NCBI RefSeq assembly: GCF_008704395.1 | Contig: NZ_CP023695.1 | Location: 6,944,001 to 7,008,000, forward strand | Length of the DNA stretch: 64,000 nucleotides | Direction of reading: 5' to 3' | Source: Streptomyces alboniger | GTDB taxonomy: Bacteria > Actinomycetota > Actinomycetes > Streptomycetales > Streptomycetaceae | Part shown: positions 1 through 64,000 of the stretch, in pieces | Numbering within the stretch: position 1 is the first letter of the stretch | How the letters are laid out: each line of letters begins with the position of its first letter | Notes under the pieces: model-generated | Database searches by the model: none | What the model was told of the DNA's origin: nothing | The model's input: the letters and a program-made list of their open reading frames with translations, nothing else | Position numbers and translations under genes: made by a program

Positions 1-87
1 CTGGCGCGACGGCACCCCGACGCGCCCGTCGCCGACGAAGTGCCCGTCTTCCTGGAGCGGTTGAGGGCCGAGGGGTGGCTGCGATGA
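1..87 (+). CDS. pqqD: PqqD, C-terminal end (partial)
   Basis: The first 28 codons of the window are the tail of a gene that starts upstream. The tail ends in PVFLERLRAEGWLR followed by TGA. PqqD is the small peptide chaperone that presents the PqqA precursor to the radical SAM enzyme PqqE, and a short helical tail of this kind fits the family. The identification rests mainly on position: the stop codon overlaps the ATG of pqqE (ATGA), the usual pqqD-pqqE coupling. The fragment alone is too short for an independent call. Confidence 0.7.
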   Translation: MARRHPDAPVADEVPVFLERLRAEGWLR

Positions 88-1193
88 AAGACCCCGCCCC
101 AGCCCCCGACCCGCCCTGGGCCCTCCTCGCCGAACTCACCCACGGCTGCCCCCTGCGGTGCGCCTACTGCTCCAATCCCACCGAACTCACCAGTGTTGCG
201 GGCGAGTTGAGCGCCGCTGAATGGGCGGACGTACTGGATCAGGCCGCCGCACTCGGCGTCGTGCAGACCCATCTGTCCGGCGGGGAGCCGCTGTTGCGCC
301 GCGACCTCGCCGAGATCGTCGCCGCCGCCGACTCCGCCGGGATCTACACGCAGCTGGTGACCAGCGGCGTGGGCCTGCACCGCGAGCGCCTCGGCCGGCT
401 CATCGACGCGGGGCTGCGCAGCGTCCAGCTGTCCGTGCAGCATGCCGACCCGGAGGCGGCGGCGCGCATCGCGGGCGCCCGGGCGTTCACCGCGAAGGAG
501 CGGGCGGCACGTCTGGTGCGGTCCACCGGGCTGCCGCTCGGGCTGAACGCCGTACTGCACCGCGCGAACCTCGACGCGCTCGACGCCCTCGTGGAACTCG
601 GCCTGGCCTGGGGCGCCGACCGGGTCGAGCTGGCCAACACCCAGTTCTACGGCTGGGCGCTGCGCAACCGCGACGCCCTGCTGCCGGACCGCGCTCAGGT
701 CGCGCGTGCCCGCGAACGCGTCGAACGGTGGCGCGAGCGGCTCACGGGCCGCATGGAACTGGTGTGGGTGGCGCCCGACTACGTCGACGGCGTCGCGAAG
801 CCCTGCATGGGCGGCTGGGGCGCGGTGTCCCTGACCGTCACCCCCGACGGCGCCGTGCTGCCCTGCCCGGCCGCCGCCGGACTCCTCGGCCCGGACGCGC
901 CGAACGTCCGGGAGCACCGACTGGGCTGGATCTGGCGGGAGTCGGACGCCTTCGGCCGCTACCGGGGCGAGACGTGGATGAGTGATCCCTGCCGCGGCTG
1001 CGAGCTGCGCACCGCCGACTTCGGAGGCTGCCGATGCCAGGCGTACGCCCTGACCGGGGACGCCGCGCGCACGGACCCCGCGTGCCACCGCTCGCCCGAC
1101 CACGGGATGATCCGCGCCCTGGTCGACGGGGCGGCCCGCCCCCAGGCCGACGGTAAGCAGCCCGCCTACGCCTACCGCACCCACGCGCCGTAA
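84..1193 (+). CDS. pqqE: PqqE, radical SAM enzyme of PQQ biosynthesis
   Basis: A 369-residue radical SAM protein with a SPASM domain. PqqE makes the carbon-carbon crosslink between Glu and Tyr of the PqqA peptide, the first committed step to the cofactor pyrroloquinoline quinone. The SAM-cluster motif CPLRCAYC places Cys22, Cys26 and Cys29 near the N-terminus. The C-terminal third has the auxiliary-cluster cysteines (CMGGWG, LPCPA, then CRGCELR and GGCRCQ). The ATG at 84 overlaps the pqqD stop and is preferred over a GTG at 75. A secreted PQQ-type dehydrogenase follows after 71 bp. Length and motifs are normal for the family. Confidence 0.93.
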   Translation: MKDPAPAPDPPWALLAELTHGCPLRCAYCSNPTELTSVAGELSAAEWADVLDQAAALGVVQTHLSGGEPLLRRDLAEIVAAADSAGIYTQLVTSGVGLHRERLGRLIDAGLRSVQLSVQHADPEAAARIAGARAFTAKERAARLVRSTGLPLGLNAVLHRANLDALDALVELGLAWGADRVELANTQFYGWALRNRDALLPDRAQVARARERVERWRERLTGRMELVWVAPDYVDGVAKPCMGGWGAVSLTVTPDGAVLPCPAAAGLLGPDAPNVREHRLGWIWRESDAFGRYRGETWMSDPCRGCELRTADFGGCRCQAYALTGDAARTDPACHRSPDHGMIRALVDGAARPQADGKQPAYAYRTHAP

Positions 1194-1264
1194 CCACCGC
1201 CCCTCTACAGCTCGACCTCCACGGCTCCACCTCCACAGATCGACAGAGACGGAGAACCGGCATC

Positions 1265-2332
1265 ATGGCAAGAACTCTCATCGCCCTGACCGCTGCGGGT
1301 GCTGTCACCGCCGCCTCGCTCACCCTGGCCAAAGAGCCCGCCGTGCTCGGCGAACCCGGTGCGCCCACCACCGTGTCCACCGGGTGGACCATCCCCTGGG
1401 GCACCTCGTGGCTGCCCGACGGATCCGCCGCCCTGGTCACCGAGCGCGACGACTTCCGGGTGTGGCGGCTCTCGAAGGACGGCAGGGACAAGCGGCGGCT
1501 CGGCACCGTCCCGGAGTCGCTGACCACCGGCGGCGAGGGCGGCCTGATGGGAATAGCCGTCGACCCGGACTGGGCCACGAACCACCACGTGTACGTGATG
1601 CACACCTCCACCGAGGGCAACCGCATCGCCCGCATGACGTACGACGGCACGACCCTGTCCGGCTACAAGCCGCTGCTCAAGGGGATCAAGAAGAACAAGT
1701 ACCACAACGGCGGACGCCTCGCCTTCGGCCCCGACGGATACCTCTACGCCACCACCGGTGACGCCCAGGACAAGGCCCTCGCGCAGGACAGGAACTCCCT
1801 CAACGGCAAGATCCTGCGGCTGACGAAGGACGGGAAGCCCGCGCCGGGCAACCCCTTCGGCAACCACGTCTACAGCATGGGCCACCGCAACCCGCAGGGC
1901 ATCGCGTTCGACGCCCAAGGAAGGCTCTGGGGGGCCGAGTTCGGAGACCGCAGGACGGACGAACTCAACCTCATCAAGCCGGGCGGGAACTACGGCTGGC
2001 CCATCTGCGAGGGCACCTGCGACGTGGCCGGCATGACCAATCCCAAGAAGACCTGGAGCGTCGCCGAGGCCTCCCCGAGCGGGGTCGCGGTCGTCGACGG
2101 CGCGGTCTACATGGCGGCGCTCAGGGGCAAGCGGCTGTGGCGCGTACCGATCAACGCCGACAACGAGAACGTCGGCACCGCGAAGGCCTACTACGTGGGC
2201 GCGTACGGGCGTCTGCGCTCGGTCACCGCGGTGCCCGGCGCCGACGCACTGTGGCTCTCCACCACCAATGCCGATGGCAATGGGGGCCAGCCCGACGGCT
2301 CCGACAAGATCTTCCGCGTACCGATCGGCTGA
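1265..2332 (+). CDS. Secreted PQQ-dependent sugar dehydrogenase (GSDH family)
   Basis: A 355-residue protein of the glucose/sorbosone dehydrogenase beta-propeller family (soluble GDH-B/Aldose sugar dehydrogenase type), which oxidises aldoses outside the membrane with PQQ. The N-terminus (MARTLIALTAAGAVTAASL) looks like a signal peptide. Family hallmarks are present in order: GGEGGLMGIAVDPD, YHNGGRLAFGPDGYLY, GHRNPQGIAFD and GAEFGDRRTDELNLI followed by GGNYGWP. It starts 71 bp after pqqE on the same strand, so cofactor synthesis and a likely cofactor user are adjacent. The substrate cannot be read from the sequence. A GAGA-rich purine stretch before the ATG may serve as ribosome binding site. 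Confidence 0.88.
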   Translation: MARTLIALTAAGAVTAASLTLAKEPAVLGEPGAPTTVSTGWTIPWGTSWLPDGSAALVTERDDFRVWRLSKDGRDKRRLGTVPESLTTGGEGGLMGIAVDPDWATNHHVYVMHTSTEGNRIARMTYDGTTLSGYKPLLKGIKKNKYHNGGRLAFGPDGYLYATTGDAQDKALAQDRNSLNGKILRLTKDGKPAPGNPFGNHVYSMGHRNPQGIAFDAQGRLWGAEFGDRRTDELNLIKPGGNYGWPICEGTCDVAGMTNPKKTWSVAEASPSGVAVVDGAVYMAALRGKRLWRVPINADNENVGTAKAYYVGAYGRLRSVTAVPGADALWLSTTNADGNGGQPDGSDKIFRVPIG

Positions 2333-2354
2333 CCTGGGCGCCCGGCGGGCCGTG

Positions 2355-4178
2355 TCAGGACCGGTAGAGCGCCTCGACCTCGGTCGAGTAGGCCTGCTCG
2401 ATGGCCTTCCGCTTGAGTTTCAGTGAGGGCGTCAGCAAGCCGTGCTCCTCGCTGAACTGATGCGCCAGTATCCGGAACGTACGAATGGACTCGGCCTGCG
2501 AGACAAGGGTGTTGGCGGCGACGACGGCCCGTCGCACCTCCGTCTCCAGATCGTGGTCCCGCACCAGCTCACCGGGCGGAAGCATGGGCTTGCGCCGCAT
2601 GGTCAGCCAGTGCTCCACCGCCTCCGCGTCCAGCGTGACGAGCGCGGCGACGTAGGGGCGGTCGTTGCCGACGACGATGCACTGCGCGACCAGCGGATGG
2701 TCGCGCACCCGCTCCTCCAGCTGGGCCGGCGAGACGCTCTTGCCGCCCGAGGTCACCAGGATCTCCTTCTTGCGCCCGGTGATCGTCAGATAGCCGTCCT
2801 CGTCGAGCGAGCCCAGGTCTCCGGTGGCGAGCCAGCCGTCCCGCAGCGTCGCGTCGGTCGCGCCCGGGTCGTTGAGGTAACCCTGGAAGATGTTGCCGCC
2901 GCGCAGCCAGACCTCGCCGTCCTCCGCGACGCGCACCGTCGTACCCGGAATCGGCTGGCCCACCGTGCCGTAGCGGGTGCGCTCGGGCGGGTTGGCGGTC
3001 GCGGCGGCCGTCGACTCCGTCAGTCCGTACCCCTCGTAGACCGTCACGCCCGCGCCCGCGAAGAACAGGCCGAGCCGCCGGTCCATGCCCGAGCCGCCCG
3101 ACATCGCGTGCCGCACCCGGCCGCCCATCGCCTCGCGCACCTTGGAGTACACCAGCTTGTCGAAGAGCTGGTGCTGCATGCGCAGCCCCGCCGAAGGGCC
3201 GGGGCCCGATCCGAAGGCCTTGGCCTCCAGCGCGTCCGCGTACCGCACCGCGCACTCGACGGCCTTGTCGAACGCGCCCGCCTTGCCGTCCTTCTCCGCC
3301 TTGCGCCGCGCCGCGTTGAAGACCTTCTCGAAGATGTACGGCACGGCCAGGATGAACGACGGCCGGAACGCGGCCAGATCGGGCAGCAGCGCCGCCGCGT
3401 TGAGGTTCGGCTGGTGTCCCATCTTGACCCGGCCGCGCACCGCCGCGACCTGCACCATGCGGCCGAAGACGTGCGCGAGCGGCAGGAAGAGCAGCGTGGT
3501 GGCCTCGTCGCCGCGCTTGGCGCGGAAGACCGGCTCCCAGCGCTCGACCATCACATCCGCCTCGAACATGAAGTTCGCGTGGGAGACCAGACAGCCCTTG
3601 GGCTTGCCCGTCGTGCCGGACGTGTAGATGATCGTGGCGATCGACTCGGGGGTGACCGCGCGGCGGTGACGGTGCACCACCTCGTCGTCGATGTCCAGGC
3701 CTGCGCCGTTCAGCTCGCCCACCGCGTCGGCGTCCAGCTGCCACAGCCTGCGCAGCTGCGGCAGCCGGTCGATGACCGAACCGATCGTCATCGCGTGGTC
3801 CTCGTGCTCGACCATCGCGGCGCTGACCTGCGCGTCGTGCAGCATCCAGACGACCTGCTCGGCCGAGGACGTCGGATATACCGGCACGACCTGGGCGCCG
3901 ATGGACCACAGCGCGAAGTCGAAGAGCGTCCACTCGTAGCGCGTACGGGACATGATGGCCACGCGGTCGCCGAACCGTACGCCGTGCGCGATCAGCCCCT
4001 TGGCGAGGGCGAGCACCTCGTCGCGGAAACGGGCCGAGGTGACGTCCTGCCACCGTCCGTCGGTCTTGCGGCCGAGGGCGATGCGCGTCGGATCCTCGGC
4101 GGCATGGTCGAAGACGGCGTCGGCAAGGCCCCCCACCAGTGGCGCCGACGCCATCGGAGGGTTCGAGAACTCGCGCAA
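2355..4178 (-). CDS. Long-chain fatty acid-CoA ligase (FadD/FAA1 type)
   Basis: An AMP-binding enzyme of 607 residues that activates fatty acids to acyl-CoA through an acyl-adenylate. The phosphate-binding motif YTSGTTGKPKG lies at residues 185-195. Later come YEGYGLTES, the hinge region TGDLGSLDEDGYL and TGRKKEILVTSGGKSVSP. The TTG start is chosen because the family N-terminus (REFSNPP) begins there and an AAGGAG sits 5 nt upstream; in-frame starts further upstream extend into non-conserved sequence. An inverted repeat at 4326-4343, about 150 bp upstream, resembles operators of TetR-type fatty-acid regulators. The gene converges on the sugar dehydrogenase. Confidence 0.9.
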   Translation of the reverse strand: MREFSNPPMASAPLVGGLADAVFDHAAEDPTRIALGRKTDGRWQDVTSARFRDEVLALAKGLIAHGVRFGDRVAIMSRTRYEWTLFDFALWSIGAQVVPVYPTSSAEQVVWMLHDAQVSAAMVEHEDHAMTIGSVIDRLPQLRRLWQLDADAVGELNGAGLDIDDEVVHRHRRAVTPESIATIIYTSGTTGKPKGCLVSHANFMFEADVMVERWEPVFRAKRGDEATTLLFLPLAHVFGRMVQVAAVRGRVKMGHQPNLNAAALLPDLAAFRPSFILAVPYIFEKVFNAARRKAEKDGKAGAFDKAVECAVRYADALEAKAFGSGPGPSAGLRMQHQLFDKLVYSKVREAMGGRVRHAMSGGSGMDRRLGLFFAGAGVTVYEGYGLTESTAAATANPPERTRYGTVGQPIPGTTVRVAEDGEVWLRGGNIFQGYLNDPGATDATLRDGWLATGDLGSLDEDGYLTITGRKKEILVTSGGKSVSPAQLEERVRDHPLVAQCIVVGNDRPYVAALVTLDAEAVEHWLTMRRKPMLPPGELVRDHDLETEVRRAVVAANTLVSQAESIRTFRILAHQFSEEHGLLTPSLKLKRKAIEQAYSTEVEALYRS

Positions 4179-4325
4179 TGATGCTCCTTGTGGCGCTCCG
4201 CACAGCGCCGTGACCGTACCCCACGCCGCGCCCCCGCGGGAGGGGGTCGATGCGCGGCCGGTGGGGGCCATCAGCACTGGTCAGCCGGTGGAAATACGGC
4301 CACAAGGGGAACGGCCGGACAGATT

Positions 4326-4343
4326 ACTTACGCTTGAGTAAGT
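4326..4343. promoter_or_regulatory. Inverted repeat, candidate TetR-type operator
   Basis: ACTTAC-N6-GTAAGT is a perfect 6-bp inverted repeat. It covers the stop codon of the MFS gene and lies upstream of the acyl-CoA ligase on the same strand. TTAC...GTAA palindromes of this kind are typical of TetR-family fatty-acid regulators in actinobacteria. A second TTAC/GTAA palindrome precedes the thioesterase at 16345. Confidence 0.4.
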
Positions 4344-5869
4344 TTCGGTGGCGTGATCTCCACCGAATCTGTACGTGGCGTGCAGACATGCGCCTGCTCC
4401 TTCCGGCGTGCGTCGCCGGCCCCCGTGACCGGGGGCCGCTGACGCGACGTACGCACCATGACGAGCACCAGCGCTCCCGCGACCAGACCGGCGACACCCG
4501 CCGCGAGCGACGCCCCGTTCAGGCCCGCCGCGAAGGCCGCCCGGACCGAGTGCTCGGAGACCGTGCCGCGCAGGGCCGGGGCGCCACCGCCCGCCACGGT
4601 GTGCGCCGCGTCATGACCGAGCGAGTCCGCCATACGGGAGGTCAGCACCGTGCCGAACAGGGCGACCCCGACCGCGTAACCGAGCTGGCGGAAGGTGTTG
4701 ACCGCGCCGCCCGCCATCCCCGAGTTCTCGGGCGGCACCGCGGCGAGCGCGGCCCCCGCGAGGCCCGGCGCGACCAGCCCCGTACCGATGCCGGCGAGCG
4801 TCAGCCCCGGCAGGAGCGCCGGCCAGGACGACCCGGCGTCGAGCACCGCCATGCACAGCCCGCCCGCCCCGATCAGCAGCAGCCCGCCGCCGATGACCAG
4901 GCGCGGCGCCACGCCGTGCAGCAGCCGCCCGCCGACCGCCGCCACGACGAACGACGTCGCCGCGAGCGGCAGCAGCACCAGGCTGCCCCGCACCGCACTC
5001 ATGCCGAGCACGGTCTGGAGCCAGATGGAGAGGTAGGGGATGACACCGAACGCCGCCGCGTTGTATCCGATCGCGCCGAGCAGCACTCCGGTGAACGCGG
5101 GCTTGCGCAGCAGCCGCAGATCGAGGAGCGGATGGGTGACGCGCCGCTCGACCAGAACGAAGCAGAGCAGCGAGAGAGCCGACACGGCGAAGGCCGCGGT
5201 GGTGAGCGACGACGTCCAGCCGCCGGTGCCGCCGTGCAGCACGCCGTACGTCCCCGCGCCCGCGAAGCAGGCGAACGCGGCCGTACCCGCCCAGTCGACG
5301 CGGCGCCCGGCGGGGCCCTTGGACTCCGGCACGACCCGCAGCGTCAGCCAGACCGACGCCACGCTCACCGGCAGGTTCACGAAGAAGATCCATCGCCAGC
5401 CGGGCCCCGCGGTGAGCAGCCCGCCCACGATCGGCCCGAGCGCGGCGGACGCCCCGCTCACGGCGCCCCAGACGCCGAGCGCGACGGACCGGTCGCGGCC
5501 CTGGTAGGCGGCGGCGATCAGCGGCAGGGTCGTCGCGAACATCGCCGCGGCGCCGAGGCCCTGCGCGGCGCGGGCCGCCACGAGCAGTTCCGCGTCCGAC
5601 GCGAGGCCGCAGCCCAGCGAGGCCACGGCGAAGAGCACGGTCCCCGCCACGTTGAGCCGCCGTCGGCCCAGCACGTCGGCCGCGGCGCCGACGCCGAGCA
5701 GCAGCGCGGCCAGCGCGAGCGCGTACCCGTCGATGACCCATTGCAGGTCACTCAGCGAGGCACCGAGCGCCCGCGCCATGTCGGGCAGCGCCACGACCAC
5801 GATCGTCACGTCCAGCAGCAGCATGAACGTCCCCAGAGACACCGCGGTGAGCGGCCCCCATGTACGCAT
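4328..5869 (-). CDS. MFS drug exporter, DHA2 (EmrB/QacA) family
   Basis: A 513-residue membrane protein with the 14-helix pattern of proton-driven multidrug exporters. Motif C-type glycines (GAVSGASAALGPIVGG), the helix-1 aspartate segment MLLLDVTIVVVALP and the loop motif LGRRRLN are visible. It would export toxic compounds or a secondary metabolite; the substrate is unknown. The ATG at 5869 follows GGAGGACAGGAA, so upstream in-frame starts are not used. It is divergent from an Lrp-type regulator across 128 bp, suggesting that regulator controls it. Confidence 0.88.
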   Translation of the reverse strand: MRTWGPLTAVSLGTFMLLLDVTIVVVALPDMARALGASLSDLQWVIDGYALALAALLLGVGAAADVLGRRRLNVAGTVLFAVASLGCGLASDAELLVAARAAQGLGAAAMFATTLPLIAAAYQGRDRSVALGVWGAVSGASAALGPIVGGLLTAGPGWRWIFFVNLPVSVASVWLTLRVVPESKGPAGRRVDWAGTAAFACFAGAGTYGVLHGGTGGWTSSLTTAAFAVSALSLLCFVLVERRVTHPLLDLRLLRKPAFTGVLLGAIGYNAAAFGVIPYLSIWLQTVLGMSAVRGSLVLLPLAATSFVVAAVGGRLLHGVAPRLVIGGGLLLIGAGGLCMAVLDAGSSWPALLPGLTLAGIGTGLVAPGLAGAALAAVPPENSGMAGGAVNTFRQLGYAVGVALFGTVLTSRMADSLGHDAAHTVAGGGAPALRGTVSEHSVRAAFAAGLNGASLAAGVAGLVAGALVLVMVRTSRQRPPVTGAGDARRKEQAHVCTPRTDSVEITPPKLTQA

Positions 5870-5956
5870 TTCCTGTCCTCCGACTCGTCGTGCGAGTGAC
5901 GCGTGCGCGCCTCCTCGTACGATGGGGCCGTGGCGAACGATCCCGGTGTCTCCGGA

Positions 5957-5983
5957 CACATGGGTGCACGAATCCGACATGTG
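5957..5983. promoter_or_regulatory. Inverted repeat between exporter and Lrp regulator
   Basis: CACATG-N15-CATGTG lies in the divergent spacer just before the GTG of the Lrp-type gene. A smaller repeat, GTGTC-N4-GACAC, sits immediately upstream at 5946-5959. Lrp/AsnC proteins often bind such spaced palindromes next to their own gene, so this is a candidate autoregulatory operator that could also cover the exporter promoter. Confidence 0.35.
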
Positions 5984-5997
5984 AAGGGGTTCTGCTG

Positions 5998-6975
5998 GTG
6001 GAATCCGAAGACTTCGACGAACTGGACCTCAAGCTGCTGCACGCCCTGGAGATCGACGGCAGAGCCCCGTTCAGCCGCGTCGCGGGCGTCCTCGGTGTCT
6101 CCGACCAGACCGTCGCCCGCCGCTTCCGCCGCCTGCGCGCCGAGGCGGGCCTTCGCATCGTCGGCGTCCGCGACAGCGCACGGCTCGGCCGGGACCAGTG
6201 GATGCTGCGCCTGCGCTGTGCGCCCGACAGCGCCGAGGCGATCGCGGCCGCCCTGGCCCGCCGCCCCGACACGGCGTGGGTCCACCTCACCTCGGCCGGC
6301 ACCGAAGTGGTCTGCATGACGCTGCCCCGCACCCCGGGCGACTACGACGACCTCCTCTTCGGCAAGCTCCTGCGCACCCGACAACTCGTCGAAGTCACCG
6401 CACACCAGCTCCTGCGCAACTTCTACGGCGGACGCACCGGCTGGATCGGCAAGCACCGCCCGCTGACCGACGAGCAGGTCGCCGCCCTGCGCCCCGCCGA
6501 GCCGTCGACCGGCCCCGGCCCCGTCAGCATCGCCCCCGACGACGAGCCCCTGGTCGCCGCCCTGAAGGCCGACGGGCGCGCCACCTACCCCGAACTCCAG
6601 CGGCTCACGGGCCGCTCCGAGTCAGCGGTCAAACGCCGCGTCGCCGCGCTGCTCGGCTCCGGCGCGCTCTACATCGACACCGAGTACGACACCGCCCGCT
6701 TCGGCTTCGGCACCGCCGCGATGCTCTGGGTCACCGTGGCCCCCGGAGCCCTCGACGAGGTGGGGCGGGCGATGGCCGGGCACCCCGAGATCGCCCACGC
6801 CTCCGCGGTCACCGGGTCCGCCAACCTGATGGCGACCGTCATCACCCGCGACACGGCGGAGCTGTACACCTATCTGAGCGGCACGCTCGGCCCGCTGGAC
6901 GGCGTGCGGCACATCGAGTCGGCGCCCCTCCTGCGCCGCTTCAAGGAACTCACCTACCCGCGCCCTCTGCGTTAG
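5998..6975 (+). CDS. Lrp/AsnC-family regulator, duplicated domain form
   Basis: A 325-residue regulator made of two AsnC-like halves. The first half opens with DELDLKLLHALEIDGRAP and a winged HTH (VSDQTVARRFRRLR, about residues 34-47). The second HTH (LQRLTGRSESAVKRRVAAL) starts near residue 200 and is followed by a RAM-like effector domain. Classical Lrp proteins are about 150 residues, so this is the tandem form common in streptomycetes. The GTG at 5998 follows GAAGGGG. The gene is divergent from a DHA2 exporter, the probable target. Its 3' end overlaps the convergent LysR gene by 26 bp. Confidence 0.85.
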   Translation: MESEDFDELDLKLLHALEIDGRAPFSRVAGVLGVSDQTVARRFRRLRAEAGLRIVGVRDSARLGRDQWMLRLRCAPDSAEAIAAALARRPDTAWVHLTSAGTEVVCMTLPRTPGDYDDLLFGKLLRTRQLVEVTAHQLLRNFYGGRTGWIGKHRPLTDEQVAALRPAEPSTGPGPVSIAPDDEPLVAALKADGRATYPELQRLTGRSESAVKRRVAALLGSGALYIDTEYDTARFGFGTAAMLWVTVAPGALDEVGRAMAGHPEIAHASAVTGSANLMATVITRDTAELYTYLSGTLGPLDGVRHIESAPLLRRFKELTYPRPLR

Positions 6976-7864
6976 GGCCGCCCCGCCGCAGCCGGTCGCC
7001 GCCCGCCAGGATCGCCGCGGCCAGCGCGTCGGCCGCGGCCTGGTCGGCGGCGCGTCGCTCGCCGTGCAGCAGGACGAAGTCGACCGCGCCCAGCTCCGGC
7101 AGGCCCGCCCGGTCGGGGACGCGGACCAGGCCAGGCGGGATCAGGCCGCGTGAGTGCGCCATCACGCCGAGGCCCGCACGGGCGGCCGCCACCAGGCCGT
7201 TGAGGCTGCCGCTGGTGCAGGCCACGCGCCAGGCGCGGCCGCGCCGCTCCAGCGCCTCGAAGGCGAGGGCGCGGGTGATGCCCGGGGGCGGGTAGACGAT
7301 CAGCGGCACCGGGCGTTCGGGGTCCAGGCGCAGCCGCTCGGAGCCGATCCACACCAGCTCGTCGTGGCGCACCAGCCGGCCCCGCGGATCCTCCGGGCGC
7401 CGCTTGGCGAGCACCAGGTCGAGCTTGCCCGCGTCGAGCTGCTCGTGCAGGGTGCCGGACAGCTCGACCGTCAGCTCCAGGTCGACGTCCGGGTGGTCGT
7501 GCCGGAAGGACTCCAGGATGTCGGTGAGCCGCGTCAGGACGAAGTCCTCCGACGCCCCGAACCGCAGCCGCCCGCCGAGCCGCGTCCGCGTGAAGAACGC
7601 CGCCGCCTGCTCGTGCACGGCAAGGATGCGGCGGGCGAAGCCGAGCATCGCCTCGCCGTCCTCGGTCAGCTCCACGCTGTGGGTGTCACGCGTGAACAGT
7701 GGCCGCCCCGTGGCCTCCTCCAGACGGCGCACGTGCTGGCTCACCGTCGACTGGCGCAGCCCGAGGCGCCGTGCGGCCTGCGTGAAGCTCAGTGTCTGGG
7801 CGACCGCGAGGAAGGTGCGGAGCTGCGGAGGGTCGTACACGAGAGGCAGCCTAGACCCGCTCAT
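6950..7864 (-). CDS. LysR-family transcriptional regulator
   Basis: A 304-residue LTTR. The N-terminal HTH reads LRTFLAVAQTLSFTQAA followed by LRQSTVSQHVRRLEEATG. The periplasmic-binding-like effector domain begins near residue 92 (GRLRFGASEDF). It is divergent from the BASS-family transporter gene across 103 bp, the usual regulator-target arrangement, so it probably controls uptake of that transporter's substrate. A near-palindrome in the spacer is a candidate binding site. The effector is unknown. Confidence 0.87.
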   Translation of the reverse strand: MSGSRLPLVYDPPQLRTFLAVAQTLSFTQAARRLGLRQSTVSQHVRRLEEATGRPLFTRDTHSVELTEDGEAMLGFARRILAVHEQAAAFFTRTRLGGRLRFGASEDFVLTRLTDILESFRHDHPDVDLELTVELSGTLHEQLDAGKLDLVLAKRRPEDPRGRLVRHDELVWIGSERLRLDPERPVPLIVYPPPGITRALAFEALERRGRAWRVACTSGSLNGLVAAARAGLGVMAHSRGLIPPGLVRVPDRAGLPELGAVDFVLLHGERRAADQAAADALAAAILAGGDRLRRGGPNAEGAGR

Positions 7865-7904
7865 CGCGTTCCGTGATGACAGTCAGAGCGGTGTACGGGA
7901 TTCC

Positions 7905-7928
7905 TGATCGCCCCGGACGGGCGGATCA
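7905..7928. promoter_or_regulatory. Candidate LysR operator
   Basis: TGATC-N14-GATCA in the spacer between the LysR gene and the BASS transporter. LysR boxes are typically dyads of about this span. No other comparable dyad was seen in the spacer. Confidence 0.3.
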
Positions 7929-7967
7929 TGGAGAGGGCACGTTCCCCCACCGAAAGCATGGAGCCCC

Positions 7968-9035
7968 GTGAAACGCCTGAAGTGGCCGTCCTGGATGCCG
8001 GTGGACCCGTACATAGTGGCGTTGCTCGCGACCGTGGGCGTCGCGGCGCTCCTGCCCGCCCGCGGCACCGCCGCCGACGTCGCCTCGGGGACCTCCACCG
8101 CCGCCGTGTCGTTCCTCTTCTTCCTCTACGGTGCCCGGCTCTCCACCCGCGAGGCGCTCGACGGGCTCAAGCACTGGCGGCTGCACGCCACGGTCCTCGC
8201 CTGCACGTTCCTCGTCTTCCCGGTGCTCGGGCTCGCCGCGAAGGGCCTCGTCCCCCACGTCCTGACGCCCGCCCTCTACAGCGGCTTCCTCTTCCTCACC
8301 CTGGTGCCGTCGACGATCCAGTCGTCCATCGCCTTCACGTCCATGGCCCGCGGCAACGTCCCCGCGGCGATCTGCGCCGGCTCCTTCTCCTCCCTCGCCG
8401 GCATCCTGCTCACCCCGCTGCTCGCCGCGGCGCTGCTCGGCAGCAGGGGCGGCGGCTTCTCGGCGGACTCCGCCGTCAAGATCGTGCTGCAACTGCTCGT
8501 GCCGTTCGTCGCCGGGCAACTGCTGCGCCGCTGGGTGGGCGGCTTCCTCGCCCGGCACAAGAAGGTCCTCGGATACGTGGACCGCGCCTCGATCCTGCTC
8601 GTCGTCTACACCGCCTTCAGCGCAGGCATGGTGCAGGGCATCTGGAGTCAGGTGACCCCGTGGCGGCTGCTCGCGCTGCTCGGCGTCGAGGCCGTACTGC
8701 TCACCGTGATGCTCACGCTCACCTGGTACGGCGCGAAGCGGCTGGGCTTCGGCCGCGGGGACCGCATCGCGATCCAGTTCGCCGGGTCGAAGAAGTCCCT
8801 GGCCGCGGGGCTTCCCATGGCCAGCGTCCTGTTCGGGGCGCACGCCTCACTCGCTGTCCTGCCGCTGATGCTCTTCCATCAGATGCAGCTCATGGTCTGC
8901 GCGGTCATCGCCAAGCGCCGCTCGCGCGATCCGCGGGACTTCGACGCCGAGGAGTCCGCCGGAGCCGGTGTCAGCGGGGCTCCGCGAGCCGCAGCGACAC
9001 GAACCGGGGCCGGTACAGCGCCACGTTCCGGTTGA
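7968..9035 (+). CDS. BASS-family transporter (bile acid:Na+ symporter-like)
   Basis: A 355-residue integral membrane protein of the SBF-like/YfeH-type subgroup. It has about nine or ten hydrophobic helices. Characteristic segments are FFLYGARLSTREAL, FLFLTLVPSTIQSSIAFTSMA, and QFAGSKKSLAAGLPMA with the conserved GSKKSL loop. Family members move organic anions with sodium; the substrate here is not predictable. The GTG start follows GGAG. The C-terminal 35 residues are polar and low in complexity, and their codons overlap the convergent DUF4185 gene by 65 bp, which could mean a recently extended tail. Confidence 0.85.
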   Translation: MKRLKWPSWMPVDPYIVALLATVGVAALLPARGTAADVASGTSTAAVSFLFFLYGARLSTREALDGLKHWRLHATVLACTFLVFPVLGLAAKGLVPHVLTPALYSGFLFLTLVPSTIQSSIAFTSMARGNVPAAICAGSFSSLAGILLTPLLAAALLGSRGGGFSADSAVKIVLQLLVPFVAGQLLRRWVGGFLARHKKVLGYVDRASILLVVYTAFSAGMVQGIWSQVTPWRLLALLGVEAVLLTVMLTLTWYGAKRLGFGRGDRIAIQFAGSKKSLAAGLPMASVLFGAHASLAVLPLMLFHQMQLMVCAVIAKRRSRDPRDFDAEESAGAGVSGAPRAAATRTGAGTAPRSG

Positions 9036-10236
9036 TGTTCGCCTGCGCGCTCGCGGGCACGGGGTCCAGCCAGTTGACGTCGTAGCTCAGCACCACGCGA
9101 CCGTCGCCGCCGAGCGCCGGATGGGCCTGCGGGTTGTAGGCGGCCGTGTCCTGGCGTGCGGCGCTGTCCTTCGGCAGGGGCGCCTCGAAGCCCTTGGCGG
9201 GGCCGTGCCAGGGGCCGGTGGGGGAGCACGACCAGTACGACGTGACGTCGGTCAGGCCCTCGGCGCCCGCCGCCATGGTGAACAGCACATACGTCTCCTC
9301 GTCGCGCACCACCGTGAACGCGCTCCCCACCCCCTTGCGGCTGCCGTCCCCGAGCACCGGCCGCGACGGGCCCTCCCCCCACTCCTCGCCGTCCCAGTAC
9401 TCCCACGCGGCGGCGTCGGCGAGCCGGCCGTGCGGGACGCGCGCCACATGGGCGTCCGAGGAGGGGCGCGAGGCGGCCTGGGCGTCGGTGCCGCCGAAGA
9501 CGTACGTCCAGCCGTCCTCGTCGACGATCGTCACCCCGTACAGCACCCGCTTCTCCGGATCCGCGACCCGCTGCTGGTCGGACACCTTCACGATGCCCTC
9601 GACGCGCAGGTCCGGCAGGGAGAGCGTGGCGACCTCCGTGGCCAGGGGGACGCCGTAGATCCACGGGCCCTGGCTCGCCATGCGGTTCCACAGCAGGACG
9701 CGTACGACCTTCTCGTCCGAGCCCGGCGTACGGGGCTCGACCCGCGCCGCCACCGGCCAGCGCCACTGCTGGGGCGCCGGGTCGGTGAAGAGCGGGGTGG
9801 GCAGGGTGCGCTCCAGGGTGCCCGAGCGGGACATCACCACGGCCGAGTTGCGGACCATGGGCGCGTTCGGGTCGCGCCAGGTGTGCGGCTGTCCCGCCGT
9901 GTTGGGCGGCGCGTGGACCTGGCCGAGGAGGGTGTCGGAGAAGAGCCACAGCACCCGCCCGTCCGGCAGCCGGACCGAGTGGGTGCCGTCCCCGCCGGTC
10001 CAGTCGTCGGTCCGCGTCCGGTCGTCGCCGTAGCGCGCGAACGCGTCCGTGACCTTGTCGTCGGCGGACCAGGACGCCACGGTGCGGGGCCGGCACGCCG
10101 TCGTTCCCCTCCTGCCGTCGCCTCCCCGGTCGTCTCGGGGGAGGACGACGAGCAGGACGGCCGCGCAGGCGAGGGCGAGCAGCAGGACCAGCCAGATCCT
10201 GCCGTGCACCCCGCCGTGGCGCTCTTGGTCGGACAT
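8971..10236 (-). CDS. Membrane-anchored DUF4185 beta-propeller protein
   Basis: 421 residues. One hydrophobic helix (IWLVLLLALACAAVLLVVL, residues 14-32) anchors or exports the protein, and an extracellular beta-propeller-like domain follows. DUF4185 features include WLFSDTLLG, MVRNSAVV, VRVLLWNRM and the end motif SYDVNWLDPV. The fold resembles GH43-type or sialidase-type five-bladed propellers, but no catalytic assignment is possible. It starts 10 bp after the stop of the sialidase gene, so the two are one transcript. That suggests a joint role in handling extracellular glycans. Confidence 0.75.
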   Translation of the reverse strand: MSDQERHGGVHGRIWLVLLLALACAAVLLVVLPRDDRGGDGRRGTTACRPRTVASWSADDKVTDAFARYGDDRTRTDDWTGGDGTHSVRLPDGRVLWLFSDTLLGQVHAPPNTAGQPHTWRDPNAPMVRNSAVVMSRSGTLERTLPTPLFTDPAPQQWRWPVAARVEPRTPGSDEKVVRVLLWNRMASQGPWIYGVPLATEVATLSLPDLRVEGIVKVSDQQRVADPEKRVLYGVTIVDEDGWTYVFGGTDAQAASRPSSDAHVARVPHGRLADAAAWEYWDGEEWGEGPSRPVLGDGSRKGVGSAFTVVRDEETYVLFTMAAGAEGLTDVTSYWSCSPTGPWHGPAKGFEAPLPKDSAARQDTAAYNPQAHPALGGDGRVVLSYDVNWLDPVPASAQANINRNVALYRPRFVSLRLAEPR

Positions 10237-10246
10237 CCCCGGGACG

Positions 10247-12157
10247 TTAGTTGCTGCCGTGCACGCGGTCCATGGGGAGCTGGACGACGGTGTCCCGTGT
10301 CACAGGGGCGTTGGTGTCCCGCAGCGTATCCACCTCGGCGTCGCTCAGCGCCCTGTCGTACACTCCTACCTCGTCGATCGCCCCGGCGAAGTGGGCGCGG
10401 CTGTCGAGCCGCTGCGCGACGTGCACGCCGAAGGGCGAGTTGCGGGCGACCGAGCCCGGCACGTCGGTGGCGCTGACGGACGTGCCGTCGACGAACAGCG
10501 TCAGGCGCCCGTCGCCGCGGCGCAGCGCGATGTGGTGCCACTGGCCGTCGTTGTACGCGCTGGTGGTGCGCACGGACGCCGACCTCGGGGGCGTGCCGCC
10601 GTCCCGCGCGGTGATCAGGCCGGTGACGCGGTTGCTCGCGGGCTCGCCGCGCAGCCACACCTGCGGCTGGTTGGTGCCGATACCGCCCATCCAGAGCAGC
10701 GGCTGCTCGCCGGAGGTCGCGGAGTAACGGAACCACATCGAGGCGGTGAAATCACCCGTACCCAAGGGCAGTTGACGGCGGAAGGGCAGTCGTACGGCGT
10801 CGTCGGTGCCGTCGAAGGCGAGGGCGCCGCCGAAGCGGCCCCCGGTCTCGCGCGCCCCTCCGAGCACGGCCGCGGGGCGGGCCCCCGGAGCGCGGTCGCG
10901 GGTCGTCGGGTCCGGGCCCCGGCGCGGCTTCAGCCAGTCCTCGGTGAAGCGGGCGAAGCGGATCTCGTCGCGCGCGTCGACCGCTCCGCCCTCGTACATC
11001 AGGCCGACGTGCGTGCCGTCGGCCCGCACCAGGTCGGAGTAGCCGGACCAGTCCGTGGTCACCGTCGTGCCCCGGTCGACGCTGTCCCAGGTGCGGCCGC
11101 CGTCGTAGGAGGAGCGGATCTGCATCGTGCGGCGGCGGTCGGGGTCGCCGGGGCAGCCGAGCAGCATCCGCTTGCCGAACCGCAAGGTGGAGCACTGCAC
11201 TTGCGGGGCGTACAGATCGGGGATCGCGCGGAAGGGCGCTGCGAAGGAGTCGCCGCCGTCGCGGCTCACCGCGTGCGAGCGGTGGCCCAGGTCGGTGCCG
11301 TCCTGCTCGCGCCCGCTGACGTAGACGGTTCCGTCGGGCCGCTCGGTGAGGGTCATCTCCGAGGGCTTCTGGCGGAAGACGCCGTTCTCGCTTATCGGGT
11401 ACGAGTCGGTGGCGCCGATCCTCCAGTGGTCGCCGCCGTCGTCGCTGACGGCCAGGGCGGCGTGGTTGGCGGTGACCCGGTCGCCGTCCCACGTCTCGGC
11501 GTTGACGGCGAGGGCGAGCCGTCCCGCGTGCTTGCCCCGGGACAGCTGGATGCCGTGCACGGGGCCGGTCGCGTACCAGGAGTTCCAGTCCTCCGGCAGG
11601 ATCTCGTCACTCAGGTCGCGCGGGCGGGACCAACTGCGGCCGTCGTCGTCGCTGTACTGCATGTGGGGCGTGCGGTCGCACGGCACCGCGCAGTTTGCGC
11701 CGTCGGTGCGGCCGGTGTTGTACGTCTCCGCCAGCAGGACACGCCCGCTCCCGCGGTCCACGACCGGCGCGGGATTGCCGTGCGTGTCACCGGCGCCCTC
11801 GTTGACGACCTGGAGCGGGCCCCAGGTGCGGCCGCCGTCGTGCGACCGCTTGAGTACCAGGTCTATGTCGCCCGCGTCGCTGCAATCGTTGACGCGGCCC
11901 TCGGCGAAGGCGAGCAGGGTGCCCTTCGTCGTCCGCACGACGGCGGGGATGCGGAAGCAGGCGTATCCGGGATCCTGCGAGGCCTTGAACAGCACCTGCT
12001 GCTCGAACGCCGGTGTCCGCTCGACCGACGCCTGCGTGGCCCGCGCCGAGGGCGCGGGGAGCAGGGTGCCGACGACCGCCGCGTTCACCGCGGCGGTCAC
12101 GGCGGCGGCCCATCTGAGGAATCTGAGGCGTACGGGGAGGCTCGAACTCGACGGCAT
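10247..12157 (-). CDS. Secreted exo-alpha-sialidase with C-terminal LamG domain
   Basis: 636 residues. The signal peptide runs to about residue 42 (ending PSARATQA). The six-bladed sialidase domain has the FRIP motif at 68-71 and five Asp-box repeats: SHDGGRTW, SDDDGRSW, SDDGGDHW, SRDGGDSF and SYDGGRTW. A concanavalin/LamG-type module follows (ALAFDGTDDAVRLP ... TASMWFRYSA ... WHHIALRRGDGRLTLFVDG ... GAIDEVGVYDRALSDAE). The enzyme should release terminal sialic acid from glycans outside the cell, with the LamG module aiding binding. The ATG at 12157 is chosen because it begins the signal peptide. It heads a two-gene operon with the DUF4185 protein. Confidence 0.9.
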   Translation of the reverse strand: MPSSSSLPVRLRFLRWAAAVTAAVNAAVVGTLLPAPSARATQASVERTPAFEQQVLFKASQDPGYACFRIPAVVRTTKGTLLAFAEGRVNDCSDAGDIDLVLKRSHDGGRTWGPLQVVNEGAGDTHGNPAPVVDRGSGRVLLAETYNTGRTDGANCAVPCDRTPHMQYSDDDGRSWSRPRDLSDEILPEDWNSWYATGPVHGIQLSRGKHAGRLALAVNAETWDGDRVTANHAALAVSDDGGDHWRIGATDSYPISENGVFRQKPSEMTLTERPDGTVYVSGREQDGTDLGHRSHAVSRDGGDSFAAPFRAIPDLYAPQVQCSTLRFGKRMLLGCPGDPDRRRTMQIRSSYDGGRTWDSVDRGTTVTTDWSGYSDLVRADGTHVGLMYEGGAVDARDEIRFARFTEDWLKPRRGPDPTTRDRAPGARPAAVLGGARETGGRFGGALAFDGTDDAVRLPFRRQLPLGTGDFTASMWFRYSATSGEQPLLWMGGIGTNQPQVWLRGEPASNRVTGLITARDGGTPPRSASVRTTSAYNDGQWHHIALRRGDGRLTLFVDGTSVSATDVPGSVARNSPFGVHVAQRLDSRAHFAGAIDEVGVYDRALSDAEVDTLRDTNAPVTRDTVVQLPMDRVHGSN

Positions 12158-12279
12158 GGTGCGGCCCGCCTTTCCTGGCGACGGCGATGGCGCTAGGACG
12201 TCCTGACATCCCACGTCCTATGTGCGCGCCACAGACGGTACTGGGGCCCACCACACCTCACAAGAACCGTGCGCCCGGG

Positions 12280-12313
12280 GGCCCGCGCGCGCCGCTCCCG
12301 GCGCGCGCGGGCC
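12280..12313. terminator. Strong GC hairpin terminator
   Basis: A perfect 14-bp stem (GGCCCGCGCGCGCC paired with its reverse complement) closes a 6-nt loop GCTCCC. It lies 17 bp downstream of the MDR oxidoreductase stop and upstream of the sialidase gene, which is on the same strand. There is no U-run, as is usual in streptomycetes. It should separate the two transcripts. Confidence 0.65.
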
Positions 12314-12329
12314 GGGGGGTGACGGGCCG

Positions 12330-13253
12330 TCACGGGATCAGGACCACCTTTCCGAGATTGCCCCGCCCCTCGATCACCGCATGGGCGAGCGCCGCGTCCT
12401 CCAACGCGAACCGCGCGTGCACGGCGGGCCGCAGTTCGCCCGCCGCGTACAGCCGCCACAGTTCCCGTCGCCACGCCTCGTACAGGTCGGGCCTGCCGCG
12501 CGCGATCAGTGCGATCTGGAAGCCGACGACGGACTTCGCGCCGGTAAGCAGGTCATGGGCCGCCACGGTGCCGCCGCCCGAGCTGTAGGCCACCAGCCGG
12601 CCGTGTGGGGCGAGGGCTTGGACGGCGGGCGCGAGCAGTTCGCCGCCCACCGCGTCCAGGGCGTAGTCGACGGGCTCGCCCCAGTCCTGACGGTCGTACG
12701 TGATGACGTCGTCGACACCCAGCCCGCGCACGAAGCCCGCCTTGCGCGAGTCGGAGACGGCGCCGACGATCCGTCCGGCCCCCCTCACCCTCGCGAGCTG
12801 CACCGCGAGATGACCGACCCCGCTTGCCGCGGCCGTGACGAGCGCGGCCTCGCCCGGCTCGGGGCGTGCGGCGTCCAGCGCGCCTAGGGCGACGAGTCCG
12901 GAGCGGACCAGCGCGACCGCGTCGACCGCGCTCGCACCGTCGGGCACGGGCGAGGCCATCGCGGTGTGGAGCAGGGCGTAGTCGGCGTAGCCGTGCCCGA
13001 AGACGAGGCCCGTGACGCGGTCGCCCGGTGCGTGGCCGGTGACACCCTCGCCGAGCGCGACGACCTCTCCCGCGATCTCACCCCCGAGGGCGATCGGTTC
13101 GCGGGGCTCGCGGACTTTGCGGACGACGGGCAGTGTCACCCCGGCCGCCTCCACGCGGACGAGGAGCTCGCCGGGCCCCGGCTCGGGGACGGGCGCCTCC
13201 TCCAGGAACAGCACTTCGGGGCCGCCGCTGCGTTCGTATCGGACGCGACGCAT
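12330..13253 (-). CDS. MDR-family NAD(P)-dependent oxidoreductase (quinone reductase-like)
   Basis: 307 residues with a GroES-like N-terminal domain (PGPGELLVRVEAAGV ... GGEIAGEVVALGEGV) and a Rossmann domain (LVTAAASGVGHLAVQLARVRGA). No zinc-ligand cysteines are visible, so it belongs with the zinc-free quinone oxidoreductases that reduce electrophilic substrates. The ATG at 13253 follows GGAGG. It is divergent from a MarR-family gene; MarR regulators commonly repress such redox-detoxification enzymes in response to phenolics or oxidants. Confidence 0.85.
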   Translation of the reverse strand: MRRVRYERSGGPEVLFLEEAPVPEPGPGELLVRVEAAGVTLPVVRKVREPREPIALGGEIAGEVVALGEGVTGHAPGDRVTGLVFGHGYADYALLHTAMASPVPDGASAVDAVALVRSGLVALGALDAARPEPGEAALVTAAASGVGHLAVQLARVRGAGRIVGAVSDSRKAGFVRGLGVDDVITYDRQDWGEPVDYALDAVGGELLAPAVQALAPHGRLVAYSSGGGTVAAHDLLTGAKSVVGFQIALIARGRPDLYEAWRRELWRLYAAGELRPAVHARFALEDAALAHAVIEGRGNLGKVVLIP

Positions 13254-13279
13254 CCGCACCACCTCCAGAGTGGACAGGG

Positions 13280-13330
13280 AATCGTTGGATGTCCCAACGG
13301 TACGGTATGTCGTGGGGTGGTCCAATGATT
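13280..13330. promoter_or_regulatory. MarR-type operator region
   Basis: The 94-bp divergent spacer has a perfect palindrome CGTTGG-N5-CCAACG at 13283-13299. A second, inverted copy of its outer half (AATCGTTGGA at 13280-13289 versus TCCAATGATT at 13321-13330) lies near the MarR start. Two related dyads between divergent genes fit a MarR repressor controlling itself and the oxidoreductase. Confidence 0.5.
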
Positions 13331-13347
13331 TTCGCTAGGCTTCTCCC

Positions 13348-13815
13348 ATGCCCACGACGCCGCCCGCCCCCAGCACGATCCGCACCCTCCCCAGCTGGCT
13401 GCTCGGCCGAGCAGCCGCCCGAGGCCGCGGCCTGGTCGCCGACGCGCTGGCCGAGGAGGGGTTGAAGATGTGGCACCACGTGGTGCTGGCCGCCGTCGCC
13501 GACCTCGGCCCGCTCGCCCAGGCGGAGCTGGGCCGCAGCGTCCGGCTCGACCCCAAGGACATGGTTGGCGTCCTCAACGACCTCCAGGCGCAGGGGCTCG
13601 TCGACCGCGCCCCCGACCTCAAGGACCGCCGCAAGAACGCGATCACGATCACGGCCGAGGGCAAGCGGCTCGTGACGCGCTGCGCCGAGGCTGCCGAGCG
13701 GGCCAACGACGAACTGCTCGCGCCCCTTTCGGCGGCCGAGCGCGAGCGGTTCCTGGCGATGCTGACCAGGATCTCCGGCGTTGCGGAGGACGGTCGGGTC
13801 CAGGACGGTGCGTGA
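13348..13815 (+). CDS. MarR-family transcriptional regulator
   Basis: 155 residues with the winged-HTH layout of MarR proteins: LKMWHHVVLAAVADLGPL, AQAELGRSVRLDPKDMVGVLNDL as recognition region, then the wing DLKDRRKNAITITAEG. It should bind as a dimer to the palindromes in the upstream spacer and repress itself and the divergent MDR oxidoreductase until a ligand or oxidant releases it. The ligand is unknown. Confidence 0.87.
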   Translation: MPTTPPAPSTIRTLPSWLLGRAAARGRGLVADALAEEGLKMWHHVVLAAVADLGPLAQAELGRSVRLDPKDMVGVLNDLQAQGLVDRAPDLKDRRKNAITITAEGKRLVTRCAEAAERANDELLAPLSAAERERFLAMLTRISGVAEDGRVQDGA

Positions 13816-13870
13816 CGGCACAGGCGGGTAGCCGGGGGGGCCGGTCCGCCCGGGACGGGGACGCCGACCG

Positions 13871-14719
13871 TTATCCCTGGGCCGTCGCGGACCGCAGGGC
13901 GACGCGGTGTTCGCCCGCGTACACGTTCATGGAGGAGCCGCGCAGGAAACCGACCAGCGTCAGACCGGTCTCGGCGGCCAGGTCGACCGCCAGTGAGGAC
14001 GGGGCGGAGACCGCGGCGAGCAGCGGGACGCCCGCCATCACCGCCTTCTGCGCGAGTTCGAACGAGGCGCGGCCCGAGACGAGCAGGATCGCGCGCGACA
14101 GCGGGAGCCGGCCCTCCTGGAGGGCGCGGCCGACGAGTTTGTCGACGGCGTTGTGCCGGCCCACGTCCTCGCGGATGTCGAGCAGCCGCCCCTCCTCGTC
14201 GAACAGGGCGGCCGCGTGCAGCCCTCCGGTCCGGTCGAAGACACGCTGGGACTCGCGCAGCCGGTCGGGGAGGCTCGCGAGGAGTTCCGTCGTGACGCGG
14301 ACCGGGGGCGTGTCGGCGATCTGCCACCTGGCGGTGGTGCGCACGGCGTCGAGGCTCGCCTTGCCGCACAGGCCGCACGAGGAGGTCGTGTAGACGTTCC
14401 GCTCCAGGGTGATGTCGGGCAGGACGACGTCGGGCGCGGTGCTGACGTCCACCACGTTGTACGTGTTCGAGCCGTCCTCGGCGGCCCCCGCGCAGTACAC
14501 GATGGAGCGCAGGTCCTCGGCGCTCCCGAAAACTCCCTCGCTCACCAGGAACCCCGCCGCGAGCGCGAAGTCGTCGCCCGGGGTGCGCATGGTGATGGCG
14601 AGCGGCCTGCCGTTCAGCCGGATCTCCAGGGGCTCCTCGGCGACCAGGGTGTCGGGCCGCTCGGAGACGTGCCCGTCCCGGATCCGGATGACCTTGCGTC
14701 GCTCCGTGACTCGTCCCAT
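13871..14719 (-). CDS. fdhD: FdhD, sulfurtransferase for formate dehydrogenase maturation
   Basis: 282 residues. FdhD passes sulfur from a cysteine desulfurase to the molybdenum cofactor of formate dehydrogenases. The active-site pair is in TTSSCGLCGKAS (Cys115, Cys118). Other family blocks are GDDFALAAGFLVSEG, GLHAAALFDEEG, REDVGRHNAVDKLVG and ILLVSGRASFEL. The ATG at 14719 begins the conserved N-terminus (RRKVIRIRDG); no good Shine-Dalgarno sequence precedes it. No formate dehydrogenase gene is in the window, so the client enzyme is elsewhere. Confidence 0.92.
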   Translation of the reverse strand: MGRVTERRKVIRIRDGHVSERPDTLVAEEPLEIRLNGRPLAITMRTPGDDFALAAGFLVSEGVFGSAEDLRSIVYCAGAAEDGSNTYNVVDVSTAPDVVLPDITLERNVYTTSSCGLCGKASLDAVRTTARWQIADTPPVRVTTELLASLPDRLRESQRVFDRTGGLHAAALFDEEGRLLDIREDVGRHNAVDKLVGRALQEGRLPLSRAILLVSGRASFELAQKAVMAGVPLLAAVSAPSSLAVDLAAETGLTLVGFLRGSSMNVYAGEHRVALRSATAQG

Positions 14720-14911
14720 GTCTTGATCAGTCCCGGTTCTGTACGTGTCGGCAGCCGAGGCGGCCCCCGGGCTCCCATTCTCGTACACAAGGTCACACAG
14801 CCCATCGGAGGGTGACCGGATCATGAGAAGCATCCAAAGCGGGCGTGCCTTTCCTGTTGCTTTACGTGTCCTGTTACCGGTGAGTCGCTGACCACACTGG
14901 AGGGTCCCGCA

Positions 14912-14956
14912 TCTCCGGAACCAACTTCTCCGGCACCAACATCTCCGGCACCAAGG
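14912..14956 (+). repeat. Three tandem 15-bp repeats before the KAS III gene
   Basis: Three near-identical 15-bp units (TCTCCGGMACCAAC plus one base) end 11 bp before the ATG of the ketoacyl synthase. They are in frame with the gene and would read as Ser-Gly-Thr-Asn repeats. There is an in-frame TGA at 14881 and no ATG, GTG or TTG between it and the gene, so they appear untranslated. The last unit supplies AAGGGGG, the probable ribosome binding site. Confidence 0.6.
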
Positions 14957-14967
14957 GGGACCCGTAC

Positions 14968-15915
14968 ATGCACGGCTCGCGCATCGCCGCTGTCGGCCAC
15001 TACCAACCCGCCAAGATCCTCACCAACGAGGACCTGGCGGGTCTGGTCGACACCAGCGACGAGTGGATCCGCTCCCGGGTGGGCATCCGCACCCGTCACA
15101 TCGCGGGGCCCGAGGAGCCGGTCGACGAGCTGGCCGCGCACGCCGGCGGCAAGGCGCTGGCTGCCGCGGGCCTGACCCCCGACGCCATCGACCTCGTCCT
15201 GGTCGCCACCTCCACGGCCATCGACCGCTCGCCGAACATGGCCGCCCGCGTGGCGGCCCGGCTGGGCATCCCCTCGCCGTCCGCGATGGACATCAACGTC
15301 GTGTGCGCCGGCTTCACACACGCCCTCGCCACCGCCGACCACACCCTGCGGGCCGGGGCCGCCACGCGCGCCCTGGTCATCGGCGCGGACAAGATGTCCG
15401 AGGTCACCGACTGGACGGACCGCACCTCGTGCGTGCTGACCGGTGACGGCGCGGGCGCCGCCGTCGTCGAGGCCTGCGGGCCCGGCGAGGAGGCGGGCAT
15501 CGGCCCGGTGCTGTGGGGCTCGGTGCCCGAGATGGGCCACGCCGTCCGCATCGAGGGCACCCCGCCGCGCTTCGCCCAGGAGGGGCAGAGCGTCTACCGC
15601 TGGGCGACGACGCAGCTGCCGCCGCTGGCCCGCGCGGCCTGCGAGCGCGCCGGACTGACCCCGGCCGACCTCGCCGGACTCGTCCTGCACCAGGCCAACC
15701 TCCGCATCATCGAGCCGCTCGCGGAGCGCATCGGCGCGGTCAACGCCGTCGTCGCACGCGACGTCGTGGACTCCGGGAACACCTCGGCGGCGAGCATCCC
15801 GATGGCACTGTCCAAGCTGGTCGAGCGCGGGGAGCTGCGTTCCGGCGATCCGGTCCTGCTCTTCGGCTTCGGCGGGAACCTCTCGTACGCGGGACAGGTC
15901 GTGCGCTGCCCGTAG
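14968..15915 (+). CDS. Beta-ketoacyl-ACP synthase III family protein
   Basis: 315 residues of the FabH fold, catalysing a Claisen condensation that starts a fatty acid or polyketide chain. The triad is intact: Cys113 in NVVCAGF, His241 in LHQANLRI and Asn271 in SGNTSAAS. Other blocks are TSDEWIRSRVGIRTRHIA and LTGDGAGAAVVEA. Length is normal. It stands apart from other fatty-acid genes, so it is more likely a secondary KAS III-like enzyme than the housekeeping FabH. ATG follows AAGGGGG. It converges on a PaaI thioesterase, 7 bp away. Confidence 0.87.
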   Translation: MHGSRIAAVGHYQPAKILTNEDLAGLVDTSDEWIRSRVGIRTRHIAGPEEPVDELAAHAGGKALAAAGLTPDAIDLVLVATSTAIDRSPNMAARVAARLGIPSPSAMDINVVCAGFTHALATADHTLRAGAATRALVIGADKMSEVTDWTDRTSCVLTGDGAGAAVVEACGPGEEAGIGPVLWGSVPEMGHAVRIEGTPPRFAQEGQSVYRWATTQLPPLARAACERAGLTPADLAGLVLHQANLRIIEPLAERIGAVNAVVARDVVDSGNTSAASIPMALSKLVERGELRSGDPVLLFGFGGNLSYAGQVVRCP

Positions 15916-15922
15916 CGGCCCG

Positions 15923-16345
15923 CTAGCTCCTGGCGCCGAGTACCGCCTGCGTCTGCGTGGTCTGACCCGCCAGCCGCCCCTGATCGTCGTACATCTCGGT
16001 CTGCACGACGATGAAGGAGCCGCCGATGTGCAGCGGGCGGGCGACGGCTCGGGCCGTTCCGGAGCGCACGGCCCGCAGGAAGTTCGTCTTGGACTCGATT
16101 GTCGAAGTGGCCGCGCCCTCGGGCAGGTTGAGGAACGCGCACACCGCGCCGACCGTGTCGGCGAGCGTCATCACCGCCCCGCCGTGCAGCACCCCGCCCA
16201 CCGTGCACAGTTCCGGCGACCACGGCAGGGTGCCCTCCACGCGGTCGGGCCCCGCCTCTTCGAAGGTGATGCCGAGGTGCCCGGCGAAGGGGACGAGGGA
16301 GAGCAGTTGGGCGCGCGGATCGTTCTGGGCAAGGGTGTCTGACAT
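15923..16345 (-). CDS. PaaI-family hotdog thioesterase
   Basis: 140 residues of hotdog fold. The active-site block is LCTVGGVLHGGAVMTLADTVGAVCA, followed by TIESKTNFLRAVRSGTARA. These enzymes hydrolyse acyl- or aryl-CoA thioesters to release CoA. The ATG at 16345 follows GGAAGG. A TTACCT-N3-AGGTAA palindrome 65 bp upstream resembles fatty-acid-regulator operators, which supports a role in acyl-CoA metabolism. Confidence 0.85.
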   Translation of the reverse strand: MSDTLAQNDPRAQLLSLVPFAGHLGITFEEAGPDRVEGTLPWSPELCTVGGVLHGGAVMTLADTVGAVCAFLNLPEGAATSTIESKTNFLRAVRSGTARAVARPLHIGGSFIVVQTEMYDDQGRLAGQTTQTQAVLGARS

Positions 16346-16409
16346 GAGGCGACCTTCCACTGGGGGGTGGCGGACCACCATCGTGCGGTACGTCCCCGGG
16401 AGGCGTCGA

Positions 16410-16424
16410 TTACCTCAGAGGTAA
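16410..16424. promoter_or_regulatory. Palindrome, candidate acyl-CoA-responsive TetR operator
   Basis: TTACCT-CAG-AGGTAA is a perfect 6-bp inverted repeat upstream of the thioesterase gene on its strand. It resembles the TTAC...GTAA element upstream of the acyl-CoA ligase at 4326. Palindromes of this form are common in front of beta-oxidation genes in actinobacteria. Confidence 0.45.
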
Positions 16425-16514
16425 GCCGGGCGCGGCACCGCAGAGGACCAGCCACAGCATCGGAGTTGCTTTGTCCCGCGCAACTCCAGGCGCGGTTGCT
16501 CAAGCGGCCCGGGC

Positions 16515-16860
16515 ATGACGAGATCGCCCCGGGGGCTCGTCGGCGACCTCACCGGGGACGGCGTCGCCGCATCTCGCACCGCCTCGAAGAGATCCGCCGC
16601 ATCGGCGACCGCGTCACCATCCACAAGGACTGCCGCGCCCTCGCGGGTGGCCTGCCAACGAAGTCCACGCCGACCGGGGACGTCGTGGTGCTCATGACCG
16701 GCCGCAACGTCGAGTACGCCTTCCCGGAGCGGCCCGCCGCAGGGCGAACCGCCGAACAAGCCGCCACCGAGCCCGTGTTGAGCGTGCGGGGACCCGCCCG
16801 GCACGGCGAGTTCGAACCCCCTGCGCTCGGGACGCCGCGGGGACTGACCGGACCACCGCA
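16515..16860 (+). pseudogene. Remnant of a sugar ABC-transporter ATP-binding gene (RbsA/MglA type)
   Basis: A decayed piece of the middle of a sugar-import ATPase. In one frame LVGDLTGDGVA matches the segment after Walker B. The homology then jumps by a frameshift near 16560-16570 to another frame reading ISHRLEEIRRIGDRVTI, the family's SHRLEE (H-loop) block. It continues with ALAGGLP, DVVVLMTGRNVEYAFPER and EPVLSVRG ... GEFEP, the linker to the second ATPase half, and dissolves after about 16850. Walker A, signature motif and the second half are absent. Codon third positions stay G/C-rich, so decay is fairly recent. No permease or binding protein remains nearby. Confidence 0.7.
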
Positions 16861-16908
16861 CGGAGGTCGCGGAGGGCCCCTCTCCCCGGGCCGGCAGGAC
16901 ACGGCGGC

Positions 16909-18261
16909 TCAGCCGATGCCCTGGCGGTCCGGGCGCAGGGCGAACGTCCGGTCGGCCGACTGGGGCACGAAGCGTTCCACGGCCTGCGCGAGGAGTTCCC
17001 GGTGCCGGAGCAAGGGCTCGCGCCGCTCCTCGGGGGCGAGGAGGAGCAGGTCATCGAGGCCGGCCAGCATGCGCCGTGTGACCTGCGGATTGCCGAGCGC
17101 GCACCCGCGGATCTCGGCGAATCCGAGATCCACCAGCGCGGCCCAGTCCGGCACCGACTGCACCAGCCGCGTCACCCCGCGCCGGTCGCGGTGGCCGAGC
17201 GCGCCCAGCGGATGCCGGGCGACCGACGCCAGGAACTGCACGATCCGGTCGAGGGCCTGCACCGCGGTGGTCGGGTCGTTCACCGCGGGGGACAGGGCCC
17301 GCAGCGCGATGTCGGACAGCTGCCGCAGGCCGAAACCGAGATCCTGGTGGAAGGTCCGCTCCACCCCCACCGACACGGTGTACCTGAGGGCCCGCCGTGG
17401 GGGCGCCGCCCCGCCGTGCACCGTGAACACCGGCGTCCCCGGCACCACGAAGTCCCCGATGCGCGGGATCAGCCGCAGGACGACTCCCTGGCGCCGGGCC
17501 GCCCGCACCGCCCGCGCGATGTTCACGTCCCGCAGCACCCCGGCCCTGCCGAGATGCGTGACCCGGGCGGTCTGCGGGCCGAGCCCACTGGTGTCCACCG
17601 GCAGCTCGGTCGGCTGCTTGACCGCCACCCGCAGCGCCTCCCGGGCGATCCGGTCGATCACGAAGCCGATCCGCATCATCCGGACCGTTCCGTTCACATA
17701 GGCCACGAACAACAGGAGGCTCAGCAGGACCATCAGCAGAGCCAGGACCGACTCGAGCAGCGGGACGGTCGTCACCAGGCGCGGATCCCGCTCGCTGTCG
17801 AACGACGTCAGCGTCATCAGGGAGAACAGGAACGTCGCCATGAAGACGGTGAGTGTGGCCTTGGTGATCCGCGAACGTACGTAGAGCCGCACCACCCGCG
17901 GGCTGAACTGCCCGCTGGCCATCTGCACGGCCACCAGCGAGATGCTGAAGACCACACCGATGAAGGTCATCATGGCGCTGCCGATCGTGCTGATCACCGC
18001 CTTGGCATCGTCGGCGACGCCGATCAAATCCTTGATCGCGTCGTAGTCCCGGCTCTCCCGGAGGGTCCGTACGATCTCCGCGTCCAGCTCCGCCGCGGCC
18101 CACCACAGCACCATGGAGCCCACGAGCCCCGCGGTCGGCGCGAACCACATGGTGTCCCGCAGATGCTCGCGCAAGGGCGACAGAACGCGGGGCCGCCGCG
18201 CCTTCTTCCCCCCGCCGTACGTCCCCGCCGGATCGGCGGGGGTAATCATCCCGTCACTCAT
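16909..18261 (-). CDS. DUF2254 integral membrane protein
   Basis: 450 residues. The N-terminal half has four hydrophobic segments (FAPTAGLVGSMVLWWAAAEL; AMMTFIGVVFSISLVAVQ; LTVFMATFLFSLMTL; LLESVLALLMVLLSLLLFVA). The soluble half contains the family signature region LSPAVNDPTTAVQALDRI. The family is widespread and has no settled function. The ATG at 18261 begins a short acidic leader but lacks a clear Shine-Dalgarno sequence; starts upstream would run into the tRNA promoter region. Confidence 0.8.
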   Translation of the reverse strand: MSDGMITPADPAGTYGGGKKARRPRVLSPLREHLRDTMWFAPTAGLVGSMVLWWAAAELDAEIVRTLRESRDYDAIKDLIGVADDAKAVISTIGSAMMTFIGVVFSISLVAVQMASGQFSPRVVRLYVRSRITKATLTVFMATFLFSLMTLTSFDSERDPRLVTTVPLLESVLALLMVLLSLLLFVAYVNGTVRMMRIGFVIDRIAREALRVAVKQPTELPVDTSGLGPQTARVTHLGRAGVLRDVNIARAVRAARRQGVVLRLIPRIGDFVVPGTPVFTVHGGAAPPRRALRYTVSVGVERTFHQDLGFGLRQLSDIALRALSPAVNDPTTAVQALDRIVQFLASVARHPLGALGHRDRRGVTRLVQSVPDWAALVDLGFAEIRGCALGNPQVTRRMLAGLDDLLLLAPEERREPLLRHRELLAQAVERFVPQSADRTFALRPDRQGIG

Positions 18262-18326
18262 GGTGAGACTGTAGGCGGGGTGCCGCGGCGGGCCGTGTAT
18301 CCCGTGGTCGGCGGACGGATACGCAG

Positions 18327-18356
18327 GTGAAAGGCACTCCGAAACCTTGGTATTGT
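18327..18356 (+). promoter_or_regulatory. Probable promoter of tRNA-Leu
   Basis: GTGAAA-N18-TATTGT resembles the vegetative -35/-10 pair. The expected start, near 18363, is about 40 bp before the mature tRNA. The segment is noticeably more A+T-rich than its surroundings. Confidence 0.5.
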
Positions 18357-18402
18357 TGTCCATGTCGCCGGGGGGAACACCCCGCAGGGCGGCAGACACC
18401 TG

Positions 18403-18490
18403 GTCCGGGTGGCGGAATGGCAGACGCGCTAGCTTGAGGTGCTAGTGCCCTTTAACGGGCGTGGGGGTTCAAGTCCCCCCTCGGACACCA
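18403..18490 (+). tRNA. tRNA-Leu (anticodon GAG)
   Basis: A class II tRNA with encoded CCA. The acceptor stem GTCCGGG pairs with CTCGGAC (one G-T wobble), with discriminator A at 18487 and CCA at 18488-18490. The anticodon stem CTAGC/GCTAG closes the loop TTGAGGT, giving GAG at 18436-18438, which reads CTC/CTT leucine codons. The variable arm is long (about 15 nt, CCC...GGG), and the T arm is GGGGG TTCAAGT CCCCC. Nothing suggests disruption or a duplicated 3' end. Confidence 0.97.
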
Positions 18491-18493
18491 GCG

Positions 18494-18518
18494 AAAACCC
18501 CAGTTCATCTGGGGTTTT
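18494..18518 (+). terminator. Terminator of tRNA-Leu
   Basis: A perfect 10-bp stem AAAACCCCAG/CTGGGGTTTT with loop TTCAT begins 4 nt after the CCA end. The A-run/T-run structure makes it usable in both directions, so it may also stop the methyltransferase transcript coming from the right. Confidence 0.85.
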
Positions 18519-18602
18519 CTGCGTTTCTGGGCCGTGGTGCGACCAGCGCGGCGCCTGCCGTTGCGGCTCAGGGCGTAGCCCGCCGAGTGATCTTCGCGGA
18601 AC

Positions 18603-19343
18603 TTACGGTTTGTGGGTTACCCAGAGCAGTTCCGCCGGCCAGCGGTGTGCCCAGTCGGGTGGGTCGGTTTCGTTGTAGCCGTTGGGTGTTCCGCGTCCGG
18701 GCCGTGGCTCGATCAGGTCGTCGATGAGGAGACCCGCGCCGCGCAGGACCCTGACCCAGTCGCCGTAGGTGAGCTGATAGCTGGTCGCGCCGTCGCCCTC
18801 GGCGATGGTGTTCAGCCCGAAGTAGTCCTTCTGTAGCGTCGTGGTCACGCGGCCGGCGGCTTCGTCGTAGCAGGCTTCGAACCATGGGCCGGCGACGTTG
18901 AACACCAGGCGCCCGCCTCGGCTCAAGACGCGTGCGGCCTGTGGGACGGCCAGGTGCGGGGGCGCCCAGCTGAGCCCACCGAAGTCGCAGAACACCAGGT
19001 CGAAGCTTTCGGCGGCGAAGGGGAGGTGTTCGGCGGCGCCCTGCACCAGCGGGTAGCGGGCCGCTCCCATCGCGCGGGCCGCCGCGGCGAGCTGGGCTTC
19101 GGACAGGTCGAGCCCGACCACGGTGGCGCCCTCGGCGGCGAGCGCCCTGGACCACTGGCCGGCGCCGCAGCCGAGTTCGAGGACGCGCTTGCCGGTGACG
19201 TCGCCCAGGGCGTGCAGGTGGGCGTCGGGGATGGAGTACATGCCCCACAGCCGGGGTGCGGCGCCGATCTGCGGGTCGTGCTCGTGCTGATAGGCACTGC
19301 TGATCTGGTTCCAGAGTCGCCGATTGGCGGGGATGCTGTCCAC
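18603..19343 (-). CDS. Class I SAM-dependent methyltransferase
   Basis: 246 residues with a Rossmann methyltransferase core: motif I VLELGCGAGQW at 54-64, acidic motif GLDLSEAQ, and FDLVFCDFGGLSW as motif IV. The substrate is unknown; the fold is of the Methyltransf_11 small-molecule type. A GTG at 19343 with GGAG eight nucleotides upstream is chosen over an in-frame ATG 12 codons earlier, which would add a non-conserved leader. It lies between tRNA-Leu and the GntR gene. Confidence 0.8.
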   Translation of the reverse strand: MDSIPANRRLWNQISSAYQHEHDPQIGAAPRLWGMYSIPDAHLHALGDVTGKRVLELGCGAGQWSRALAAEGATVVGLDLSEAQLAAAARAMGAARYPLVQGAAEHLPFAAESFDLVFCDFGGLSWAPPHLAVPQAARVLSRGGRLVFNVAGPWFEACYDEAAGRVTTTLQKDYFGLNTIAEGDGATSYQLTYGDWVRVLRGAGLLIDDLIEPRPGRGTPNGYNETDPPDWAHRWPAELLWVTHKP

Positions 19344-19434
19344 GTGCCGACTCCAGCACCGCCTGCCGGGGCCGGTCAACAGGATGAGGACTGGTCGACC
19401 CTCGCCTCGGTCCGGCCGGGCCCAGCCGGCGGCC

Positions 19435-20097
19435 TCAGGACGTCGCCCAGAGCGACCGTACGTGCCCCAGGTGGCGCGCCATGCACTTCTCCGCCGCCTT
19501 CGCGTCGCCCGACAGCATCAGGTCCAGGAGTTCGATGTGTTCCTCGGCCGAAGGGGTCAGCTGGTCGCGTTCGTCCAGGGTGGTGAGGCCGTAGAGGCGG
19601 GAGCGTTTGCGGAGGTCGCCGACCGTTTCCACCAGGCGGTCGTTGCCCGAGAGGGCGAGCAGGGAGAGGTGGAAGCGGCGGTCGGCCTCCAAGTAGGCGA
19701 TGAGGTCGTGGTCGCGGGCGGCGCGCACGATCTCCTCGGCGATCGGGCGCAGCACCTCCAGGTCCTCGCGGGCCGCGCTGCGGGTGATGCGGCCGATCAT
19801 GGGGATCTCGATCAGGGCGCGGATCTCCGTGTACTGGTCGAGGTCGCGTTCGTTGACCTCCGTGACGCGGAAGCCCTTGTTGCGGACCGGCTCGACCAGG
19901 CCCTCGCGGGCCAGATCGAGCATCGCCTCGCGTACGGGCGTCGCCGAGATACCGAAGTCCTCGGCGAGGCCGGGCGCGGAGTAGATCTCGCCGGGGCGCA
20001 GTTCGCCGGAGATCAGGGCGGCCCGCAAGGCATGGGCGACCTGGTCGCGCAGCCGCTCCCTGGTGGTGATGAGGTTCTTCTGCTTCAGGTGCCCCAT
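19435..20097 (-). CDS. GntR-family regulator (FCD/FadR subgroup)
   Basis: 220 residues. The winged HTH is near the N-terminus (LRDQVAHALRAALISGELRPGE ... ISATPVREAMLDLAREGLVEP). The FCD ligand domain follows (RALIEIPMIGRIT ... DRRFHLSLLALSGN ... EEHIELLDLMLSGD), with Asp/His residues that usually bind a metal and a carboxylate. It is the last gene of the hydroxyproline block, 90 bp after the epimerase, and most likely regulates it in response to hydroxyproline or a catabolite. Confidence 0.87.
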   Translation of the reverse strand: MGHLKQKNLITTRERLRDQVAHALRAALISGELRPGEIYSAPGLAEDFGISATPVREAMLDLAREGLVEPVRNKGFRVTEVNERDLDQYTEIRALIEIPMIGRITRSAAREDLEVLRPIAEEIVRAARDHDLIAYLEADRRFHLSLLALSGNDRLVETVGDLRKRSRLYGLTTLDERDQLTPSAEEHIELLDLMLSGDAKAAEKCMARHLGHVRSLWATS

Positions 20098-20187
20098 GGC
20101 GCTCCCCTCCGGTGGTTCCCGCGCCCGCGCGGAGCACCAAAGTACAATGTCACGTTGCCAGTTGGGTGGGCGGGGAGCCGACGGGAG

Positions 20188-21192
20188 TCAGAGAGTGAAG
20201 CCCGCGGGGAACGGGTCGTCGGGGTCCAGGAAGTACTGGGCCGTGCCGGTGATCCAGGCCCGTCCGGTGATCCGGGGGACGACCGCTGGAAGGCCCGCCA
20301 CCTCCGTGCGCGCGATCAGCCGGCCGGTGAACTCCGTACCGATGAAGGACTCGTTGACGAAGTCGCGGTCCAGCGGGAGTTCCCCGCGCGCGTGCAGCTG
20401 GGCCATCCGCGCGGAGGTGCCCGTTCCGCACGGGGAGCGGTCGAACCAGCCCGGGTGGATCGCCATCGCGTGCCGGGAGAGGTGCGCGTTCGAGCCCGGC
20501 GCGGCGAGGTAGACGTGCTTCACCCCGGCGATGTCCGGCTGCTCGGGGTGCGTGGGACGGTCGGGCGAGGCGTTGATCGCGTCCATGACGGCGAGGCCCG
20601 CCGCGAGCAGATCGTCCTTGCGGGCGCGGTCGAACGGCAGCCCCAACGCGTCGAGCTGCACGAACGCGTAGAAGTTCCCGCCGAAGGCCAGGTCGTAGGT
20701 GACCGTGCCGTGACCCGGTACCTCGATCTTGCGGTCCAGGGCGACGCAGAACGCGGGGACGTTGGTGAACGTGACCGAGGTCGCCGCGCCGTCGCTCACC
20801 TGTACGTCGACGGAGACCAGGCCCGCCGGTGTGTCCAGGCGGACCGTCGTGACGGGCTCGGTGACCCGCACCATGCCGGTCTCGACGAGCACGGTGGCCA
20901 CCCCGATGGTGCCGTGGCCGCACATCGGCAGCAGCCCCGACACCTCGATGTAGAGGACTCCGTAGTCGGCGTCGGGGCGGGTCGGGGGTTGCAGGATCGC
21001 GCCGCTCATCGCGGAGTGGCCGCGTGGCTCGTACATCAGGAGGGTGCGCAGATGATCGAGGTGTTCGATGAAGTGGAGTCTGCGCTCGGCCATGGTGGCG
21101 CCGGGGATCACCCCTACGCCGCCGGTGATCACGCGCGTGGGCATGCCCTCGGTGTGCGAGTCGACGGCGTGGAAGACGTGACGGGTGCGCAT
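20188..21192 (-). CDS. 4-hydroxyproline 2-epimerase (proline racemase family)
   Basis: 334 residues. Both catalytic cysteines are present: Cys91 in LLPMCGHGTIG and Cys255 in SPCGTGTSA. Having both excludes trans-3-hydroxyproline dehydratases, which lack the second. The likely reaction is trans-4-hydroxy-L-proline to cis-4-hydroxy-D-proline, the entry step of bacterial hydroxyproline degradation. The neighbours fit: DapA-family deaminase 45 bp upstream, then a three-subunit FAD dehydrogenase. Proline racemase itself is less likely in this context. Confidence 0.85.
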   Translation of the reverse strand: MRTRHVFHAVDSHTEGMPTRVITGGVGVIPGATMAERRLHFIEHLDHLRTLLMYEPRGHSAMSGAILQPPTRPDADYGVLYIEVSGLLPMCGHGTIGVATVLVETGMVRVTEPVTTVRLDTPAGLVSVDVQVSDGAATSVTFTNVPAFCVALDRKIEVPGHGTVTYDLAFGGNFYAFVQLDALGLPFDRARKDDLLAAGLAVMDAINASPDRPTHPEQPDIAGVKHVYLAAPGSNAHLSRHAMAIHPGWFDRSPCGTGTSARMAQLHARGELPLDRDFVNESFIGTEFTGRLIARTEVAGLPAVVPRITGRAWITGTAQYFLDPDDPFPAGFTL

Positions 21193-21237
21193 GGGGCTCC
21201 TCTCGGGACGGGATGGAACACGTGTGGTGGGTGGGGC

Positions 21238-22146
21238 TCAGTGGTGCCCGGCCGCCAGTGCCTTTTCGGTGGCCGCCCGCACCAGTGCCTCCGTGGCGCC
21301 GGTCAGAGCGGTGCGCGGCGGACGGGTCGGGCCGCCGCGACGGCCCGCGAGGTCCATGGAGAGCTTGATGGACTGCACGAACTCGGTCTTGGAGTCCTGG
21401 CGCAGGAGCGGGTGCAGCGACTTGTAGAGGGGGAGCGCCGTGTCCAGGTCCCGGGCGCAGGCGGCGTGGTACAGCTCCGCGCAGGTGGCGGGGAAGGCGT
21501 TCGGGTAGCCGGCGATCCAGCCGACCGCGCCCGCGAGGGCCAGCTCGACCAGGACGTCGTCGGCGCCGATCAGCAGGTCCAGCTCCGGGGACAGTTCGGC
21601 GATCTCGTAAGCGCGGCGCACATCCCCGCTGAACTCCTTGACCGCCACGATGGAGCCGTCCGAGTGGATCCGGGTCAGCAGGTCGGGCGTCAGGTCGACC
21701 CTCGTGTCGAGGGGGTTGTTGTACGCGACCACGGGCACCCACGCCTTGGCGACCTCGGCGTAGTGGGCGCGAACGGTCCGCTCGTCGGCGCGGTAGGCGT
21801 TCGGCGGCAGGAGGAGTACCGAGCCGCAGCCCGCCTCCGCCGCCTGCTCGGCCCAGCGGCGGGACTCGGCGCTGCCGTACGCGGAGACGCCGGGCATCAC
21901 ACGCGCCCCGTCGCCCGCCGCTTCGACGGCGGTACGTACGACGCGGGCGCGTTCGTCGTCGGTGAGGGTCTGGTACTCGCCCAGGGAGCCGTTGGGGACC
22001 ACGCCGTCGCAGCCGTTCGCGATGAGGTGGCGGACGTGTTCGGCATAGGCGTCGTAGTCGACGGAGAGGTCGTCGCGGAGGGGCAGCGCGGTGGCGACCA
22101 TGATGCCGCGCCAGGGGCGGTCCGGGGTCCAGGTGGCGGAGGTCAT
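21238..22146 (-). CDS. DapA-family lyase, probable pyrroline-hydroxycarboxylate deaminase
   Basis: 302 residues, a dihydrodipicolinate-synthase-like TIM barrel. The Schiff-base lysine is Lys170 (IVAVKEFSGD) and the catalytic tyrosine is Tyr142 (AYNNP). In hydroxyproline catabolism a member of this family converts 1-pyrroline-4-hydroxy-2-carboxylate to 2,5-dioxopentanoate with loss of ammonia. The genomic position between epimerase and dehydrogenase genes supports that role. Its ATG overlaps the TGA of the preceding dehydrogenase gene (ATGA), so translation is coupled. Confidence 0.8.
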   Translation of the reverse strand: MTSATWTPDRPWRGIMVATALPLRDDLSVDYDAYAEHVRHLIANGCDGVVPNGSLGEYQTLTDDERARVVRTAVEAAGDGARVMPGVSAYGSAESRRWAEQAAEAGCGSVLLLPPNAYRADERTVRAHYAEVAKAWVPVVAYNNPLDTRVDLTPDLLTRIHSDGSIVAVKEFSGDVRRAYEIAELSPELDLLIGADDVLVELALAGAVGWIAGYPNAFPATCAELYHAACARDLDTALPLYKSLHPLLRQDSKTEFVQSIKLSMDLAGRRGGPTRPPRTALTGATEALVRAATEKALAAGHH

Positions 22147-23756
22147 GAGGGGTGCCCTTCTGTAGGGTTTGACGGGTTTGGTGGGTTTGGTGGGTTCATC
22201 GGATCTGTTGGGGTGGAGGGCGGGAGGTGGGCGAGCGTGCCGAGAGGGACGGGTGTGGCGAGCGGGCGTCGGTCAGGGGGTGTGGGCGCCGTGGCGGTCG
22301 GCGCGGCGAGGCACGCCACGGCGGCCCCGCACATGCGGCCTTGGCACCAGCCCATGCCCGCCCGGGTGAGGAGTTTGACGGTACGGACGTCGCGGGCGCC
22401 GTAGTCCCTCACGGCCTCACGGACACGTCCCGCCGGTACTTCCTCGCAGCGGCATACGTCGGTGTCGTCGGCGAGCCACTGGGTCCAGCCGTGACCCGGG
22501 GCGTGCGCGGCGGTCATCGTCTCGGCGAAGGCGCGCAAGCGGTCGCGGCGGCTGCGCAGGGCGCGCAGGTGTCGGATGGGCGAGGGGGGTGTGCCGGTCA
22601 GCCGGGCGGTGATCGCCCGCGCCGCCAACTCCCCCTCCAGCCGCGCCAGTTCGGCTCCGCCGATGCCCGAGGTCTCGCCTGCCGCCCACATGCCCCGGAG
22701 GGAGGTCTCTTGCAGGGGGCTCAGTTCGAGGGCGTGGGTTCCGTCGGGGGTGCGGCGGGTGGCGCAGCCGAGAGCGGTCGCCAGGTCGATCTGCGGGACC
22801 AGGCCGTGACCCACCGCCAGCGCGTCGCAGGCGACGCGGCGTTCCGTGCCGGGTACGGGACGCCAGGCGCGGTCCAGTCGGGTGACCGTCACCGCCTCCA
22901 CCCGGTCCTTGCCGTGTGCCTCGGTCACCGCGCAGTGGGTACGCAGGCGTACGCGGTCGCGCAGCAGGGCCGAGCCGTGGAGCGCCGCCTCGGCGAGTTT
23001 GTGCGGGTTGGCGGCGAGCGCGGCGGGGCGGCGGGCGTAGCCGAGGTAGCCGGAGGCCTCGATCAGCTCCGGGACGCGGGCGCCGGCCGCGGTGAGCGAG
23101 GCGGCCACGGCGAGCAGCAGCGGGCCGCTGCCCGCGACGACGATGTTCCTGCCGGGCAGGACGAGGCCGGACTTGAGCATCGCCTGGGCTCCGCCCGCGC
23201 TCACGACGCCGGGCAGGGTCCAGCCGGGGAAGGGGAGATGACGTTCGGACGAGCCGGTGGCGAGGAGGATCGCGCGGGCTCGGACGACGGTGGGGCGCTG
23301 TCGCTGTCCGTGCGGGTCGCTGGCAGCAGTCTCCCTGGCTCCCGCTCTGTCAGTGCGGCCCGCGCCGTCCTCGCCGGTGACTGCGTGGATGGCCCACTGT
23401 GCCCCGGATTTCCCGGATCCCCCGGGGGCCTCGGATTTCCCGGGTGCCTCGGATGTTCCGGACGTCTCGCGGGTGACCGTCCAGACGTGGTGGCCGAAGA
23501 GCGGGGTGACGTCGCTCGCCGCCAGGCGGTCGCGGAGGTCGCTGAAGGCGGGCCAGTCGTGGTGCAGGGCCTCGGGGCGGGTGGCGCCCGCGGCGGGGGA
23601 GGGGTGCCGGTAGAACTGGCCGCCCGGCTGCCCGGACGAGTCCAACAAGGCGACGGATAGGCCGAGTTCGGAGGCCGTGACGGCGCCGGCGAGGCCCGCC
23701 GGGCCCGCGCCGAGTACCGCGAGGTCGTACGTCTTTTCAGATGGCGAGTCCGGCAT
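22143..23756 (-). CDS. FAD/NAD-binding subunit of D-hydroxyproline dehydrogenase (HcnB/OoxA type)
   Basis: 537 residues. The N-terminal FAD fold is LAVLGAGPAGLAGAVTASELG. A second nucleotide-binding fold is GRNIVVAGSGPLLLAVAASL, preceded by LLATGSSERHLPFPGWTLPGV. The C-terminal BFD-like [2Fe-2S] domain has CRCEEVPAG ... GWCQGRMCG. These match the alpha subunits of hydrogen cyanide synthase, opine oxidase and D-hydroxyproline dehydrogenase. Two oddities: a low-complexity Ser/Gly/Pro insertion near residues 108-145, encoded by short DNA repeats, and a tail of Asn-Pro-Pro repeats. The start overlaps the [2Fe-2S] gene by 20 bp. Confidence 0.82.
   Translation of the reverse strand: MPDSPSEKTYDLAVLGAGPAGLAGAVTASELGLSVALLDSSGQPGGQFYRHPSPAAGATRPEALHHDWPAFSDLRDRLAASDVTPLFGHHVWTVTRETSGTSEAPGKSEAPGGSGKSGAQWAIHAVTGEDGAGRTDRAGARETAASDPHGQRQRPTVVRARAILLATGSSERHLPFPGWTLPGVVSAGGAQAMLKSGLVLPGRNIVVAGSGPLLLAVAASLTAAGARVPELIEASGYLGYARRPAALAANPHKLAEAALHGSALLRDRVRLRTHCAVTEAHGKDRVEAVTVTRLDRAWRPVPGTERRVACDALAVGHGLVPQIDLATALGCATRRTPDGTHALELSPLQETSLRGMWAAGETSGIGGAELARLEGELAARAITARLTGTPPSPIRHLRALRSRRDRLRAFAETMTAAHAPGHGWTQWLADDTDVCRCEEVPAGRVREAVRDYGARDVRTVKLLTRAGMGWCQGRMCGAAVACLAAPTATAPTPPDRRPLATPVPLGTLAHLPPSTPTDPMNPPNPPNPSNPTEGHPS
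22165..22198. repeat. Nonamer tandem repeat in dehydrogenase C-terminus
   Basis: About three copies of GGGTTTGGT encode the Asn-Pro-Pro tail of the FAD/NAD subunit. Such short in-frame repeats can expand by slippage. The tail lies outside any conserved domain. Confidence 0.6.
23402..23462. repeat. Imperfect direct repeats encoding an internal Ser-Pro-Gly insertion
   Basis: Repeated GGATTTCCCGG and GCCTCGGAT units inside the FAD/NAD subunit gene encode a SEAPGK/SEAPGG-type insertion between the N-terminal FAD segment and the ATGSSE strand. The unit lengths preserve the reading frame. Homologous subunits normally have only a short loop here. Confidence 0.5.
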
Positions 23757-24114
23757 GGCCGTCCCCTTCCTGCGTGGTCACCGCGTCGCCGGGCCGGGCG
23801 GTGACCAGACAGGCCCGCCGGTTGGGGTGGCCGTTGACGGTGGCGAGGCAGTCGTAACACTGGCCGATCCCGCAGAACGCACCGCGTGGCCGGCCGCCCA
23901 CCCGGGTGTTCCGCCAGGCGAGGATCCCGGCGGACCAGAGTGCGGCGGCGATGGACTGGCCCGCCAGGGCGGTCAGTTCACGCCCGTCGAAGGTGATCGG
24001 GAAGGTGGTGCCGGAGGTGGCGCCCACGAGGTTCGCCGGCGTTCGGCTGCTCGGGCTGCTCCGGCTGCCCTGAGGCCGGTCGCCGCGGGTCCGGCTGTCG
24101 TCGTCCTGCGTCAT
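23737..24114 (-). CDS. [2Fe-2S] subunit of D-hydroxyproline dehydrogenase (HcnA type)
   Basis: 125 residues. A plant-type ferredoxin-like fold carries the ligands CGIGQCYDC (Cys81, Cys86, Cys89) and Cys102 in RRACLV. This is the small iron-sulfur subunit of the HcnABC/opine-oxidase type dehydrogenases, relaying electrons from flavin. The first 30 residues are polar and disordered. The ATG at 24114 follows GAGGAG. It lies between the two FAD subunits of the same complex. Confidence 0.82.
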   Translation of the reverse strand: MTQDDDSRTRGDRPQGSRSSPSSRTPANLVGATSGTTFPITFDGRELTALAGQSIAAALWSAGILAWRNTRVGGRPRGAFCGIGQCYDCLATVNGHPNRRACLVTARPGDAVTTQEGDGHAGLAI

Positions 24115-24156
24115 GGGACTGGCTCCTCTCCGAGGCCGATGCGCACGTGGGGACAG

Positions 24157-24200
24157 TGAGTGAAGTGAATGGAGTGAGCGGGTCGAGCGGGTCGAGCGAG
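24157..24200. repeat. Short simple repeats between dehydrogenase genes
   Basis: GTGA-rich and GGGTCGAGC units are repeated in tandem in the 91-bp spacer between two dehydrogenase subunit genes. No function is evident. Confidence 0.5.
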
Positions 24201-24205
24201 GTGCG

Positions 24206-25405
24206 TCATGGGGACGGCGTGGACGCCTCTCGTGAGAAACGGCCAGGGGCGAACGGCCCTGGGCACAAGGGAGTATCACGGCCCGTCAGTACCGCGGCGA
24301 TGAGCAGTCCCGTCGCCGGTGCCAGCCCGATGCCCGCGCCTTCGTGGCCGCACGCGTGCAGCAGGCCGGGGACGCGTGGGTCCGGGCCGATCGCCGGGAG
24401 GTGGTCGGGGAGATAGGGGCGGAAGCCCGCGTAGGCGCGGATCGCCCGCACCTCGGCGAGCGCGGGGAAGAGGCGGGTGGCCTGCGCGGCGAGGCGCCGC
24501 AGGACCTCCACGGACAAGGTGCGGTCGAAGCCCACCCGCTCACGACTCGCCCCGATGAGCACGGGCCCCGCCGGGGTGCCCTCCACCACGGCGGAGGTCT
24601 GGAGGGCGGCCGAGCCGCTGGCGACGTCGGCGACGTAGTCCGCGGAGTACACCTTGTGCCGCACCACGCGCGGCAGCGGTTCCGTGACAAGGACGAAGCC
24701 GCGCCGAGGAAGTACCGGCAGCTCCACGCCCGCCAGACGGGCCAGCTGGCCGCCCCAGGTGCCGGTGGCGTTCACCACGTACGGCGCTCGCGCCTCGCCC
24801 GACCGGGTCCGTACTCCGCGCACCTCGCCGCTCGCCCCGGTGAGGACCGCGGTGACCTCCTCGCCGAGCCGCAGTGTGAGGCGCCCAGGGCCCTTCCCGT
24901 CCGCTGCTCGCAGCAAGTGCGCTGCTGCGAGGGCGGGTTGGACCTGGGCGTCCTGGGGGTAGTGGAAGCCGCCGGCGAGGCCTGGAGCCAAGTGCGGTTC
25001 GAGGTCGGCGAGGCGGTCGTGGGGTACTTCGACCGCCTCGACGCCGGCGTGCCGTTGCTCCGCCGCGAAGTCCCGCAGGGCATTCATCCCGCCTTCCGTG
25101 GACGCGACGACGAGGCCGCCCTTTCTCTCGTACTCGATGCGCGAGGGGAGTCGGGTCGCGAGGTCACGCCACAACTCGGTGGAGAGAAGCGCCAGTTCGA
25201 GTTCGGGGCCCGGCTCCTTGTCGGAGACGAGGAGGTTTCCCTCGCCCGCTCCTGTGGTGCCGCCCGCGACGGGGCCGCGGTCGATGACGGTGACGTGGAG
25301 GCCGGAGCGGGCGGCGTAGTAGGCGCAGGCCGCGCCGACCACCCCCGCCCCCACGACGATGACGTCCGAGAATTCCGGTGGTCCGGAAGGGTGTCCCGTG
25401 AGCAC
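24206..25405 (-). CDS. FAD-dependent D-amino-acid dehydrogenase subunit (DAO/HcnC type)
   Basis: 399 residues of the glycine-oxidase/DAO fold. The FAD motif is VIVVGAGVVGAACAYYAA followed by VIDRG near residues 15-43. The C-terminal flavin-contacting block is GFRPYLPDHLPAIGP ... ACGHEGAGIGLAPATG. As the catalytic subunit of the three-part dehydrogenase it should oxidise cis-4-hydroxy-D-proline to the pyrroline carboxylate. The GTG start has no Shine-Dalgarno sequence but sits 6 nt after a -10 element, so the operon transcript looks leaderless. It is the first gene of the operon. Confidence 0.83.
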   Translation of the reverse strand: MLTGHPSGPPEFSDVIVVGAGVVGAACAYYAARSGLHVTVIDRGPVAGGTTGAGEGNLLVSDKEPGPELELALLSTELWRDLATRLPSRIEYERKGGLVVASTEGGMNALRDFAAEQRHAGVEAVEVPHDRLADLEPHLAPGLAGGFHYPQDAQVQPALAAAHLLRAADGKGPGRLTLRLGEEVTAVLTGASGEVRGVRTRSGEARAPYVVNATGTWGGQLARLAGVELPVLPRRGFVLVTEPLPRVVRHKVYSADYVADVASGSAALQTSAVVEGTPAGPVLIGASRERVGFDRTLSVEVLRRLAAQATRLFPALAEVRAIRAYAGFRPYLPDHLPAIGPDPRVPGLLHACGHEGAGIGLAPATGLLIAAVLTGRDTPLCPGPFAPGRFSREASTPSP

Positions 25406-25411
25406 GGCAGT

Positions 25412-25440
25412 AATATTTCACATGGCACTGGTGCTGCCAA
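25412..25440 (-). promoter_or_regulatory. Promoter of the hydroxyproline operon
   Basis: TTGGCA (25440-25435), 17 bp, AATATT (25417-25412), then 6 nt to the GTG of the dehydrogenase gene. The predicted start coincides with that GTG, which explains the missing ribosome binding site. Confidence 0.55.
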
Positions 25441-25481
25441 GGGTGCGTGCGTGAAGGGAAGTTGAACGTGGCTGGGCGGGC

Positions 25482-26228
25482 TCAGTCGCGGCGGTTGTGG
25501 GTGCCGGGGGTATAGCCGAGGGCGCGGCGGAACACATCGATGAAGGCGCTGGTGGAGGCCCATCCGCAGCGGTGCGCGACCGCGGTGACCGGTGTGCCGT
25601 CGGCCAGCATGCGCAGGGCGTGGTAGAGGCGGAGCTGGGTGCGCCACTGGGGGAAGGTCATGCCCAGCTCGCGGCGGAAGAGACGGCTGAGGGTGCGTTC
25701 GCCCGCTCCGACGGCGGCTGCCAGTTCGCCCAGGCCGCGCGCGTCCGCGGGGTCCCCGTGCAGCAGGTCGCAGACGGCCGCGAGGCGCGGGTCCGCGGGG
25801 GTGGGCAACTGGACGGGCTGCTGTGGCGAGGCGCGCAGTTGGTCGAGGAGCACCGCACGCAGCCGCCGCCGCTCCGGGGTCTCCTCGTGCGGGGTCCGGG
25901 TGCAGGCGAGGATCAGCTCGCGCAGCAGCGGGCTGACGGCGAGGACGGCGGGGGCGTCGAGGCCGAGAGGGTTCGCGTCGGCGGGCAGGCCGAGCAGGTG
26001 CAGGTCCAGGTGGCCGTGGGCGCGGTGGGCGTGGACGCAGCCGGCGGGGACCCAGATGGCGCGGGTGCCGGGCGCGAACCACGTACCGGCGTCCGTGGTG
26101 ACGGCCACGACGCCCGAACCCGCGTAAATGATCTGGTGGTTGTCGTGTCGGTGCGCGTCGATGCGTTCGCCGGGGGCCAGGGCCTGGGTGCGGGTGGGCG
26201 CCTGCGGGGTGTGGCGGATGTCCGGCAT
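25482..26228 (-). CDS. AraC-family transcriptional regulator
   Basis: 248 residues. An N-terminal cupin-type sensing domain (PGERIDAHRHDNHQIIYAGSG ... RAIWVPAGCVHAHRAHG) is followed by two HTH motifs (LGELAAAVGAGERTLSRLF and VTAVAHRCGWASTSAFIDVFRRALGYTPG). It is divergent from the MFS gene with a short spacer, so it probably controls that exporter. The ATG at 26228 begins the conserved region; no clear ribosome binding site precedes it. Confidence 0.87.
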   Translation of the reverse strand: MPDIRHTPQAPTRTQALAPGERIDAHRHDNHQIIYAGSGVVAVTTDAGTWFAPGTRAIWVPAGCVHAHRAHGHLDLHLLGLPADANPLGLDAPAVLAVSPLLRELILACTRTPHEETPERRRLRAVLLDQLRASPQQPVQLPTPADPRLAAVCDLLHGDPADARGLGELAAAVGAGERTLSRLFRRELGMTFPQWRTQLRLYHALRMLADGTPVTAVAHRCGWASTSAFIDVFRRALGYTPGTHNRRD

Positions 26229-26384
26229 AAGTTGGCACTTTATCGGAAGCGCGCCAGCGGGAGGCATGGCGACGATGAGGCGGTGTCAGCCAAGCAGCCC
26301 TCACATACGCGACGGTCCCCTCCCCGAAGATGGCGCGGCTCGGCCCCGCCCCAGGGCCGGCGACTGGCGCCACCTCGAAGCGAC

Positions 26385-27629
26385 GTGTCCCTGCCCCGTC
26401 GGCGACGGAAGCCCACCACCCGCCCCCGGCAGCGCCCCCGGCGCCCACGCCCGATCCCCCTCCTCGCCCTGAGCCACGCCTGCGTCGACGTCTACCAAGG
26501 GGCCGTCGCCGCGCTCGTGCCCTTCTTCGTGGCCGAGCGCGCCTACAGCTACGCCGCCGCGTCCGGCATCGTGCTCGCCGCGTCCCTGCTCTCCTCCGTC
26601 GTGCAGCCGCTGTTCGGCGCGCTCACCGACAAGTGGGCCATGCCGTGGCTGCTGCCGGTCAGCACGCTGGTGGGAGGGGCCGGGGTCGCCCTCGCCGGGG
26701 TCGGCGGCAGCTACGGTCTGACGCTGCTCGTCGTCGCCGTGTCAGGCATCGGCGTCGCCGCCTACCACCCGGAGGCCGCCCGCGTGGCACGGCAGGCGAG
26801 CCGCGGCAGCCACACCGCCATGAGCTGGTTCTCCCTCGGCGGCAACCTCGGCTTCGCGACCGCGCCCCTGCTGACCGCCGCCATCGTCGCCACGGGCGGC
26901 CTGCGCGCCTCGCCGCTCCTGGTGGTCCCCGCCCTCGCCGGGGCGGCGCTCTGCGTGGCCGCGCTGCGGAGCATCAGGGCCCGCGAGGCCGCCGTACCCG
27001 AGAAGACGGCGCCGAGCCCCGTCCTCGCCGGGGACGACTGGCCGTCCTTCCTCAGGCTGTCCGGCGCCGTCGTCTGCCGCTCGGTCGTCTTCACCGGACT
27101 CAGCACCTTCATCGCGCTCTACGTGCGCCAGCGCACCGGCGGCGGAGAAGTCGCGGGCACCGTCGCGCTGTTCGTGCTCTACCTCGGCGGCGCGATCGGC
27201 ACGGTGGCGGGCGGGAAGCTCGCCGCCCGCTACGGACGCCTCCCGGTGGTGCGATGGTCGTACGCGCTGACGGTCCTCGCGGTGGCGGGCGTCGTCCTCG
27301 CCCCGGGCCTCACCCGAGGGCCAGGCCTCGCACCGGGGCCGGTGCTGCTCCTCTTCGTGGCCCTCGCCTCAGCGGGCCTGTACGTGCCGTTCTCCCTGCA
27401 CATCACCCTCGGCCAGGACTATCTGCCCCACCGCGTGGGCACCGCGAGCGGGGTCACGCTGGGCCTGACGGTGAGCATCGGCGGCCTCGCGAGTCCTCTC
27501 ATCGGCGCCCTCGCCGACGCCACCTCCCTGCGGACCGCGCTGGCACCCCTGATCGCGCTGCCCGCCTTCGGCTGGCTCCTGGTGCGTGCCCTGCGTGAGC
27601 CCGACGCGGAGGCGGTCCGGGGCGACTGA
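26385..27629 (+). CDS. MFS transporter, fosmidomycin-resistance (Fsr)-like
   Basis: About 414 residues with 12 hydrophobic helices. The first helix LLALSHACVDVYQGAVAALVPFF matches the Fsr subgroup signature. Other blocks are ALTDKWAMPWLLP, AAYHPEAARVA and QDYLPHRVGTASGVTLGL. It is a proton-driven exporter of small drugs or metabolites. The start is uncertain: GTG at 26385 gives a short Arg-rich leader, while GTG at 26283, closer to the AraC gene, would add 34 residues. Both are in the same frame. Confidence 0.82.
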   Translation: MSLPRRRRKPTTRPRQRPRRPRPIPLLALSHACVDVYQGAVAALVPFFVAERAYSYAAASGIVLAASLLSSVVQPLFGALTDKWAMPWLLPVSTLVGGAGVALAGVGGSYGLTLLVVAVSGIGVAAYHPEAARVARQASRGSHTAMSWFSLGGNLGFATAPLLTAAIVATGGLRASPLLVVPALAGAALCVAALRSIRAREAAVPEKTAPSPVLAGDDWPSFLRLSGAVVCRSVVFTGLSTFIALYVRQRTGGGEVAGTVALFVLYLGGAIGTVAGGKLAARYGRLPVVRWSYALTVLAVAGVVLAPGLTRGPGLAPGPVLLLFVALASAGLYVPFSLHITLGQDYLPHRVGTASGVTLGLTVSIGGLASPLIGALADATSLRTALAPLIALPAFGWLLVRALREPDAEAVRGD

Positions 27630-27666
27630 AGCGGAAATCCCGTGGAGGTTTCCGGCTCCTGAGGGG

Positions 27667-27695
27667 TTGTCAGTGCAATTTCACATTACTACGTT
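27667..27695 (+). promoter_or_regulatory. Promoter of the collagenase gene
   Basis: TTGTCA (27667-27672), 17 bp, TACGTT (27690-27695) is a good vegetative-type promoter. It lies in an unusually A+T-rich stretch and leaves a leader of about 110 nt before the collagenase start. Confidence 0.6.
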
Positions 27696-27813
27696 ACGCA
27701 TCACATGGTCCGGCGGCGGCCATGCACGCGTCACTCGCATGTCACCCAAATGCCCTCTGAGCAAGGCAGTTGACCGAGACGCAAGCCCCCACCTCCCCAC
27801 ACAGGAGCCATCG

Positions 27814-30159
27814 GTGTCCCAGCTACGTCCACGAAGAACCCTGCGCGGATCCGCGCTCGCCGGCGCGATAGCGGCGACCCTCTGTGTCACGGCCGTCCAG
27901 TACGGACACGCGGCCGGTCCCGCCCCCGCCCCGACCTCCAAGAGCACGGCCTCCCCGAACAGGGCCGCCGGGCCGAACCCCTTGGACGTGGTCGACCGCA
28001 GGGCGAAGGCCCCCGCACCGGGCGCCTACAAGATCCCGGCGCCCGGCGGACTCGCGGGCGGCGGCACGCCGGGCGCCCGCACCCCCAAGCCCGAGGGCAG
28101 AGCAGCGACGGGGCCCAAGGGCTCCCCCAAGGCAGCCCCCTGCACCCTCGACGGCGTCGCCGGCCTCTCGCCCGAGCGGTTCGCCGACTTCCTCGCCGAT
28201 CCGGCCGTCACAGCGGACGGCTGTCTGCGCACCCTCGTCTGGACCTGGGACCGGCGGCTCGCCCCCGTCATGTCGGACGCGCACGTCCAGGCCGTCTCCG
28301 GCCGCGTCGCCCGGCTCGCGGCCGCCCACGACGGCAAGAACGGCAGCAACCTCCTGGAGATGCTCACGTATCTCCACGCCGTCGCCTACCAGGACTTCTC
28401 GCACGACGAGATCGACGTCACCGACGGCCCGACCGTCGACGCCATGCGCCGTGCCGTCGCCGCCTTCGGCACGGCCCCCCGCACCTTCGACGTGACCCGC
28501 ACCAACGCCGAGTCGCTGCGTGAGGCGCTGTACGCGGCGAGCGCACCCGGTCTGCGCCATCACCAACTCCCCCTGATCAAGAGGGTGCTGACCGTCATGG
28601 ACGCCGCGCACCCCGAAACGGCGAAGGACGCCTCCTGGGCCGGATCCGCACTCGCCGCGCTCTCCCTGAGCTACCTCGGTGTGTACCCCGGCAACAAGGA
28701 CACCGCCTTCCACGCGGCCGTCAGGGCCGACCCCTCCTACCGTGCCGCCTTCAAGGCCTTCGCGGGCCACACCCACCTCAAGGGCACCGCCAACGCCTGG
28801 GTGGTGCGCGACGCGCTGAGCGAGTACGGCAGGTTCGGCCAGATCGACGGGCTCAGGAGCGAGATCGTCTCCGGTCTCGGCGGACTCGTCGGCGTCACCA
28901 CCCGCAACTTCGGGGAGGGCAGCGCCCCTTGGTCCAAGGTCGCTCTTTGGCTCAACGAGTACGAGGCCTGCGCGCCGTACAAGGTGTGCAAGGCGGACAT
29001 CGAGCGCCGCCTCTTCCCGAGCACGTTCACCTACGACAAGGGCGGGATGAAGGTCCGCACGGCGCTCGACCGCAAGACCGTCGATCAGCTCTACTACGCG
29101 AGCAAGCAGGTCAAGGCGCAGTTCCACCGCGTACTCGGCACCCAGGAGCCGCTGGCCGGTGACCCCAACACCGGACTGACGACGGTTCTTTACGCCTCAC
29201 GGGCCGACTACGAGAACTACCACCCGCTGCTCACCGGGATGGACACGAACAACGGCGGCGTCTACATCGAGCGCGGCGCGACCTTCTACACCTACCAGCG
29301 GCGCGTCCCGCAGGATTCGACGCTGACCCTGGAAGAACTGTTCCGCCACGAGTACACGCACTACCTCAACGGCCGCTGGGCGGTCCCCGGCTTCTTCGGC
29401 GAGGGCCCCTGGTACGAGGGCGACCGGACCACCGCGATGGACGAGGGCACCGCGGAGTTCTTCGACGGCGCCACCCGCGACGACGGCATCAAGGTCCGCA
29501 AGTCGCTGGTCCAGGGCGTCATCGACGACACGGCGAACGGCGGCCCCCGGATGACCGTCGACCAGATCCTGCACGCCACGTACGAAGGGGACGGCTTCCG
29601 CTTCTACGACTACGCGGGCACGTTCTTCGAGTTCCTGTGGACCGAACGCCCCTCGCTGATCAAGGAGATGTACGGGCATCTGCGCGCCGACGACCCGGCG
29701 GCCTTCGACGCCTGGCGCGACCGGCTCGGCAAGGACGGCGGGTTGCAGACCGCGTACGACTCGTTCCTCGACAAGCAGATCGCGCAGGTCGACGACCTGT
29801 TCGTCCCCGACACGAAGTACGTGCCGGTCGACCGGCTGCGCGACACCACGGCCGCCCAGGTCCGCGGCTCCTTCAAGGCGACGACGGGCATCGCGCCCGA
29901 GTGCCGTTCCAACGGCGCTCCGCCGCGCCCGCGCTACACCTGCACGGGGCGGATCACGGCCCGTCTGAGTGCGGCCGGTGATCCCGACGCCGTCTTCAAG
30001 GACATGTCGGAGACGGTGGACTACTACCTGCTCGACCGGTCCCGGGCGGGCCACAACAACCTGGCGGACATGAACTGCTCGTTCGGGAAGGTGGACATCT
30101 GGTCCGACGGCCGCGGGGGCAGCGCGGACTTCGACTGCGAGGGCCCGCTGAGGGGCTGA
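27814..30159 (+). CDS. Secreted M9 (microbial) collagenase
   Basis: 781 residues. The signal peptide is followed by a Pro/Ala/Gly-rich linker to about residue 105. The M9 activator domain starts at CTLDGVAGLSPERFADFLADP, and the peptidase domain carries the zinc motif HEYTH at 512-516 with the third ligand Glu544 in DEGTAEFF, 28 residues on, the spacing known from clostridial ColG. It should cleave native collagen or gelatin outside the cell. The protein ends soon after the helper region, so PKD and collagen-binding modules are absent. GTG start follows AGGAG. Hydroxyproline released from collagen could feed the nearby degradation operon. Confidence 0.92.
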   Translation: MSQLRPRRTLRGSALAGAIAATLCVTAVQYGHAAGPAPAPTSKSTASPNRAAGPNPLDVVDRRAKAPAPGAYKIPAPGGLAGGGTPGARTPKPEGRAATGPKGSPKAAPCTLDGVAGLSPERFADFLADPAVTADGCLRTLVWTWDRRLAPVMSDAHVQAVSGRVARLAAAHDGKNGSNLLEMLTYLHAVAYQDFSHDEIDVTDGPTVDAMRRAVAAFGTAPRTFDVTRTNAESLREALYAASAPGLRHHQLPLIKRVLTVMDAAHPETAKDASWAGSALAALSLSYLGVYPGNKDTAFHAAVRADPSYRAAFKAFAGHTHLKGTANAWVVRDALSEYGRFGQIDGLRSEIVSGLGGLVGVTTRNFGEGSAPWSKVALWLNEYEACAPYKVCKADIERRLFPSTFTYDKGGMKVRTALDRKTVDQLYYASKQVKAQFHRVLGTQEPLAGDPNTGLTTVLYASRADYENYHPLLTGMDTNNGGVYIERGATFYTYQRRVPQDSTLTLEELFRHEYTHYLNGRWAVPGFFGEGPWYEGDRTTAMDEGTAEFFDGATRDDGIKVRKSLVQGVIDDTANGGPRMTVDQILHATYEGDGFRFYDYAGTFFEFLWTERPSLIKEMYGHLRADDPAAFDAWRDRLGKDGGLQTAYDSFLDKQIAQVDDLFVPDTKYVPVDRLRDTTAAQVRGSFKATTGIAPECRSNGAPPRPRYTCTGRITARLSAAGDPDAVFKDMSETVDYYLLDRSRAGHNNLADMNCSFGKVDIWSDGRGGSADFDCEGPLRG

Positions 30160-30196
30160 GGCCGGAAGAGGGGCGGCGCCCGGCCCGGGCCACGTG

Positions 30197-31708
30197 TCAG
30201 GCGCCGGCCCCCACCAGCAGCTCCGCCGCCGCGATCCCCGACACGCGGGTCGCGCCGTGCGTGATCAGATGGGCGGCACCGAGCGTGTCGCCCGCGGGCA
30301 CGCCCATCTCGACGACCAGCGCGTCGGGGCGGCTGCGCAGGAGGCGGTGCAGGGTGTCCGTCATCCAGCGGTGGCGGGCCGCGTCGCGGACCACGACCAC
30401 CAGGGCACGCCCCGCGGCCGGGGCCAGCGCCTCGCTGTCCAGGAGGTCGCAGGTGTGGGTGAGTTCGGGTTCTGTGAGGCGTACGGACGTCGTGCCCGGG
30501 CGCAGGGCGCGCAGGGGTTCGGCGATGCCCCAGGGAGTGTGGCCGTCGATGGCGAGGTTCATCGTCGGGGACAGCTCCACGACGTGGGGTGCCCCGGCCA
30601 GCGGCAGCACCGTTCCGCAGCGGTAGCGGACGCGGACCGCGCGGCGCGCCGCGACCAGGCCGATGCCGGAGTCCCGCGCGGCGCGCGCCACGGCCCGCGA
30701 TTGTGCGCCGGACCAGGCCGCGAAGTCGCGCACGCGGGCGCTCGCCGCGGCCAGCCGCTCCTCGGGGAGCATGCCGTCGAGCACGGCCTTCACCAGGGCC
30801 GTGGCGAGCAGGTCGACCGTGTCCTCCCCGGCGCTCTCGCCACCCACGCACACCGCGTCCACGCCGCCCGCGACCGCGCGGACCGTCGCGCCGTCGATGC
30901 CGTAGCGGTCGGTGACGGCACCCATCTCGATGCCGTCGGTGACCAGCAGCCCGTCGAAGCCCAGCTCCCCGCGCAGCAGGTCCGCCAGGATGGGGCGGCT
31001 GAGGGTCGCCGGCAGGTCGGGGTCGTACGCGGGAGCCAGCAGATGCGCGGTCATCACAGCGCGGACGCCCGCCTCCATCGCCGCGATGAACGGCGGCAGC
31101 GCGGTGCGCGCGATCTCCTCCGCGGAGCCCCGCACCTGCGGAAGGCCGTAGTGCGAGTCGACAACCGTGTCGCCGTGCCCGGGGAAGTGCTTGGCGCAGG
31201 CGGCGACGCCGGCCCCTTGCAGACCGCGGATCCAGGCGGCCGTGTGCCGGGAGACGAGATCGGTGCGGGAGCCGAACGAGCGTACGCCGATCACAGGGTT
31301 GAGGGGGTTGGAGTTCACGTCCGCGCTGGGCGCGAAGTTGAGCGAGACGCCCGCCGCGTGCAGATCACGGCCGATGTCATGGGCCACGCGCTCGGTCAGA
31401 TCGATGTCGTCGACCGCGCCGAGGGCCAGATTGCCGGGACGCGACGAGCCGGTCCACGCCTCCAGCCGGGTCACGTCCCCCGCCTCCTCGTCGATGGCGA
31501 CGATCAGATCGGGATTCTCCGCGCGCAGGGAGGCGGTGAGCCGCGCGACCTGCTCGGGGCTCTGGATGTTGCGCGCGAACAGTACGACGGAGCGCAGGCC
31601 CTCGGAGATCCTGCGGCGTACCCAGTCGGGGGCCGTGGTGCCCTCGAAGCCGGGCTGTAGCACGGAGTTGGCGAGGTGCTCCAGAGTCGGGTCACTGCTC
31701 GATGCCAT
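30197..31708 (-). CDS. Glycoside hydrolase family 3, probable beta-N-acetylglucosaminidase
   Basis: 503 residues. The NagZ-type signature KHFPGHGDTVVDSH is at 173-186, containing the Asp-His dyad seen in N-acetylglucosaminidases. The nucleophile is Asp258 in LLVTDGIEMGA. A C-terminal GH3 domain follows. It should remove terminal GlcNAc from chito-oligosaccharides or muropeptide fragments. No signal peptide is visible, so it acts in the cytoplasm. The ATG follows GGAGG. A DasR-like operator at its promoter supports a role in GlcNAc metabolism. Confidence 0.87.
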   Translation of the reverse strand: MASSSDPTLEHLANSVLQPGFEGTTAPDWVRRRISEGLRSVVLFARNIQSPEQVARLTASLRAENPDLIVAIDEEAGDVTRLEAWTGSSRPGNLALGAVDDIDLTERVAHDIGRDLHAAGVSLNFAPSADVNSNPLNPVIGVRSFGSRTDLVSRHTAAWIRGLQGAGVAACAKHFPGHGDTVVDSHYGLPQVRGSAEEIARTALPPFIAAMEAGVRAVMTAHLLAPAYDPDLPATLSRPILADLLRGELGFDGLLVTDGIEMGAVTDRYGIDGATVRAVAGGVDAVCVGGESAGEDTVDLLATALVKAVLDGMLPEERLAAASARVRDFAAWSGAQSRAVARAARDSGIGLVAARRAVRVRYRCGTVLPLAGAPHVVELSPTMNLAIDGHTPWGIAEPLRALRPGTTSVRLTEPELTHTCDLLDSEALAPAAGRALVVVVRDAARHRWMTDTLHRLLRSRPDALVVEMGVPAGDTLGAAHLITHGATRVSGIAAAELLVGAGA

Positions 31709-31728
31709 GGCGCGACCTCCGAAGTTGC

Positions 31729-31830
31729 GGGTACGTGGGACCGGGTACGTGGGACGAGGCTCGCGGGTGCGAGGGGCGAGGCTCATGGGGCGTGGCGCGC
31801 GGGCCGGGGCCCGTGGGGCGTGGTGTGGTG
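31729..31830. repeat. Short G-rich repeats in the GH3 leader
   Basis: GGGTACGTGGGAC occurs twice in tandem near 31729-31755, followed by further GGGGCGTGG-type units to about 31830. They lie in the untranslated leader between the GH3 promoter and its start codon. No coding or obvious regulatory role was found. Confidence 0.45.
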
Positions 31831-31846
31831 AGCGGGGCTCCTGCTG

Positions 31847-31862
31847 ATTGGTCCAGGCCAAT
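31847..31862. promoter_or_regulatory. dre-like operator (DasR site)
   Basis: ATTGGTCC-AGGCCAAT is a near-perfect palindrome closely matching the dre element bound by the GlcNAc regulator DasR (consensus core TGGTCTAGACCA). It lies just downstream of the predicted transcription start of the GH3 gene, a normal repressor position. DasR is known to control chitin and GlcNAc genes in streptomycetes. Confidence 0.6.
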
Positions 31863-31872
31863 CGGATAGTGG

Positions 31873-31902
31873 ATATTGGCTCGTATCGATCGGGGCTGTC
31901 AA
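31873..31902 (-). promoter_or_regulatory. Promoter of the GH3 gene
   Basis: TTGACA (31902-31897), 18 bp, CAATAT (31878-31873). The predicted start near 31866 places the dre-like site at about +4 to +20. The leader to the ATG is about 160 nt. Confidence 0.55.
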
Positions 31903-32003
31903 GAAGTGCGAACAGGCCGAGACGGGTGAATGTGACCCTGTGGCGGCCGAGTTGGGGAATGCTGGTGACTTCCGCTGATCGCAACCGGTGAGGGGAGAGG
32001 GCC

Positions 32004-33005
32004 ATGCGCAGATACGAACTCGTCGGCAGGCGCGACATCAGGCTGGTCACCGACGTGGCGGTGCCGGACCCGGGGCCGCTGGAAGTCCTCGTCCGCGTCC
32101 ACGCCTGCACGGTCTGCAACCGCAGCGACCTCGCCTACTTCCACTACCACGGGCTGCGCGAGCACTGCTCCCAGGGCTGTTTCGGTCACGAGATCGCCGG
32201 AGTCGTCGAGGCGACCGGCGCGGGCGTGAGCCGGGTCGTGCCCGGCCAGCGGGTCTTCGTACGGACGCCGCTCACCACCGGATACGCCGACTACGCGCTG
32301 GCCCGCGAGATCTCCGTGGGGGTGCTCCCCGACGCCGTCCCCTTCGAGCAGGGCGCGATCCTGCAACTGCTGCCGCTCGCCGTGCACGCCACCCGCGGCA
32401 TCCGCCTCGGCGACCGCGTCGCGATCGTCGGCCAGGGGCCCGTCGGCCAGCTGGCACTGCGCGTGGCGGTGGCCCGCGGCGCCGCCGAGACCGTCGCCGT
32501 CGACCTCGACGACTGGCGCCTTGAGCGGTCGTCCGCCGCGGGCGCCGACGCGGTGCGCCGGGTGGACGGCAGCCGTGAGCAACTGGCCGCCGTCGGTGCC
32601 GACTTCGACGTCGCGATCGACGCGGTCGGCACCCCGACCACCCTCAACGCCTGCGTGGAACTCGTATGCCAGAACGGCCTCGTCGTCCTCCTCGGCACCC
32701 ATCACATCGACACACACGTCAGCGTCGACCTGGTCACCTGGGAGCGCAAGGGACTGCGGGTGCACAGCTCCGCCGAACCCGTCGACACCGCGCGAGCGGA
32801 CGCGCTCGCCGTCGCCGAACGCCTCGCCCACCGCCGCGTCGCCGCCCTGCGCCTGGCCGACCTCCACACCCACACCTACCCCCTCGACGAACTCCCGAAG
32901 GCCTTGGAGCAGCTCTCCGCCAGCCGCGCCCTGTACCCCGACGGCGAGCGCGCCCCCTACGACGGGCCGCCCCGCGAGACGCTGAAGGTCGCGATCATCC
33001 CGTGA
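32004..33005 (+). CDS. MDR-family alcohol/polyol dehydrogenase
   Basis: 333 residues. The GroES-like domain has VRVHACTVCNRSDLAYFH and GCFGHEIAGVVEATGAGV, with Cys and His/Glu residues in the places of the catalytic zinc ligands. The Rossmann block is RVAIVGQGPVGQLALRVAVARGA. The four-cysteine structural zinc loop is missing. Family members oxidise polyols or sugars, or reduce the ketones. ATG follows GGGGAGAGGG. It is followed after 22 bp by a Gfo/Idh/MocA gene, and the pair converges on the LuxC/LuxE-type operon, suggesting a shared biosynthetic locus; that link is inference. Confidence 0.82.
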   Translation: MRRYELVGRRDIRLVTDVAVPDPGPLEVLVRVHACTVCNRSDLAYFHYHGLREHCSQGCFGHEIAGVVEATGAGVSRVVPGQRVFVRTPLTTGYADYALAREISVGVLPDAVPFEQGAILQLLPLAVHATRGIRLGDRVAIVGQGPVGQLALRVAVARGAAETVAVDLDDWRLERSSAAGADAVRRVDGSREQLAAVGADFDVAIDAVGTPTTLNACVELVCQNGLVVLLGTHHIDTHVSVDLVTWERKGLRVHSSAEPVDTARADALAVAERLAHRRVAALRLADLHTHTYPLDELPKALEQLSASRALYPDGERAPYDGPPRETLKVAIIP

Positions 33006-33027
33006 ACCCGGGAGGGCGTGGCGCCGC

Positions 33028-33978
33028 GTGAGATGGGGCATCGCCGGATACGGCGACGTCGTGACACGCCGCGCGCTGCCCGCCCTGCGCGCGCTCGGCG
33101 AGGAGCCCGTGGCCCTGTGGGGCCGCGATGCGCGGCGTGCGTCGCGCATCGCCGGGCGGTACGGCGTCGCCCGCTCGGGCACCGACCCGGACCTGCTGCT
33201 GACGGGCGTCGACGCCGTGTACGTCGCCACGCCCGTCGCGGGCCATGTGCCGCTCGCCCGCGCAGTCCTGGACGCCGGACTCCCGGTCCTGGTCGAGAAG
33301 CCCCTCGCCGGGGGCCTCGGCACGGGCGGCACGCTCGACGCGGCCGGACGGTGCGCGGGCGTGGCGTACTACCGCAGGCTCGCGCCCGCCGTACGACGGC
33401 TGCGCGCGGAACTCACCGGCTGGACGCCCGAGCGGGCCCGGGTGCGGTTCCGGTCCGCCTTCGCGCCGGGCGCCCGCGATCCGATGCGGTGGCGCACCGA
33501 CCCGGCCGTCTCGGGCGGCGGAGTACTCGCCGACGCGGGCAGCCACCGGGTCGACCTGCTCCTCCACCTCTTCGGACGCCCGTACGAGGTGACGGCGCGG
33601 CTCGGGGACCGCTTCCCCGCAGGCGCGGAGCGGCGGGCCGAACTCACCCTGCGCTGGCGGTCCGGGCTCCGGGCCCAGTGCCTCCTGGAGTGGGGCGGGG
33701 GCCCGCCGGTGGACCGCTTCGAGCTGACCGGAGGCGGCCGCGCCGTGCTGCTGGACCCGCTCGACGCGGGGCGGCTCGCGCGGTCGACCGGGCGGTCGCT
33801 CCTGCTGCCCCCGGCGCCCAATCCGCACCAGCCGCTGCTCGCCGACTTCGCGGCGGCCGTCGAGGCCGGCGGGACGCCGGTGTGCCCGGTGGCCGAGGCC
33901 CGCCTCGTCGACGACGTGATCGTGGCCGCGGAGCGCTCGGACGCGGCGGGCGCCGAGCCGGTCCTGCTCCGCGCCTGA
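33028..33978 (+). CDS. Gfo/Idh/MocA-family oxidoreductase
   Basis: 316 residues. The NAD(P)-binding N-terminus is RWGIAGYGDVVTRRALP, followed by AVYVATPVAGH and VLVEKPLAGG with the conserved EKP lysine. The C-terminal domain contains GGGVLADAGSHRVDLLLHL, which supplies the usual Asp-x3-His. Such enzymes oxidise or reduce sugars, cyclitols or imines. The GTG start lies 22 bp after the dehydrogenase stop, so the two form one transcript. The stop is only 19 bp from the convergent PhyH stop. Confidence 0.83.
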   Translation: MRWGIAGYGDVVTRRALPALRALGEEPVALWGRDARRASRIAGRYGVARSGTDPDLLLTGVDAVYVATPVAGHVPLARAVLDAGLPVLVEKPLAGGLGTGGTLDAAGRCAGVAYYRRLAPAVRRLRAELTGWTPERARVRFRSAFAPGARDPMRWRTDPAVSGGGVLADAGSHRVDLLLHLFGRPYEVTARLGDRFPAGAERRAELTLRWRSGLRAQCLLEWGGGPPVDRFELTGGGRAVLLDPLDAGRLARSTGRSLLLPPAPNPHQPLLADFAAAVEAGGTPVCPVAEARLVDDVIVAAERSDAAGAEPVLLRA

Positions 33979-33997
33979 ACGCCTCGCCCGCCGGGGT

Positions 33998-34858
33998 TCA
34001 CGCTCCGTCGTCCGCCGACCAGGGCCGCAGCCAGCGCGGATCGGGCGTGTCGCCGCGGCGCACGAAACGCGCGTCTATGGAGAGCCGCATCGCGTCCGTC
34101 GTGGTGTCCAGGGACGCGTGGATGATGTGCGGCACGTGCACCATCACGTCGCCCGCCGCGAAGTCCGCCCACAGCCAGCGGCGGCCCAGCGTGCGGGCGG
34201 TGAGTTCCAGGTCGTGGCAGATCTGGCGGCGGTCGCCCGGCCGGTCGGTGACATCGCGCAGGGGGGCGTACTCCTCGCGCGGCAGCCGGTGGGAGCCCTC
34301 CAGGTACACGAGCGCGCCGGTCCGCGGCGGGCAGTCGCCCACGGGGATCCACAGGGTGACGACGCCAGGCGAGCCCCGGTCCATGTAGTCGAAGTCGACA
34401 TGGGCACGGGAGGCCCGGCGGGTGCCCCGGTGGAAGTGGCGCAGTATGCGGCGCGGGAGCATCCGTGCTTCGCCGCCGAGGAGTTGGGAGGCGAGCGCGG
34501 CGAGGGCCGGGTCGCCGACGAACCGGTCGAAGGACACGGAGCGCACGAACGCGTACGCCGGATGCCCCGCGACCCCGTACTCCGGAACGCGCGCGGGCAC
34601 CTCACCGGAGAACACCCCGTCCTCGGGGGCGCTGCCCGCCGCGAGCAGGCCCGGCGGGAACAGTGCGAAGTACCGCCCGCGCAGCCGCAGGACCTCAGCC
34701 CGGTCGAGGAGCCCCGGCAGATACAGATAGCCGTCGGCGCGCAGCCGCTCGCGGAGCGCTGCCGGATCCCTCGGCGCCAGCAGGTCGGCGCTGGGGCGCA
34801 GGGGGCCGAAGAGGTCCGGTGTGAAGGGGACGGGTACGCCGTTCGACGACAGGTTCAC
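33998..34858 (-). CDS. Phytanoyl-CoA dioxygenase (PhyH)-family hydroxylase
   Basis: 286 residues, a non-haem iron/2-oxoglutarate oxygenase. The facial triad is His153 and Asp155 (AHVDFDY) with distal His247 (HIIHAS). Arg258 (DAMRLSID) should bind 2-oxoglutarate. Such enzymes hydroxylate aliphatic carbons, often in natural-product pathways. The GTG start is chosen because AAGGA precedes it at good spacing and the upstream frame belongs to the neighbouring gene. It is the last gene of the five-gene operon, 16 bp after the LuxE-like gene. Confidence 0.85.
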   Translation of the reverse strand: MNLSSNGVPVPFTPDLFGPLRPSADLLAPRDPAALRERLRADGYLYLPGLLDRAEVLRLRGRYFALFPPGLLAAGSAPEDGVFSGEVPARVPEYGVAGHPAYAFVRSVSFDRFVGDPALAALASQLLGGEARMLPRRILRHFHRGTRRASRAHVDFDYMDRGSPGVVTLWIPVGDCPPRTGALVYLEGSHRLPREEYAPLRDVTDRPGDRRQICHDLELTARTLGRRWLWADFAAGDVMVHVPHIIHASLDTTTDAMRLSIDARFVRRGDTPDPRWLRPWSADDGA

Positions 34859-34874
34859 GGGGGGTGTCCTTCGG

Positions 34875-35996
34875 TCAGTAGACGCCTTCCACCGCGTCGG
34901 CGGAGCCCTCGCCGCCCTCCGGGAACGGCCGCACGGCGGCCACCCCGTCCCAGGGGAACCACGGGTGCGGGCCGGTCCTGACCGCGCTGTCCCGCTCCAG
35001 GAGGTTCGGCAGGAAGAGGTCTTCGAGGAGGGTGGTGGCCCGGACGCGCCCGCGCTCACCGACGGCGACCTCGCGCCACGGGTCGGCCGGGTCGACGACC
35101 CGCAACACGGCGAAGGGCGGCGGCAGATGGTAGGAGTGCCCGGCCCCGTCCGGCACACCGGGCGCCGCCCCCGCCGCCGCATCGGCCTGGAGGGCGTGCC
35201 CGACCAGCGTGTTGCCGTAGGTGTCGATCCACTGCACACCCGCCAGGTGCTCCGCACGCAGGAACTGCGCCTCGGCGGCGGTGCAGGAGGTCCCGCCCGT
35301 GCACACCGCCCGGACGCCGAAGGTGTGCAGGGGGCGCGGCAGCCGCATCGCCAGCTCCAGGAGCAGCCGCGAGGTGGTGAAGAGCAGCGAAGGACGCTCG
35401 GCGGCCAGCAGCACCAGGGTCTGGTCGATCAGGTGCGCGGTGTACGGGTCCGCCTCGCCGCCCGAGCGCAGCGCGGCCTTCACCCAGCGCGGATCGAAGT
35501 CGATGGCGTGCACGGCGCCGCGCCAGCTGTCCGCGAGCCCCTCCACGAAGTGCCCGTACGCGTGCGGGCCGCTCGGCGTCATGGCGAGCACGTCACCGCC
35601 CGCCACGCCGCGCGCCTCCAGCACGGTGCGGTAGATCTCCACGTCGTACGCGAGACGCGTGACGTTGACGATCCGGCAGGGCGTACCGGTGGTGCCGCCG
35701 GTCTCGAAGACGCGGAAGGGCCGGTCGCGGTAGCCGCGCGGGAGCAGGTCGCGGGCGCGGGCGGTACGGAGTTCCGCCTTGTCGAAGAGGCCGAACAGTT
35801 CCAGCGCGGCGAAGCCGTCCACGTCCTTGACGGGGTCGAAGCCGAGCTTCTCGCGCCGGGCGGCCCAGAAGGGGCTCGCCGTCCCCGGATCGAAGTGCCA
35901 GCGCATCATGCGGCGCGTCCAGGTGTCGAGGTCGGTCCCCAGCTCCGGGACGCGTCGGCGCAGCGTGTCGGTCAGTGTGCCGAGGACGGTCGTCAT
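34875..35996 (-). CDS. LuxE/PaaK-type adenylate-forming enzyme
   Basis: 373 residues, the length of LuxE acyl-protein synthetases and shorter than PaaK ligases. The ATP-binding loop is FETGGTTGTPCR near 97-108. LuxE activates a carboxylic acid as acyl-AMP and loads it for reduction by LuxC. Clear differences from LuxE: no cysteine lies near the C-terminus, where LuxE carries its acyl group; the only candidates are in VCTGGTSCTAAE near 230-240. It may therefore pass the acyl group directly to its partner or to CoA. It starts 9 bp after the LuxC-like gene, so the pair is translated together. Confidence 0.78.
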   Translation of the reverse strand: MTTVLGTLTDTLRRRVPELGTDLDTWTRRMMRWHFDPGTASPFWAARREKLGFDPVKDVDGFAALELFGLFDKAELRTARARDLLPRGYRDRPFRVFETGGTTGTPCRIVNVTRLAYDVEIYRTVLEARGVAGGDVLAMTPSGPHAYGHFVEGLADSWRGAVHAIDFDPRWVKAALRSGGEADPYTAHLIDQTLVLLAAERPSLLFTTSRLLLELAMRLPRPLHTFGVRAVCTGGTSCTAAEAQFLRAEHLAGVQWIDTYGNTLVGHALQADAAAGAAPGVPDGAGHSYHLPPPFAVLRVVDPADPWREVAVGERGRVRATTLLEDLFLPNLLERDSAVRTGPHPWFPWDGVAAVRPFPEGGEGSADAVEGVY

Positions 35997-36005
35997 GCGG
36001 GGGCC

Positions 36006-37199
36006 TCACTCCGCTGGGCGGTGCACGAAAAGGGACTCGGCGGTGAGGGCCCGCACCGCGTCGGGGGCCGCGTGGAGGGCGGCGGCGAAGGGGAAGGGAA
36101 CCTCGTGACCGACCAGGGGATGACACTCGTACTCCTGCACGCACTCCCGGACGTGTTCCTGGAGCAGGACGAGTCGGGGCAGGACGCAGGGTGATCCGTC
36201 CACCAGGGCGATCGGATCCCGGCGGGTGAGCATGCGGTCGCCGGGGCGCATACGGTCGTGGACCGAGCGCAGCGCGCGATGTGCCGCTTCCGGCTCGCGG
36301 AAGACGGTGAGCGGCCAGTCGGGGCCGCCGGGAGCCGGGGGGAGGGCGTCGAGCGCGGCGGCGAGCGGGACGGCGAGGGCCGAACTCTGCCGGCGGTCCG
36401 TACAGATGACGGCGCGTACGTTGGTGCAGAAGCGTCCGGAGTCGCCCGCGACCAGGGGCAGCAGCCAGACCACGGCCTGCTCGACCGGCATGTCCGCGGG
36501 CACCAGGGCACAGCCACGGCCCGGGCCGTGCAGGGTGAGTGCCGGGGAGCCGCGAACCGACGCGGCGAGGCCGGCGCCGCCGTAGACGGTCTGCCGGTCG
36601 GTGCGCTTCAGCAGACCGTGCAGCCCACGCCGGCCGGTGGGGTAGAGGCCGATGCGGGCGGCGGGCCAGCCGACGGCGAGCAGGGCGGCGACGAGCCGGG
36701 CCGCGGAGTACGGCTCGCGTCGGCTCGGGCGCACCCAGACGGCTCCTGAGCGCTCGGCCTGGTCGAGTACGGAGTCCAGGCAGGTGAACGTGTTGCCGGG
36801 CAGTGCGACGAGGGACAGCAGGTCGTCGGGGGCCGGCCCCCCTCCCCGCTTCAGCAGGCCGTCACGGAGCAGCGCGCACCACCGGTCCACCAGCGGCCCG
36901 GGCAGCCCCGCGGTCTCCCATACGAGCGCGCGGAAGTCGTCGGCGTCCTGCTCGCCGAGGCCGCCCACGAAGACACGGCCACGGGAAAACAACTCTACTG
37001 CCGCCAGCAGCAGTTCGCGGCGTCCGGTGAACGGGGGCAGCTCGGCGCGCGTACTGTCCCACCAGCCGCGGTCGGCATGGGAGACGATCTCCGGTACCAG
37101 CGCGAGGCCGTACCCGGAGCCTGCCGCGCCGGGCAGTGCGGCGGTGTCCAGCGACGTCCGCCACTCGCCTCTGCGAAACGCGGAGAGCACCGCCCTCAC
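36006..37199 (-). CDS. LuxC-like acyl reductase (ALDH superfamily)
   Basis: 397 residues resembling the LuxC/acyl-CoA reductase branch of aldehyde dehydrogenases. The catalytic-cysteine region is SGRFCTNVRAVIC, with Cys258 as predicted acyl carrier. An NAD(P)-binding segment lies around VALPGNTFTCLDSVLDQA and PYSAARLVAALLAVGWPA. LuxC reduces an enzyme-bound acyl group to the aldehyde with NADPH. The GTG at 37199 overlaps the TGA of the upstream fusion gene (GTGA), so translation is coupled. It is somewhat shorter than marine LuxC (about 480), missing part of the N-terminal region. Similarity is moderate, so the substrate is open. Confidence 0.72.
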   Translation of the reverse strand: MRAVLSAFRRGEWRTSLDTAALPGAAGSGYGLALVPEIVSHADRGWWDSTRAELPPFTGRRELLLAAVELFSRGRVFVGGLGEQDADDFRALVWETAGLPGPLVDRWCALLRDGLLKRGGGPAPDDLLSLVALPGNTFTCLDSVLDQAERSGAVWVRPSRREPYSAARLVAALLAVGWPAARIGLYPTGRRGLHGLLKRTDRQTVYGGAGLAASVRGSPALTLHGPGRGCALVPADMPVEQAVVWLLPLVAGDSGRFCTNVRAVICTDRRQSSALAVPLAAALDALPPAPGGPDWPLTVFREPEAAHRALRSVHDRMRPGDRMLTRRDPIALVDGSPCVLPRLVLLQEHVRECVQEYECHPLVGHEVPFPFAAALHAAPDAVRALTAESLFVHRPAE

Positions 37200-39340
37200 G
37201 ACAGCTCGCTGCGGAGGGCGGCGACCACCCGTATCTGCTCGGCTTCCGTGAGGGACGGGTACAGCGGCAGGGCGATGTGGTGACGGGCGAACCAGCGGGC
37301 CCGCTCGAACGGCCCGTCGAGGGCGGCAGGTTGGACGTCCGCGCCGGTGAAGTACGGGTGGTCGCACAGCAGATGGTCGTAGACCTCACCGGCGAGGGAC
37401 ACCCCGTGCCGCTCCCGCAGGCGCTTCTTCAGGAGCGCGCGGTCGAGCGGGCCGTCGGGGTCGGGATAGGCGAGGTACTTGTAGAAGTTGCCGCCCACCC
37501 CGGGAGGCACGGTGTGCGGCCGTATTCCCGGGACGTCGGCGAGCAGGGTGTCGTAGCGGGCGGCGAGTTCACGGCGGGCCGCGAGGGTGTGAGCGAAGCG
37601 CTCCAGGTCCACCGTGCCGACGGCGGCGTGGAGTTCACTCAGCCGCCAGTTGCCGCCGGGACGGTCGTGCAGCGTGGAGCCCGGGGCGCTCTTGCCGTGG
37701 TCGCGCCAGCGCCGCACCTGTTCCAGGTCGCCCGGCCGGGCGGACACCAGCCCGCCCTCGCCGCTGACCGCCACCTTGGTGGGGAAGAAGGAGAAGGCGC
37801 CGAACCGCCCGAAGCTGCCTGCCGCGCGCCCGTGCAGGGTGGCGCCGAAAGCGTGCGCGGCATCCTCCACCACGGGTACGCCGCGCTCCCGGCAGTGCGC
37901 GAGGACCCCGTCGAGCGCCGGTGACACGATGCCGCCTATGTGCACCGGCAGCACGGCGGCCGTGTCGGGATACCGGTCGAGGGCCGCGCGCAGGGCGTCC
38001 GGGTCCATGCCGAGTCCGTCCAGCTCGATCTCGACGAAGCGCACGGTGGCCCGCGCGCGCACCGCCGCCGCGGCCGTGGCGAAGAACGTGTTGACGGGCG
38101 CGAGCACGGTCCTGCCCGCCACCCCGATGATCCGCAGCGCGATCTCCAGGGCCGCCGAACCGGACGCCACGGCGGCCGTCCCCGTGCCGGTCCAGGCGCG
38201 GGACAGCTCCTCGAAACGGGCCACCTGCGGGCCTTGGGTGAGGACGCCCGAGGCGAGGGCCGTATCGACGCGGTCGAGAACGGCACGCCGCTGGGACACC
38301 TCGAAGTGGATGCGCTGGGCCGGGACGTCGGCACGGGGCGGGCGGGAGTCCCACAGGGTGCGGGAGAAGAAGTCCGCCGCGTGGCCCACATGCGTGCCGT
38401 GGCCCATGGGGAGTTCATGGATCTCGACGGAAGCGGAGGCCTCGCCCGTCCCGTACGCCGATCGAACTCTGTCCGCCGCGGCGCGCGCGTCGGCCGGTTC
38501 GAGGGAGGAGTCGGCGGTGCCGTACTGGAGTTGGAGGGGCGCCGGGGCGTGCGCCGCGTACAGGTCGGGCAGGTCGGCGTATTCGAGGATGCCGGGGAGC
38601 GCCGCTCCCTCGTGGCCGGTCAACAGCCGTCCGTACAGGGCTGGGTAGCTGCCGAGGTGGCTCGCCGCGCAGAGCGGGAGGCCTTGGCGGGGGGCGAGGA
38701 GAGCGGTGTGCAGGGCGACGGCCGCGCCGAGGCTGTGGCCGAAGAGGCCTACGCGGCCGTGGTCGACGAACGGGTGTGCCGTGAGCGCGTCGAGCGCGCC
38801 CAGGGCGTCCCCGACGAGCGCGCCGAGCAGGGAGCGGCCGGTCAGCGTGAACGCGTGGGCGAGCAGGGTCCCTTCGTCCCGCCCGGCCCTGCGGTGGTCG
38901 TCGAGGCCGCCGTCGATGCCGTGGTCGAAGGAGAGCGTCACGAAGCCCGCGTGCGCCAGTTGCTCGGCGACATTGCGGTCCGGGTGGTCGGGCGGCACGT
39001 CGCCGGTGAGCTGGTCCAGGCGCGCGTTCCTCCCGCCGATGACGAGGACGGCCGGGCCGGGGGAGCCGTCGGTCCGGGCGTCGGCGGGGGCGAGGAGGGT
39101 GGCGTGGAAGGAGCCGCGTACGGGCGAGTCGAACGTCAGGTGCTCGCGGTGCAGTCCGTCGCGGACCGATGCGACGGTGTCGGTGACGGTGAGGGCCGCT
39201 TCCTCGACGCGGGCCAACCGCTGCACGACGGAGCGGAGTTGACGGGCTCGCGAAATGTGGTCCTCTAAGGCGTCGGCGTCAGGGGCGCGGCGCAGGACGG
39301 GTTCGGCGGCGAGGAGCCGGCGGAGGTGACGTACTTGCAT
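37196..39340 (-). CDS. Alpha/beta-hydrolase fused to DegT/DnrJ/EryC1-type aminotransferase
   Basis: 714 residues in two domains. About 70-332 is an alpha/beta hydrolase with nucleophile Ser203 (LFGHSLGAAVALH), acid Asp277 (QYGTADSSLEP) and a histidine at 314-320 (MGHGTHVGH). About 343-714 is a fold-type I PLP aminotransferase of the DegT family: VASGSAALEIAL, VPVVEDAAHAFG with PLP-contacting Asp493, and SFFPTKVAVSGEGG with Lys522 as internal aldimine. Both halves keep their catalytic residues. Separate proteins of each kind are common; I do not know a characterised fusion. In the operon the hydrolase could play the thioesterase part of LuxD and the aminotransferase could aminate the aldehyde product. 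Reading is continuous, with no frameshift at the join. Confidence 0.8.
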   Translation of the reverse strand: MQVRHLRRLLAAEPVLRRAPDADALEDHISRARQLRSVVQRLARVEEAALTVTDTVASVRDGLHREHLTFDSPVRGSFHATLLAPADARTDGSPGPAVLVIGGRNARLDQLTGDVPPDHPDRNVAEQLAHAGFVTLSFDHGIDGGLDDHRRAGRDEGTLLAHAFTLTGRSLLGALVGDALGALDALTAHPFVDHGRVGLFGHSLGAAVALHTALLAPRQGLPLCAASHLGSYPALYGRLLTGHEGAALPGILEYADLPDLYAAHAPAPLQLQYGTADSSLEPADARAAADRVRSAYGTGEASASVEIHELPMGHGTHVGHAADFFSRTLWDSRPPRADVPAQRIHFEVSQRRAVLDRVDTALASGVLTQGPQVARFEELSRAWTGTGTAAVASGSAALEIALRIIGVAGRTVLAPVNTFFATAAAAVRARATVRFVEIELDGLGMDPDALRAALDRYPDTAAVLPVHIGGIVSPALDGVLAHCRERGVPVVEDAAHAFGATLHGRAAGSFGRFGAFSFFPTKVAVSGEGGLVSARPGDLEQVRRWRDHGKSAPGSTLHDRPGGNWRLSELHAAVGTVDLERFAHTLAARRELAARYDTLLADVPGIRPHTVPPGVGGNFYKYLAYPDPDGPLDRALLKKRLRERHGVSLAGEVYDHLLCDHPYFTGADVQPAALDGPFERARWFARHHIALPLYPSLTEAEQIRVVAALRSELS

Positions 39341-39358
39341 GGCGCGGTCCCGTCCCGG

Positions 39359-40588
39359 TCAGACGAAATCGCCGTGCAGGGTTGTGGGCACTTCCAGCGC
39401 GTACGCGTCGAGCGCCTCGTCCAGTGCGATCCGGCCGCGTTGGAGGAGTTCCAGGAGTTCGTTCTGCGGGCGGTAGAAACACGATTTGCACAGGTCGGTC
39501 CTGCGCGGATTGGAAGCCTCCCAGGCGGCGCGCGGGCCGCCTTCGAGTACTTCGGCGTATCCCTGTTCTACGACATTGCCGATGAGATAGCGGCTGTTGA
39601 GATGCACCTGAGGGCACGGGTAGAGATTTCCGTCGGCGCCGACCGCCGTGACGAAACGGCTGTAGTGGCAGCGCTCGAAGTCACCCTCGACCTCGTCGAT
39701 CTGGTCCATCGGGCCGCGGTCCAGCTTGGGCACCGAAACCTCGAAGGCGTCGGTGGACAGAGCGGCGGCCCTGGTGAGCGACTCGGAGATCTCCGGCATC
39801 ACCGATTCGATGGTGTCGTGGCCGAGCGCGCTGTAGAACTCCGGCTCGAAGCGCACGTAATGCGCTCCGGATTCCAGGGCGATATGGGCCGCCTGGAGAA
39901 TCTCCCGGTAATTCCGCAGGGTGATCACGTAGTTGAAGCCGATGCGGAAGTCGGGGTCGGCCGCGCTCTCCCTGAGCCTGCCGACCGAGCCGACGAACCG
40001 CGAGAACGTCTGCTCCCGGTCCCGGGTGATGTCGTCGAAGGTCGCTTCCGTGCCCGCGTTCAGGCCGATGCGGACCCAGGTGTGGGTCTCGGCGACGCAG
40101 GCGGCGACCTCGGGGCGGCCGAGCCGCGAGCCGTTGGTGATCAGGCCGATCCGCAGCCCCGCGGTGTGCCCGGCCCGGCAGATGCCGGTGTACCCCGGGT
40201 GGATGGTGCACTCGCCGCTGCCGCAGAACGTCACGGCCCGGCCGTCGTTCGCGGCGAACTCGCGCAGCAGGGTGACCGCCTTGTCGGTGGCGATCGAGTC
40301 CTTGAACGAGAACAGGTCGTAGAACTGCTCTTCGTTGGGGGAGTGGAAGTTGCAGAAATGGCATCGCATATTGCAGGCGCCCATGATGCCGATCCGCATA
40401 TGGACTGGCTTGATCTCCTGGCCCGCGACGAACCGGCGCAGCAACTCGCCGTGGGCCAGGACCTTCTGTGGTGAGTGCGCCTGATCAAGACTGACGATCG
40501 GCAGGCCTTCACGATTTTGGGGGGCTGCCCTCTTGAGGGCGCCATCGATGTCGCCCCTGAGGTCACCGGCACCGGATGTGCTGTTCAC
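39359..40588 (-). CDS. Radical SAM-SPASM enzyme of the LuxC/LuxE-type locus
   Basis: 409 residues. The SAM cluster motif GACNMRCHFCNFH gives Cys72, Cys76 and Cys79, followed by VTFCGSGECTIHPG with the GGE-like motif. The C-terminal SPASM region includes FERCHYSRF, NLYPCPQVHLN and DLCKSCFYRPQNE. Radical SAM-SPASM enzymes modify peptides or oxidise sugars and cyclitols (BtrN type). No precursor-peptide frame is visible nearby, so a small-molecule substrate is favoured. The GTG at 40588 is chosen for the G-rich stretch before it; a GTG at 40609 is also possible. It is the first gene of the operon, and its base composition seems a little less G+C-rich than its neighbours. Confidence 0.83.
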   Translation of the reverse strand: MNSTSGAGDLRGDIDGALKRAAPQNREGLPIVSLDQAHSPQKVLAHGELLRRFVAGQEIKPVHMRIGIMGACNMRCHFCNFHSPNEEQFYDLFSFKDSIATDKAVTLLREFAANDGRAVTFCGSGECTIHPGYTGICRAGHTAGLRIGLITNGSRLGRPEVAACVAETHTWVRIGLNAGTEATFDDITRDREQTFSRFVGSVGRLRESAADPDFRIGFNYVITLRNYREILQAAHIALESGAHYVRFEPEFYSALGHDTIESVMPEISESLTRAAALSTDAFEVSVPKLDRGPMDQIDEVEGDFERCHYSRFVTAVGADGNLYPCPQVHLNSRYLIGNVVEQGYAEVLEGGPRAAWEASNPRRTDLCKSCFYRPQNELLELLQRGRIALDEALDAYALEVPTTLHGDFV

Positions 40589-40642
40589 GAACCCCCCACG
40601 CAAGGTCACTGTGCGTTTTCGCTGTTCGAGACGGTCCTTGCG

Positions 40643-40671
40643 ACGTTAGGGAGCGCCGAGGCGGCTGTCAA
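40643..40671 (-). promoter_or_regulatory. Promoter of the five-gene LuxC/LuxE-type operon
   Basis: TTGACA (40671-40666), exactly 17 bp, TAACGT (40648-40643). This is an almost ideal vegetative promoter. The start near 40636 gives a leader of about 48 nt to the radical SAM gene. No other convincing promoter occurs in the short gaps of the operon. Confidence 0.7.
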
Positions 40672-40705
40672 CGGGGCTGGACGACAACGGAGTTGGGGGT
40701 GTATT

Positions 40706-40724
40706 CGCCGGTGGCAGACCGGCG
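40706..40724 (-). terminator. Hairpin after the HTH-ClpN gene
   Basis: CGCCGGT-N5-ACCGGCG forms a 7-bp GC stem 12 bp downstream of the HTH-ClpN stop. It would insulate that gene from the operon promoter at 40643-40671. Confidence 0.5.
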
Positions 40725-40735
40725 TCGGGCCGCGG

Positions 40736-41470
40736 TCATGCCGAGGTCGCGTCCGCCAGGAACTCGGCGATCGAGGCCGAGAGACCGTCCCTGCCCAGGC
40801 CGAGACCCGTGAGCGGACCTCTGCCGTCCTCGGACTCGACCAGGGCCAGCAGGATGTGCTCGGTCCCGACGTGGTGGTGGCCGAGGCGCAGCGCTTCGCG
40901 GAAGGTCAGTTCGAGCACCTTGCGGGCCCCCGCGTCGTACGGCACGAGCTCGGGCACCTCGTCGGCCGTAGCTGGCAGGGCGTCCAGGGCCGCCCGGCGT
41001 ACGTCCTCCAGGGCGACGCCCTGTGCCGTGATCGCCTTGGCGGCGACGCCGTCCGGCTCACTCAGCAGGCCCAGGACCAGGTGCTCGGTGCGGATCTCGT
41101 CGTGGTGGGCCGCCTTGGCTTCGTTGTGCGCGGCCATCACGACGTTCCTGGCCCTGGGGGTGAAGCGGCTGAAACCCTGGTTCGGGTCGAGGTCGTTGGG
41201 CTCGTCCGGCTTCTTGGGCACGAACCGCTTCTGGGCGGCCTGCCGGGTGACGCCCATGCTCTTGCCGATGTCGGTCCAGGAGGCGCCCGAGCGGCGGGCC
41301 TGGTCCACGAAGTGGCCGATGAGGTGGTCGGCGACGTCACCCAGGTGATCGGCGGCGATGACCGCGTCGGAGAGCTGGTCGAGGGCGTCGGTGTGGACCT
41401 TCTTGATGGCGTCGATGAGGTCGTCGAGGCGGACCGTGGGCGCGGGTGTGGTGCGGTCTGCATGCGTCAT
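40736..41470 (-). CDS. HTH protein with C-terminal Clp N-domain
   Basis: 244 residues. The N-terminal part has a predicted helix-turn-helix near 64-83 (GASWTDIGK ... TRQAAQKRF). Residues about 99-240 form a double Clp-N repeat (FTPRARNVVMAAHNEAKA, EIRTEHLVLGLL, then ARKVLELTFREALRLGHH, VGTEHILLALV) like the substrate-recognition domain of ClpC/ClpA, but no ATPase follows. It could bind DNA and be steered by proteins normally recognised by ClpC. Its ATG lies 6 nt after a -10 box, so the mRNA is probably leaderless, and GTTGAC repeats overlap the promoter, suggesting autoregulation. Confidence 0.82.
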   Translation of the reverse strand: MTHADRTTPAPTVRLDDLIDAIKKVHTDALDQLSDAVIAADHLGDVADHLIGHFVDQARRSGASWTDIGKSMGVTRQAAQKRFVPKKPDEPNDLDPNQGFSRFTPRARNVVMAAHNEAKAAHHDEIRTEHLVLGLLSEPDGVAAKAITAQGVALEDVRRAALDALPATADEVPELVPYDAGARKVLELTFREALRLGHHHVGTEHILLALVESEDGRGPLTGLGLGRDGLSASIAEFLADATSA

Positions 41471-41476
41471 GTGACA

Positions 41477-41518
41477 ACCGTAGGTTGACAGTTCGGTGAC
41501 CGTCAACCCTTGGTTGAC
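41477..41518 (-). promoter_or_regulatory. Leaderless promoter with GTTGAC repeats
   Basis: TTGACG (41506-41501), 18 bp, TACGGT (41482-41477), then 6 nt to the ATG of the HTH-ClpN gene. GTTGAC occurs three times: 41484-41489 (between the two boxes), 41502-41507 (inverted, overlapping -35) and 41513-41518. The first two form an inverted repeat. The arrangement suits a repressor, possibly the HTH protein itself. Confidence 0.55.
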
Positions 41519-41885
41519 ACCGAACGCCCCGGCCCCCGGCGAGCCCCCGAGGAAAACCCTGGGACGCGCCCCCGCCCACGGTGGTTGAACGGCGGAACCA
41601 CCGGCTCACCGCACCCCTGCCCGGCGAGACGGGCCCCCACCGTCACGCCCGGCCCGCGGGCCCCCGGCGCCCACCCCGGATTCCGAACCGGGACCCCAGG
41701 GTTTTCACGGTCGACCCCGGGCCCGTACGGGTCCATGGTGGAGCCACGGTCGCGAAGCCGCGGCGGGCCCGGAACACCGGTACGGGGAAATACGGGGAAG
41801 AGGTACCGGTGGCCGGACGTACTACGGGGGTGTACGTCTGGACGGGCCGTCCGCGGACGGGGAGTGACCGTCGCGAGGCGGGGGA

Positions 41886-41910
41886 GGGGGTGCCGGTGCG
41901 AGGCACCCCC
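41886..41910. terminator. Perfect 9-bp hairpin, probable terminator of the LAL gene
   Basis: GGGGGTGCC pairs with GGCACCCCC around the loop GGTGCGA, about 95 bp beyond the LAL stop on the minus strand. It is the most stable simple hairpin in the non-coding block. Confidence 0.5.
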
Positions 41911-41954
41911 GCTCGGGGCGCGTGACAGTCCGGGCGCCACGCGAGATTCCCGGG

Positions 41955-41986
41955 CCCCACGGGTCAGCCACCGGACCCCACGGGTC
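41955..41986. repeat. 21-bp-period direct repeat after the LAL gene
   Basis: CCCCACGGGTC occurs at 41955-41965 and 41976-41986, with a degenerate third copy (CCCCGGGTTC) reaching the LAL stop codon. The 21-bp period is two helical turns. Confidence 0.5.
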
Positions 41987-42005
41987 GGATCCCCGGACCC
42001 CGGGT

Positions 42006-44786
42006 TCAGACCGCCGAGGCCTCCGTGGCCTCCGTCGCCCGCGCCAGCAACCGCACGAGCTGCGCCCTGCGATGCACACCGTCGAGCTTGCGGTAGATGT
42101 TGCTCAGGTGGAACTCGACCGTCTTGACGCTGAGGAAGAGCCGCTCCGCCACCTCGTGGTTGGTCAGGCCCCGCCCGACCACCAGCGCGACCTGCATCTC
42201 CTGCGGCGTCAGCCGCTCCAACGGGGCCCGCTCCGGGCGCACTTCGGTGCCGCCCGCCGCGTGCAGCTCGGCGGCCACGCGCGCCGCCCACCCCGTCGCC
42301 CCGAGCCGCTCGAACGTGGCGAGGGCCCGCTCCAGCAGGCGACGGGCCTCGCTGCGCCTGCCCTGCCTGCGCAGCTGCTCACCCCACGCGAACTCGGTGC
42401 GCCCCCGCTCGAAGGGCACGGGGCGCTCGGCGAGCAGCGCGAGGGAGCGCCGCATGTGGTGCTCGGCGGAGTCCGGTTCGAGCAGACCGCGACAGCGCGC
42501 CGCGGCCCCCGCGGTGACCGGACGGTGCCCGCGCCCCGCCTCGTGCTCCAGGACGTCGAGCACCTCGCGGGCCTCGGCGGTCATGTGCAGATGGACGTAC
42601 GCGTCCGCGAGGTCCGCCGCCCACGTCAGATACAGGCCATCGCCCCGGCCGTGTGTGCGGGAGAAGGCCCGCACCTCCTCCAGGCGGTGCACCGCCTCCT
42701 CGAAGCGGCCGAGGCCCAGCTCCAAAAGGCCGAGCGCGCCGCGCGCCCGCGCCGCGTCCATCGGCAGCTCGGTGGAGGCCGCCCACTCCATGGCCTGCGC
42801 CGCGTGCCGCCGGCAGTCCGCCTCGCGGTGGAGCGCGGCCTCGGTCCTGGCGAGGGCGGCGAGGCCGCGCGGCACCTCGATGAGACGCCCGGTGGCCTCC
42901 GCGAGGCGCACCGCCTCGTCTGCCTGCGCGAGCGAGGCGCTCCAGCGGCCCCGCCAGAACTCCACCACGGACAGCGTGCACAGCAGGTGCGAGAGGAGAC
43001 CCACCGCGCTGGAGCCGCGCGCGGTGTACGCGGCGCGGTCCAGCAGCCCGTGCGCCTCGTCGAGTTCCTCCGCCGCGAGATGACAGAGGCCGCCCACACC
43101 GGAGAGCGGATAGGGGAACGCCGGGTCGGGTGAGGCGAGGGGGCCCGCCAGCTCGCGCAGGAGCGTGCGGCCCGCGTCCGCGTCACCGCCGAGCAGCAGC
43201 ACCAAGGTGCGCAGGAGCCGCACCGGCAGCAGCGTCTGGTGGGCGGAGTCGGCCAGTGCCATCGCCGCCGCGGAGCTGCCGCGGGCCGCGGTGAGGTCCC
43301 CGACCGCGAGGTCGGTGAGCGCGATGCCGCCGAGCATGACCGCGGCGAGCGCCGGGTCGACCTTCTCCGCCTCTTCGACCGCGGCCCGCAGCAGCTCGCG
43401 CGAGCGGGTCGGCTGCCCGCGCTGCACGTCGAGGTAGCAGCGCAGCTGGCGGATGTCGAGCCGCGTACCGAGCTGTTCGGCGTGCTCCAGGGCGCGGTCC
43501 AGGATCGCGGCGGCCTCGTCGAGGGACCCGGCGGCCTGCGAGGCACGGGCGGCGCACAGCAGCCGCTCCGCCTTGCGCTGTCCGGCGGGCGTGAACCGCG
43601 CGGCCCGCTCGTACAACCGGGAGGCCAGGGGATACGCCAGGGTGTCGGGCGCCCCGGCCGCCGCGTTCTCCAGGAGTGACGCCACATGCTCGTCCGGCTC
43701 CGCGCCCGAGGCGGCCAGATGCCACGCGTACTGCTCAAGGGCGGGTGCGGTGGCGCCTTGCAGGGAGCGGGCGATGGCGTGGTGGGCGCGGCGTCTGCGC
43801 ACGGGGGTCGCGCCGTGGTAGACCGCCGAGCGGACCAGGGGGTGCCGGAAGGCGTATCCGTCCTGCTCCTCGACGACCAGGCCCGCCGCCTCGGCCGCCT
43901 CCAGTGACTCATAGCTGAGGCCGTGCGTCCGCAGCGCCGCCTCGGTGCCGGCCAGCGGCCTCGTCCCGAGGACCGCGAGGAGCAGCATCGCGTCCTGCGC
44001 CTCCGGGGGCAGCCGGGCCACCGCGCTGCCGAAGGTGTGGGCGAGGAGTTCACCGATCGGCAGGGGCGCCTGGGAGTCGCCGTCGTCGCCCGCGCCGCTC
44101 CCGGCGAGCAGGGCGGGCAGTTCGATCAGGGCCAGGGGGTTGCCGCGCGCCTCCGCGAGGAGCCGGGCCGCCTCCCGTTCGGTCAGTTCCGCGGTGCCCT
44201 CCTCGGCGATCAGGCGGTGCGCGGACTCGGCGTCGAGGCCGTCGAGGGTCATGGTCTCCACGGAGGCGAGCCGGGACGCCGGCCCCGCCAGTTCGTCGCG
44301 CGAGGTGAAGAGCACGACGACACCCTCGCGGCCGAGCCTGCGGGTGGCGAAGGCGAGGGCGTCCAGGGAGTACGGGTCGAGCCACTGCGCGTCGTCGACG
44401 GTGACGAGGACCGGGCCCTCCTCGGCGAGCGCGCCGAGCAGGCTGAGCGTCCCCGCGGCCACCGCGAAACGGTCCTGGGCGACGGCGGGGCCGAGCGCCA
44501 GCGCGCCGGTGAGCGCGGCGGCCTGGCGCTCCGGGATGCGGTCGAGGAAGTGCAGCACGGGCCGCAGCAGATCGGCGAGGCCCACATAGGGCAGGTCCGA
44601 CTCGACCTCGACGCCCCGGGTGCCGAGCCGCAGCAGGTCGTCGGCCTGCCCGGCCACATAGGTGACGAGGCTTGTCTTGCCGATCCCGGCCTCCCCGCGG
44701 ATGAGCAGGGCGCCGCTCTCGCCCCCGCGTGCCTTGTCGATGAGGGCGAGAAGACGTGCGCATTCCAAGGAACGCCCCAGGAGCAT
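42006..44786 (-). CDS. LAL-type (LuxR with AAA ATPase) regulator
   Basis: 926 residues. The N-terminal ATPase begins MLLGRSLECARLL, with Walker A GEAGIGKTS at 31-39 and Walker B VLVTVDDAQWLD. A long helical TPR-like middle follows. The C-terminal LuxR HTH is LTPQEMQVALVVGRGLTNHEVAERL and VKTVEFHLSNIYRKL. Large regulators of this class often activate natural-product clusters or sugar genes, so the LuxC/LuxE-type operon 1.4 kb away is a possible target, as is the divergent dehydrogenase gene. The ATG at 44786 starts the conserved region; no clear Shine-Dalgarno sequence precedes it. Confidence 0.88.
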   Translation of the reverse strand: MLLGRSLECARLLALIDKARGGESGALLIRGEAGIGKTSLVTYVAGQADDLLRLGTRGVEVESDLPYVGLADLLRPVLHFLDRIPERQAAALTGALALGPAVAQDRFAVAAGTLSLLGALAEEGPVLVTVDDAQWLDPYSLDALAFATRRLGREGVVVLFTSRDELAGPASRLASVETMTLDGLDAESAHRLIAEEGTAELTEREAARLLAEARGNPLALIELPALLAGSGAGDDGDSQAPLPIGELLAHTFGSAVARLPPEAQDAMLLLAVLGTRPLAGTEAALRTHGLSYESLEAAEAAGLVVEEQDGYAFRHPLVRSAVYHGATPVRRRRAHHAIARSLQGATAPALEQYAWHLAASGAEPDEHVASLLENAAAGAPDTLAYPLASRLYERAARFTPAGQRKAERLLCAARASQAAGSLDEAAAILDRALEHAEQLGTRLDIRQLRCYLDVQRGQPTRSRELLRAAVEEAEKVDPALAAVMLGGIALTDLAVGDLTAARGSSAAAMALADSAHQTLLPVRLLRTLVLLLGGDADAGRTLLRELAGPLASPDPAFPYPLSGVGGLCHLAAEELDEAHGLLDRAAYTARGSSAVGLLSHLLCTLSVVEFWRGRWSASLAQADEAVRLAEATGRLIEVPRGLAALARTEAALHREADCRRHAAQAMEWAASTELPMDAARARGALGLLELGLGRFEEAVHRLEEVRAFSRTHGRGDGLYLTWAADLADAYVHLHMTAEAREVLDVLEHEAGRGHRPVTAGAAARCRGLLEPDSAEHHMRRSLALLAERPVPFERGRTEFAWGEQLRRQGRRSEARRLLERALATFERLGATGWAARVAAELHAAGGTEVRPERAPLERLTPQEMQVALVVGRGLTNHEVAERLFLSVKTVEFHLSNIYRKLDGVHRRAQLVRLLARATEATEASAV

Positions 44787-44925
44787 GTGTTCAGCGTACC
44801 TGTGGCACATGACTTCGCGGAGTCGTGGAACGGCACGTATCTCCACCAGGAGACGCGCCCAACACGCCTGGATAAGCGCCTCCTTGGCCCTGTCATCCGT
44901 CAGGCCCTGCCGCTACCCTCCGCGC

Positions 44926-46002
44926 ATGATTCCCACGGTGGTCTGGGGCACCGGCAACGTCGGCCGCGCGGCCGTCCGCGCCGTCGAGGCCCACCCGGTG
45001 CTGACGCTCGCGGCGGTCGTCGTGCACAGCCCGGACAAGGTCGGCCGCGACGCGGGCGAACTTGCTTGTCTAGGACGGAGTTTGGGTGTGCCGGCGACCG
45101 ACGACGCCGACGCGGTGCTCGCCACCCGACCGCGCGCGGTGGTGTACGCGGCCTCCGGCGACCTGCGCCCTGCCGAGGCACTCGACGACGTGGTCAGGGC
45201 GGTCCGGGCGGGGGCGGTGGTCGTCACGCCCGCCCTCTACCCCCTCTACGACCGGCGCGGCGCGCCCCCGGAGTTCAGGGACCCGGTCCTCGCGGCCGTC
45301 GCGGAGGGCGGCGGCTCGCTCTTCGCCTCCGGAGTGGACCCCGGCTGGGGCAACGACGTACTGCCCCTGCTGCTCAGCGGGGTCGGCACCACCATCGACG
45401 CGATCCGCTGCCAGGAGATCTTCGACTACACCACGTACGACCAGGAGGGCTCGGTCCGCGACCTGATCGGCATGGGGCACCCGATGGAGTACGAGCCGCC
45501 GATGCTCGCTCCCTCGGTCCCGACGATGGTGTGGGGCGGCCAGGTGCGCCTGATGGCGAGGGCGCTCGGCGCCGAACTCACGGCCATACGCGAGACGTTG
45601 GAACGGCGCGCCCTCGACACGACGGTGAGCACGCGGACGATGGGGGAGTTCGCCGCGGGCACCCAGGGCGCCGTCCGCTTCGAGGTGCGGGGCGTCGTCG
45701 GGGGCGAACCCCGCATCGTCATCGAGCACATCACCCGCATCCACCCGTCCTGCGCGCCGGACTGGCCCTCCCCGCCCGGCGGCGGCTCCGGCGCCCACCG
45801 CGTCATCGTCGAGGGCCGCCCCCGCATCGAGGTCACGGTCGAGGCCACCGACGAGGACGAGAACCGTTCCGCGGGCGGCAACGCCACCGCCGTCGGCCGG
45901 CTGGTCAACGCCATCGACTGGCTCGTGGACGCCGGACCCGGCCTCTACGACGCGCTCGACGTCCCGCTGCGCCCGGCGGCGGGCCGGCTCGGAAGGAAGT
46001 GA
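44926..46002 (+). CDS. Amine-dehydrogenase-like Rossmann oxidoreductase (DapB-related)
   Basis: 358 residues. The N-terminal motif VVWGTGNVGRAAVRAV is an NAD(P)-binding fold. A later block GVDPGWGNDVLPLLLSG is characteristic of the NAD(P)H-dependent amine dehydrogenase/2,4-diaminopentanoate dehydrogenase relatives of dihydrodipicolinate reductase. The substrate is unknown. It is divergent from the LAL gene over 139 bp and is followed 3 bp later by a carboxymuconolactone-decarboxylase-like gene, forming a two-gene operon. Confidence 0.78.
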   Translation: MIPTVVWGTGNVGRAAVRAVEAHPVLTLAAVVVHSPDKVGRDAGELACLGRSLGVPATDDADAVLATRPRAVVYAASGDLRPAEALDDVVRAVRAGAVVVTPALYPLYDRRGAPPEFRDPVLAAVAEGGGSLFASGVDPGWGNDVLPLLLSGVGTTIDAIRCQEIFDYTTYDQEGSVRDLIGMGHPMEYEPPMLAPSVPTMVWGGQVRLMARALGAELTAIRETLERRALDTTVSTRTMGEFAAGTQGAVRFEVRGVVGGEPRIVIEHITRIHPSCAPDWPSPPGGGSGAHRVIVEGRPRIEVTVEATDEDENRSAGGNATAVGRLVNAIDWLVDAGPGLYDALDVPLRPAAGRLGRK

Positions 46003-46005
46003 CCC

Positions 46006-46497
46006 ATGGGTGAAGGCCCGCGCATCGACATCCCCGAGGGGCAGGACGCCATCGCGTACGTGTGGGGCGAGATGGTCCCCGAGATCGGCGCGGCAGCGTC
46101 CGGCTTCTCGCTCGCGGTGTACGCCCATACGACCCTCGGCCTGCGCGAGTTCGAGGCGGCGCGGCTGCGGATCGCCCAGATCAACGGATGCGTCTTCTGC
46201 CTCGACTGGCGCACCGAGCGCGACGGGCACAAGGTCGAGGAGGAGTTCGCCGACGCGGTGACCCGGTGGCGTACCACCGACGCCTTCGACGACCGCACGA
46301 GGCTGGCCGCGGAGTACGCCGAGCGGTACGCCCTCGACCACCACCACCTCGACGAGGAGTTCTGGGCGCGGATGACCGCGCACTACAGTCAGGCCGAGAT
46401 CGTGGAGCTGAGCATGAGCATCGGGTCGTGGCTGGCGTTCGGCCGGCTCAACCACGTGCTCGGCCTCGACACGGTGTGCGTGCTGCCCAAGCCCTGA
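46006..46497 (+). CDS. Carboxymuconolactone decarboxylase/AhpD-family protein
   Basis: 163 residues, all-helical AhpD-like fold. The redox motif NGCVFCLDW (Cys62, Cys65) with a histidine a few residues on (DGHKVEEEF) is the AhpD-type active site. Such proteins act as small peroxidases or disulfide reductants, or rarely as decarboxylases. It starts 3 bp after the amine-dehydrogenase-like gene, so the two are co-translated and may act on one substrate. Confidence 0.82.
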   Translation: MGEGPRIDIPEGQDAIAYVWGEMVPEIGAAASGFSLAVYAHTTLGLREFEAARLRIAQINGCVFCLDWRTERDGHKVEEEFADAVTRWRTTDAFDDRTRLAAEYAERYALDHHHLDEEFWARMTAHYSQAEIVELSMSIGSWLAFGRLNHVLGLDTVCVLPKP

Positions 46498-46518
46498 GAG
46501 CCCGCGGGTCGTGGCCCC

Positions 46519-49202
<2,684 letters not shown>

Positions 49203-49272
49203 AACGGATGATGCTAGTGGTGAGAAGAAGAAGCTCTTGGACTTGTCGCCGGGCCTTGATCAACCTGGAGTC

Positions 49273-49914
49273 ATGCGAAAGACGACAGGGAACGAGCGCC
49301 ACGTCCGTGCCGAGATCGCCGCCGAACGCCGCGAACTGGCTAGCCTCTTCGACGGGTTGAGCCCCGCCCAGTGGGACGCCCCCTCGCTCTGCGCGGGCTG
49401 GCGCGTACGCGAGGTCGTCGCGCACATGTCCCTCGGTTTCCGCCGCTCCCTGCCCATGACGCTCCTCGACATCGTCAAGGCGGGCGGCAGCCTGCACCGC
49501 ATGACGGACCGCCGCGCCCGCGCGGACGCCGCCGCCTACCCGCCCGCCCGGCTCGCCGCATACATACGGGACAACGCGCACCACCCCTGGACGCCCCCGG
49601 TCGGCGGTTACACCTCCGCGCTGGCCCACGACGTGGTGCACGGCCTCGACGTCACCGTCGCCCTCGGCCTGGACCGAGCAGTTCCGGCCGAGCGCCTGCG
49701 CATCCCCCTGGGCGCCGTCGACACCAAGAGCCTCAGGTTCTTCGGGGCCGACCTCACGGGCGTCGCGCTGCACGCCGACGACCTCGACTGGTCGTACGGC
49801 AGCGGCATCCCCGTACGGGGCGCGGCGCAGGACCTGCTGCTCGTCGCGTTCGGCCGCAAGGTGCCGCCGGGCAGGCTGCGTGGCGAGGGTTGCGAGCGGT
49901 ACCTCCTGAGGTGA
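49273..49914 (+). CDS. Mycothiol-dependent maleylpyruvate isomerase-family protein
   Basis: 213 residues of the DinB/MDMPI four-helix fold. The N-terminal domain has LFDGLSPAQWDAPSLCAGW and REVVAHMSL, and HDVVHGLDVTVALG supplies the metal-binding histidines; a short C-terminal domain follows. Family members use mycothiol, the actinobacterial thiol, in isomerisation or conjugation reactions. The substrate is unknown. The ATG follows CTGGAG. Confidence 0.8.
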   Translation: MRKTTGNERHVRAEIAAERRELASLFDGLSPAQWDAPSLCAGWRVREVVAHMSLGFRRSLPMTLLDIVKAGGSLHRMTDRRARADAAAYPPARLAAYIRDNAHHPWTPPVGGYTSALAHDVVHGLDVTVALGLDRAVPAERLRIPLGAVDTKSLRFFGADLTGVALHADDLDWSYGSGIPVRGAAQDLLLVAFGRKVPPGRLRGEGCERYLLR

Positions 49915-49954
49915 ACGGGAGGTATTTCGCGGCTGGTTGTCACAAACAGCCCTG

Positions 49955-49983
49955 TTGGATCCGTCATACATGCGACCTACTCT
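49955..49983 (+). promoter_or_regulatory. Promoter of the orphan qcrB
   Basis: TTGGAT (49955-49960), 17 bp, TACTCT (49978-49983), with a leader of about 18 nt containing AAAGGGAG before the ATG. Confidence 0.5.
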
Positions 49984-50007
49984 GGAGAGCGCCTGAAAGG
50001 GAGTCGC

Positions 50008-51654
50008 ATGAGCGGAAGCATCGAGCGCACCGGGGCAAGCGGAGGACGAGGACGGCCAGGGCGCGGGGAGCGGGTCGCGGACTGGGCGGACGGGCGCCTT
50101 GGCATCAACACCCTGGCCAAGAGCCAGATGCGCAAGATCTTTCCGGATCACTGGTCGTTCATGTTCGGCGAGATCTGCCTCTACAGCTTCCTGATCCTGA
50201 TCCTCACCGGCACCTACCTGACCCTGTTCTTCGAGCCGAGCATGGCCGAGGTCACCTACGACGGTCCCTATGTGCCGCTCAAGGGCCTCCAGGTGTCGAG
50301 GGCGTTCGAGTCCACGCTGGAGATCAGCCTGGAGGTGCGCGGCGGCCTGCTGATCCGGCAGATCCACCACTGGGCCGCGCTCGTCTTCGTCGCGGGCATG
50401 ATGGTCCACATGATGCGGGTGTTCTTCACCGGCGCCTTCCGCAAACCACGCGAGGTCAACTGGCTCTTCGGCTGGACCCTGTTGATGCTCGCCATCATCA
50501 CCGGCCTGACCGGATACTCGCTCCCCGACGACCTGCTCTCGGGCACCGGTGTCCGCTTCGCGCACGGCGCGATCCTCTCGATCCCCGTCGTCGGGACCTA
50601 CCTCGCGTTCTTCCTGTTCGGCGGGGAGTTCCCGGGCGAGGACATCGTGGCGCGGTTCTACCCGATCCACATCCTGCTGCTGCCGGGCATCATGCTCGGG
50701 CTGGTCGTCGCGCACCTGATCCTGGTCTTCTACCACAAGCACACCCAGTTCGCCGGGCCCGGAAAGACCGAGAAGAACGTGGTCGGCGCGCCGTTCCTGC
50801 CCATCTACATCGCCAAGGCCGGCGGCTTCTTCTTCCTCGTCTTCGGCGTACTCGCGATCATGGGTGCGGTCGCCTCCATCAACCCCGTCTGGGCGATCGG
50901 CCCCTACCGCCCCGACACGGTCTCCACCGGCGCCCAGCCCGACTGGTACCTCGGCTTCTCCGAGGGGCTGATCCGGGTGATGCCCGCCTGGGAGATCAAC
51001 ATCTGGGGGCACACGCTCGCCCTCGGCGTCTTCATCCCGTTCGCGCTCTTCCCGCTGATCATGACGGCCATCGCGGTCTACCCGTTCGTCGAGGCCTGGG
51101 TCACCGGCGACAGGCGGGAGCACCACATCGCGGACCGGCCCCGCAACACACCGGTGCGCACCGGGTTCGGCGTCGCCTGGCTGACGCTGTACTTCGTGCT
51201 GCTGATCGGCGGCGGCAACGACATCGTCGCCACGCACTTCCACCTGTCGATCAACGTCATCACGTGGTTCGTGCGGATCGCCTTCTTCGTCGCGCCCGTC
51301 CTCGCCTTCGTCGTCACCCACCGGATCTGTCTCGGCCTCCAGCGCAGGGACCGCGAGAAGGTGCTCCACGGCCGCGAGACCGGCACCATCAAACGCCTGC
51401 CGCACGGCGAGTACGTCGAGATCCACGAGCCCCTGCCCCAGGCGGAGCTGTACCGCCTGACCGCCCACGAACAACCCCAGCCCTACGAGATCGGCCCCCT
51501 GGTCGACGCCAACGGCGTGGCCCGCAAGGTCCCCCGCTCCGAACGCCTGCGCTCACGCCTCTCCCGCGCCATGTACGGCCCCAAGGCGCAGGTGCCGAAG
51601 GCGACGGCGGAGGAGTACCTGGCGATCCAGCGGGGCGAGGGTGATCACCACTGA
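50008..51654 (+). CDS. qcrB: Orphan cytochrome b subunit of the bc complex (QcrB paralogue)
   Basis: 548 residues, the length of actinobacterial QcrB. Haem-ligand histidines are present in IRQIHHWAALVFVAGMMVH and in FYPIHILLLPGIMLGLVVAH, and the quinol-site motif is PDWY at about 312-315. Nine or so membrane helices and a long C-terminal extension are normal for actinobacteria. QcrB transfers electrons from menaquinol to the cytochrome cc subunit. The remarkable point is context: no qcrA, qcrC or ctaE gene is next to it, so this is a stand-alone second copy. All ligands are intact, so it is not a pseudogene. Confidence 0.9.
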   Translation: MSGSIERTGASGGRGRPGRGERVADWADGRLGINTLAKSQMRKIFPDHWSFMFGEICLYSFLILILTGTYLTLFFEPSMAEVTYDGPYVPLKGLQVSRAFESTLEISLEVRGGLLIRQIHHWAALVFVAGMMVHMMRVFFTGAFRKPREVNWLFGWTLLMLAIITGLTGYSLPDDLLSGTGVRFAHGAILSIPVVGTYLAFFLFGGEFPGEDIVARFYPIHILLLPGIMLGLVVAHLILVFYHKHTQFAGPGKTEKNVVGAPFLPIYIAKAGGFFFLVFGVLAIMGAVASINPVWAIGPYRPDTVSTGAQPDWYLGFSEGLIRVMPAWEINIWGHTLALGVFIPFALFPLIMTAIAVYPFVEAWVTGDRREHHIADRPRNTPVRTGFGVAWLTLYFVLLIGGGNDIVATHFHLSINVITWFVRIAFFVAPVLAFVVTHRICLGLQRRDREKVLHGRETGTIKRLPHGEYVEIHEPLPQAELYRLTAHEQPQPYEIGPLVDANGVARKVPRSERLRSRLSRAMYGPKAQVPKATAEEYLAIQRGEGDHH

Positions 51655-51680
51655 CGAGGCAACTCGGTTAGCCTCACACG

Positions 51681-52535
51681 GTGATGGCATCCGAGAGCAC
51701 CCCGAAGCTGCTGGCGATCAGCGACCTACACGTCGCGTACGCGGAGAACAGGAAGTACGTCGAGACCATTCGGCCGGAGACGGACGGGGACTGGCTGATC
51801 GTCGCCGGTGACGTCGCCGAGCGCATGGCCGACATCGAGTGGGCGCTGAGCACGCTCGCCGGGCGGTTCGCCAAGGTGGTGTGGTCGCCCGGCAACCACG
51901 AGCTGTGGACGCCCAAGGACGACCCGGTCCAGCTGCGCGGCGAGGAGCGCTACCAGCACCTCGTCGCGCTCTGCCGCGAACTGGGCGTCGCCACTCCCGA
52001 AGACCCCTACCCCGTGTGGCGCGGCGCGGGCGGGCCCGTCACCGTGGCCCCGCTGTTCCTCCTCTACGACTACAGCTTCCGCCCCGGCGGGACGCGGACC
52101 AAGGAGGAGGCCCTCGCGGTCGCGCACGAGGCGGGTGTCGTCTGCACCGACGAGTACTTCCTGCACCCCGACCCCTACGCCACCCGCGACGACTGGTCGC
52201 GGGCGCGCGTCAAGCTCACCGAGGAGCGCCTCGCCGAGCGGCCCGCCGGGATGCCCACCGTCCTCATCAACCACTGGCCCCTGCTGCGCGAGCCCACCCG
52301 CATCCTGCGCTACCCGGAGTTCGCCCTGTGGTGCGGCACCGAGCTGACCGCGGACTGGCACGTGAAGTACGACGCGGCGGCCGTCGTCTACGGCCATCTG
52401 CACATACCGCGCACGACCTGGCACGACGGCGTGCCGCACGTGGAGGCGTCCGTCGGGTACCCGCGCGAGTGGCGCAGGGACTTCCACCCCGACCCGCGGC
52501 TGCGGCAGATCCTGCCGGCGCCCGAGGAGCGCTGA
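51681..52535 (+). CDS. Calcineurin-like metallophosphoesterase
   Basis: 284 residues with all five metal-binding blocks of the superfamily: ISDLHVAY, IVAGDVAE, SPGNHELW, LINHWPL and YGHLHIPR. It hydrolyses a phosphoester; the physiological substrate is unknown. The start is GTG at 51681 or ATG at 51684. No Shine-Dalgarno sequence precedes it, and a TAGCCT element lies about 7 nt upstream, so the message may be leaderless. Confidence 0.86.
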   Translation: MMASESTPKLLAISDLHVAYAENRKYVETIRPETDGDWLIVAGDVAERMADIEWALSTLAGRFAKVVWSPGNHELWTPKDDPVQLRGEERYQHLVALCRELGVATPEDPYPVWRGAGGPVTVAPLFLLYDYSFRPGGTRTKEEALAVAHEAGVVCTDEYFLHPDPYATRDDWSRARVKLTEERLAERPAGMPTVLINHWPLLREPTRILRYPEFALWCGTELTADWHVKYDAAAVVYGHLHIPRTTWHDGVPHVEASVGYPREWRRDFHPDPRLRQILPAPEER

Positions 52536-52554
52536 GGGCCGTTGTCAGTGCCTC

Positions 52555-52587
52555 CCCATAGAGTGAAATCACTCGGTAAGCCTGGGG
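52555..52587. promoter_or_regulatory. Palindrome upstream of the VWA gene
   Basis: GAGTGA-AA-TCACTC is a perfect 14-bp palindrome at 52561-52574, nested inside an outer CCCCA/TGGGG inverted pair. It is 29 bp before the VWA start codon and so a likely operator. Confidence 0.45.
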
Positions 52588-52602
52588 AGAAGGAGCAGCA
52601 GC

Positions 52603-53661
52603 ATGTCCGCCAACAGGATTCAGCACAAGGTGAATCACGTCGCGCTGGTAGTGGACTGTTCGGGTTCCATGCGTCCGCACGAGCATCAGCTCGTGCGAGT
52701 CGTGGACGAGTTCGTGGCGGGATTGAAGGCCGAATCGGACAGCCTCGGCCACGAGACCCGCATCAGCCTCTACTCGTTCGACCACAGGGTGGAGAACCTG
52801 GTCTGGGACATGGACGTGAAGCACCTTCCGTCCATGCGCGGCCTGTACCGGGTGAACAATGGGGCGACGGCACTCATAGAAGCCTCACTGAAGTCCCTGG
52901 ACGACCTGGGCCACATATGGGAGGAATACGGCGAGCACAGCTTCCTCCAGATCGTGGTGACGGACGGCGAGGAGAACGCCTCCGGCGGCGACCGGCGGCA
53001 CGACGGCGACATGGCCATCCTCGGCCCCTGGCTCGACAGGATCGCGGCCAAGATGGGCGGACTCCCCGGCCACTGGACCTCCGCGATCCTCGTCCCGAAC
53101 TCCCTGGCCAAGCGCACCGCGCAGAACTACGGCTTCCCGGCCGGGAACATCGCCATCTGGGACGCGGATTCCCAGGAGGGCGTCGAGGAGGCCATCGGCA
53201 CCGTGCGCGCCGCCGCCACCAGCTTCCTGCGGGCCCGCGAGAAGGGTGTCCGCGGCACAAAGAATCTGTTCGCCGTCGGCCAGGACATATCGATCGACGA
53301 GGTGCGGGCCAACCTCGAACCGATTCCGGCGAACAAGTACCGGCTCCTGAAGGTCGACAAAGAGGCCGAGATCCGTCCCTTCGTCGATTCACATCCGGGA
53401 GTGACGTACGAACGTGGCGCGTGCTATTACCAATTGGGCGCCCGCGCTCAGGTCCAGCCGAACAAGGAAGTCATCGTGGTGGAGAAGGACACCGACCGCG
53501 CCTATACCGGAGAAGCGGCACGCAGCCTTCTGTTCGGTACGGGCATTCAGGGGACCGTCTCGGTAAAGGCGGGCAACAATCCCAAACTGGAGGTCTATGT
53601 GCAGAGCCGCTCGGTGAACAGGAAACTCAAGCCGAATACGCGCCTGCTCATCATGCTCTGA
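52603..53661 (+). CDS. von Willebrand factor A-domain protein
   Basis: 352 residues. The MIDAS metal site is complete: DCSGS at 18-22, a Thr in NNGATAL near 88, and an Asp in VTDGEEN near 121. The second half (ATSFLRAREKGVRGTKNLF to RLLIML) has no known domain. There is no signal peptide or membrane helix, so it is cytoplasmic. VWA proteins of this layout occur in actinobacteria and their phages. Third codon positions look less G/C-biased than in neighbours, hinting at transfer. The ATG follows GAGAAGGAG. Its end overlaps the convergent nuclease gene by 11 bp. Confidence 0.82.
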   Translation: MSANRIQHKVNHVALVVDCSGSMRPHEHQLVRVVDEFVAGLKAESDSLGHETRISLYSFDHRVENLVWDMDVKHLPSMRGLYRVNNGATALIEASLKSLDDLGHIWEEYGEHSFLQIVVTDGEENASGGDRRHDGDMAILGPWLDRIAAKMGGLPGHWTSAILVPNSLAKRTAQNYGFPAGNIAIWDADSQEGVEEAIGTVRAAATSFLRAREKGVRGTKNLFAVGQDISIDEVRANLEPIPANKYRLLKVDKEAEIRPFVDSHPGVTYERGACYYQLGARAQVQPNKEVIVVEKDTDRAYTGEAARSLLFGTGIQGTVSVKAGNNPKLEVYVQSRSVNRKLKPNTRLLIML

Positions 53662-54376
53662 GCTCCCAGGGGCACGGCCCGGTGCCTTCGCACCAAGCCT
53701 CCAGGTCCGCGCCGTTCACGCAGACTATTCCGCACTGCTGCGCGTATTCGAGGGCAGGGGCGGTGAAGTCGCTCGTGGTGACGAGCGCTGCCACGTCGGC
53801 GCCGTGGACGGTGAAGCAGGTACCGCCGAAGCGCTGGAGGTCCTGTGATCCGACCTTGTTGTCCTCGCCGTACCGCTTGCACTGGATGACGACCCGGCGC
53901 CCGTCGGGGGTCACGGCCAGGACGTCCGCGCCCAAGTCGCAGGCTCCGCCCACCACATCGACGTCCCGGCACGCGTCCCGGGCGCACAGGTCCGCTATGG
54001 CCTGCTCGAAGGCGTCGGCGTCGAGCGCGGTGTAGTCGACGTAGCCGACCCGCGCCTCGGGAAGTACGGCTGTCGGCTCAAGGATCTCGGAAGCCTGCTC
54101 GGCCGCCTCGTCCAGCGCCTCGGCCGCGCGCCGCGCGTACCTCGCCGCGGAGAAGCGGCGCCACCGGGACCGGCCCAGTAAGGCGGCGGCGAGGCCCACG
54201 GCGAGGAGTGAACCGATCCACAGGGGACGGCTCTCGACCATGCGGGCCGCGGCGCGCACCAGGAAGACCGCGCCGCACAGGACGACAGCCAGGAGAACGA
54301 AGAACAGGGCGGTCGCGCGCAGGTCGAAGCGCCGTTCCCGGTCCCTGCGTCGAATGGGGCGCGTGGGTACGGTCAT
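53651..54376 (-). CDS. Membrane-anchored Mrr-like restriction endonuclease-fold protein
   Basis: 241 residues. Two membrane helices near 22-41 and 52-68 are followed by a PD-(D/E)xK nuclease domain. Active-site residues are Glu124 (FEQAIADL), Asp151 (GADVLAV) and the Gln-Cys-Lys at 165-167 (VVIQCKRYG). The end of the domain reads VTTSDFTAPALEYAQQCGIVCVNG, typical of Mrr/RecB-like proteins. It may cut foreign or modified DNA at the membrane. Whether it cooperates with the convergent VWA gene is unknown. Confidence 0.8.
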   Translation of the reverse strand: MTVPTRPIRRRDRERRFDLRATALFFVLLAVVLCGAVFLVRAAARMVESRPLWIGSLLAVGLAAALLGRSRWRRFSAARYARRAAEALDEAAEQASEILEPTAVLPEARVGYVDYTALDADAFEQAIADLCARDACRDVDVVGGACDLGADVLAVTPDGRRVVIQCKRYGEDNKVGSQDLQRFGGTCFTVHGADVAALVTTSDFTAPALEYAQQCGIVCVNGADLEAWCEGTGPCPWELRA

Positions 54377-54474
54377 TCCACTCCCTCACGATGAACGCCG
54401 GCGAAGATCACTCGTCCACGCATGCCCAAGATCGACATCGCTAAAAGAGCGGCCGGTGGCCGCCGGCCAGGCAC

Positions 54475-55773
54475 CTACCGTTCGAGGTCCTTGTGCGCCG
54501 TCTCCGGCAACCGCAGATACACCACCGACGACACGAGGCACAGCACGGCCACGTACACGGGGAACAGCCCGGGGGAGCCGATCTCCTTGAACAGGGTCCC
54601 CACGTACGGCGCCGTACCGCCGAACAGCGCGACGGTCAGCGAGTACGGGAAGCCGATCCCGGCCGCGCGGACCCTCGCGGGGAACACCTCCGCGTTCACC
54701 GCCGCCGAGATCGACGTGAATCCGGTGAGCAGCACCATCCCCGCACCCTGCACGAGCAGCAGCGAAAGGAACGACCCCGAGAGGGACTTCAGCAGCGGCA
54801 CGCTGAGGGCCGCGAAGCCGATGCCGAAGAACAGCAGCAGCGGCCTGCGCCCCACGCGGTCCGAGAGCAGGCCGCCGAGCGGCTGGAGCAGGGCGAAGAA
54901 CGCGAGCGAGAGCGTACCCGCGAGCAGTGCCTGGCCCTTGCTGATGTCGGTGTTCAGCTCGGCGTACGTAGGCAGGTACGACGTCCACGTGTAGTACGCG
55001 ATGGTGCCGCCCGCCGTGATGCCGCAGATCAGCAGCGACTGGCGCGGGTGCCTGCGCAGGGCGTCGAAGAGCCCGGGGCGCTCGCCCCGTTCGGCGGGCG
55101 GCTCGTGTGTCTCGTACGCGCCCTGCCTGATCCAGAAGCCGACCAGGCTGAGCACCGCCCCGAGCAGGAAGGGCAGCCGCCAGCCCCAGCCGTCCATATG
55201 GCCCTCGGAGAGCGTGGCGACCAGCAGTGCCGCGACGCCCGACGCGGCCAGCTGGCCGGCGGTCGTGGAGACGTACTGGAAACTGGAGAACAGACCGCGC
55301 CGCCCCGGGCCCGCCGACTCCACGAGAAAGGTGGTCGACGCGGCGAACTCGCCTCCCACGGAGAGCCCTTGGAGCAGCCGCGCCGCGACCAGCACCACGG
55401 GAGCGAGCACGCCCACGGACGCGTAGGTGGGGGTCAGGCCGACCAGCAGACTGCTGCCGCCCATCAGCAGGATGGTGACGGTCAGCGCGCTCCGCCGGCC
55501 GCGCCGGTCGGCGACGGCGCCCATCAGCAGGCCGCCGACCGGCCGCATGAAGAAGCCGACGGCGAAGACGGCGAACGTGGAGAGCAGCGGCACCAGGGAG
55601 TTCCCCGCGCTCTTGGGAAAGACCTGATCGGCGATGTAGGTGGCGAGGAAGGTGTACGCGTACCAGTCGTACCACTCCACGGCGTTGCCGACCGACGCGG
55701 CGAGCAACTGCCGTACCGGGCGCCGCTCGTGGGCGGGGGAGTCGTCGGCCGTCTGCTGGTCCTGCTGTGTCAT
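54475..55773 (-). CDS. MFS transporter, metabolite:H+ symporter (MHS) family
   Basis: 432 residues with 12 helices. The MHS signature is ASVGNAVEWYDWYAYTFLATYIA, followed by FFMRPVGGLLMGAVADRRGRRSAL and LLQGLSVGGEFAASTTFLVESA. Relatives import proline/betaine, alpha-ketoglutarate or aromatic acids with protons. The substrate is not predictable. GGGGAGGG precedes the ATG at 55773. Confidence 0.87.
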   Translation of the reverse strand: MTQQDQQTADDSPAHERRPVRQLLAASVGNAVEWYDWYAYTFLATYIADQVFPKSAGNSLVPLLSTFAVFAVGFFMRPVGGLLMGAVADRRGRRSALTVTILLMGGSSLLVGLTPTYASVGVLAPVVLVAARLLQGLSVGGEFAASTTFLVESAGPGRRGLFSSFQYVSTTAGQLAASGVAALLVATLSEGHMDGWGWRLPFLLGAVLSLVGFWIRQGAYETHEPPAERGERPGLFDALRRHPRQSLLICGITAGGTIAYYTWTSYLPTYAELNTDISKGQALLAGTLSLAFFALLQPLGGLLSDRVGRRPLLLFFGIGFAALSVPLLKSLSGSFLSLLLVQGAGMVLLTGFTSISAAVNAEVFPARVRAAGIGFPYSLTVALFGGTAPYVGTLFKEIGSPGLFPVYVAVLCLVSSVVYLRLPETAHKDLER

Positions 55774-55848
55774 GATCACGACCCTCCCCTGCTCGGCGGC
55801 GCCGTACACGTGGTGTCCGTCAGGCGGACACGGCGTCCCGGCGCCAGC

Positions 55849-55884
55849 CCTGCCGGCCCTGTCGGCCCTGCCGGCCCTGTCAGG
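55849..55884. repeat. Two tandem 18-bp repeats
   Basis: CCTGCCGGCCCTGTCGGC is repeated once with two changes. It overlaps the stop codon of the secreted protein at 55880. The self-complementary GGCC/CCGG cores allow hairpins. Confidence 0.55.
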
Positions 55885-56758
55885 CCGTCGTCGGCTTGTA
55901 CGCGTACACCGCCGTCGTCACCAGGCACGGCAGCGGCGGCACCACCTCGACACGCAGGGTGCGGCGCACGGCGTCGTAGTCAACGCCCTCCGTCTCGAAA
56001 GTCCCGTCGCAGGCGCTGCGCCGCGGCGAGGCGAAGAGGGAGGTGACGCGGCCGGTCACGGGCCGCCCGTCGAGCGCGCGCTCCAGATCGACCTGGAGCA
56101 CCGGGCGGTCCTCGGGGAACAGTTCCTTGGACGCGTCGTTCGAGGCGCACACCAGCCGCGTGGCGGAGACGAAGTCGCAGCCCTGTACGTCCCTCACGGG
56201 CCTGTCGAGGGTGATCTGCCCGGCCTGGGGGAGCGCCCCGCCGGCCGGCGGCGTCGAGGGGTTGAGCAGCGGTGCGGGGAAGACTTGGAGGCGCTTCTGG
56301 TCGCCCCACTCGCCGGACACCAGCCAGCGCGCGTCCGGGGAGACGGCGGCGAAGGAGTTGTTGAGCTTCTCGCCCGCGTCGAGCTGATGCTCGTAGAGGT
56401 AGCGCTGCCCGCCCGGGGTGGTGACCGCGAACATCTTCGACTTCGCGGCGTCGCCGCCCTGGTAGGCGTCGAAGGTGTGCCCGTCCGCGATGTCGGGATC
56501 GCCTATGTGCCCCCAGCCCTTGACGCGCAGGGCGAGCGGAATCGAGCCGAGCCCCCGGTGGAGGAGCCCGCCGTCCGCGCGGCTCGCGAGCCCCTGGCTG
56601 CCGGTGAGGGAGTTGACGTACGAGGTGCCGGACTCCTGCCAGCCGCCCGGCGAGAGAGGCGTGGCGAAAGGGGCGGGCGCGGCCGAGGCGCCGCCGCCCG
56701 TCACCACCGCCAGAGCGACGGCACCGAACAGGGCGGTTGATGCCTTCCAAAGGGTCAT
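55880..56758 (-). CDS. Secreted protein of unknown function
   Basis: 292 residues. A clear signal peptide (FGAVALAVVTGGGASAAPA) is followed by a domain with WVSG-like repeats (NNSFAAVSPDARWLVSGEWG ... GCDFVSATRLVCASN) that suggests a beta-propeller. I do not recognise a named family. Two cysteine pairs (around CDF/CAS and CDG/CLV) could form disulfides. It is divergent from the GH4 gene and transcribed towards the MHS transporter. Confidence 0.7.
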   Translation of the reverse strand: MTLWKASTALFGAVALAVVTGGGASAAPAPFATPLSPGGWQESGTSYVNSLTGSQGLASRADGGLLHRGLGSIPLALRVKGWGHIGDPDIADGHTFDAYQGGDAAKSKMFAVTTPGGQRYLYEHQLDAGEKLNNSFAAVSPDARWLVSGEWGDQKRLQVFPAPLLNPSTPPAGGALPQAGQITLDRPVRDVQGCDFVSATRLVCASNDASKELFPEDRPVLQVDLERALDGRPVTGRVTSLFASPRRSACDGTFETEGVDYDAVRRTLRVEVVPPLPCLVTTAVYAYKPTTA

Positions 56759-56825
56759 CGGGGCGCTACCTCCGTGGGGGGTCGGAACGCTGCCGCGTCA
56801 TCGTACGTAACGTGAGCCCCGGCGG

Positions 56826-56843
56826 TAACAGTCGATAACAGTC
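56826..56843. promoter_or_regulatory. Direct repeat upstream of the GH4 gene
   Basis: TAACAGTC occurs twice, 10 bp apart (56826-56833 and 56836-56843), 21 bp before the GH4 start codon in a divergent spacer. One-helical-turn spacing fits an activator or repressor site. Confidence 0.35.
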
Positions 56844-56864
56844 CGACAGAAGGCGGTTGAAGAC

Positions 56865-58205
56865 GTGAAGCTGGCGATTCTCGGCGGGGGCGGTTTCCGC
56901 GTGCCGCTCGTGTACGGGGCCCTCCTCGGCGACCGTGCCGAGGGCCGTGTCACCGACGTCGTCCTGCACGACCTGGACGCGGCGCGGCTCGGCGCCGTCA
57001 CCCGTGTCCTCGTCGAGCAGGCCGCGGGCGTCCCGGACGCGCCCCTCGTCACCGCGACCACCGACCTCGACGAGGCGCTGCGCGGCGCCGACTTCGTGTT
57101 CTCCGCGATCCGGGTCGGCGGCCTGGAGGGGCGCGCCGCCGACGAGCGCGTCGCCCTCGCCGAAGGCGTCCTCGGCCAGGAGACCGTCGGCGCGGGCGGC
57201 ATCGCGTACGGGCTGCGGACCGTGCCCGTCGCCGTGGACATCGCGCGCCGCGTCGCCCGGCTGGCCCCGGACGCCTGGGTCATCAACTTCACCAACCCCG
57301 CCGGCCTGGTCACCGAGGCGATGTCGCGCCACATCGGCGACCGCGTCATCGGCATCTGCGACTCGCCCGTGGGCCTCGGCCGCAGGGTCGCGCAGGTGCT
57401 CGGCGGCGACCCCGACGAGGCCTTCATCGACTACGTGGGCCTCAACCACCTCGGCTGGCTGCGCGGCCTGCGCATCGCGGGCCGCGACGAACTGCCGCGC
57501 CTGCTCGCCGACCCCGGACTTCTCGGCTCCTTCGAGCAGGGCAGGCTCTTCGGCGCCGACTGGCTCCAGTCGCTCGGCGCGATCCCCAACGAATACCTGC
57601 ACTACTACTACTTCAACCGCGAGACCGTACGCGCCTACCAGCAGGCGGAGCGGACCCGCGGCGCCTTCCTCCACGACCAGCAGGCCCGCTTCTACGACGG
57701 CATGCGACAGCCGGGCACCCCCGCCCTCAGGACCTGGACCGAGACGCTCGCCGAGCGCGAGGCGGCGTACATGGCGGAGAACAGGCAAGCGGCGGGCGTG
57801 GGGGAGCGGGCCGAGGAGGACCTGGAGTCCGGCGGGTACGAGAAGGTCGCCCTCGCGCTGATGCGGGCCATCGCGCGGGACGAGCGGGCGACGCTGATCC
57901 TCAACGTCCGCAACGGCACGACCCTCGCCGCCCTGGACGCGGACGCCGTCATCGAGGTGCCGTGCTCCGTCGACGCCAACGGCGCCCACCCCATGACGGC
58001 GGACCCGCTGCCGGGCCACGCCACCGGCCTGGTGTGCTCCGTCAAGGCCGTCGAGCGCGAGGTGCTCGCCGCGGCCGACAGCGGATCGCGCGCCACCGCC
58101 GTCAAGGCGTTCGCGCTGCACCCGCTCGTCGACTCGGTGACGGTCGCGCGGCGCCTGGTGGACGGCTACCGGGGTGTGCATCCCGGTCTGGCGTACCTGA
58201 GATGA
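56865..58205 (+). CDS. GH4 glycosidase, probable 6-phospho-beta-glucosidase
   Basis: 446 residues of the NAD- and metal-dependent GH4 family. The NAD motif is LAILGGGGFRVPLVYGAL. Metal and substrate blocks are VINFTNPAGLVTEA, GICDSPVG and YVGLNHLGWLRG. These enzymes cleave phosphorylated disaccharides by an oxidation-elimination mechanism. No PTS genes are nearby, so the phosphosugar substrate is inferred from family only. GTG start. Confidence 0.87.
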   Translation: MKLAILGGGGFRVPLVYGALLGDRAEGRVTDVVLHDLDAARLGAVTRVLVEQAAGVPDAPLVTATTDLDEALRGADFVFSAIRVGGLEGRAADERVALAEGVLGQETVGAGGIAYGLRTVPVAVDIARRVARLAPDAWVINFTNPAGLVTEAMSRHIGDRVIGICDSPVGLGRRVAQVLGGDPDEAFIDYVGLNHLGWLRGLRIAGRDELPRLLADPGLLGSFEQGRLFGADWLQSLGAIPNEYLHYYYFNRETVRAYQQAERTRGAFLHDQQARFYDGMRQPGTPALRTWTETLAEREAAYMAENRQAAGVGERAEEDLESGGYEKVALALMRAIARDERATLILNVRNGTTLAALDADAVIEVPCSVDANGAHPMTADPLPGHATGLVCSVKAVEREVLAAADSGSRATAVKAFALHPLVDSVTVARRLVDGYRGVHPGLAYLR

Positions 58206-58212
58206 TCACGAC

Positions 58213-58602
58213 ATGAGTCCCGTCGTCTCCATCGGTGCCGCAGCCCGCCGCCCCTGCACGCTCGTCGTGTGCCGGGGCTGCTGCTGCGGCGACGTCCGCA
58301 AGAACCCCGGCATCGACCACGCCTGGCAGCTGGAGCGGCTGCGGTCGGCGGCGGCGGCCTCGCGCGGCCGGTTCGCGGTGCGCACCAGCGAGTGCCTCGG
58401 GCCGTGCGGCCAGGCCAACATCGTCGTCGTCCAGCCCTCGTACGAGGGGCGCAGGCGTGGCGGCCGCGCGGCCTGGGTCGGCTTCGTCACCGACGACGAG
58501 TCGCTGGAGCAGATACTCGCCTGGGCCGAGGCGGGCGGCCCCGGCCTCGCCGAGCCGTCACCGACGCTGGCGCTGCAACTGGTGGACCCCCGGGCCGTCT
58601 AG
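58213..58602 (+). CDS. Thioredoxin-like [2Fe-2S] ferredoxin
   Basis: 129 residues. The ligands CRGCCCGD (Cys20 and one of Cys23-25) and CLGPCGQAN (Cys61, Cys65) match the NuoE/Shethna-type thioredoxin-fold ferredoxins. Function is electron transfer with an unknown partner. It begins 7 bp after the GH4 stop, so the two are probably co-transcribed, although no metabolic link is obvious. Confidence 0.83.
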   Translation: MSPVVSIGAAARRPCTLVVCRGCCCGDVRKNPGIDHAWQLERLRSAAAASRGRFAVRTSECLGPCGQANIVVVQPSYEGRRRGGRAAWVGFVTDDESLEQILAWAEAGGPGLAEPSPTLALQLVDPRAV

Positions 58603-58625
58603 TCGACCCCGGGCCCCTTGGGCCC

Positions 58626-59126
58626 CTAGCCCGCGAGGACCTGGTCCAGGAAGCCGTGCAGGTTCTGGAGGGTCCTGGCGTTCTGCTCCTGCGGCGACAG
58701 GCTCTCCTCGAGGCGGCGCGCGAGCACCGTCGTCTTCTTTCCGCGTACGTAGAGGGAGCAGGCCAGGTCCGCGCAGATGTACAGGCCCACCGAGTTGCCC
58801 TGGCGGCCCGCCGCTCCGGCCTTGGGGGCCACCAGCAGCGTGATGCCCGAGCCGGACTGCGGGGTCACGCAGACCGAGCAGATGCTGGACTTGAGCAGGC
58901 TCTTGCGCGGCCCGCTGGAGGCGCGCAGCGCGATTCCGACGGGCTTGCCGTCCCGCCACGTCACCGCGTAGCCGCGCTCGGGGGCCTTGGGGTCGCGCCA
59001 GCCCAGGAAGCCCAGGTCCTGCCAGGGGGTGTCGGCGAAGTCCGTCGGCAGCGTGAGCCTGCTCGCCTCGCCCTTCGAGCAGTTCACGAAGGAGGCGCGG
59101 ATCTCTTTTTCACTGACGGGTTCCAT
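58626..59126 (-). CDS. FBP domain protein (FusB-type treble-clef zinc finger)
   Basis: 166 residues. The zinc ligands are CSVC (Cys83, Cys86) and CADLAC (Cys118, Cys123), framed by LKSSI and TLLVAPKAG as in the C-terminal domain of EF-G-binding proteins. FusB proteins release EF-G from the ribosome and give fusidic acid tolerance; the actinobacterial members have a divergent N-terminus and untested function. The ATG at 59126 begins the conserved part (VSEKEIRASFVNCSKGEA). Confidence 0.8.
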   Translation of the reverse strand: MEPVSEKEIRASFVNCSKGEASRLTLPTDFADTPWQDLGFLGWRDPKAPERGYAVTWRDGKPVGIALRASSGPRKSLLKSSICSVCVTPQSGSGITLLVAPKAGAAGRQGNSVGLYICADLACSLYVRGKKTTVLARRLEESLSPQEQNARTLQNLHGFLDQVLAG

Positions 59127-59164
59127 GATCCGGAAGGTATCAACGGACAAACGGAACCGTCGTC

Positions 59165-60340
59165 CTATTTTTCTCTCAGTGCTCTGTAGAGCGCCCCGAC
59201 CAGGTGGATGCTGCGCAGATCCTCCCCGGAGGTCCCGGCACCCACGCGGTTCATCGTGTACGCGTACGAGACGCGGTTCTCCGGGTCGGCGAAGGCGTAC
59301 GACCCGCCGAGGCCGCCGTGCCCGAAGGCGCGCGGGTTGGGGCCCGCCTGCCCGTACTGGTTGAGCATGTAGCCGAGGCCCCACGGCCACCTGTCAGCGA
59401 GCGGCGTGACCACCCGCAGCACCAGGTCGGGCTCGTCGCCGCCGCCCTCCGGCGTGCGCAGCCGCTCCACCGTGCCGGCGGCGAGCAGCCCGCCGCCCGC
59501 CAACGCCCCATACACCGCGGCGAGTCCACGCGCGGTGGCGTGGCCGTTGGCGGCCGGGATCTCCGCACCGCGGTAGGCCGCGCCGTTCACGTCGCCGAGC
59601 GGCAGGTAGTCGAAGGCCAGCGTGGCCGGTGCCGACGGGTGGTCGTCGAGGCCGCCGACCGGGGGCGCGGGAGCACCGCCGAGCGCCCGGCGCGAGCCGC
59701 CGAGGGGCGGCGCCATGTCCGCGCATCGCCCCTGCTCGCTCTCCGGCGTGCCGACGAAGACATCCGCGTCGAGCGGCCCGGTCACCTCGGAGCGCAGAAA
59801 CGCGCCGAGCGAGACCCCGCTGACCCTCCGTACGAGTTCACCGACCAGGAAGCCGAACGTCACCGCGTGATAGCCCTGCGCGGTGCCCGGCCGCCACCAC
59901 GGCGCGGTGTCCGCCAGCGCCCCGGTCACCTTCTCCCAGTCGTACACGGCACCCGGGCCCAAGGGCTCCCGGGGCGCGATCAGGCCGCTGCGGTGGCTCA
60001 GCAGCCACCGCACCGGAATGTCCGCCTTGCCCGCCGCGGCGAACCGGGGCCAGTACCGCGCGACCGGCGCGTCCAGGTCCAACTCGCCGCGCTCCACGAG
60101 CAGGTGGGCGCAGAGGGCCGTCATCCCCTTGGTCGTGGAGTACACGTTCACCAGTGTGTCGCTTCTCCAGGGGCGCGTGCCCGTCCGGTCGGCGTCACCG
60201 CCCCACAGGTCCACGACGAACGTGCCGTCGACCGTGGCCGCGACGGCCCCCAGATCACCACGCTCGGCGAAGTTCCGCTTGAACTCCTCGCGTACGCGCT
60301 CGAACCCGGGCGCGCAGCTGCCGTGGACGCGCACAGACAT
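59165..60340 (-). CDS. Serine hydrolase of the beta-lactamase/EstB family
   Basis: 391 residues. The catalytic SxxK is Ser68-Thr-Thr-Lys71 (NVYSTTKGM) and the second motif is Tyr157 (QGYHAVTFG). The third motif is HGGLGGSYAF. No signal peptide is seen, so a cytoplasmic esterase (EstB-like) is more likely than a penicillin-binding protein. The ATG follows GGGAGAG. It is divergent from the phospholipase C gene across 245 bp. Confidence 0.85.
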   Translation of the reverse strand: MSVRVHGSCAPGFERVREEFKRNFAERGDLGAVAATVDGTFVVDLWGGDADRTGTRPWRSDTLVNVYSTTKGMTALCAHLLVERGELDLDAPVARYWPRFAAAGKADIPVRWLLSHRSGLIAPREPLGPGAVYDWEKVTGALADTAPWWRPGTAQGYHAVTFGFLVGELVRRVSGVSLGAFLRSEVTGPLDADVFVGTPESEQGRCADMAPPLGGSRRALGGAPAPPVGGLDDHPSAPATLAFDYLPLGDVNGAAYRGAEIPAANGHATARGLAAVYGALAGGGLLAAGTVERLRTPEGGGDEPDLVLRVVTPLADRWPWGLGYMLNQYGQAGPNPRAFGHGGLGGSYAFADPENRVSYAYTMNRVGAGTSGEDLRSIHLVGALYRALREK

Positions 60341-60490
60341 GGACTCTCCCAGGCGGTGAGACGAATCGGCGGATCCCCCCTCCCGCGTGGCTGCCCGCAG
60401 CATTTACCCCGCGCCACGACGGGCAAACCCCCACGCCACGGCCGTCGGAGAGGTGTCCTTGTGTCCCGCCCACCAGAGGTTGGACTTCTC

Positions 60491-60512
60491 TTCACCCGCC
60501 GGTCACGATCCC
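60491..60512 (+). promoter_or_regulatory. PHO box upstream of phospholipase C
   Basis: Two adjacent 11-bp units, CTTCACCCGCC and GGTCACGATCC, fit the direct-repeat PHO box bound by PhoP in streptomycetes (consensus unit begins GTTCACC). A further CTTCACCCGCT unit lies at 60541-60551. The site is about 75 bp before the phospholipase start, a normal activating position. Confidence 0.55.
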
Positions 60513-60585
60513 TTCCGTATCGCTTGCTCCCCTTGGCACACTTCACCCGCTCGCGTCCCCCACACCACATGAGGTCGACACATTC

Positions 60586-62643
60586 ATGACTGAACTCAAC
60601 CGGCGCCGTTTCATGCAGCTGGCCGGCGGCACCGCGACCTACGCCGTGCTCAATCAGAGCATCGCCCGCGCCGCCTCCCTGCCCGCGAGGCGCGCCACCG
60701 GCACCATCGAGGACGTCGAGCACGTCGTGGTGCTGATGCAGGAGAACCGGTCGTTCGACCACTACTTCGGGACGCTGAAGGGCGTACGCGGCTTCGGCGA
60801 CCCCCGCCCGGTGACGCTGCCGAACGGCAAGCCCGTCTGGAACCAGCCGAACGGCGGCAAGGAGGTCCTGCCCTTCCACCCCGACGCCGAGGACCTCGGC
60901 ATGCAGTTCATCGCGGGCCTCGACCACGACTGGGCCGGCGGCCACAAGGCGTTCAACAACGGCAAGTACGACCAGTGGATTCCCGCGAAGTCCGAGCGGA
61001 CGATGGCATATCTCACGCGCGACGACATCCCGTTCCACTACGCGCTCGCCGACGCGTTCACCGTCTGTGACGACTATCACTGCTCGTTCATCGGGGCCAC
61101 GGACCCCAACCGCTACTACATGCTCACCGGCCACGTCGGGAACGACGGCAAGGGCGGTGGCCCCGTCCTCGGCAACCAGGAGGCGGGCTACGACTGGACG
61201 ACGTACGCCGAGCGCCTGGAGCAGGCGGGCATCTCCTGGAAGGTGTACCAGGACATCGGCGACGGCCTGGACGCGGCGGGTCACTGGGGCTGGATCGAGG
61301 ACGCCTACCGGGGCAACTACGGCGACAACTCGCTGCTCTACTTCAACAAGTACCGGGGCGCCAAGCCCGGCGACCCGCTCTACGACAAGGCCCGCACCGG
61401 TACCAACGCCAAGGCGGGCGACGGCTACCTCGACATCCTCACGGCCGACGTGTTGGCGGACCGGCTCCCGCAGGTCTCCTACATCGCCTGCCCGGAGGCC
61501 TTCACCGAGCACCCCAACTGGCCGGTGAACTACGGCGCCTGGTACATCGCGCAGGTACTCGACGCGCTCACCTCCAACCCCGAGGTGTGGGCCAAGACCG
61601 CGCTGTTCATCACGTACGACGAGAACGACGGCTACTTCGACCACATCGTCCCGCCGTACGTGCCGAAGGACGCCGCCCAGGGCAAGTCCACCGTCGAGAC
61701 CACCCTGGACTACTTCCCGGGCAACGCCTCCTACGCGGCCGGGCACTACGGCCTCGGGCAGCGCGTCCCGATGATCGTCGTCTCGCCGTGGAGCACCGGC
61801 GGCTTCGTGAACTCGGAGGTCTTCGACCACACGTCGATCATCCGGTTCATGGAGCGGCGCTTCGGCGTCAAGGAGCCGAACATCTCGCCGTGGCGCCGCG
61901 CGATCTGCGGCGATCTCACCTCCGCCTTCGACTTCGGAGGCAAGGACACCGACCCGGCGGAGCTGCCCGGTACCGCCGCGTACGAGCCGCCGGACAACAA
62001 GCGCCACCCCGACTACGTCCCCAAGGCGCCCGCAAGGCCCACGCTGCCCAAGCAGGAGCGGGGAGCCCGCCCGGCACGCCCCCTGCCGTACGTCCCGCTG
62101 GTGGACGGCAGCGCGGACGCGGCCGCCGGGAAGTTCACGCTGACCTTCGGCGGCGGTGACAAGGCGGGCGTCTGCTTCCACGTCCGCTCCGCCAACCGCA
62201 CCGACGGCCCCTGGACGTACACCACCGCGGCGGGCAGGACGATCTCCGACACCTGGAACTCGGCGTACTCCAACGGCACGTACGACCTGTCGGTGTTCGG
62301 CCCGAACGGCTTCCTGCGCACCTTCAAGGGCCCCGGCAAGAAGGCTGGCCCCGAGGTCACCGCCCGGCACGACGGGACGACCGGCAACCTCAAGCTGACC
62401 CTGAAGAACGCGGGCAGCGCGGACGTGAACCTCACGCTGACCAACGCCTACGGCGGCACGCCCCAGACGTTCAAGGTCAAGGCTGGCGCCACCGTGTCGC
62501 ACACCGTCGATCTGCGGTCGGCCAAGCGCTGGTACGACCTGACCGTGAAGTCCGACACCGACCCGGGCTTCCTGCGGCGGTTCGCCGGCCATGTGGAGAC
62601 CGGCGCGGCGGGCGTGAGCGACCCGGCGATCATCACCGTCTGA
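60586..62643 (+). CDS. Phospholipase C, phosphocholine-specific, Tat-exported
   Basis: 685 residues. The Tat signal is NRRRFMQLAGG at 5-15. The metal/nucleophile region is MQENRSFDHYFG (Glu53, Asn54), with further family blocks DDYHCSFIGATDPNR, FITYDENDGYFDHIVPP and FDHTSIIRFMERRFG. Two C-terminal DUF756-type beta domains follow (from about residue 500). It splits phosphatidylcholine or related lipids outside the cell and releases phosphorylated head groups. The upstream PHO box suggests induction by phosphate starvation. Confidence 0.92.
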   Translation: MTELNRRRFMQLAGGTATYAVLNQSIARAASLPARRATGTIEDVEHVVVLMQENRSFDHYFGTLKGVRGFGDPRPVTLPNGKPVWNQPNGGKEVLPFHPDAEDLGMQFIAGLDHDWAGGHKAFNNGKYDQWIPAKSERTMAYLTRDDIPFHYALADAFTVCDDYHCSFIGATDPNRYYMLTGHVGNDGKGGGPVLGNQEAGYDWTTYAERLEQAGISWKVYQDIGDGLDAAGHWGWIEDAYRGNYGDNSLLYFNKYRGAKPGDPLYDKARTGTNAKAGDGYLDILTADVLADRLPQVSYIACPEAFTEHPNWPVNYGAWYIAQVLDALTSNPEVWAKTALFITYDENDGYFDHIVPPYVPKDAAQGKSTVETTLDYFPGNASYAAGHYGLGQRVPMIVVSPWSTGGFVNSEVFDHTSIIRFMERRFGVKEPNISPWRRAICGDLTSAFDFGGKDTDPAELPGTAAYEPPDNKRHPDYVPKAPARPTLPKQERGARPARPLPYVPLVDGSADAAAGKFTLTFGGGDKAGVCFHVRSANRTDGPWTYTTAAGRTISDTWNSAYSNGTYDLSVFGPNGFLRTFKGPGKKAGPEVTARHDGTTGNLKLTLKNAGSADVNLTLTNAYGGTPQTFKVKAGATVSHTVDLRSAKRWYDLTVKSDTDPGFLRRFAGHVETGAAGVSDPAIITV

Positions 62644-62731
62644 GCATCCGCGGGACCGCTGGGCGCGCGGTGGTCACCACCGGGCAAGGGGCCGGTGAAC
62701 GGCCTGTGAACGGAAATGTAGGGTCTCCCGG

Positions 62732-63535
62732 GTGACCACGCATGCGAAGACCCCTGAAGGCTGGTACCCGGACCCCGAGGGCCACCCCCAGCAGCTCCGC
62801 TGGTGGGACGGCTCCCAGTGGACCCAGCAGACCCACCCGGCCCAGCAGGTCCCGCGGCAGTCGCAGCCCGACCCGGCGAAGGTGCAGCGCCAGGTGCAGC
62901 AGCAGGCGGGCATCACGCCGAGCGCCCAGGGCGGCGGCACCCTGTTCACCGAGCCGATCCTGGTGGTGAACCAGAAGACCAAGCTCGTCGAGCTGACGAA
63001 CGAGTACAGCGTCATGGACCAGGCGGGCAACACGCTCGGCTCGGTCGTGCAGATCGGCCAGAGCGCGCTGAAGAAGATCGCACGCTTCGTCTACAGCCTC
63101 GACCAGTACATGACGCACAAGTTGGAGATCCGCGACGCCTACGGCCAGCCGCAGATGATGCTGACCCGCCCGCGGAAGTTCATGAAGTCGCGGGTGATCG
63201 TCGAGCGTGCCGACGGGCAGCCGGTCGGCGAGATCGTCCAGCAGAACGTCATCGGCAAGATCAACTTCGCGATGATGGCGGACGGCCGGCAGGTCGGCGC
63301 GATCAAGGCGGAGAACTGGCGCGCCTGGAACTTCGCGATCGTCGACCACGCGGACAACGAGGTCGCCCGGATCACGAAGACCTGGGAAGGCCTCGCCAAG
63401 ACCATGTTCACCACCGCGGACAACTACGTCCTACAGATCCATTACCAGCTGCCCGAGCCGCTCCTGAGCCTCGTCGTGGCAACGGCCCTCACCGTCGACA
63501 CCGCCCTGAAGCAGGACGCACGCGGCTTCGGCTGA
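62732..63535 (+). CDS. DUF2510-scramblase-like protein
   Basis: 267 residues. The N-terminal DUF2510 motif is EGWYPDPEGHPQQLRWWDGSQWT (its two halves straddle residues 9-31). A Gln-rich linker leads to a tubby/scramblase-like beta-barrel domain (LFTEPILVVNQKTKLVEL ... YSVMDQAGNTLGSV ... MTRPRKFMKS-like region). There is no true membrane helix except a weak C-terminal hydrophobic stretch. The function is unsettled; scramblase activity has not been shown for bacterial members. The GTG lacks a strong Shine-Dalgarno sequence, and TAGGGT lies about 7 nt upstream. Confidence 0.8.
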   Translation: MTTHAKTPEGWYPDPEGHPQQLRWWDGSQWTQQTHPAQQVPRQSQPDPAKVQRQVQQQAGITPSAQGGGTLFTEPILVVNQKTKLVELTNEYSVMDQAGNTLGSVVQIGQSALKKIARFVYSLDQYMTHKLEIRDAYGQPQMMLTRPRKFMKSRVIVERADGQPVGEIVQQNVIGKINFAMMADGRQVGAIKAENWRAWNFAIVDHADNEVARITKTWEGLAKTMFTTADNYVLQIHYQLPEPLLSLVVATALTVDTALKQDARGFG

Positions 63536-63593
63536 CCGGACTCACCCCGCCTACGGCGACGGCACCGGCCGCGCCGCGCCGCGCCGCCGCTGC

Positions 63594-64000
63594 TCAGGAC
63601 CGTGACAGATGCAGCGTCGCCGGTTCCGCGGGCCGGCCGGAGATCGGCGTCAGGAACTCCGGCACGGGCTCGCCCGCCGGGCCCCGCGGCGACCGCGTCA
63701 GTACCACGACCCCGCAGGCCGCGACCGCCGCGCCCGCCACCGCGAGGGAGATCCCGCCCGCGCCGCCCCGCAGCCGCTCGCCGAGCAGCGCCACGCCGAT
63801 GACCGAAGCCGCCACCGGGTTGGAGAGGGTCACCACGGCGAGCGGCGCGCCGAGGCCGCCGCGGTAGGCGGTCTGCGAGAGCAGCAGACCCCCGGCGGCG
63901 AGCGCGGCGACCAGCAGCGCCACCACGACGACCTGCGGATCGAGCAGCGGCCCCGAACGGTCGGTCACGGCGACCGTCACGGTCTGCGTCAGCGCCGAGG
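63594..64000 (-). CDS. DMT/EamA-family transporter, C-terminal part (partial)
   Basis: The C-terminal 134 or so residues of a gene that begins beyond the right edge of the window; the frame is open through base 64000. Three or four hydrophobic helices are visible (VVVVALLVAALAAGGLLLSQTAYRGG is interrupted only by family-typical residues; then AVVTLSNPVAASVIGVALLGERL and ISLAVAGAAVAACGVVVL). The SNPVAASVIGVALLGE block is the EamA hallmark. The substrate is unknown. Confidence 0.8.
   Translation of the reverse strand, partial: SALTQTVTVAVTDRSGPLLDPQVVVVALLVAALAAGGLLLSQTAYRGGLGAPLAVVTLSNPVAASVIGVALLGERLRGGAGGISLAVAGAAVAACGVVVLTRSPRGPAGEPVPEFLTPISGRPAEPATLHLSRS

Follow-up and report, generated by a model that had tools for sequence, protein, structure and literature searches.

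Does a run of five closely spaced genes in Streptomyces alboniger, read in the original prediction as a LuxC/LuxD/LuxE-like carboxylate reductase set coupled to an aminotransferase, belong to the Lux families, and what might such a set make? The window analysed is a 64,000-nt stretch of NZ_CP023695.1, in which five minus-strand ORFs span 40588-33998 (Table 1) with intergenic spacings of 18, -4 (a single GTGA overlap), 9 and 16 bp. The ORF positions thus bear out the five genes, coordinates and spacing first given. The promoter proposed for them was also found: TTGACA-N17-TAACGT is the sole exact match to TTGACAN16-18TANNNT in the window (0.02 expected) and is kept in five aligned close relatives. 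A scan of 33900-40900 for TATAAT-type promoters gave no match.

Table 1. Features of the cassette and its neighbour, in window positions
Feature	Positions	Strand	Basis
Promoter-like TTGACA-17-TAACGT	40643..40671	-	pattern scan and alignment of relatives
Radical SAM/SPASM enzyme	39359..40588	-	PF04055, PF13186
Alpha/beta-hydrolase + DegT/DnrJ/EryC1/StrS aminotransferase fusion	37196..39340	-	PF01041
EhpG-like aldehyde-dehydrogenase-fold reductase, compact, 397 aa	36006..37199	-	hhalign, AlphaFold
EhpF-type adenylating enzyme, C-terminal EGVY	34875..35996	-	profile to EhpF structures, hhalign
PhyH-type Fe/2-oxoglutarate oxygenase	33998..34858	-	PF05721, HxD
Gfo/Idh/MocA oxidoreductase, convergent, set member	33028..33978	+	PF01408, PF22725, linkage
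Zinc-type alcohol/polyol dehydrogenase, convergent, set member	32004..33005	+	PF00107, PF08240, linkage
NagZ-type GH3, extra copy, adjoins set, probable accessory	30197..32002	-	PF00933

A profile of the protein predicted to be LuxE-like matched the structures of Pantoea EhpF (3hgu, 3hgv and 3l2k) with E 3.4e-60 and 207 bits over positions 21-364 of 364, which is full-length homology at 32 % identity. In hhalign the probability was 100 % for Pantoea EhpF against 0.1 % for the genuine LuxE of the same genome. The window protein, of 373 aa, is co-terminal with Pantoea EhpF to the last residue and shares its C-terminal EGVY; GVY is found at the C-terminus of 117 of the 120 relatives among the matches listed, the other three having GIY or GLY. 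None of 18 aligned EhpF-type members matched PF04443 (LuxE). LuxE carries an acyl-accepting Cys near its C-terminus, and no such Cys was found between the ERD motif and GVY in the 18 aligned rows. Judged from its sequence, this protein is an EhpF. No C-terminal ANL/AMP-binding domain was present among its Pfam matches and no carrier protein was seen in the operon. Carboxylic acid reductases (CAR, EC 1.2.1.30) have A-PCP-R in one chain; with no carrier or reductase domain among the Pfam matches, the locus does not have this architecture.

The adjacent reductase, predicted to be LuxC-like, gave no Pfam match by itself, including to PF05893 (LuxC) at E ≤ 1, and neither it nor the EhpF of the window matched NCBIfam models at E ≤ 0.1, NF052251 and NF052244 among them. 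All 19 aligned relatives (19 of the 20 members) matched PF00171. The AlphaFold model (pLDDT 91.7) showed an ALDH fold in PDB comparison, the best folds being GAPN-type ALDH. Similarity to EhpG, taken over 294 columns, is 24 %, and hhalign gave 99 % probability for EhpG against 0.5 % for the genuine LuxC. Across 50 sequences the catalytic Cys258, Asn136 and Glu366 are invariant, and the general-base Glu position is L, V or M in every one. A GPGR stretch is common to the window protein and EhpG, where GAPN-type ALDH has ELGG. Of 30 named loci, 28 have the reductase and EhpF as neighbours, arranged in the same order. By its ALDH fold, catalytic Cys and EhpF neighbour the protein is assigned as an EhpG-like reductase.

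The same genome offers a positive control, namely genuine LuxC and LuxE genes at 7.63 Mb, which do match the Lux models; a search of the genome with the LuxC model found two other genes and not the window reductase. The hydrolase matches at E ≤ 0.1 were all weak, generic alpha/beta-hydrolase ones with no LuxD family among them, and only the fold lay behind the LuxD label. It is therefore extremely improbable that the two enzymes make up a genuine fatty acid reductase of Lux type, with acyl transfer by LuxE, reduction by LuxC and a LuxD-like thioesterase. Weak PF05893 matches do occur in 14 of the 20 aligned reductase members, that of the window excluded (best 1.8e-6), but PF00171 matches these members more strongly. 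What the two pairs have in common is a general logic, an adenylating enzyme working with an ALDH-superfamily reductase; the families differ on both sides. Membership of the Lux families was rejected on Pfam, NCBIfam and hhalign together, and the HMM check suggested with the original prediction places both proteins outside LuxC and LuxE. No luciferase (LuxA or LuxB) stood among the protein families assigned to the set and its neighbours.

Among the nearest known systems is the D-alanylgriseoluteic acid cluster of Pantoea agglomerans, which resembles the window in its EhpF, the EGVY terminus, the GPGR stretch and an adjacent ALDH-fold partner, ehpF adjoining an ALDH gene in this phenazine cluster. 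Work of Bera et al. in 2010 reportedly found EhpF to be without a C-terminal ANL domain and proposed that EhpF and EhpG turn phenazine-1,6-dicarboxylate into an aldehyde. The window set differs in having no phenazine genes, a shorter reductase (397 vs 473 aa) and the order reductase-EhpF rather than EhpF-EhpG, and in adding sugar-type enzymes, a radical SAM protein, PhyH and the hydrolase-aminotransferase fusion. It is nevertheless possible, though rather unlikely, that here too an aromatic carboxylate is reduced, as proposed for griseoluteic acid, while the sugar-type enzymes act on a distinct amino sugar moiety, attaching or modifying it. The structurally solved EhpF belongs to a phenazine pathway, and further relatives of EhpF, carried by Streptomyces plasmids, bear the annotation 'arylcarboxylate reductase' or 'phenazine biosynthesis protein', the two examined adjoining futalosine- or isochorismate-type genes; against this, the conserved set holds no enzyme that forms an aromatic acid.

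The extent of that set was defined from the 30 named loci, which span Streptomyces, Nonomuraea and Actinospica as well as a Bradyrhizobium and show some reshuffling. The genes occur together widely, so that the prospect of homologous loci in which they never do was not borne out. A boundary at five genes proved too narrow and was rejected because the Gfo/Idh/MocA and Zn-ADH genes, each in 24 of the 30 loci, co-occur with the rest. Both are absent near the set in L054, L056, L062, L066 and L068, of which L062 and L068 run into contig ends; in L042 Gfo alone is absent there. The genomes of L042, L054 and L056 have a Gfo homologue at a greater distance or at another place, and a search for one in Actinospica L066 found none. 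The upstream Clp_N gene, in only 5 of the 30 loci, was dropped as a member, as were the more distant LuxR-type, GMC and cytochrome b genes, for which the compared loci held no similar ORF. In L067, which has full flanks, EhpF is present and its ALDH partner is absent from the genome, and the locus looks decayed. A GT2-type glycosyltransferase and an NDP-sugar epimerase adjoin the set in some distant loci.

The set is sparse and co-inherited. The reductase was found in 10 of 392 congeneric genomes and the radical SAM protein in 1 of 396 genomes of a phylum sample, that one being the window's own, so that co-occurrence beyond the genus is seen in the 30 named loci. Pairwise distances of six operon domains correlate with r 0.92-0.97 over 26 loci and the window, and 0.79-0.93 within Streptomyces, values that reflect species kinship too. 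The SAM-cluster cysteines are intact in each of the 27 distinct loci that bear the set and have a readable radical SAM gene, and damaged in all three congeneric genomes whose radical SAM locus is without the core.

The radical SAM-SPASM and PhyH assignments of the original prediction stand, both being above Pfam cut-offs. The radical SAM protein (PF04055, 55.2 bits; PF13186, 31.8 bits) has CX3CX2C at C72, C76 and C79, and four C-terminal cysteines (C307, C325, C367 and C370) fit an auxiliary cluster, with a spacing that we take to be similar to that of BtrN. Its sole PDB match was cytosylglucuronate decarboxylase (two chains), weak at E 1.2e-5. The PhyH-type protein (PF05721, 56.2 bits) matched the SnoN epimerase and SnoK in the PDB.

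The fusion held in its aminotransferase half, a DegT domain above cut-off (PF01041, 257.7 bits) in which all 10 aligned rows keep the PLP-binding K522; the best PDB match was perosamine synthetase-type, with inosose aminotransferases among the matches. The hydrolase half (about residues 1-345, with GHSLG) gave Pfam matches below cut-off, but Ser203, Asp277 and His314 are kept in the aligned fusions. In L070, a fragmented draft, the Ser reads Ala. Full-length alignment of 9 loci shows the two halves in a single unbroken ORF, and fusions prevail among the hydrolase homologues listed (best 120 of 155), in a search of proteins of about 393-1250 aa only, where free-standing hydrolases cannot show up. 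Both remaining dehydrogenases are above cut-off, the best PDB matches being anhydrofructose reductase for the Gfo/Idh/MocA protein and sorbitol dehydrogenase for the Zn-ADH.

Aminoglycoside and aminocyclitol pathways use the same superfamilies (DegT inosose aminotransferase, BtrN, Zn and Gfo dehydrogenases), although all matches are distant and no deoxyinosose synthase lies within the set. It is reasonably likely that the cassette of radical SAM, hydrolase-aminotransferase, EhpG-like ALDH, EhpF, PhyH, Gfo/Idh/MocA and Zn-ADH is biosynthetic, making a probably sugar- or cyclitol-derived metabolite by carrier-free reduction of the EhpF/EhpG type; distant family resemblance suggests that the pathway is probably aminosugar- or aminocyclitol-like.

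We infer the following reactions, their order and the substrate. EhpF would adenylate a carboxylate. As no C-terminal ANL domain was detected and the operon has no carrier, the acyl group would pass straight from EhpF to its ALDH partner, at Cys258. This reductase is without the general-base Glu needed for hydrolysis of the acyl-enzyme, which would instead be reduced to the aldehyde by hydride from NAD(P)H. The DegT domain would add an amino group to this aldehyde, or to a ketone produced by the Gfo or Zn dehydrogenase. Amination of the aldehyde is plausible from the sequences, and that of a sugar ketone at least as likely, because two sugar-type dehydrogenases are present. The fused hydrolase might, at a guess, open or free an ester-like bond, and the radical SAM enzyme and PhyH would tailor the skeleton.

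Run in the opposite sense, the cassette would be catabolic or for salvage, the dehydrogenases, hydrolase and NagZ degrading an amino sugar with the ALDH acting oxidatively. This is quite unlikely. In some Streptomyces the set or a radical SAM remnant does adjoin a GntR/UTRA, ABC sugar transporter and NagZ locus, and there is the extra NagZ copy; but oxidising ALDHs keep the general-base Glu that is replaced here throughout, the ATP-spending EhpF, the radical SAM enzyme and PhyH suit synthesis better, and the sparse spread also speaks against it.

The chemistry first proposed survives in its activated carboxylate, aldehyde-forming reductase and nearby aminotransferase, as EhpF/EhpG homology and linkage indicate, and fails in the Lux families. 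Nor is a carboxylate-to-amine module new in kind: the account of tambjamine TamA/TamH in PMC9594044 describes cluster-encoded enzymes that activate, reduce and aminate a fatty acid. There, according to that account, an ACP thioester is used and the thioester reductase domain is fused to the transaminase, whereas the transaminase of the window has an alpha/beta hydrolase as its fusion partner, and its operon showed no carrier.

In open-licence PMC papers no report of the gene set or its product was found, and it may have been published elsewhere; searches on allosamidin and hexosaminidase inhibitors found nothing. A tentative and somewhat doubtful proposal for the natural-product class is an amino-sugar or aminocyclitol acid, reduced by the carrier-free pair and aminated as the aldehyde by the hydrolase-fused DegT domain, with the radical SAM cluster retained only with the rest of the pathway and the NagZ copy giving self-protection against a hexosaminidase-directed product.

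On the biosynthetic reading, EhpF/EhpG-type carboxylate reduction would no longer be confined to phenazines but would also serve a broader pathway with a sugar character, and the set points to a metabolite whose producers are few yet spread widely over the phylogeny. The pair, as a putative compact carboxylate reductase of two proteins that needs no carrier or phosphopantetheine, could be of use for testing and biocatalysis, and the near-invariant C-terminal GVY of EhpF provides a testable handle on the acyl route to the reductase.

An extra NagZ-type GH3 often accompanies the cassette, and in 18 of the 30 loci it is the next gene after Gfo/ADH or PhyH. That of the window (PF00933, 227.6 bits) shares 57 % and 43 % identity with two other homologues encoded in the genome.

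The 373-aa protein and the 397-aa reductase encoded in the operon had been read as LuxE-like and LuxC-like, respectively. In Pfam the 373-aa protein matched an AMP-binding model below threshold, and the LuxE model matched none of 18 aligned members of its family. Comparison of this family with solved structures gave EhpF (3hgu, 3hgv, 3l2k) over nearly the full length (E 3.4e-60) and, beyond EhpF, nothing below E 0.4. In the phenazine cluster on an annotated Pantoea agglomerans plasmid an EhpF gene is followed by an ALDH gene, and ehpF/ehpG are the gene names given to such a pair in PMC11278526. By hhalign, the 373-aa family matched Pantoea EhpF at 100 % (E 2.2e-42) and the reductase family matched EhpG at 99 % (E 5.5e-18), against 0.1 and 0.5 % for genuine LuxE and LuxC of the same genome (one protein each), which speaks against a Lux identity for the pair. 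These genuine proteins, encoded at about 7.63 Mb, served as a positive control: LuxC matched PF05893 with 307.7 bits and LuxE matched PF04443 with 90.5 bits, and they also matched NF052251 and NF052244 below cut-off. Over the whole genome the LuxC model found the genuine genes and one other place, and the window reductase was not among its matches. At the genuine locus, L001, the LuxE gene adjoins a gene in which LuxC and AMP-binding domains are fused.

EhpF/EhpG pairs are an enzyme kind already known, and so are cascades from carboxylate to amine, such as TamA/TamH (PMC9594044). The whole cassette was described in no paper found by a literature search covering open-licence papers.

The EhpF-like protein ends in GVY in 117 of 120 relatives among the matches listed, the other three ending in GIY or GLY. 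Pantoea EhpF terminates in EGVY, as do one plasmid relative and the second EhpF encoded in the window genome; another Streptomyces plasmid relative has EGIY. The second copy (39 % identical, with one TGA counted inside the matched stretch) adjoins ORFs resembling, by eye, an aromatic amino acid lyase, an FAD enzyme and an NRPS-type adenylation enzyme. On a Streptomyces angustmyceticus plasmid (L073) an EhpF-type 'arylcarboxylate reductase' lies amid MqnE, MqnC and 1,4-dihydroxy-6-naphthoate synthase of the futalosine pathway, in surroundings that look like a secondary-metabolite cluster.

Taken alone, the 397-aa window protein matched no Pfam or NCBIfam model. Among 20 aligned members of its family, the window's included, PF00171 matched 19 (best 1.3e-8), and PF05893 (LuxC) matched 14 more weakly (best 1.8e-6). 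The PDB matches of its AlphaFold model (pLDDT 91.7) were ALDHs, the best being 1uxv (E 2.7e-18, TM 0.74 by query length), and the family has a GPGR stretch in common with EhpG. Cys258, Asn136 and Glu366 are invariant in 50/50 sequences. In ALDHs a Glu acts as general base (in GAPN, that of ELGG); at the position aligned with it the same 50 sequences have Leu (31), Val (18) or Met (1) and never Glu.

In the hydrolase-aminotransferase fusion, S203, D277 and H314 are kept in the 9 aligned rows having the hydrolase half, and K522 of the aminotransferase half in 10/10. L070, a fragmented draft, has Ala at the Ser203 position. Homologues of the hydrolase half among the matches listed were nearly all fusions, in a search blind below about 393 aa.

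As originally noted, the operon comprises five tightly spaced minus-strand genes. The genome is a single contig of 7.96 Mb, and the named genomes closest to it are Streptomyces. The first gene is preceded by a TTGACA-17-TAACGT site, the single exact match to TTGACAN16-18TANNNT in a pattern scan of the 64 kb window (0.02 expected); when five close relatives were aligned with it, all kept this site, a GGGGG stretch and the GTG start. Since a scan of 33900-40900 found no TATAAT-type promoter, the strong promoter originally noted holds only in a looser sense.

A single scan of named genomes yielded 30 loci, in which presence was counted within the fetched stretches: EhpF in 30/30, reductase 28/30, aminotransferase and PhyH each 27/30, rSAM and hydrolase each 25/30, Gfo and Zn-ADH each 24/30 and NagZ-type GH3 20/30. 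The GH3 gene lies immediately past Gfo/ADH or PhyH in 18 of the 20 loci bearing it; that of L054 is near a sugar-binding-protein locus and that of L069 is only 32 % identical. Many absences arise because L045, L061, L062, L065 and L068 run into contig ends. L067 (Streptosporangium sandarakinum) stands out as a clear exception, having EhpF and no reductase anywhere in the genome at E<=1e-15; its copy of the set looks decayed, judging from a Gfo in two overlapping pieces and shortened EhpF and ADH matches. The set is rearranged but retained in L042, L043, L060, L063, L065, L066 and L069. For L042, L054 and L056 a Gfo homologue sits farther away or at another place in the genome, and a homologue search found none for L066. 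Across 26 loci plus the window, the pairwise distances computed for the six operon domains show correlations of 0.92-0.97; inside Streptomyces the range is 0.79-0.93. These values also reflect kinship.

Beyond Actinomycetota the set was seen in L069 (Bradyrhizobium sp. 21) and L065 (Nostocales by MAG name). In both, an NDP-sugar-epimerase-like gene adjoins PhyH, that of L069 being known by similarity to that of L065. By the set in non-Streptomyces actinobacteria, ORFs for a DMFA2_C-domain protein (N,N-dimethylformamidase beta-like) recur, in L043 and, as similar ORFs, in L042, L060, L066 and L067.

The families, the intact active-site residues and the linkage are established. The EhpF-like protein would adenylate a carboxylate and the acyl group would be handed directly to Cys258 of the reductase, with reduction there and amination as the proposed further steps. 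The DegT, Gfo and Zn-ADH matches suggest a sugar-like substrate, as do the glycosyltransferase or NDP-sugar epimerase genes adjoining distant loci. The substrate may instead be aromatic, a reading kept in play by EhpF relatives elsewhere, which belong to phenazine-, futalosine- or isochorismate-type clusters.

Among 392 congeneric genomes, ten (counting that of the window) have the reductase at E below 1e-100 and 13 have the rSAM at E<=1e-40, the same ten and three more. The 20 kb around the rSAM in these three (L077, L078, L079) contain no reductase, EhpF, PhyH or fusion gene; L077 retains Gfo and an ADH fragment.

Coordinates of the operon, the orphan rSAM genes and related loci
Feature	Locus	Position	Strand	Remark
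Five-gene operon	window	40588-33998	-	gaps 18, -4, 9, 16 bp
rSAM ORF	L077	9313-10596	-	open frame
rSAM ORF	L078	9345-10586	-	open frame
rSAM ORF	L079	9286-10332	+	open frame
Genuine LuxE/LuxC locus	L001	G000:C1:7630899-7635083		
Second EhpF-type gene	L085 (G000:C1:7.868 Mb)	12078-13130	+	
DMFA2_C-domain protein	L043	2154-4223	-	

A NagZ homologue is near the rSAM in all three orphan loci. The rSAMs of L077 and L079 adjoin GntR/UTRA regulator and sugar ABC transporter genes, and ORFs of L078 match these neighbours in size and order, by which alone they were compared. The surroundings resemble the dasR-dasABCD locus; the window genome has such a sugar-transporter locus at 5.30 Mb (ORF order, by eye), without an rSAM. 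All three orphan rSAMs have lost at least one CX3CX2C cysteine and kept the four auxiliary-cluster cysteines, and those of L078 and L079 have very long branches. In set-bearing loci with a readable rSAM all seven cysteines are present in 33/33 rows, or 27/27 once six rows repeating a locus already counted are set aside.
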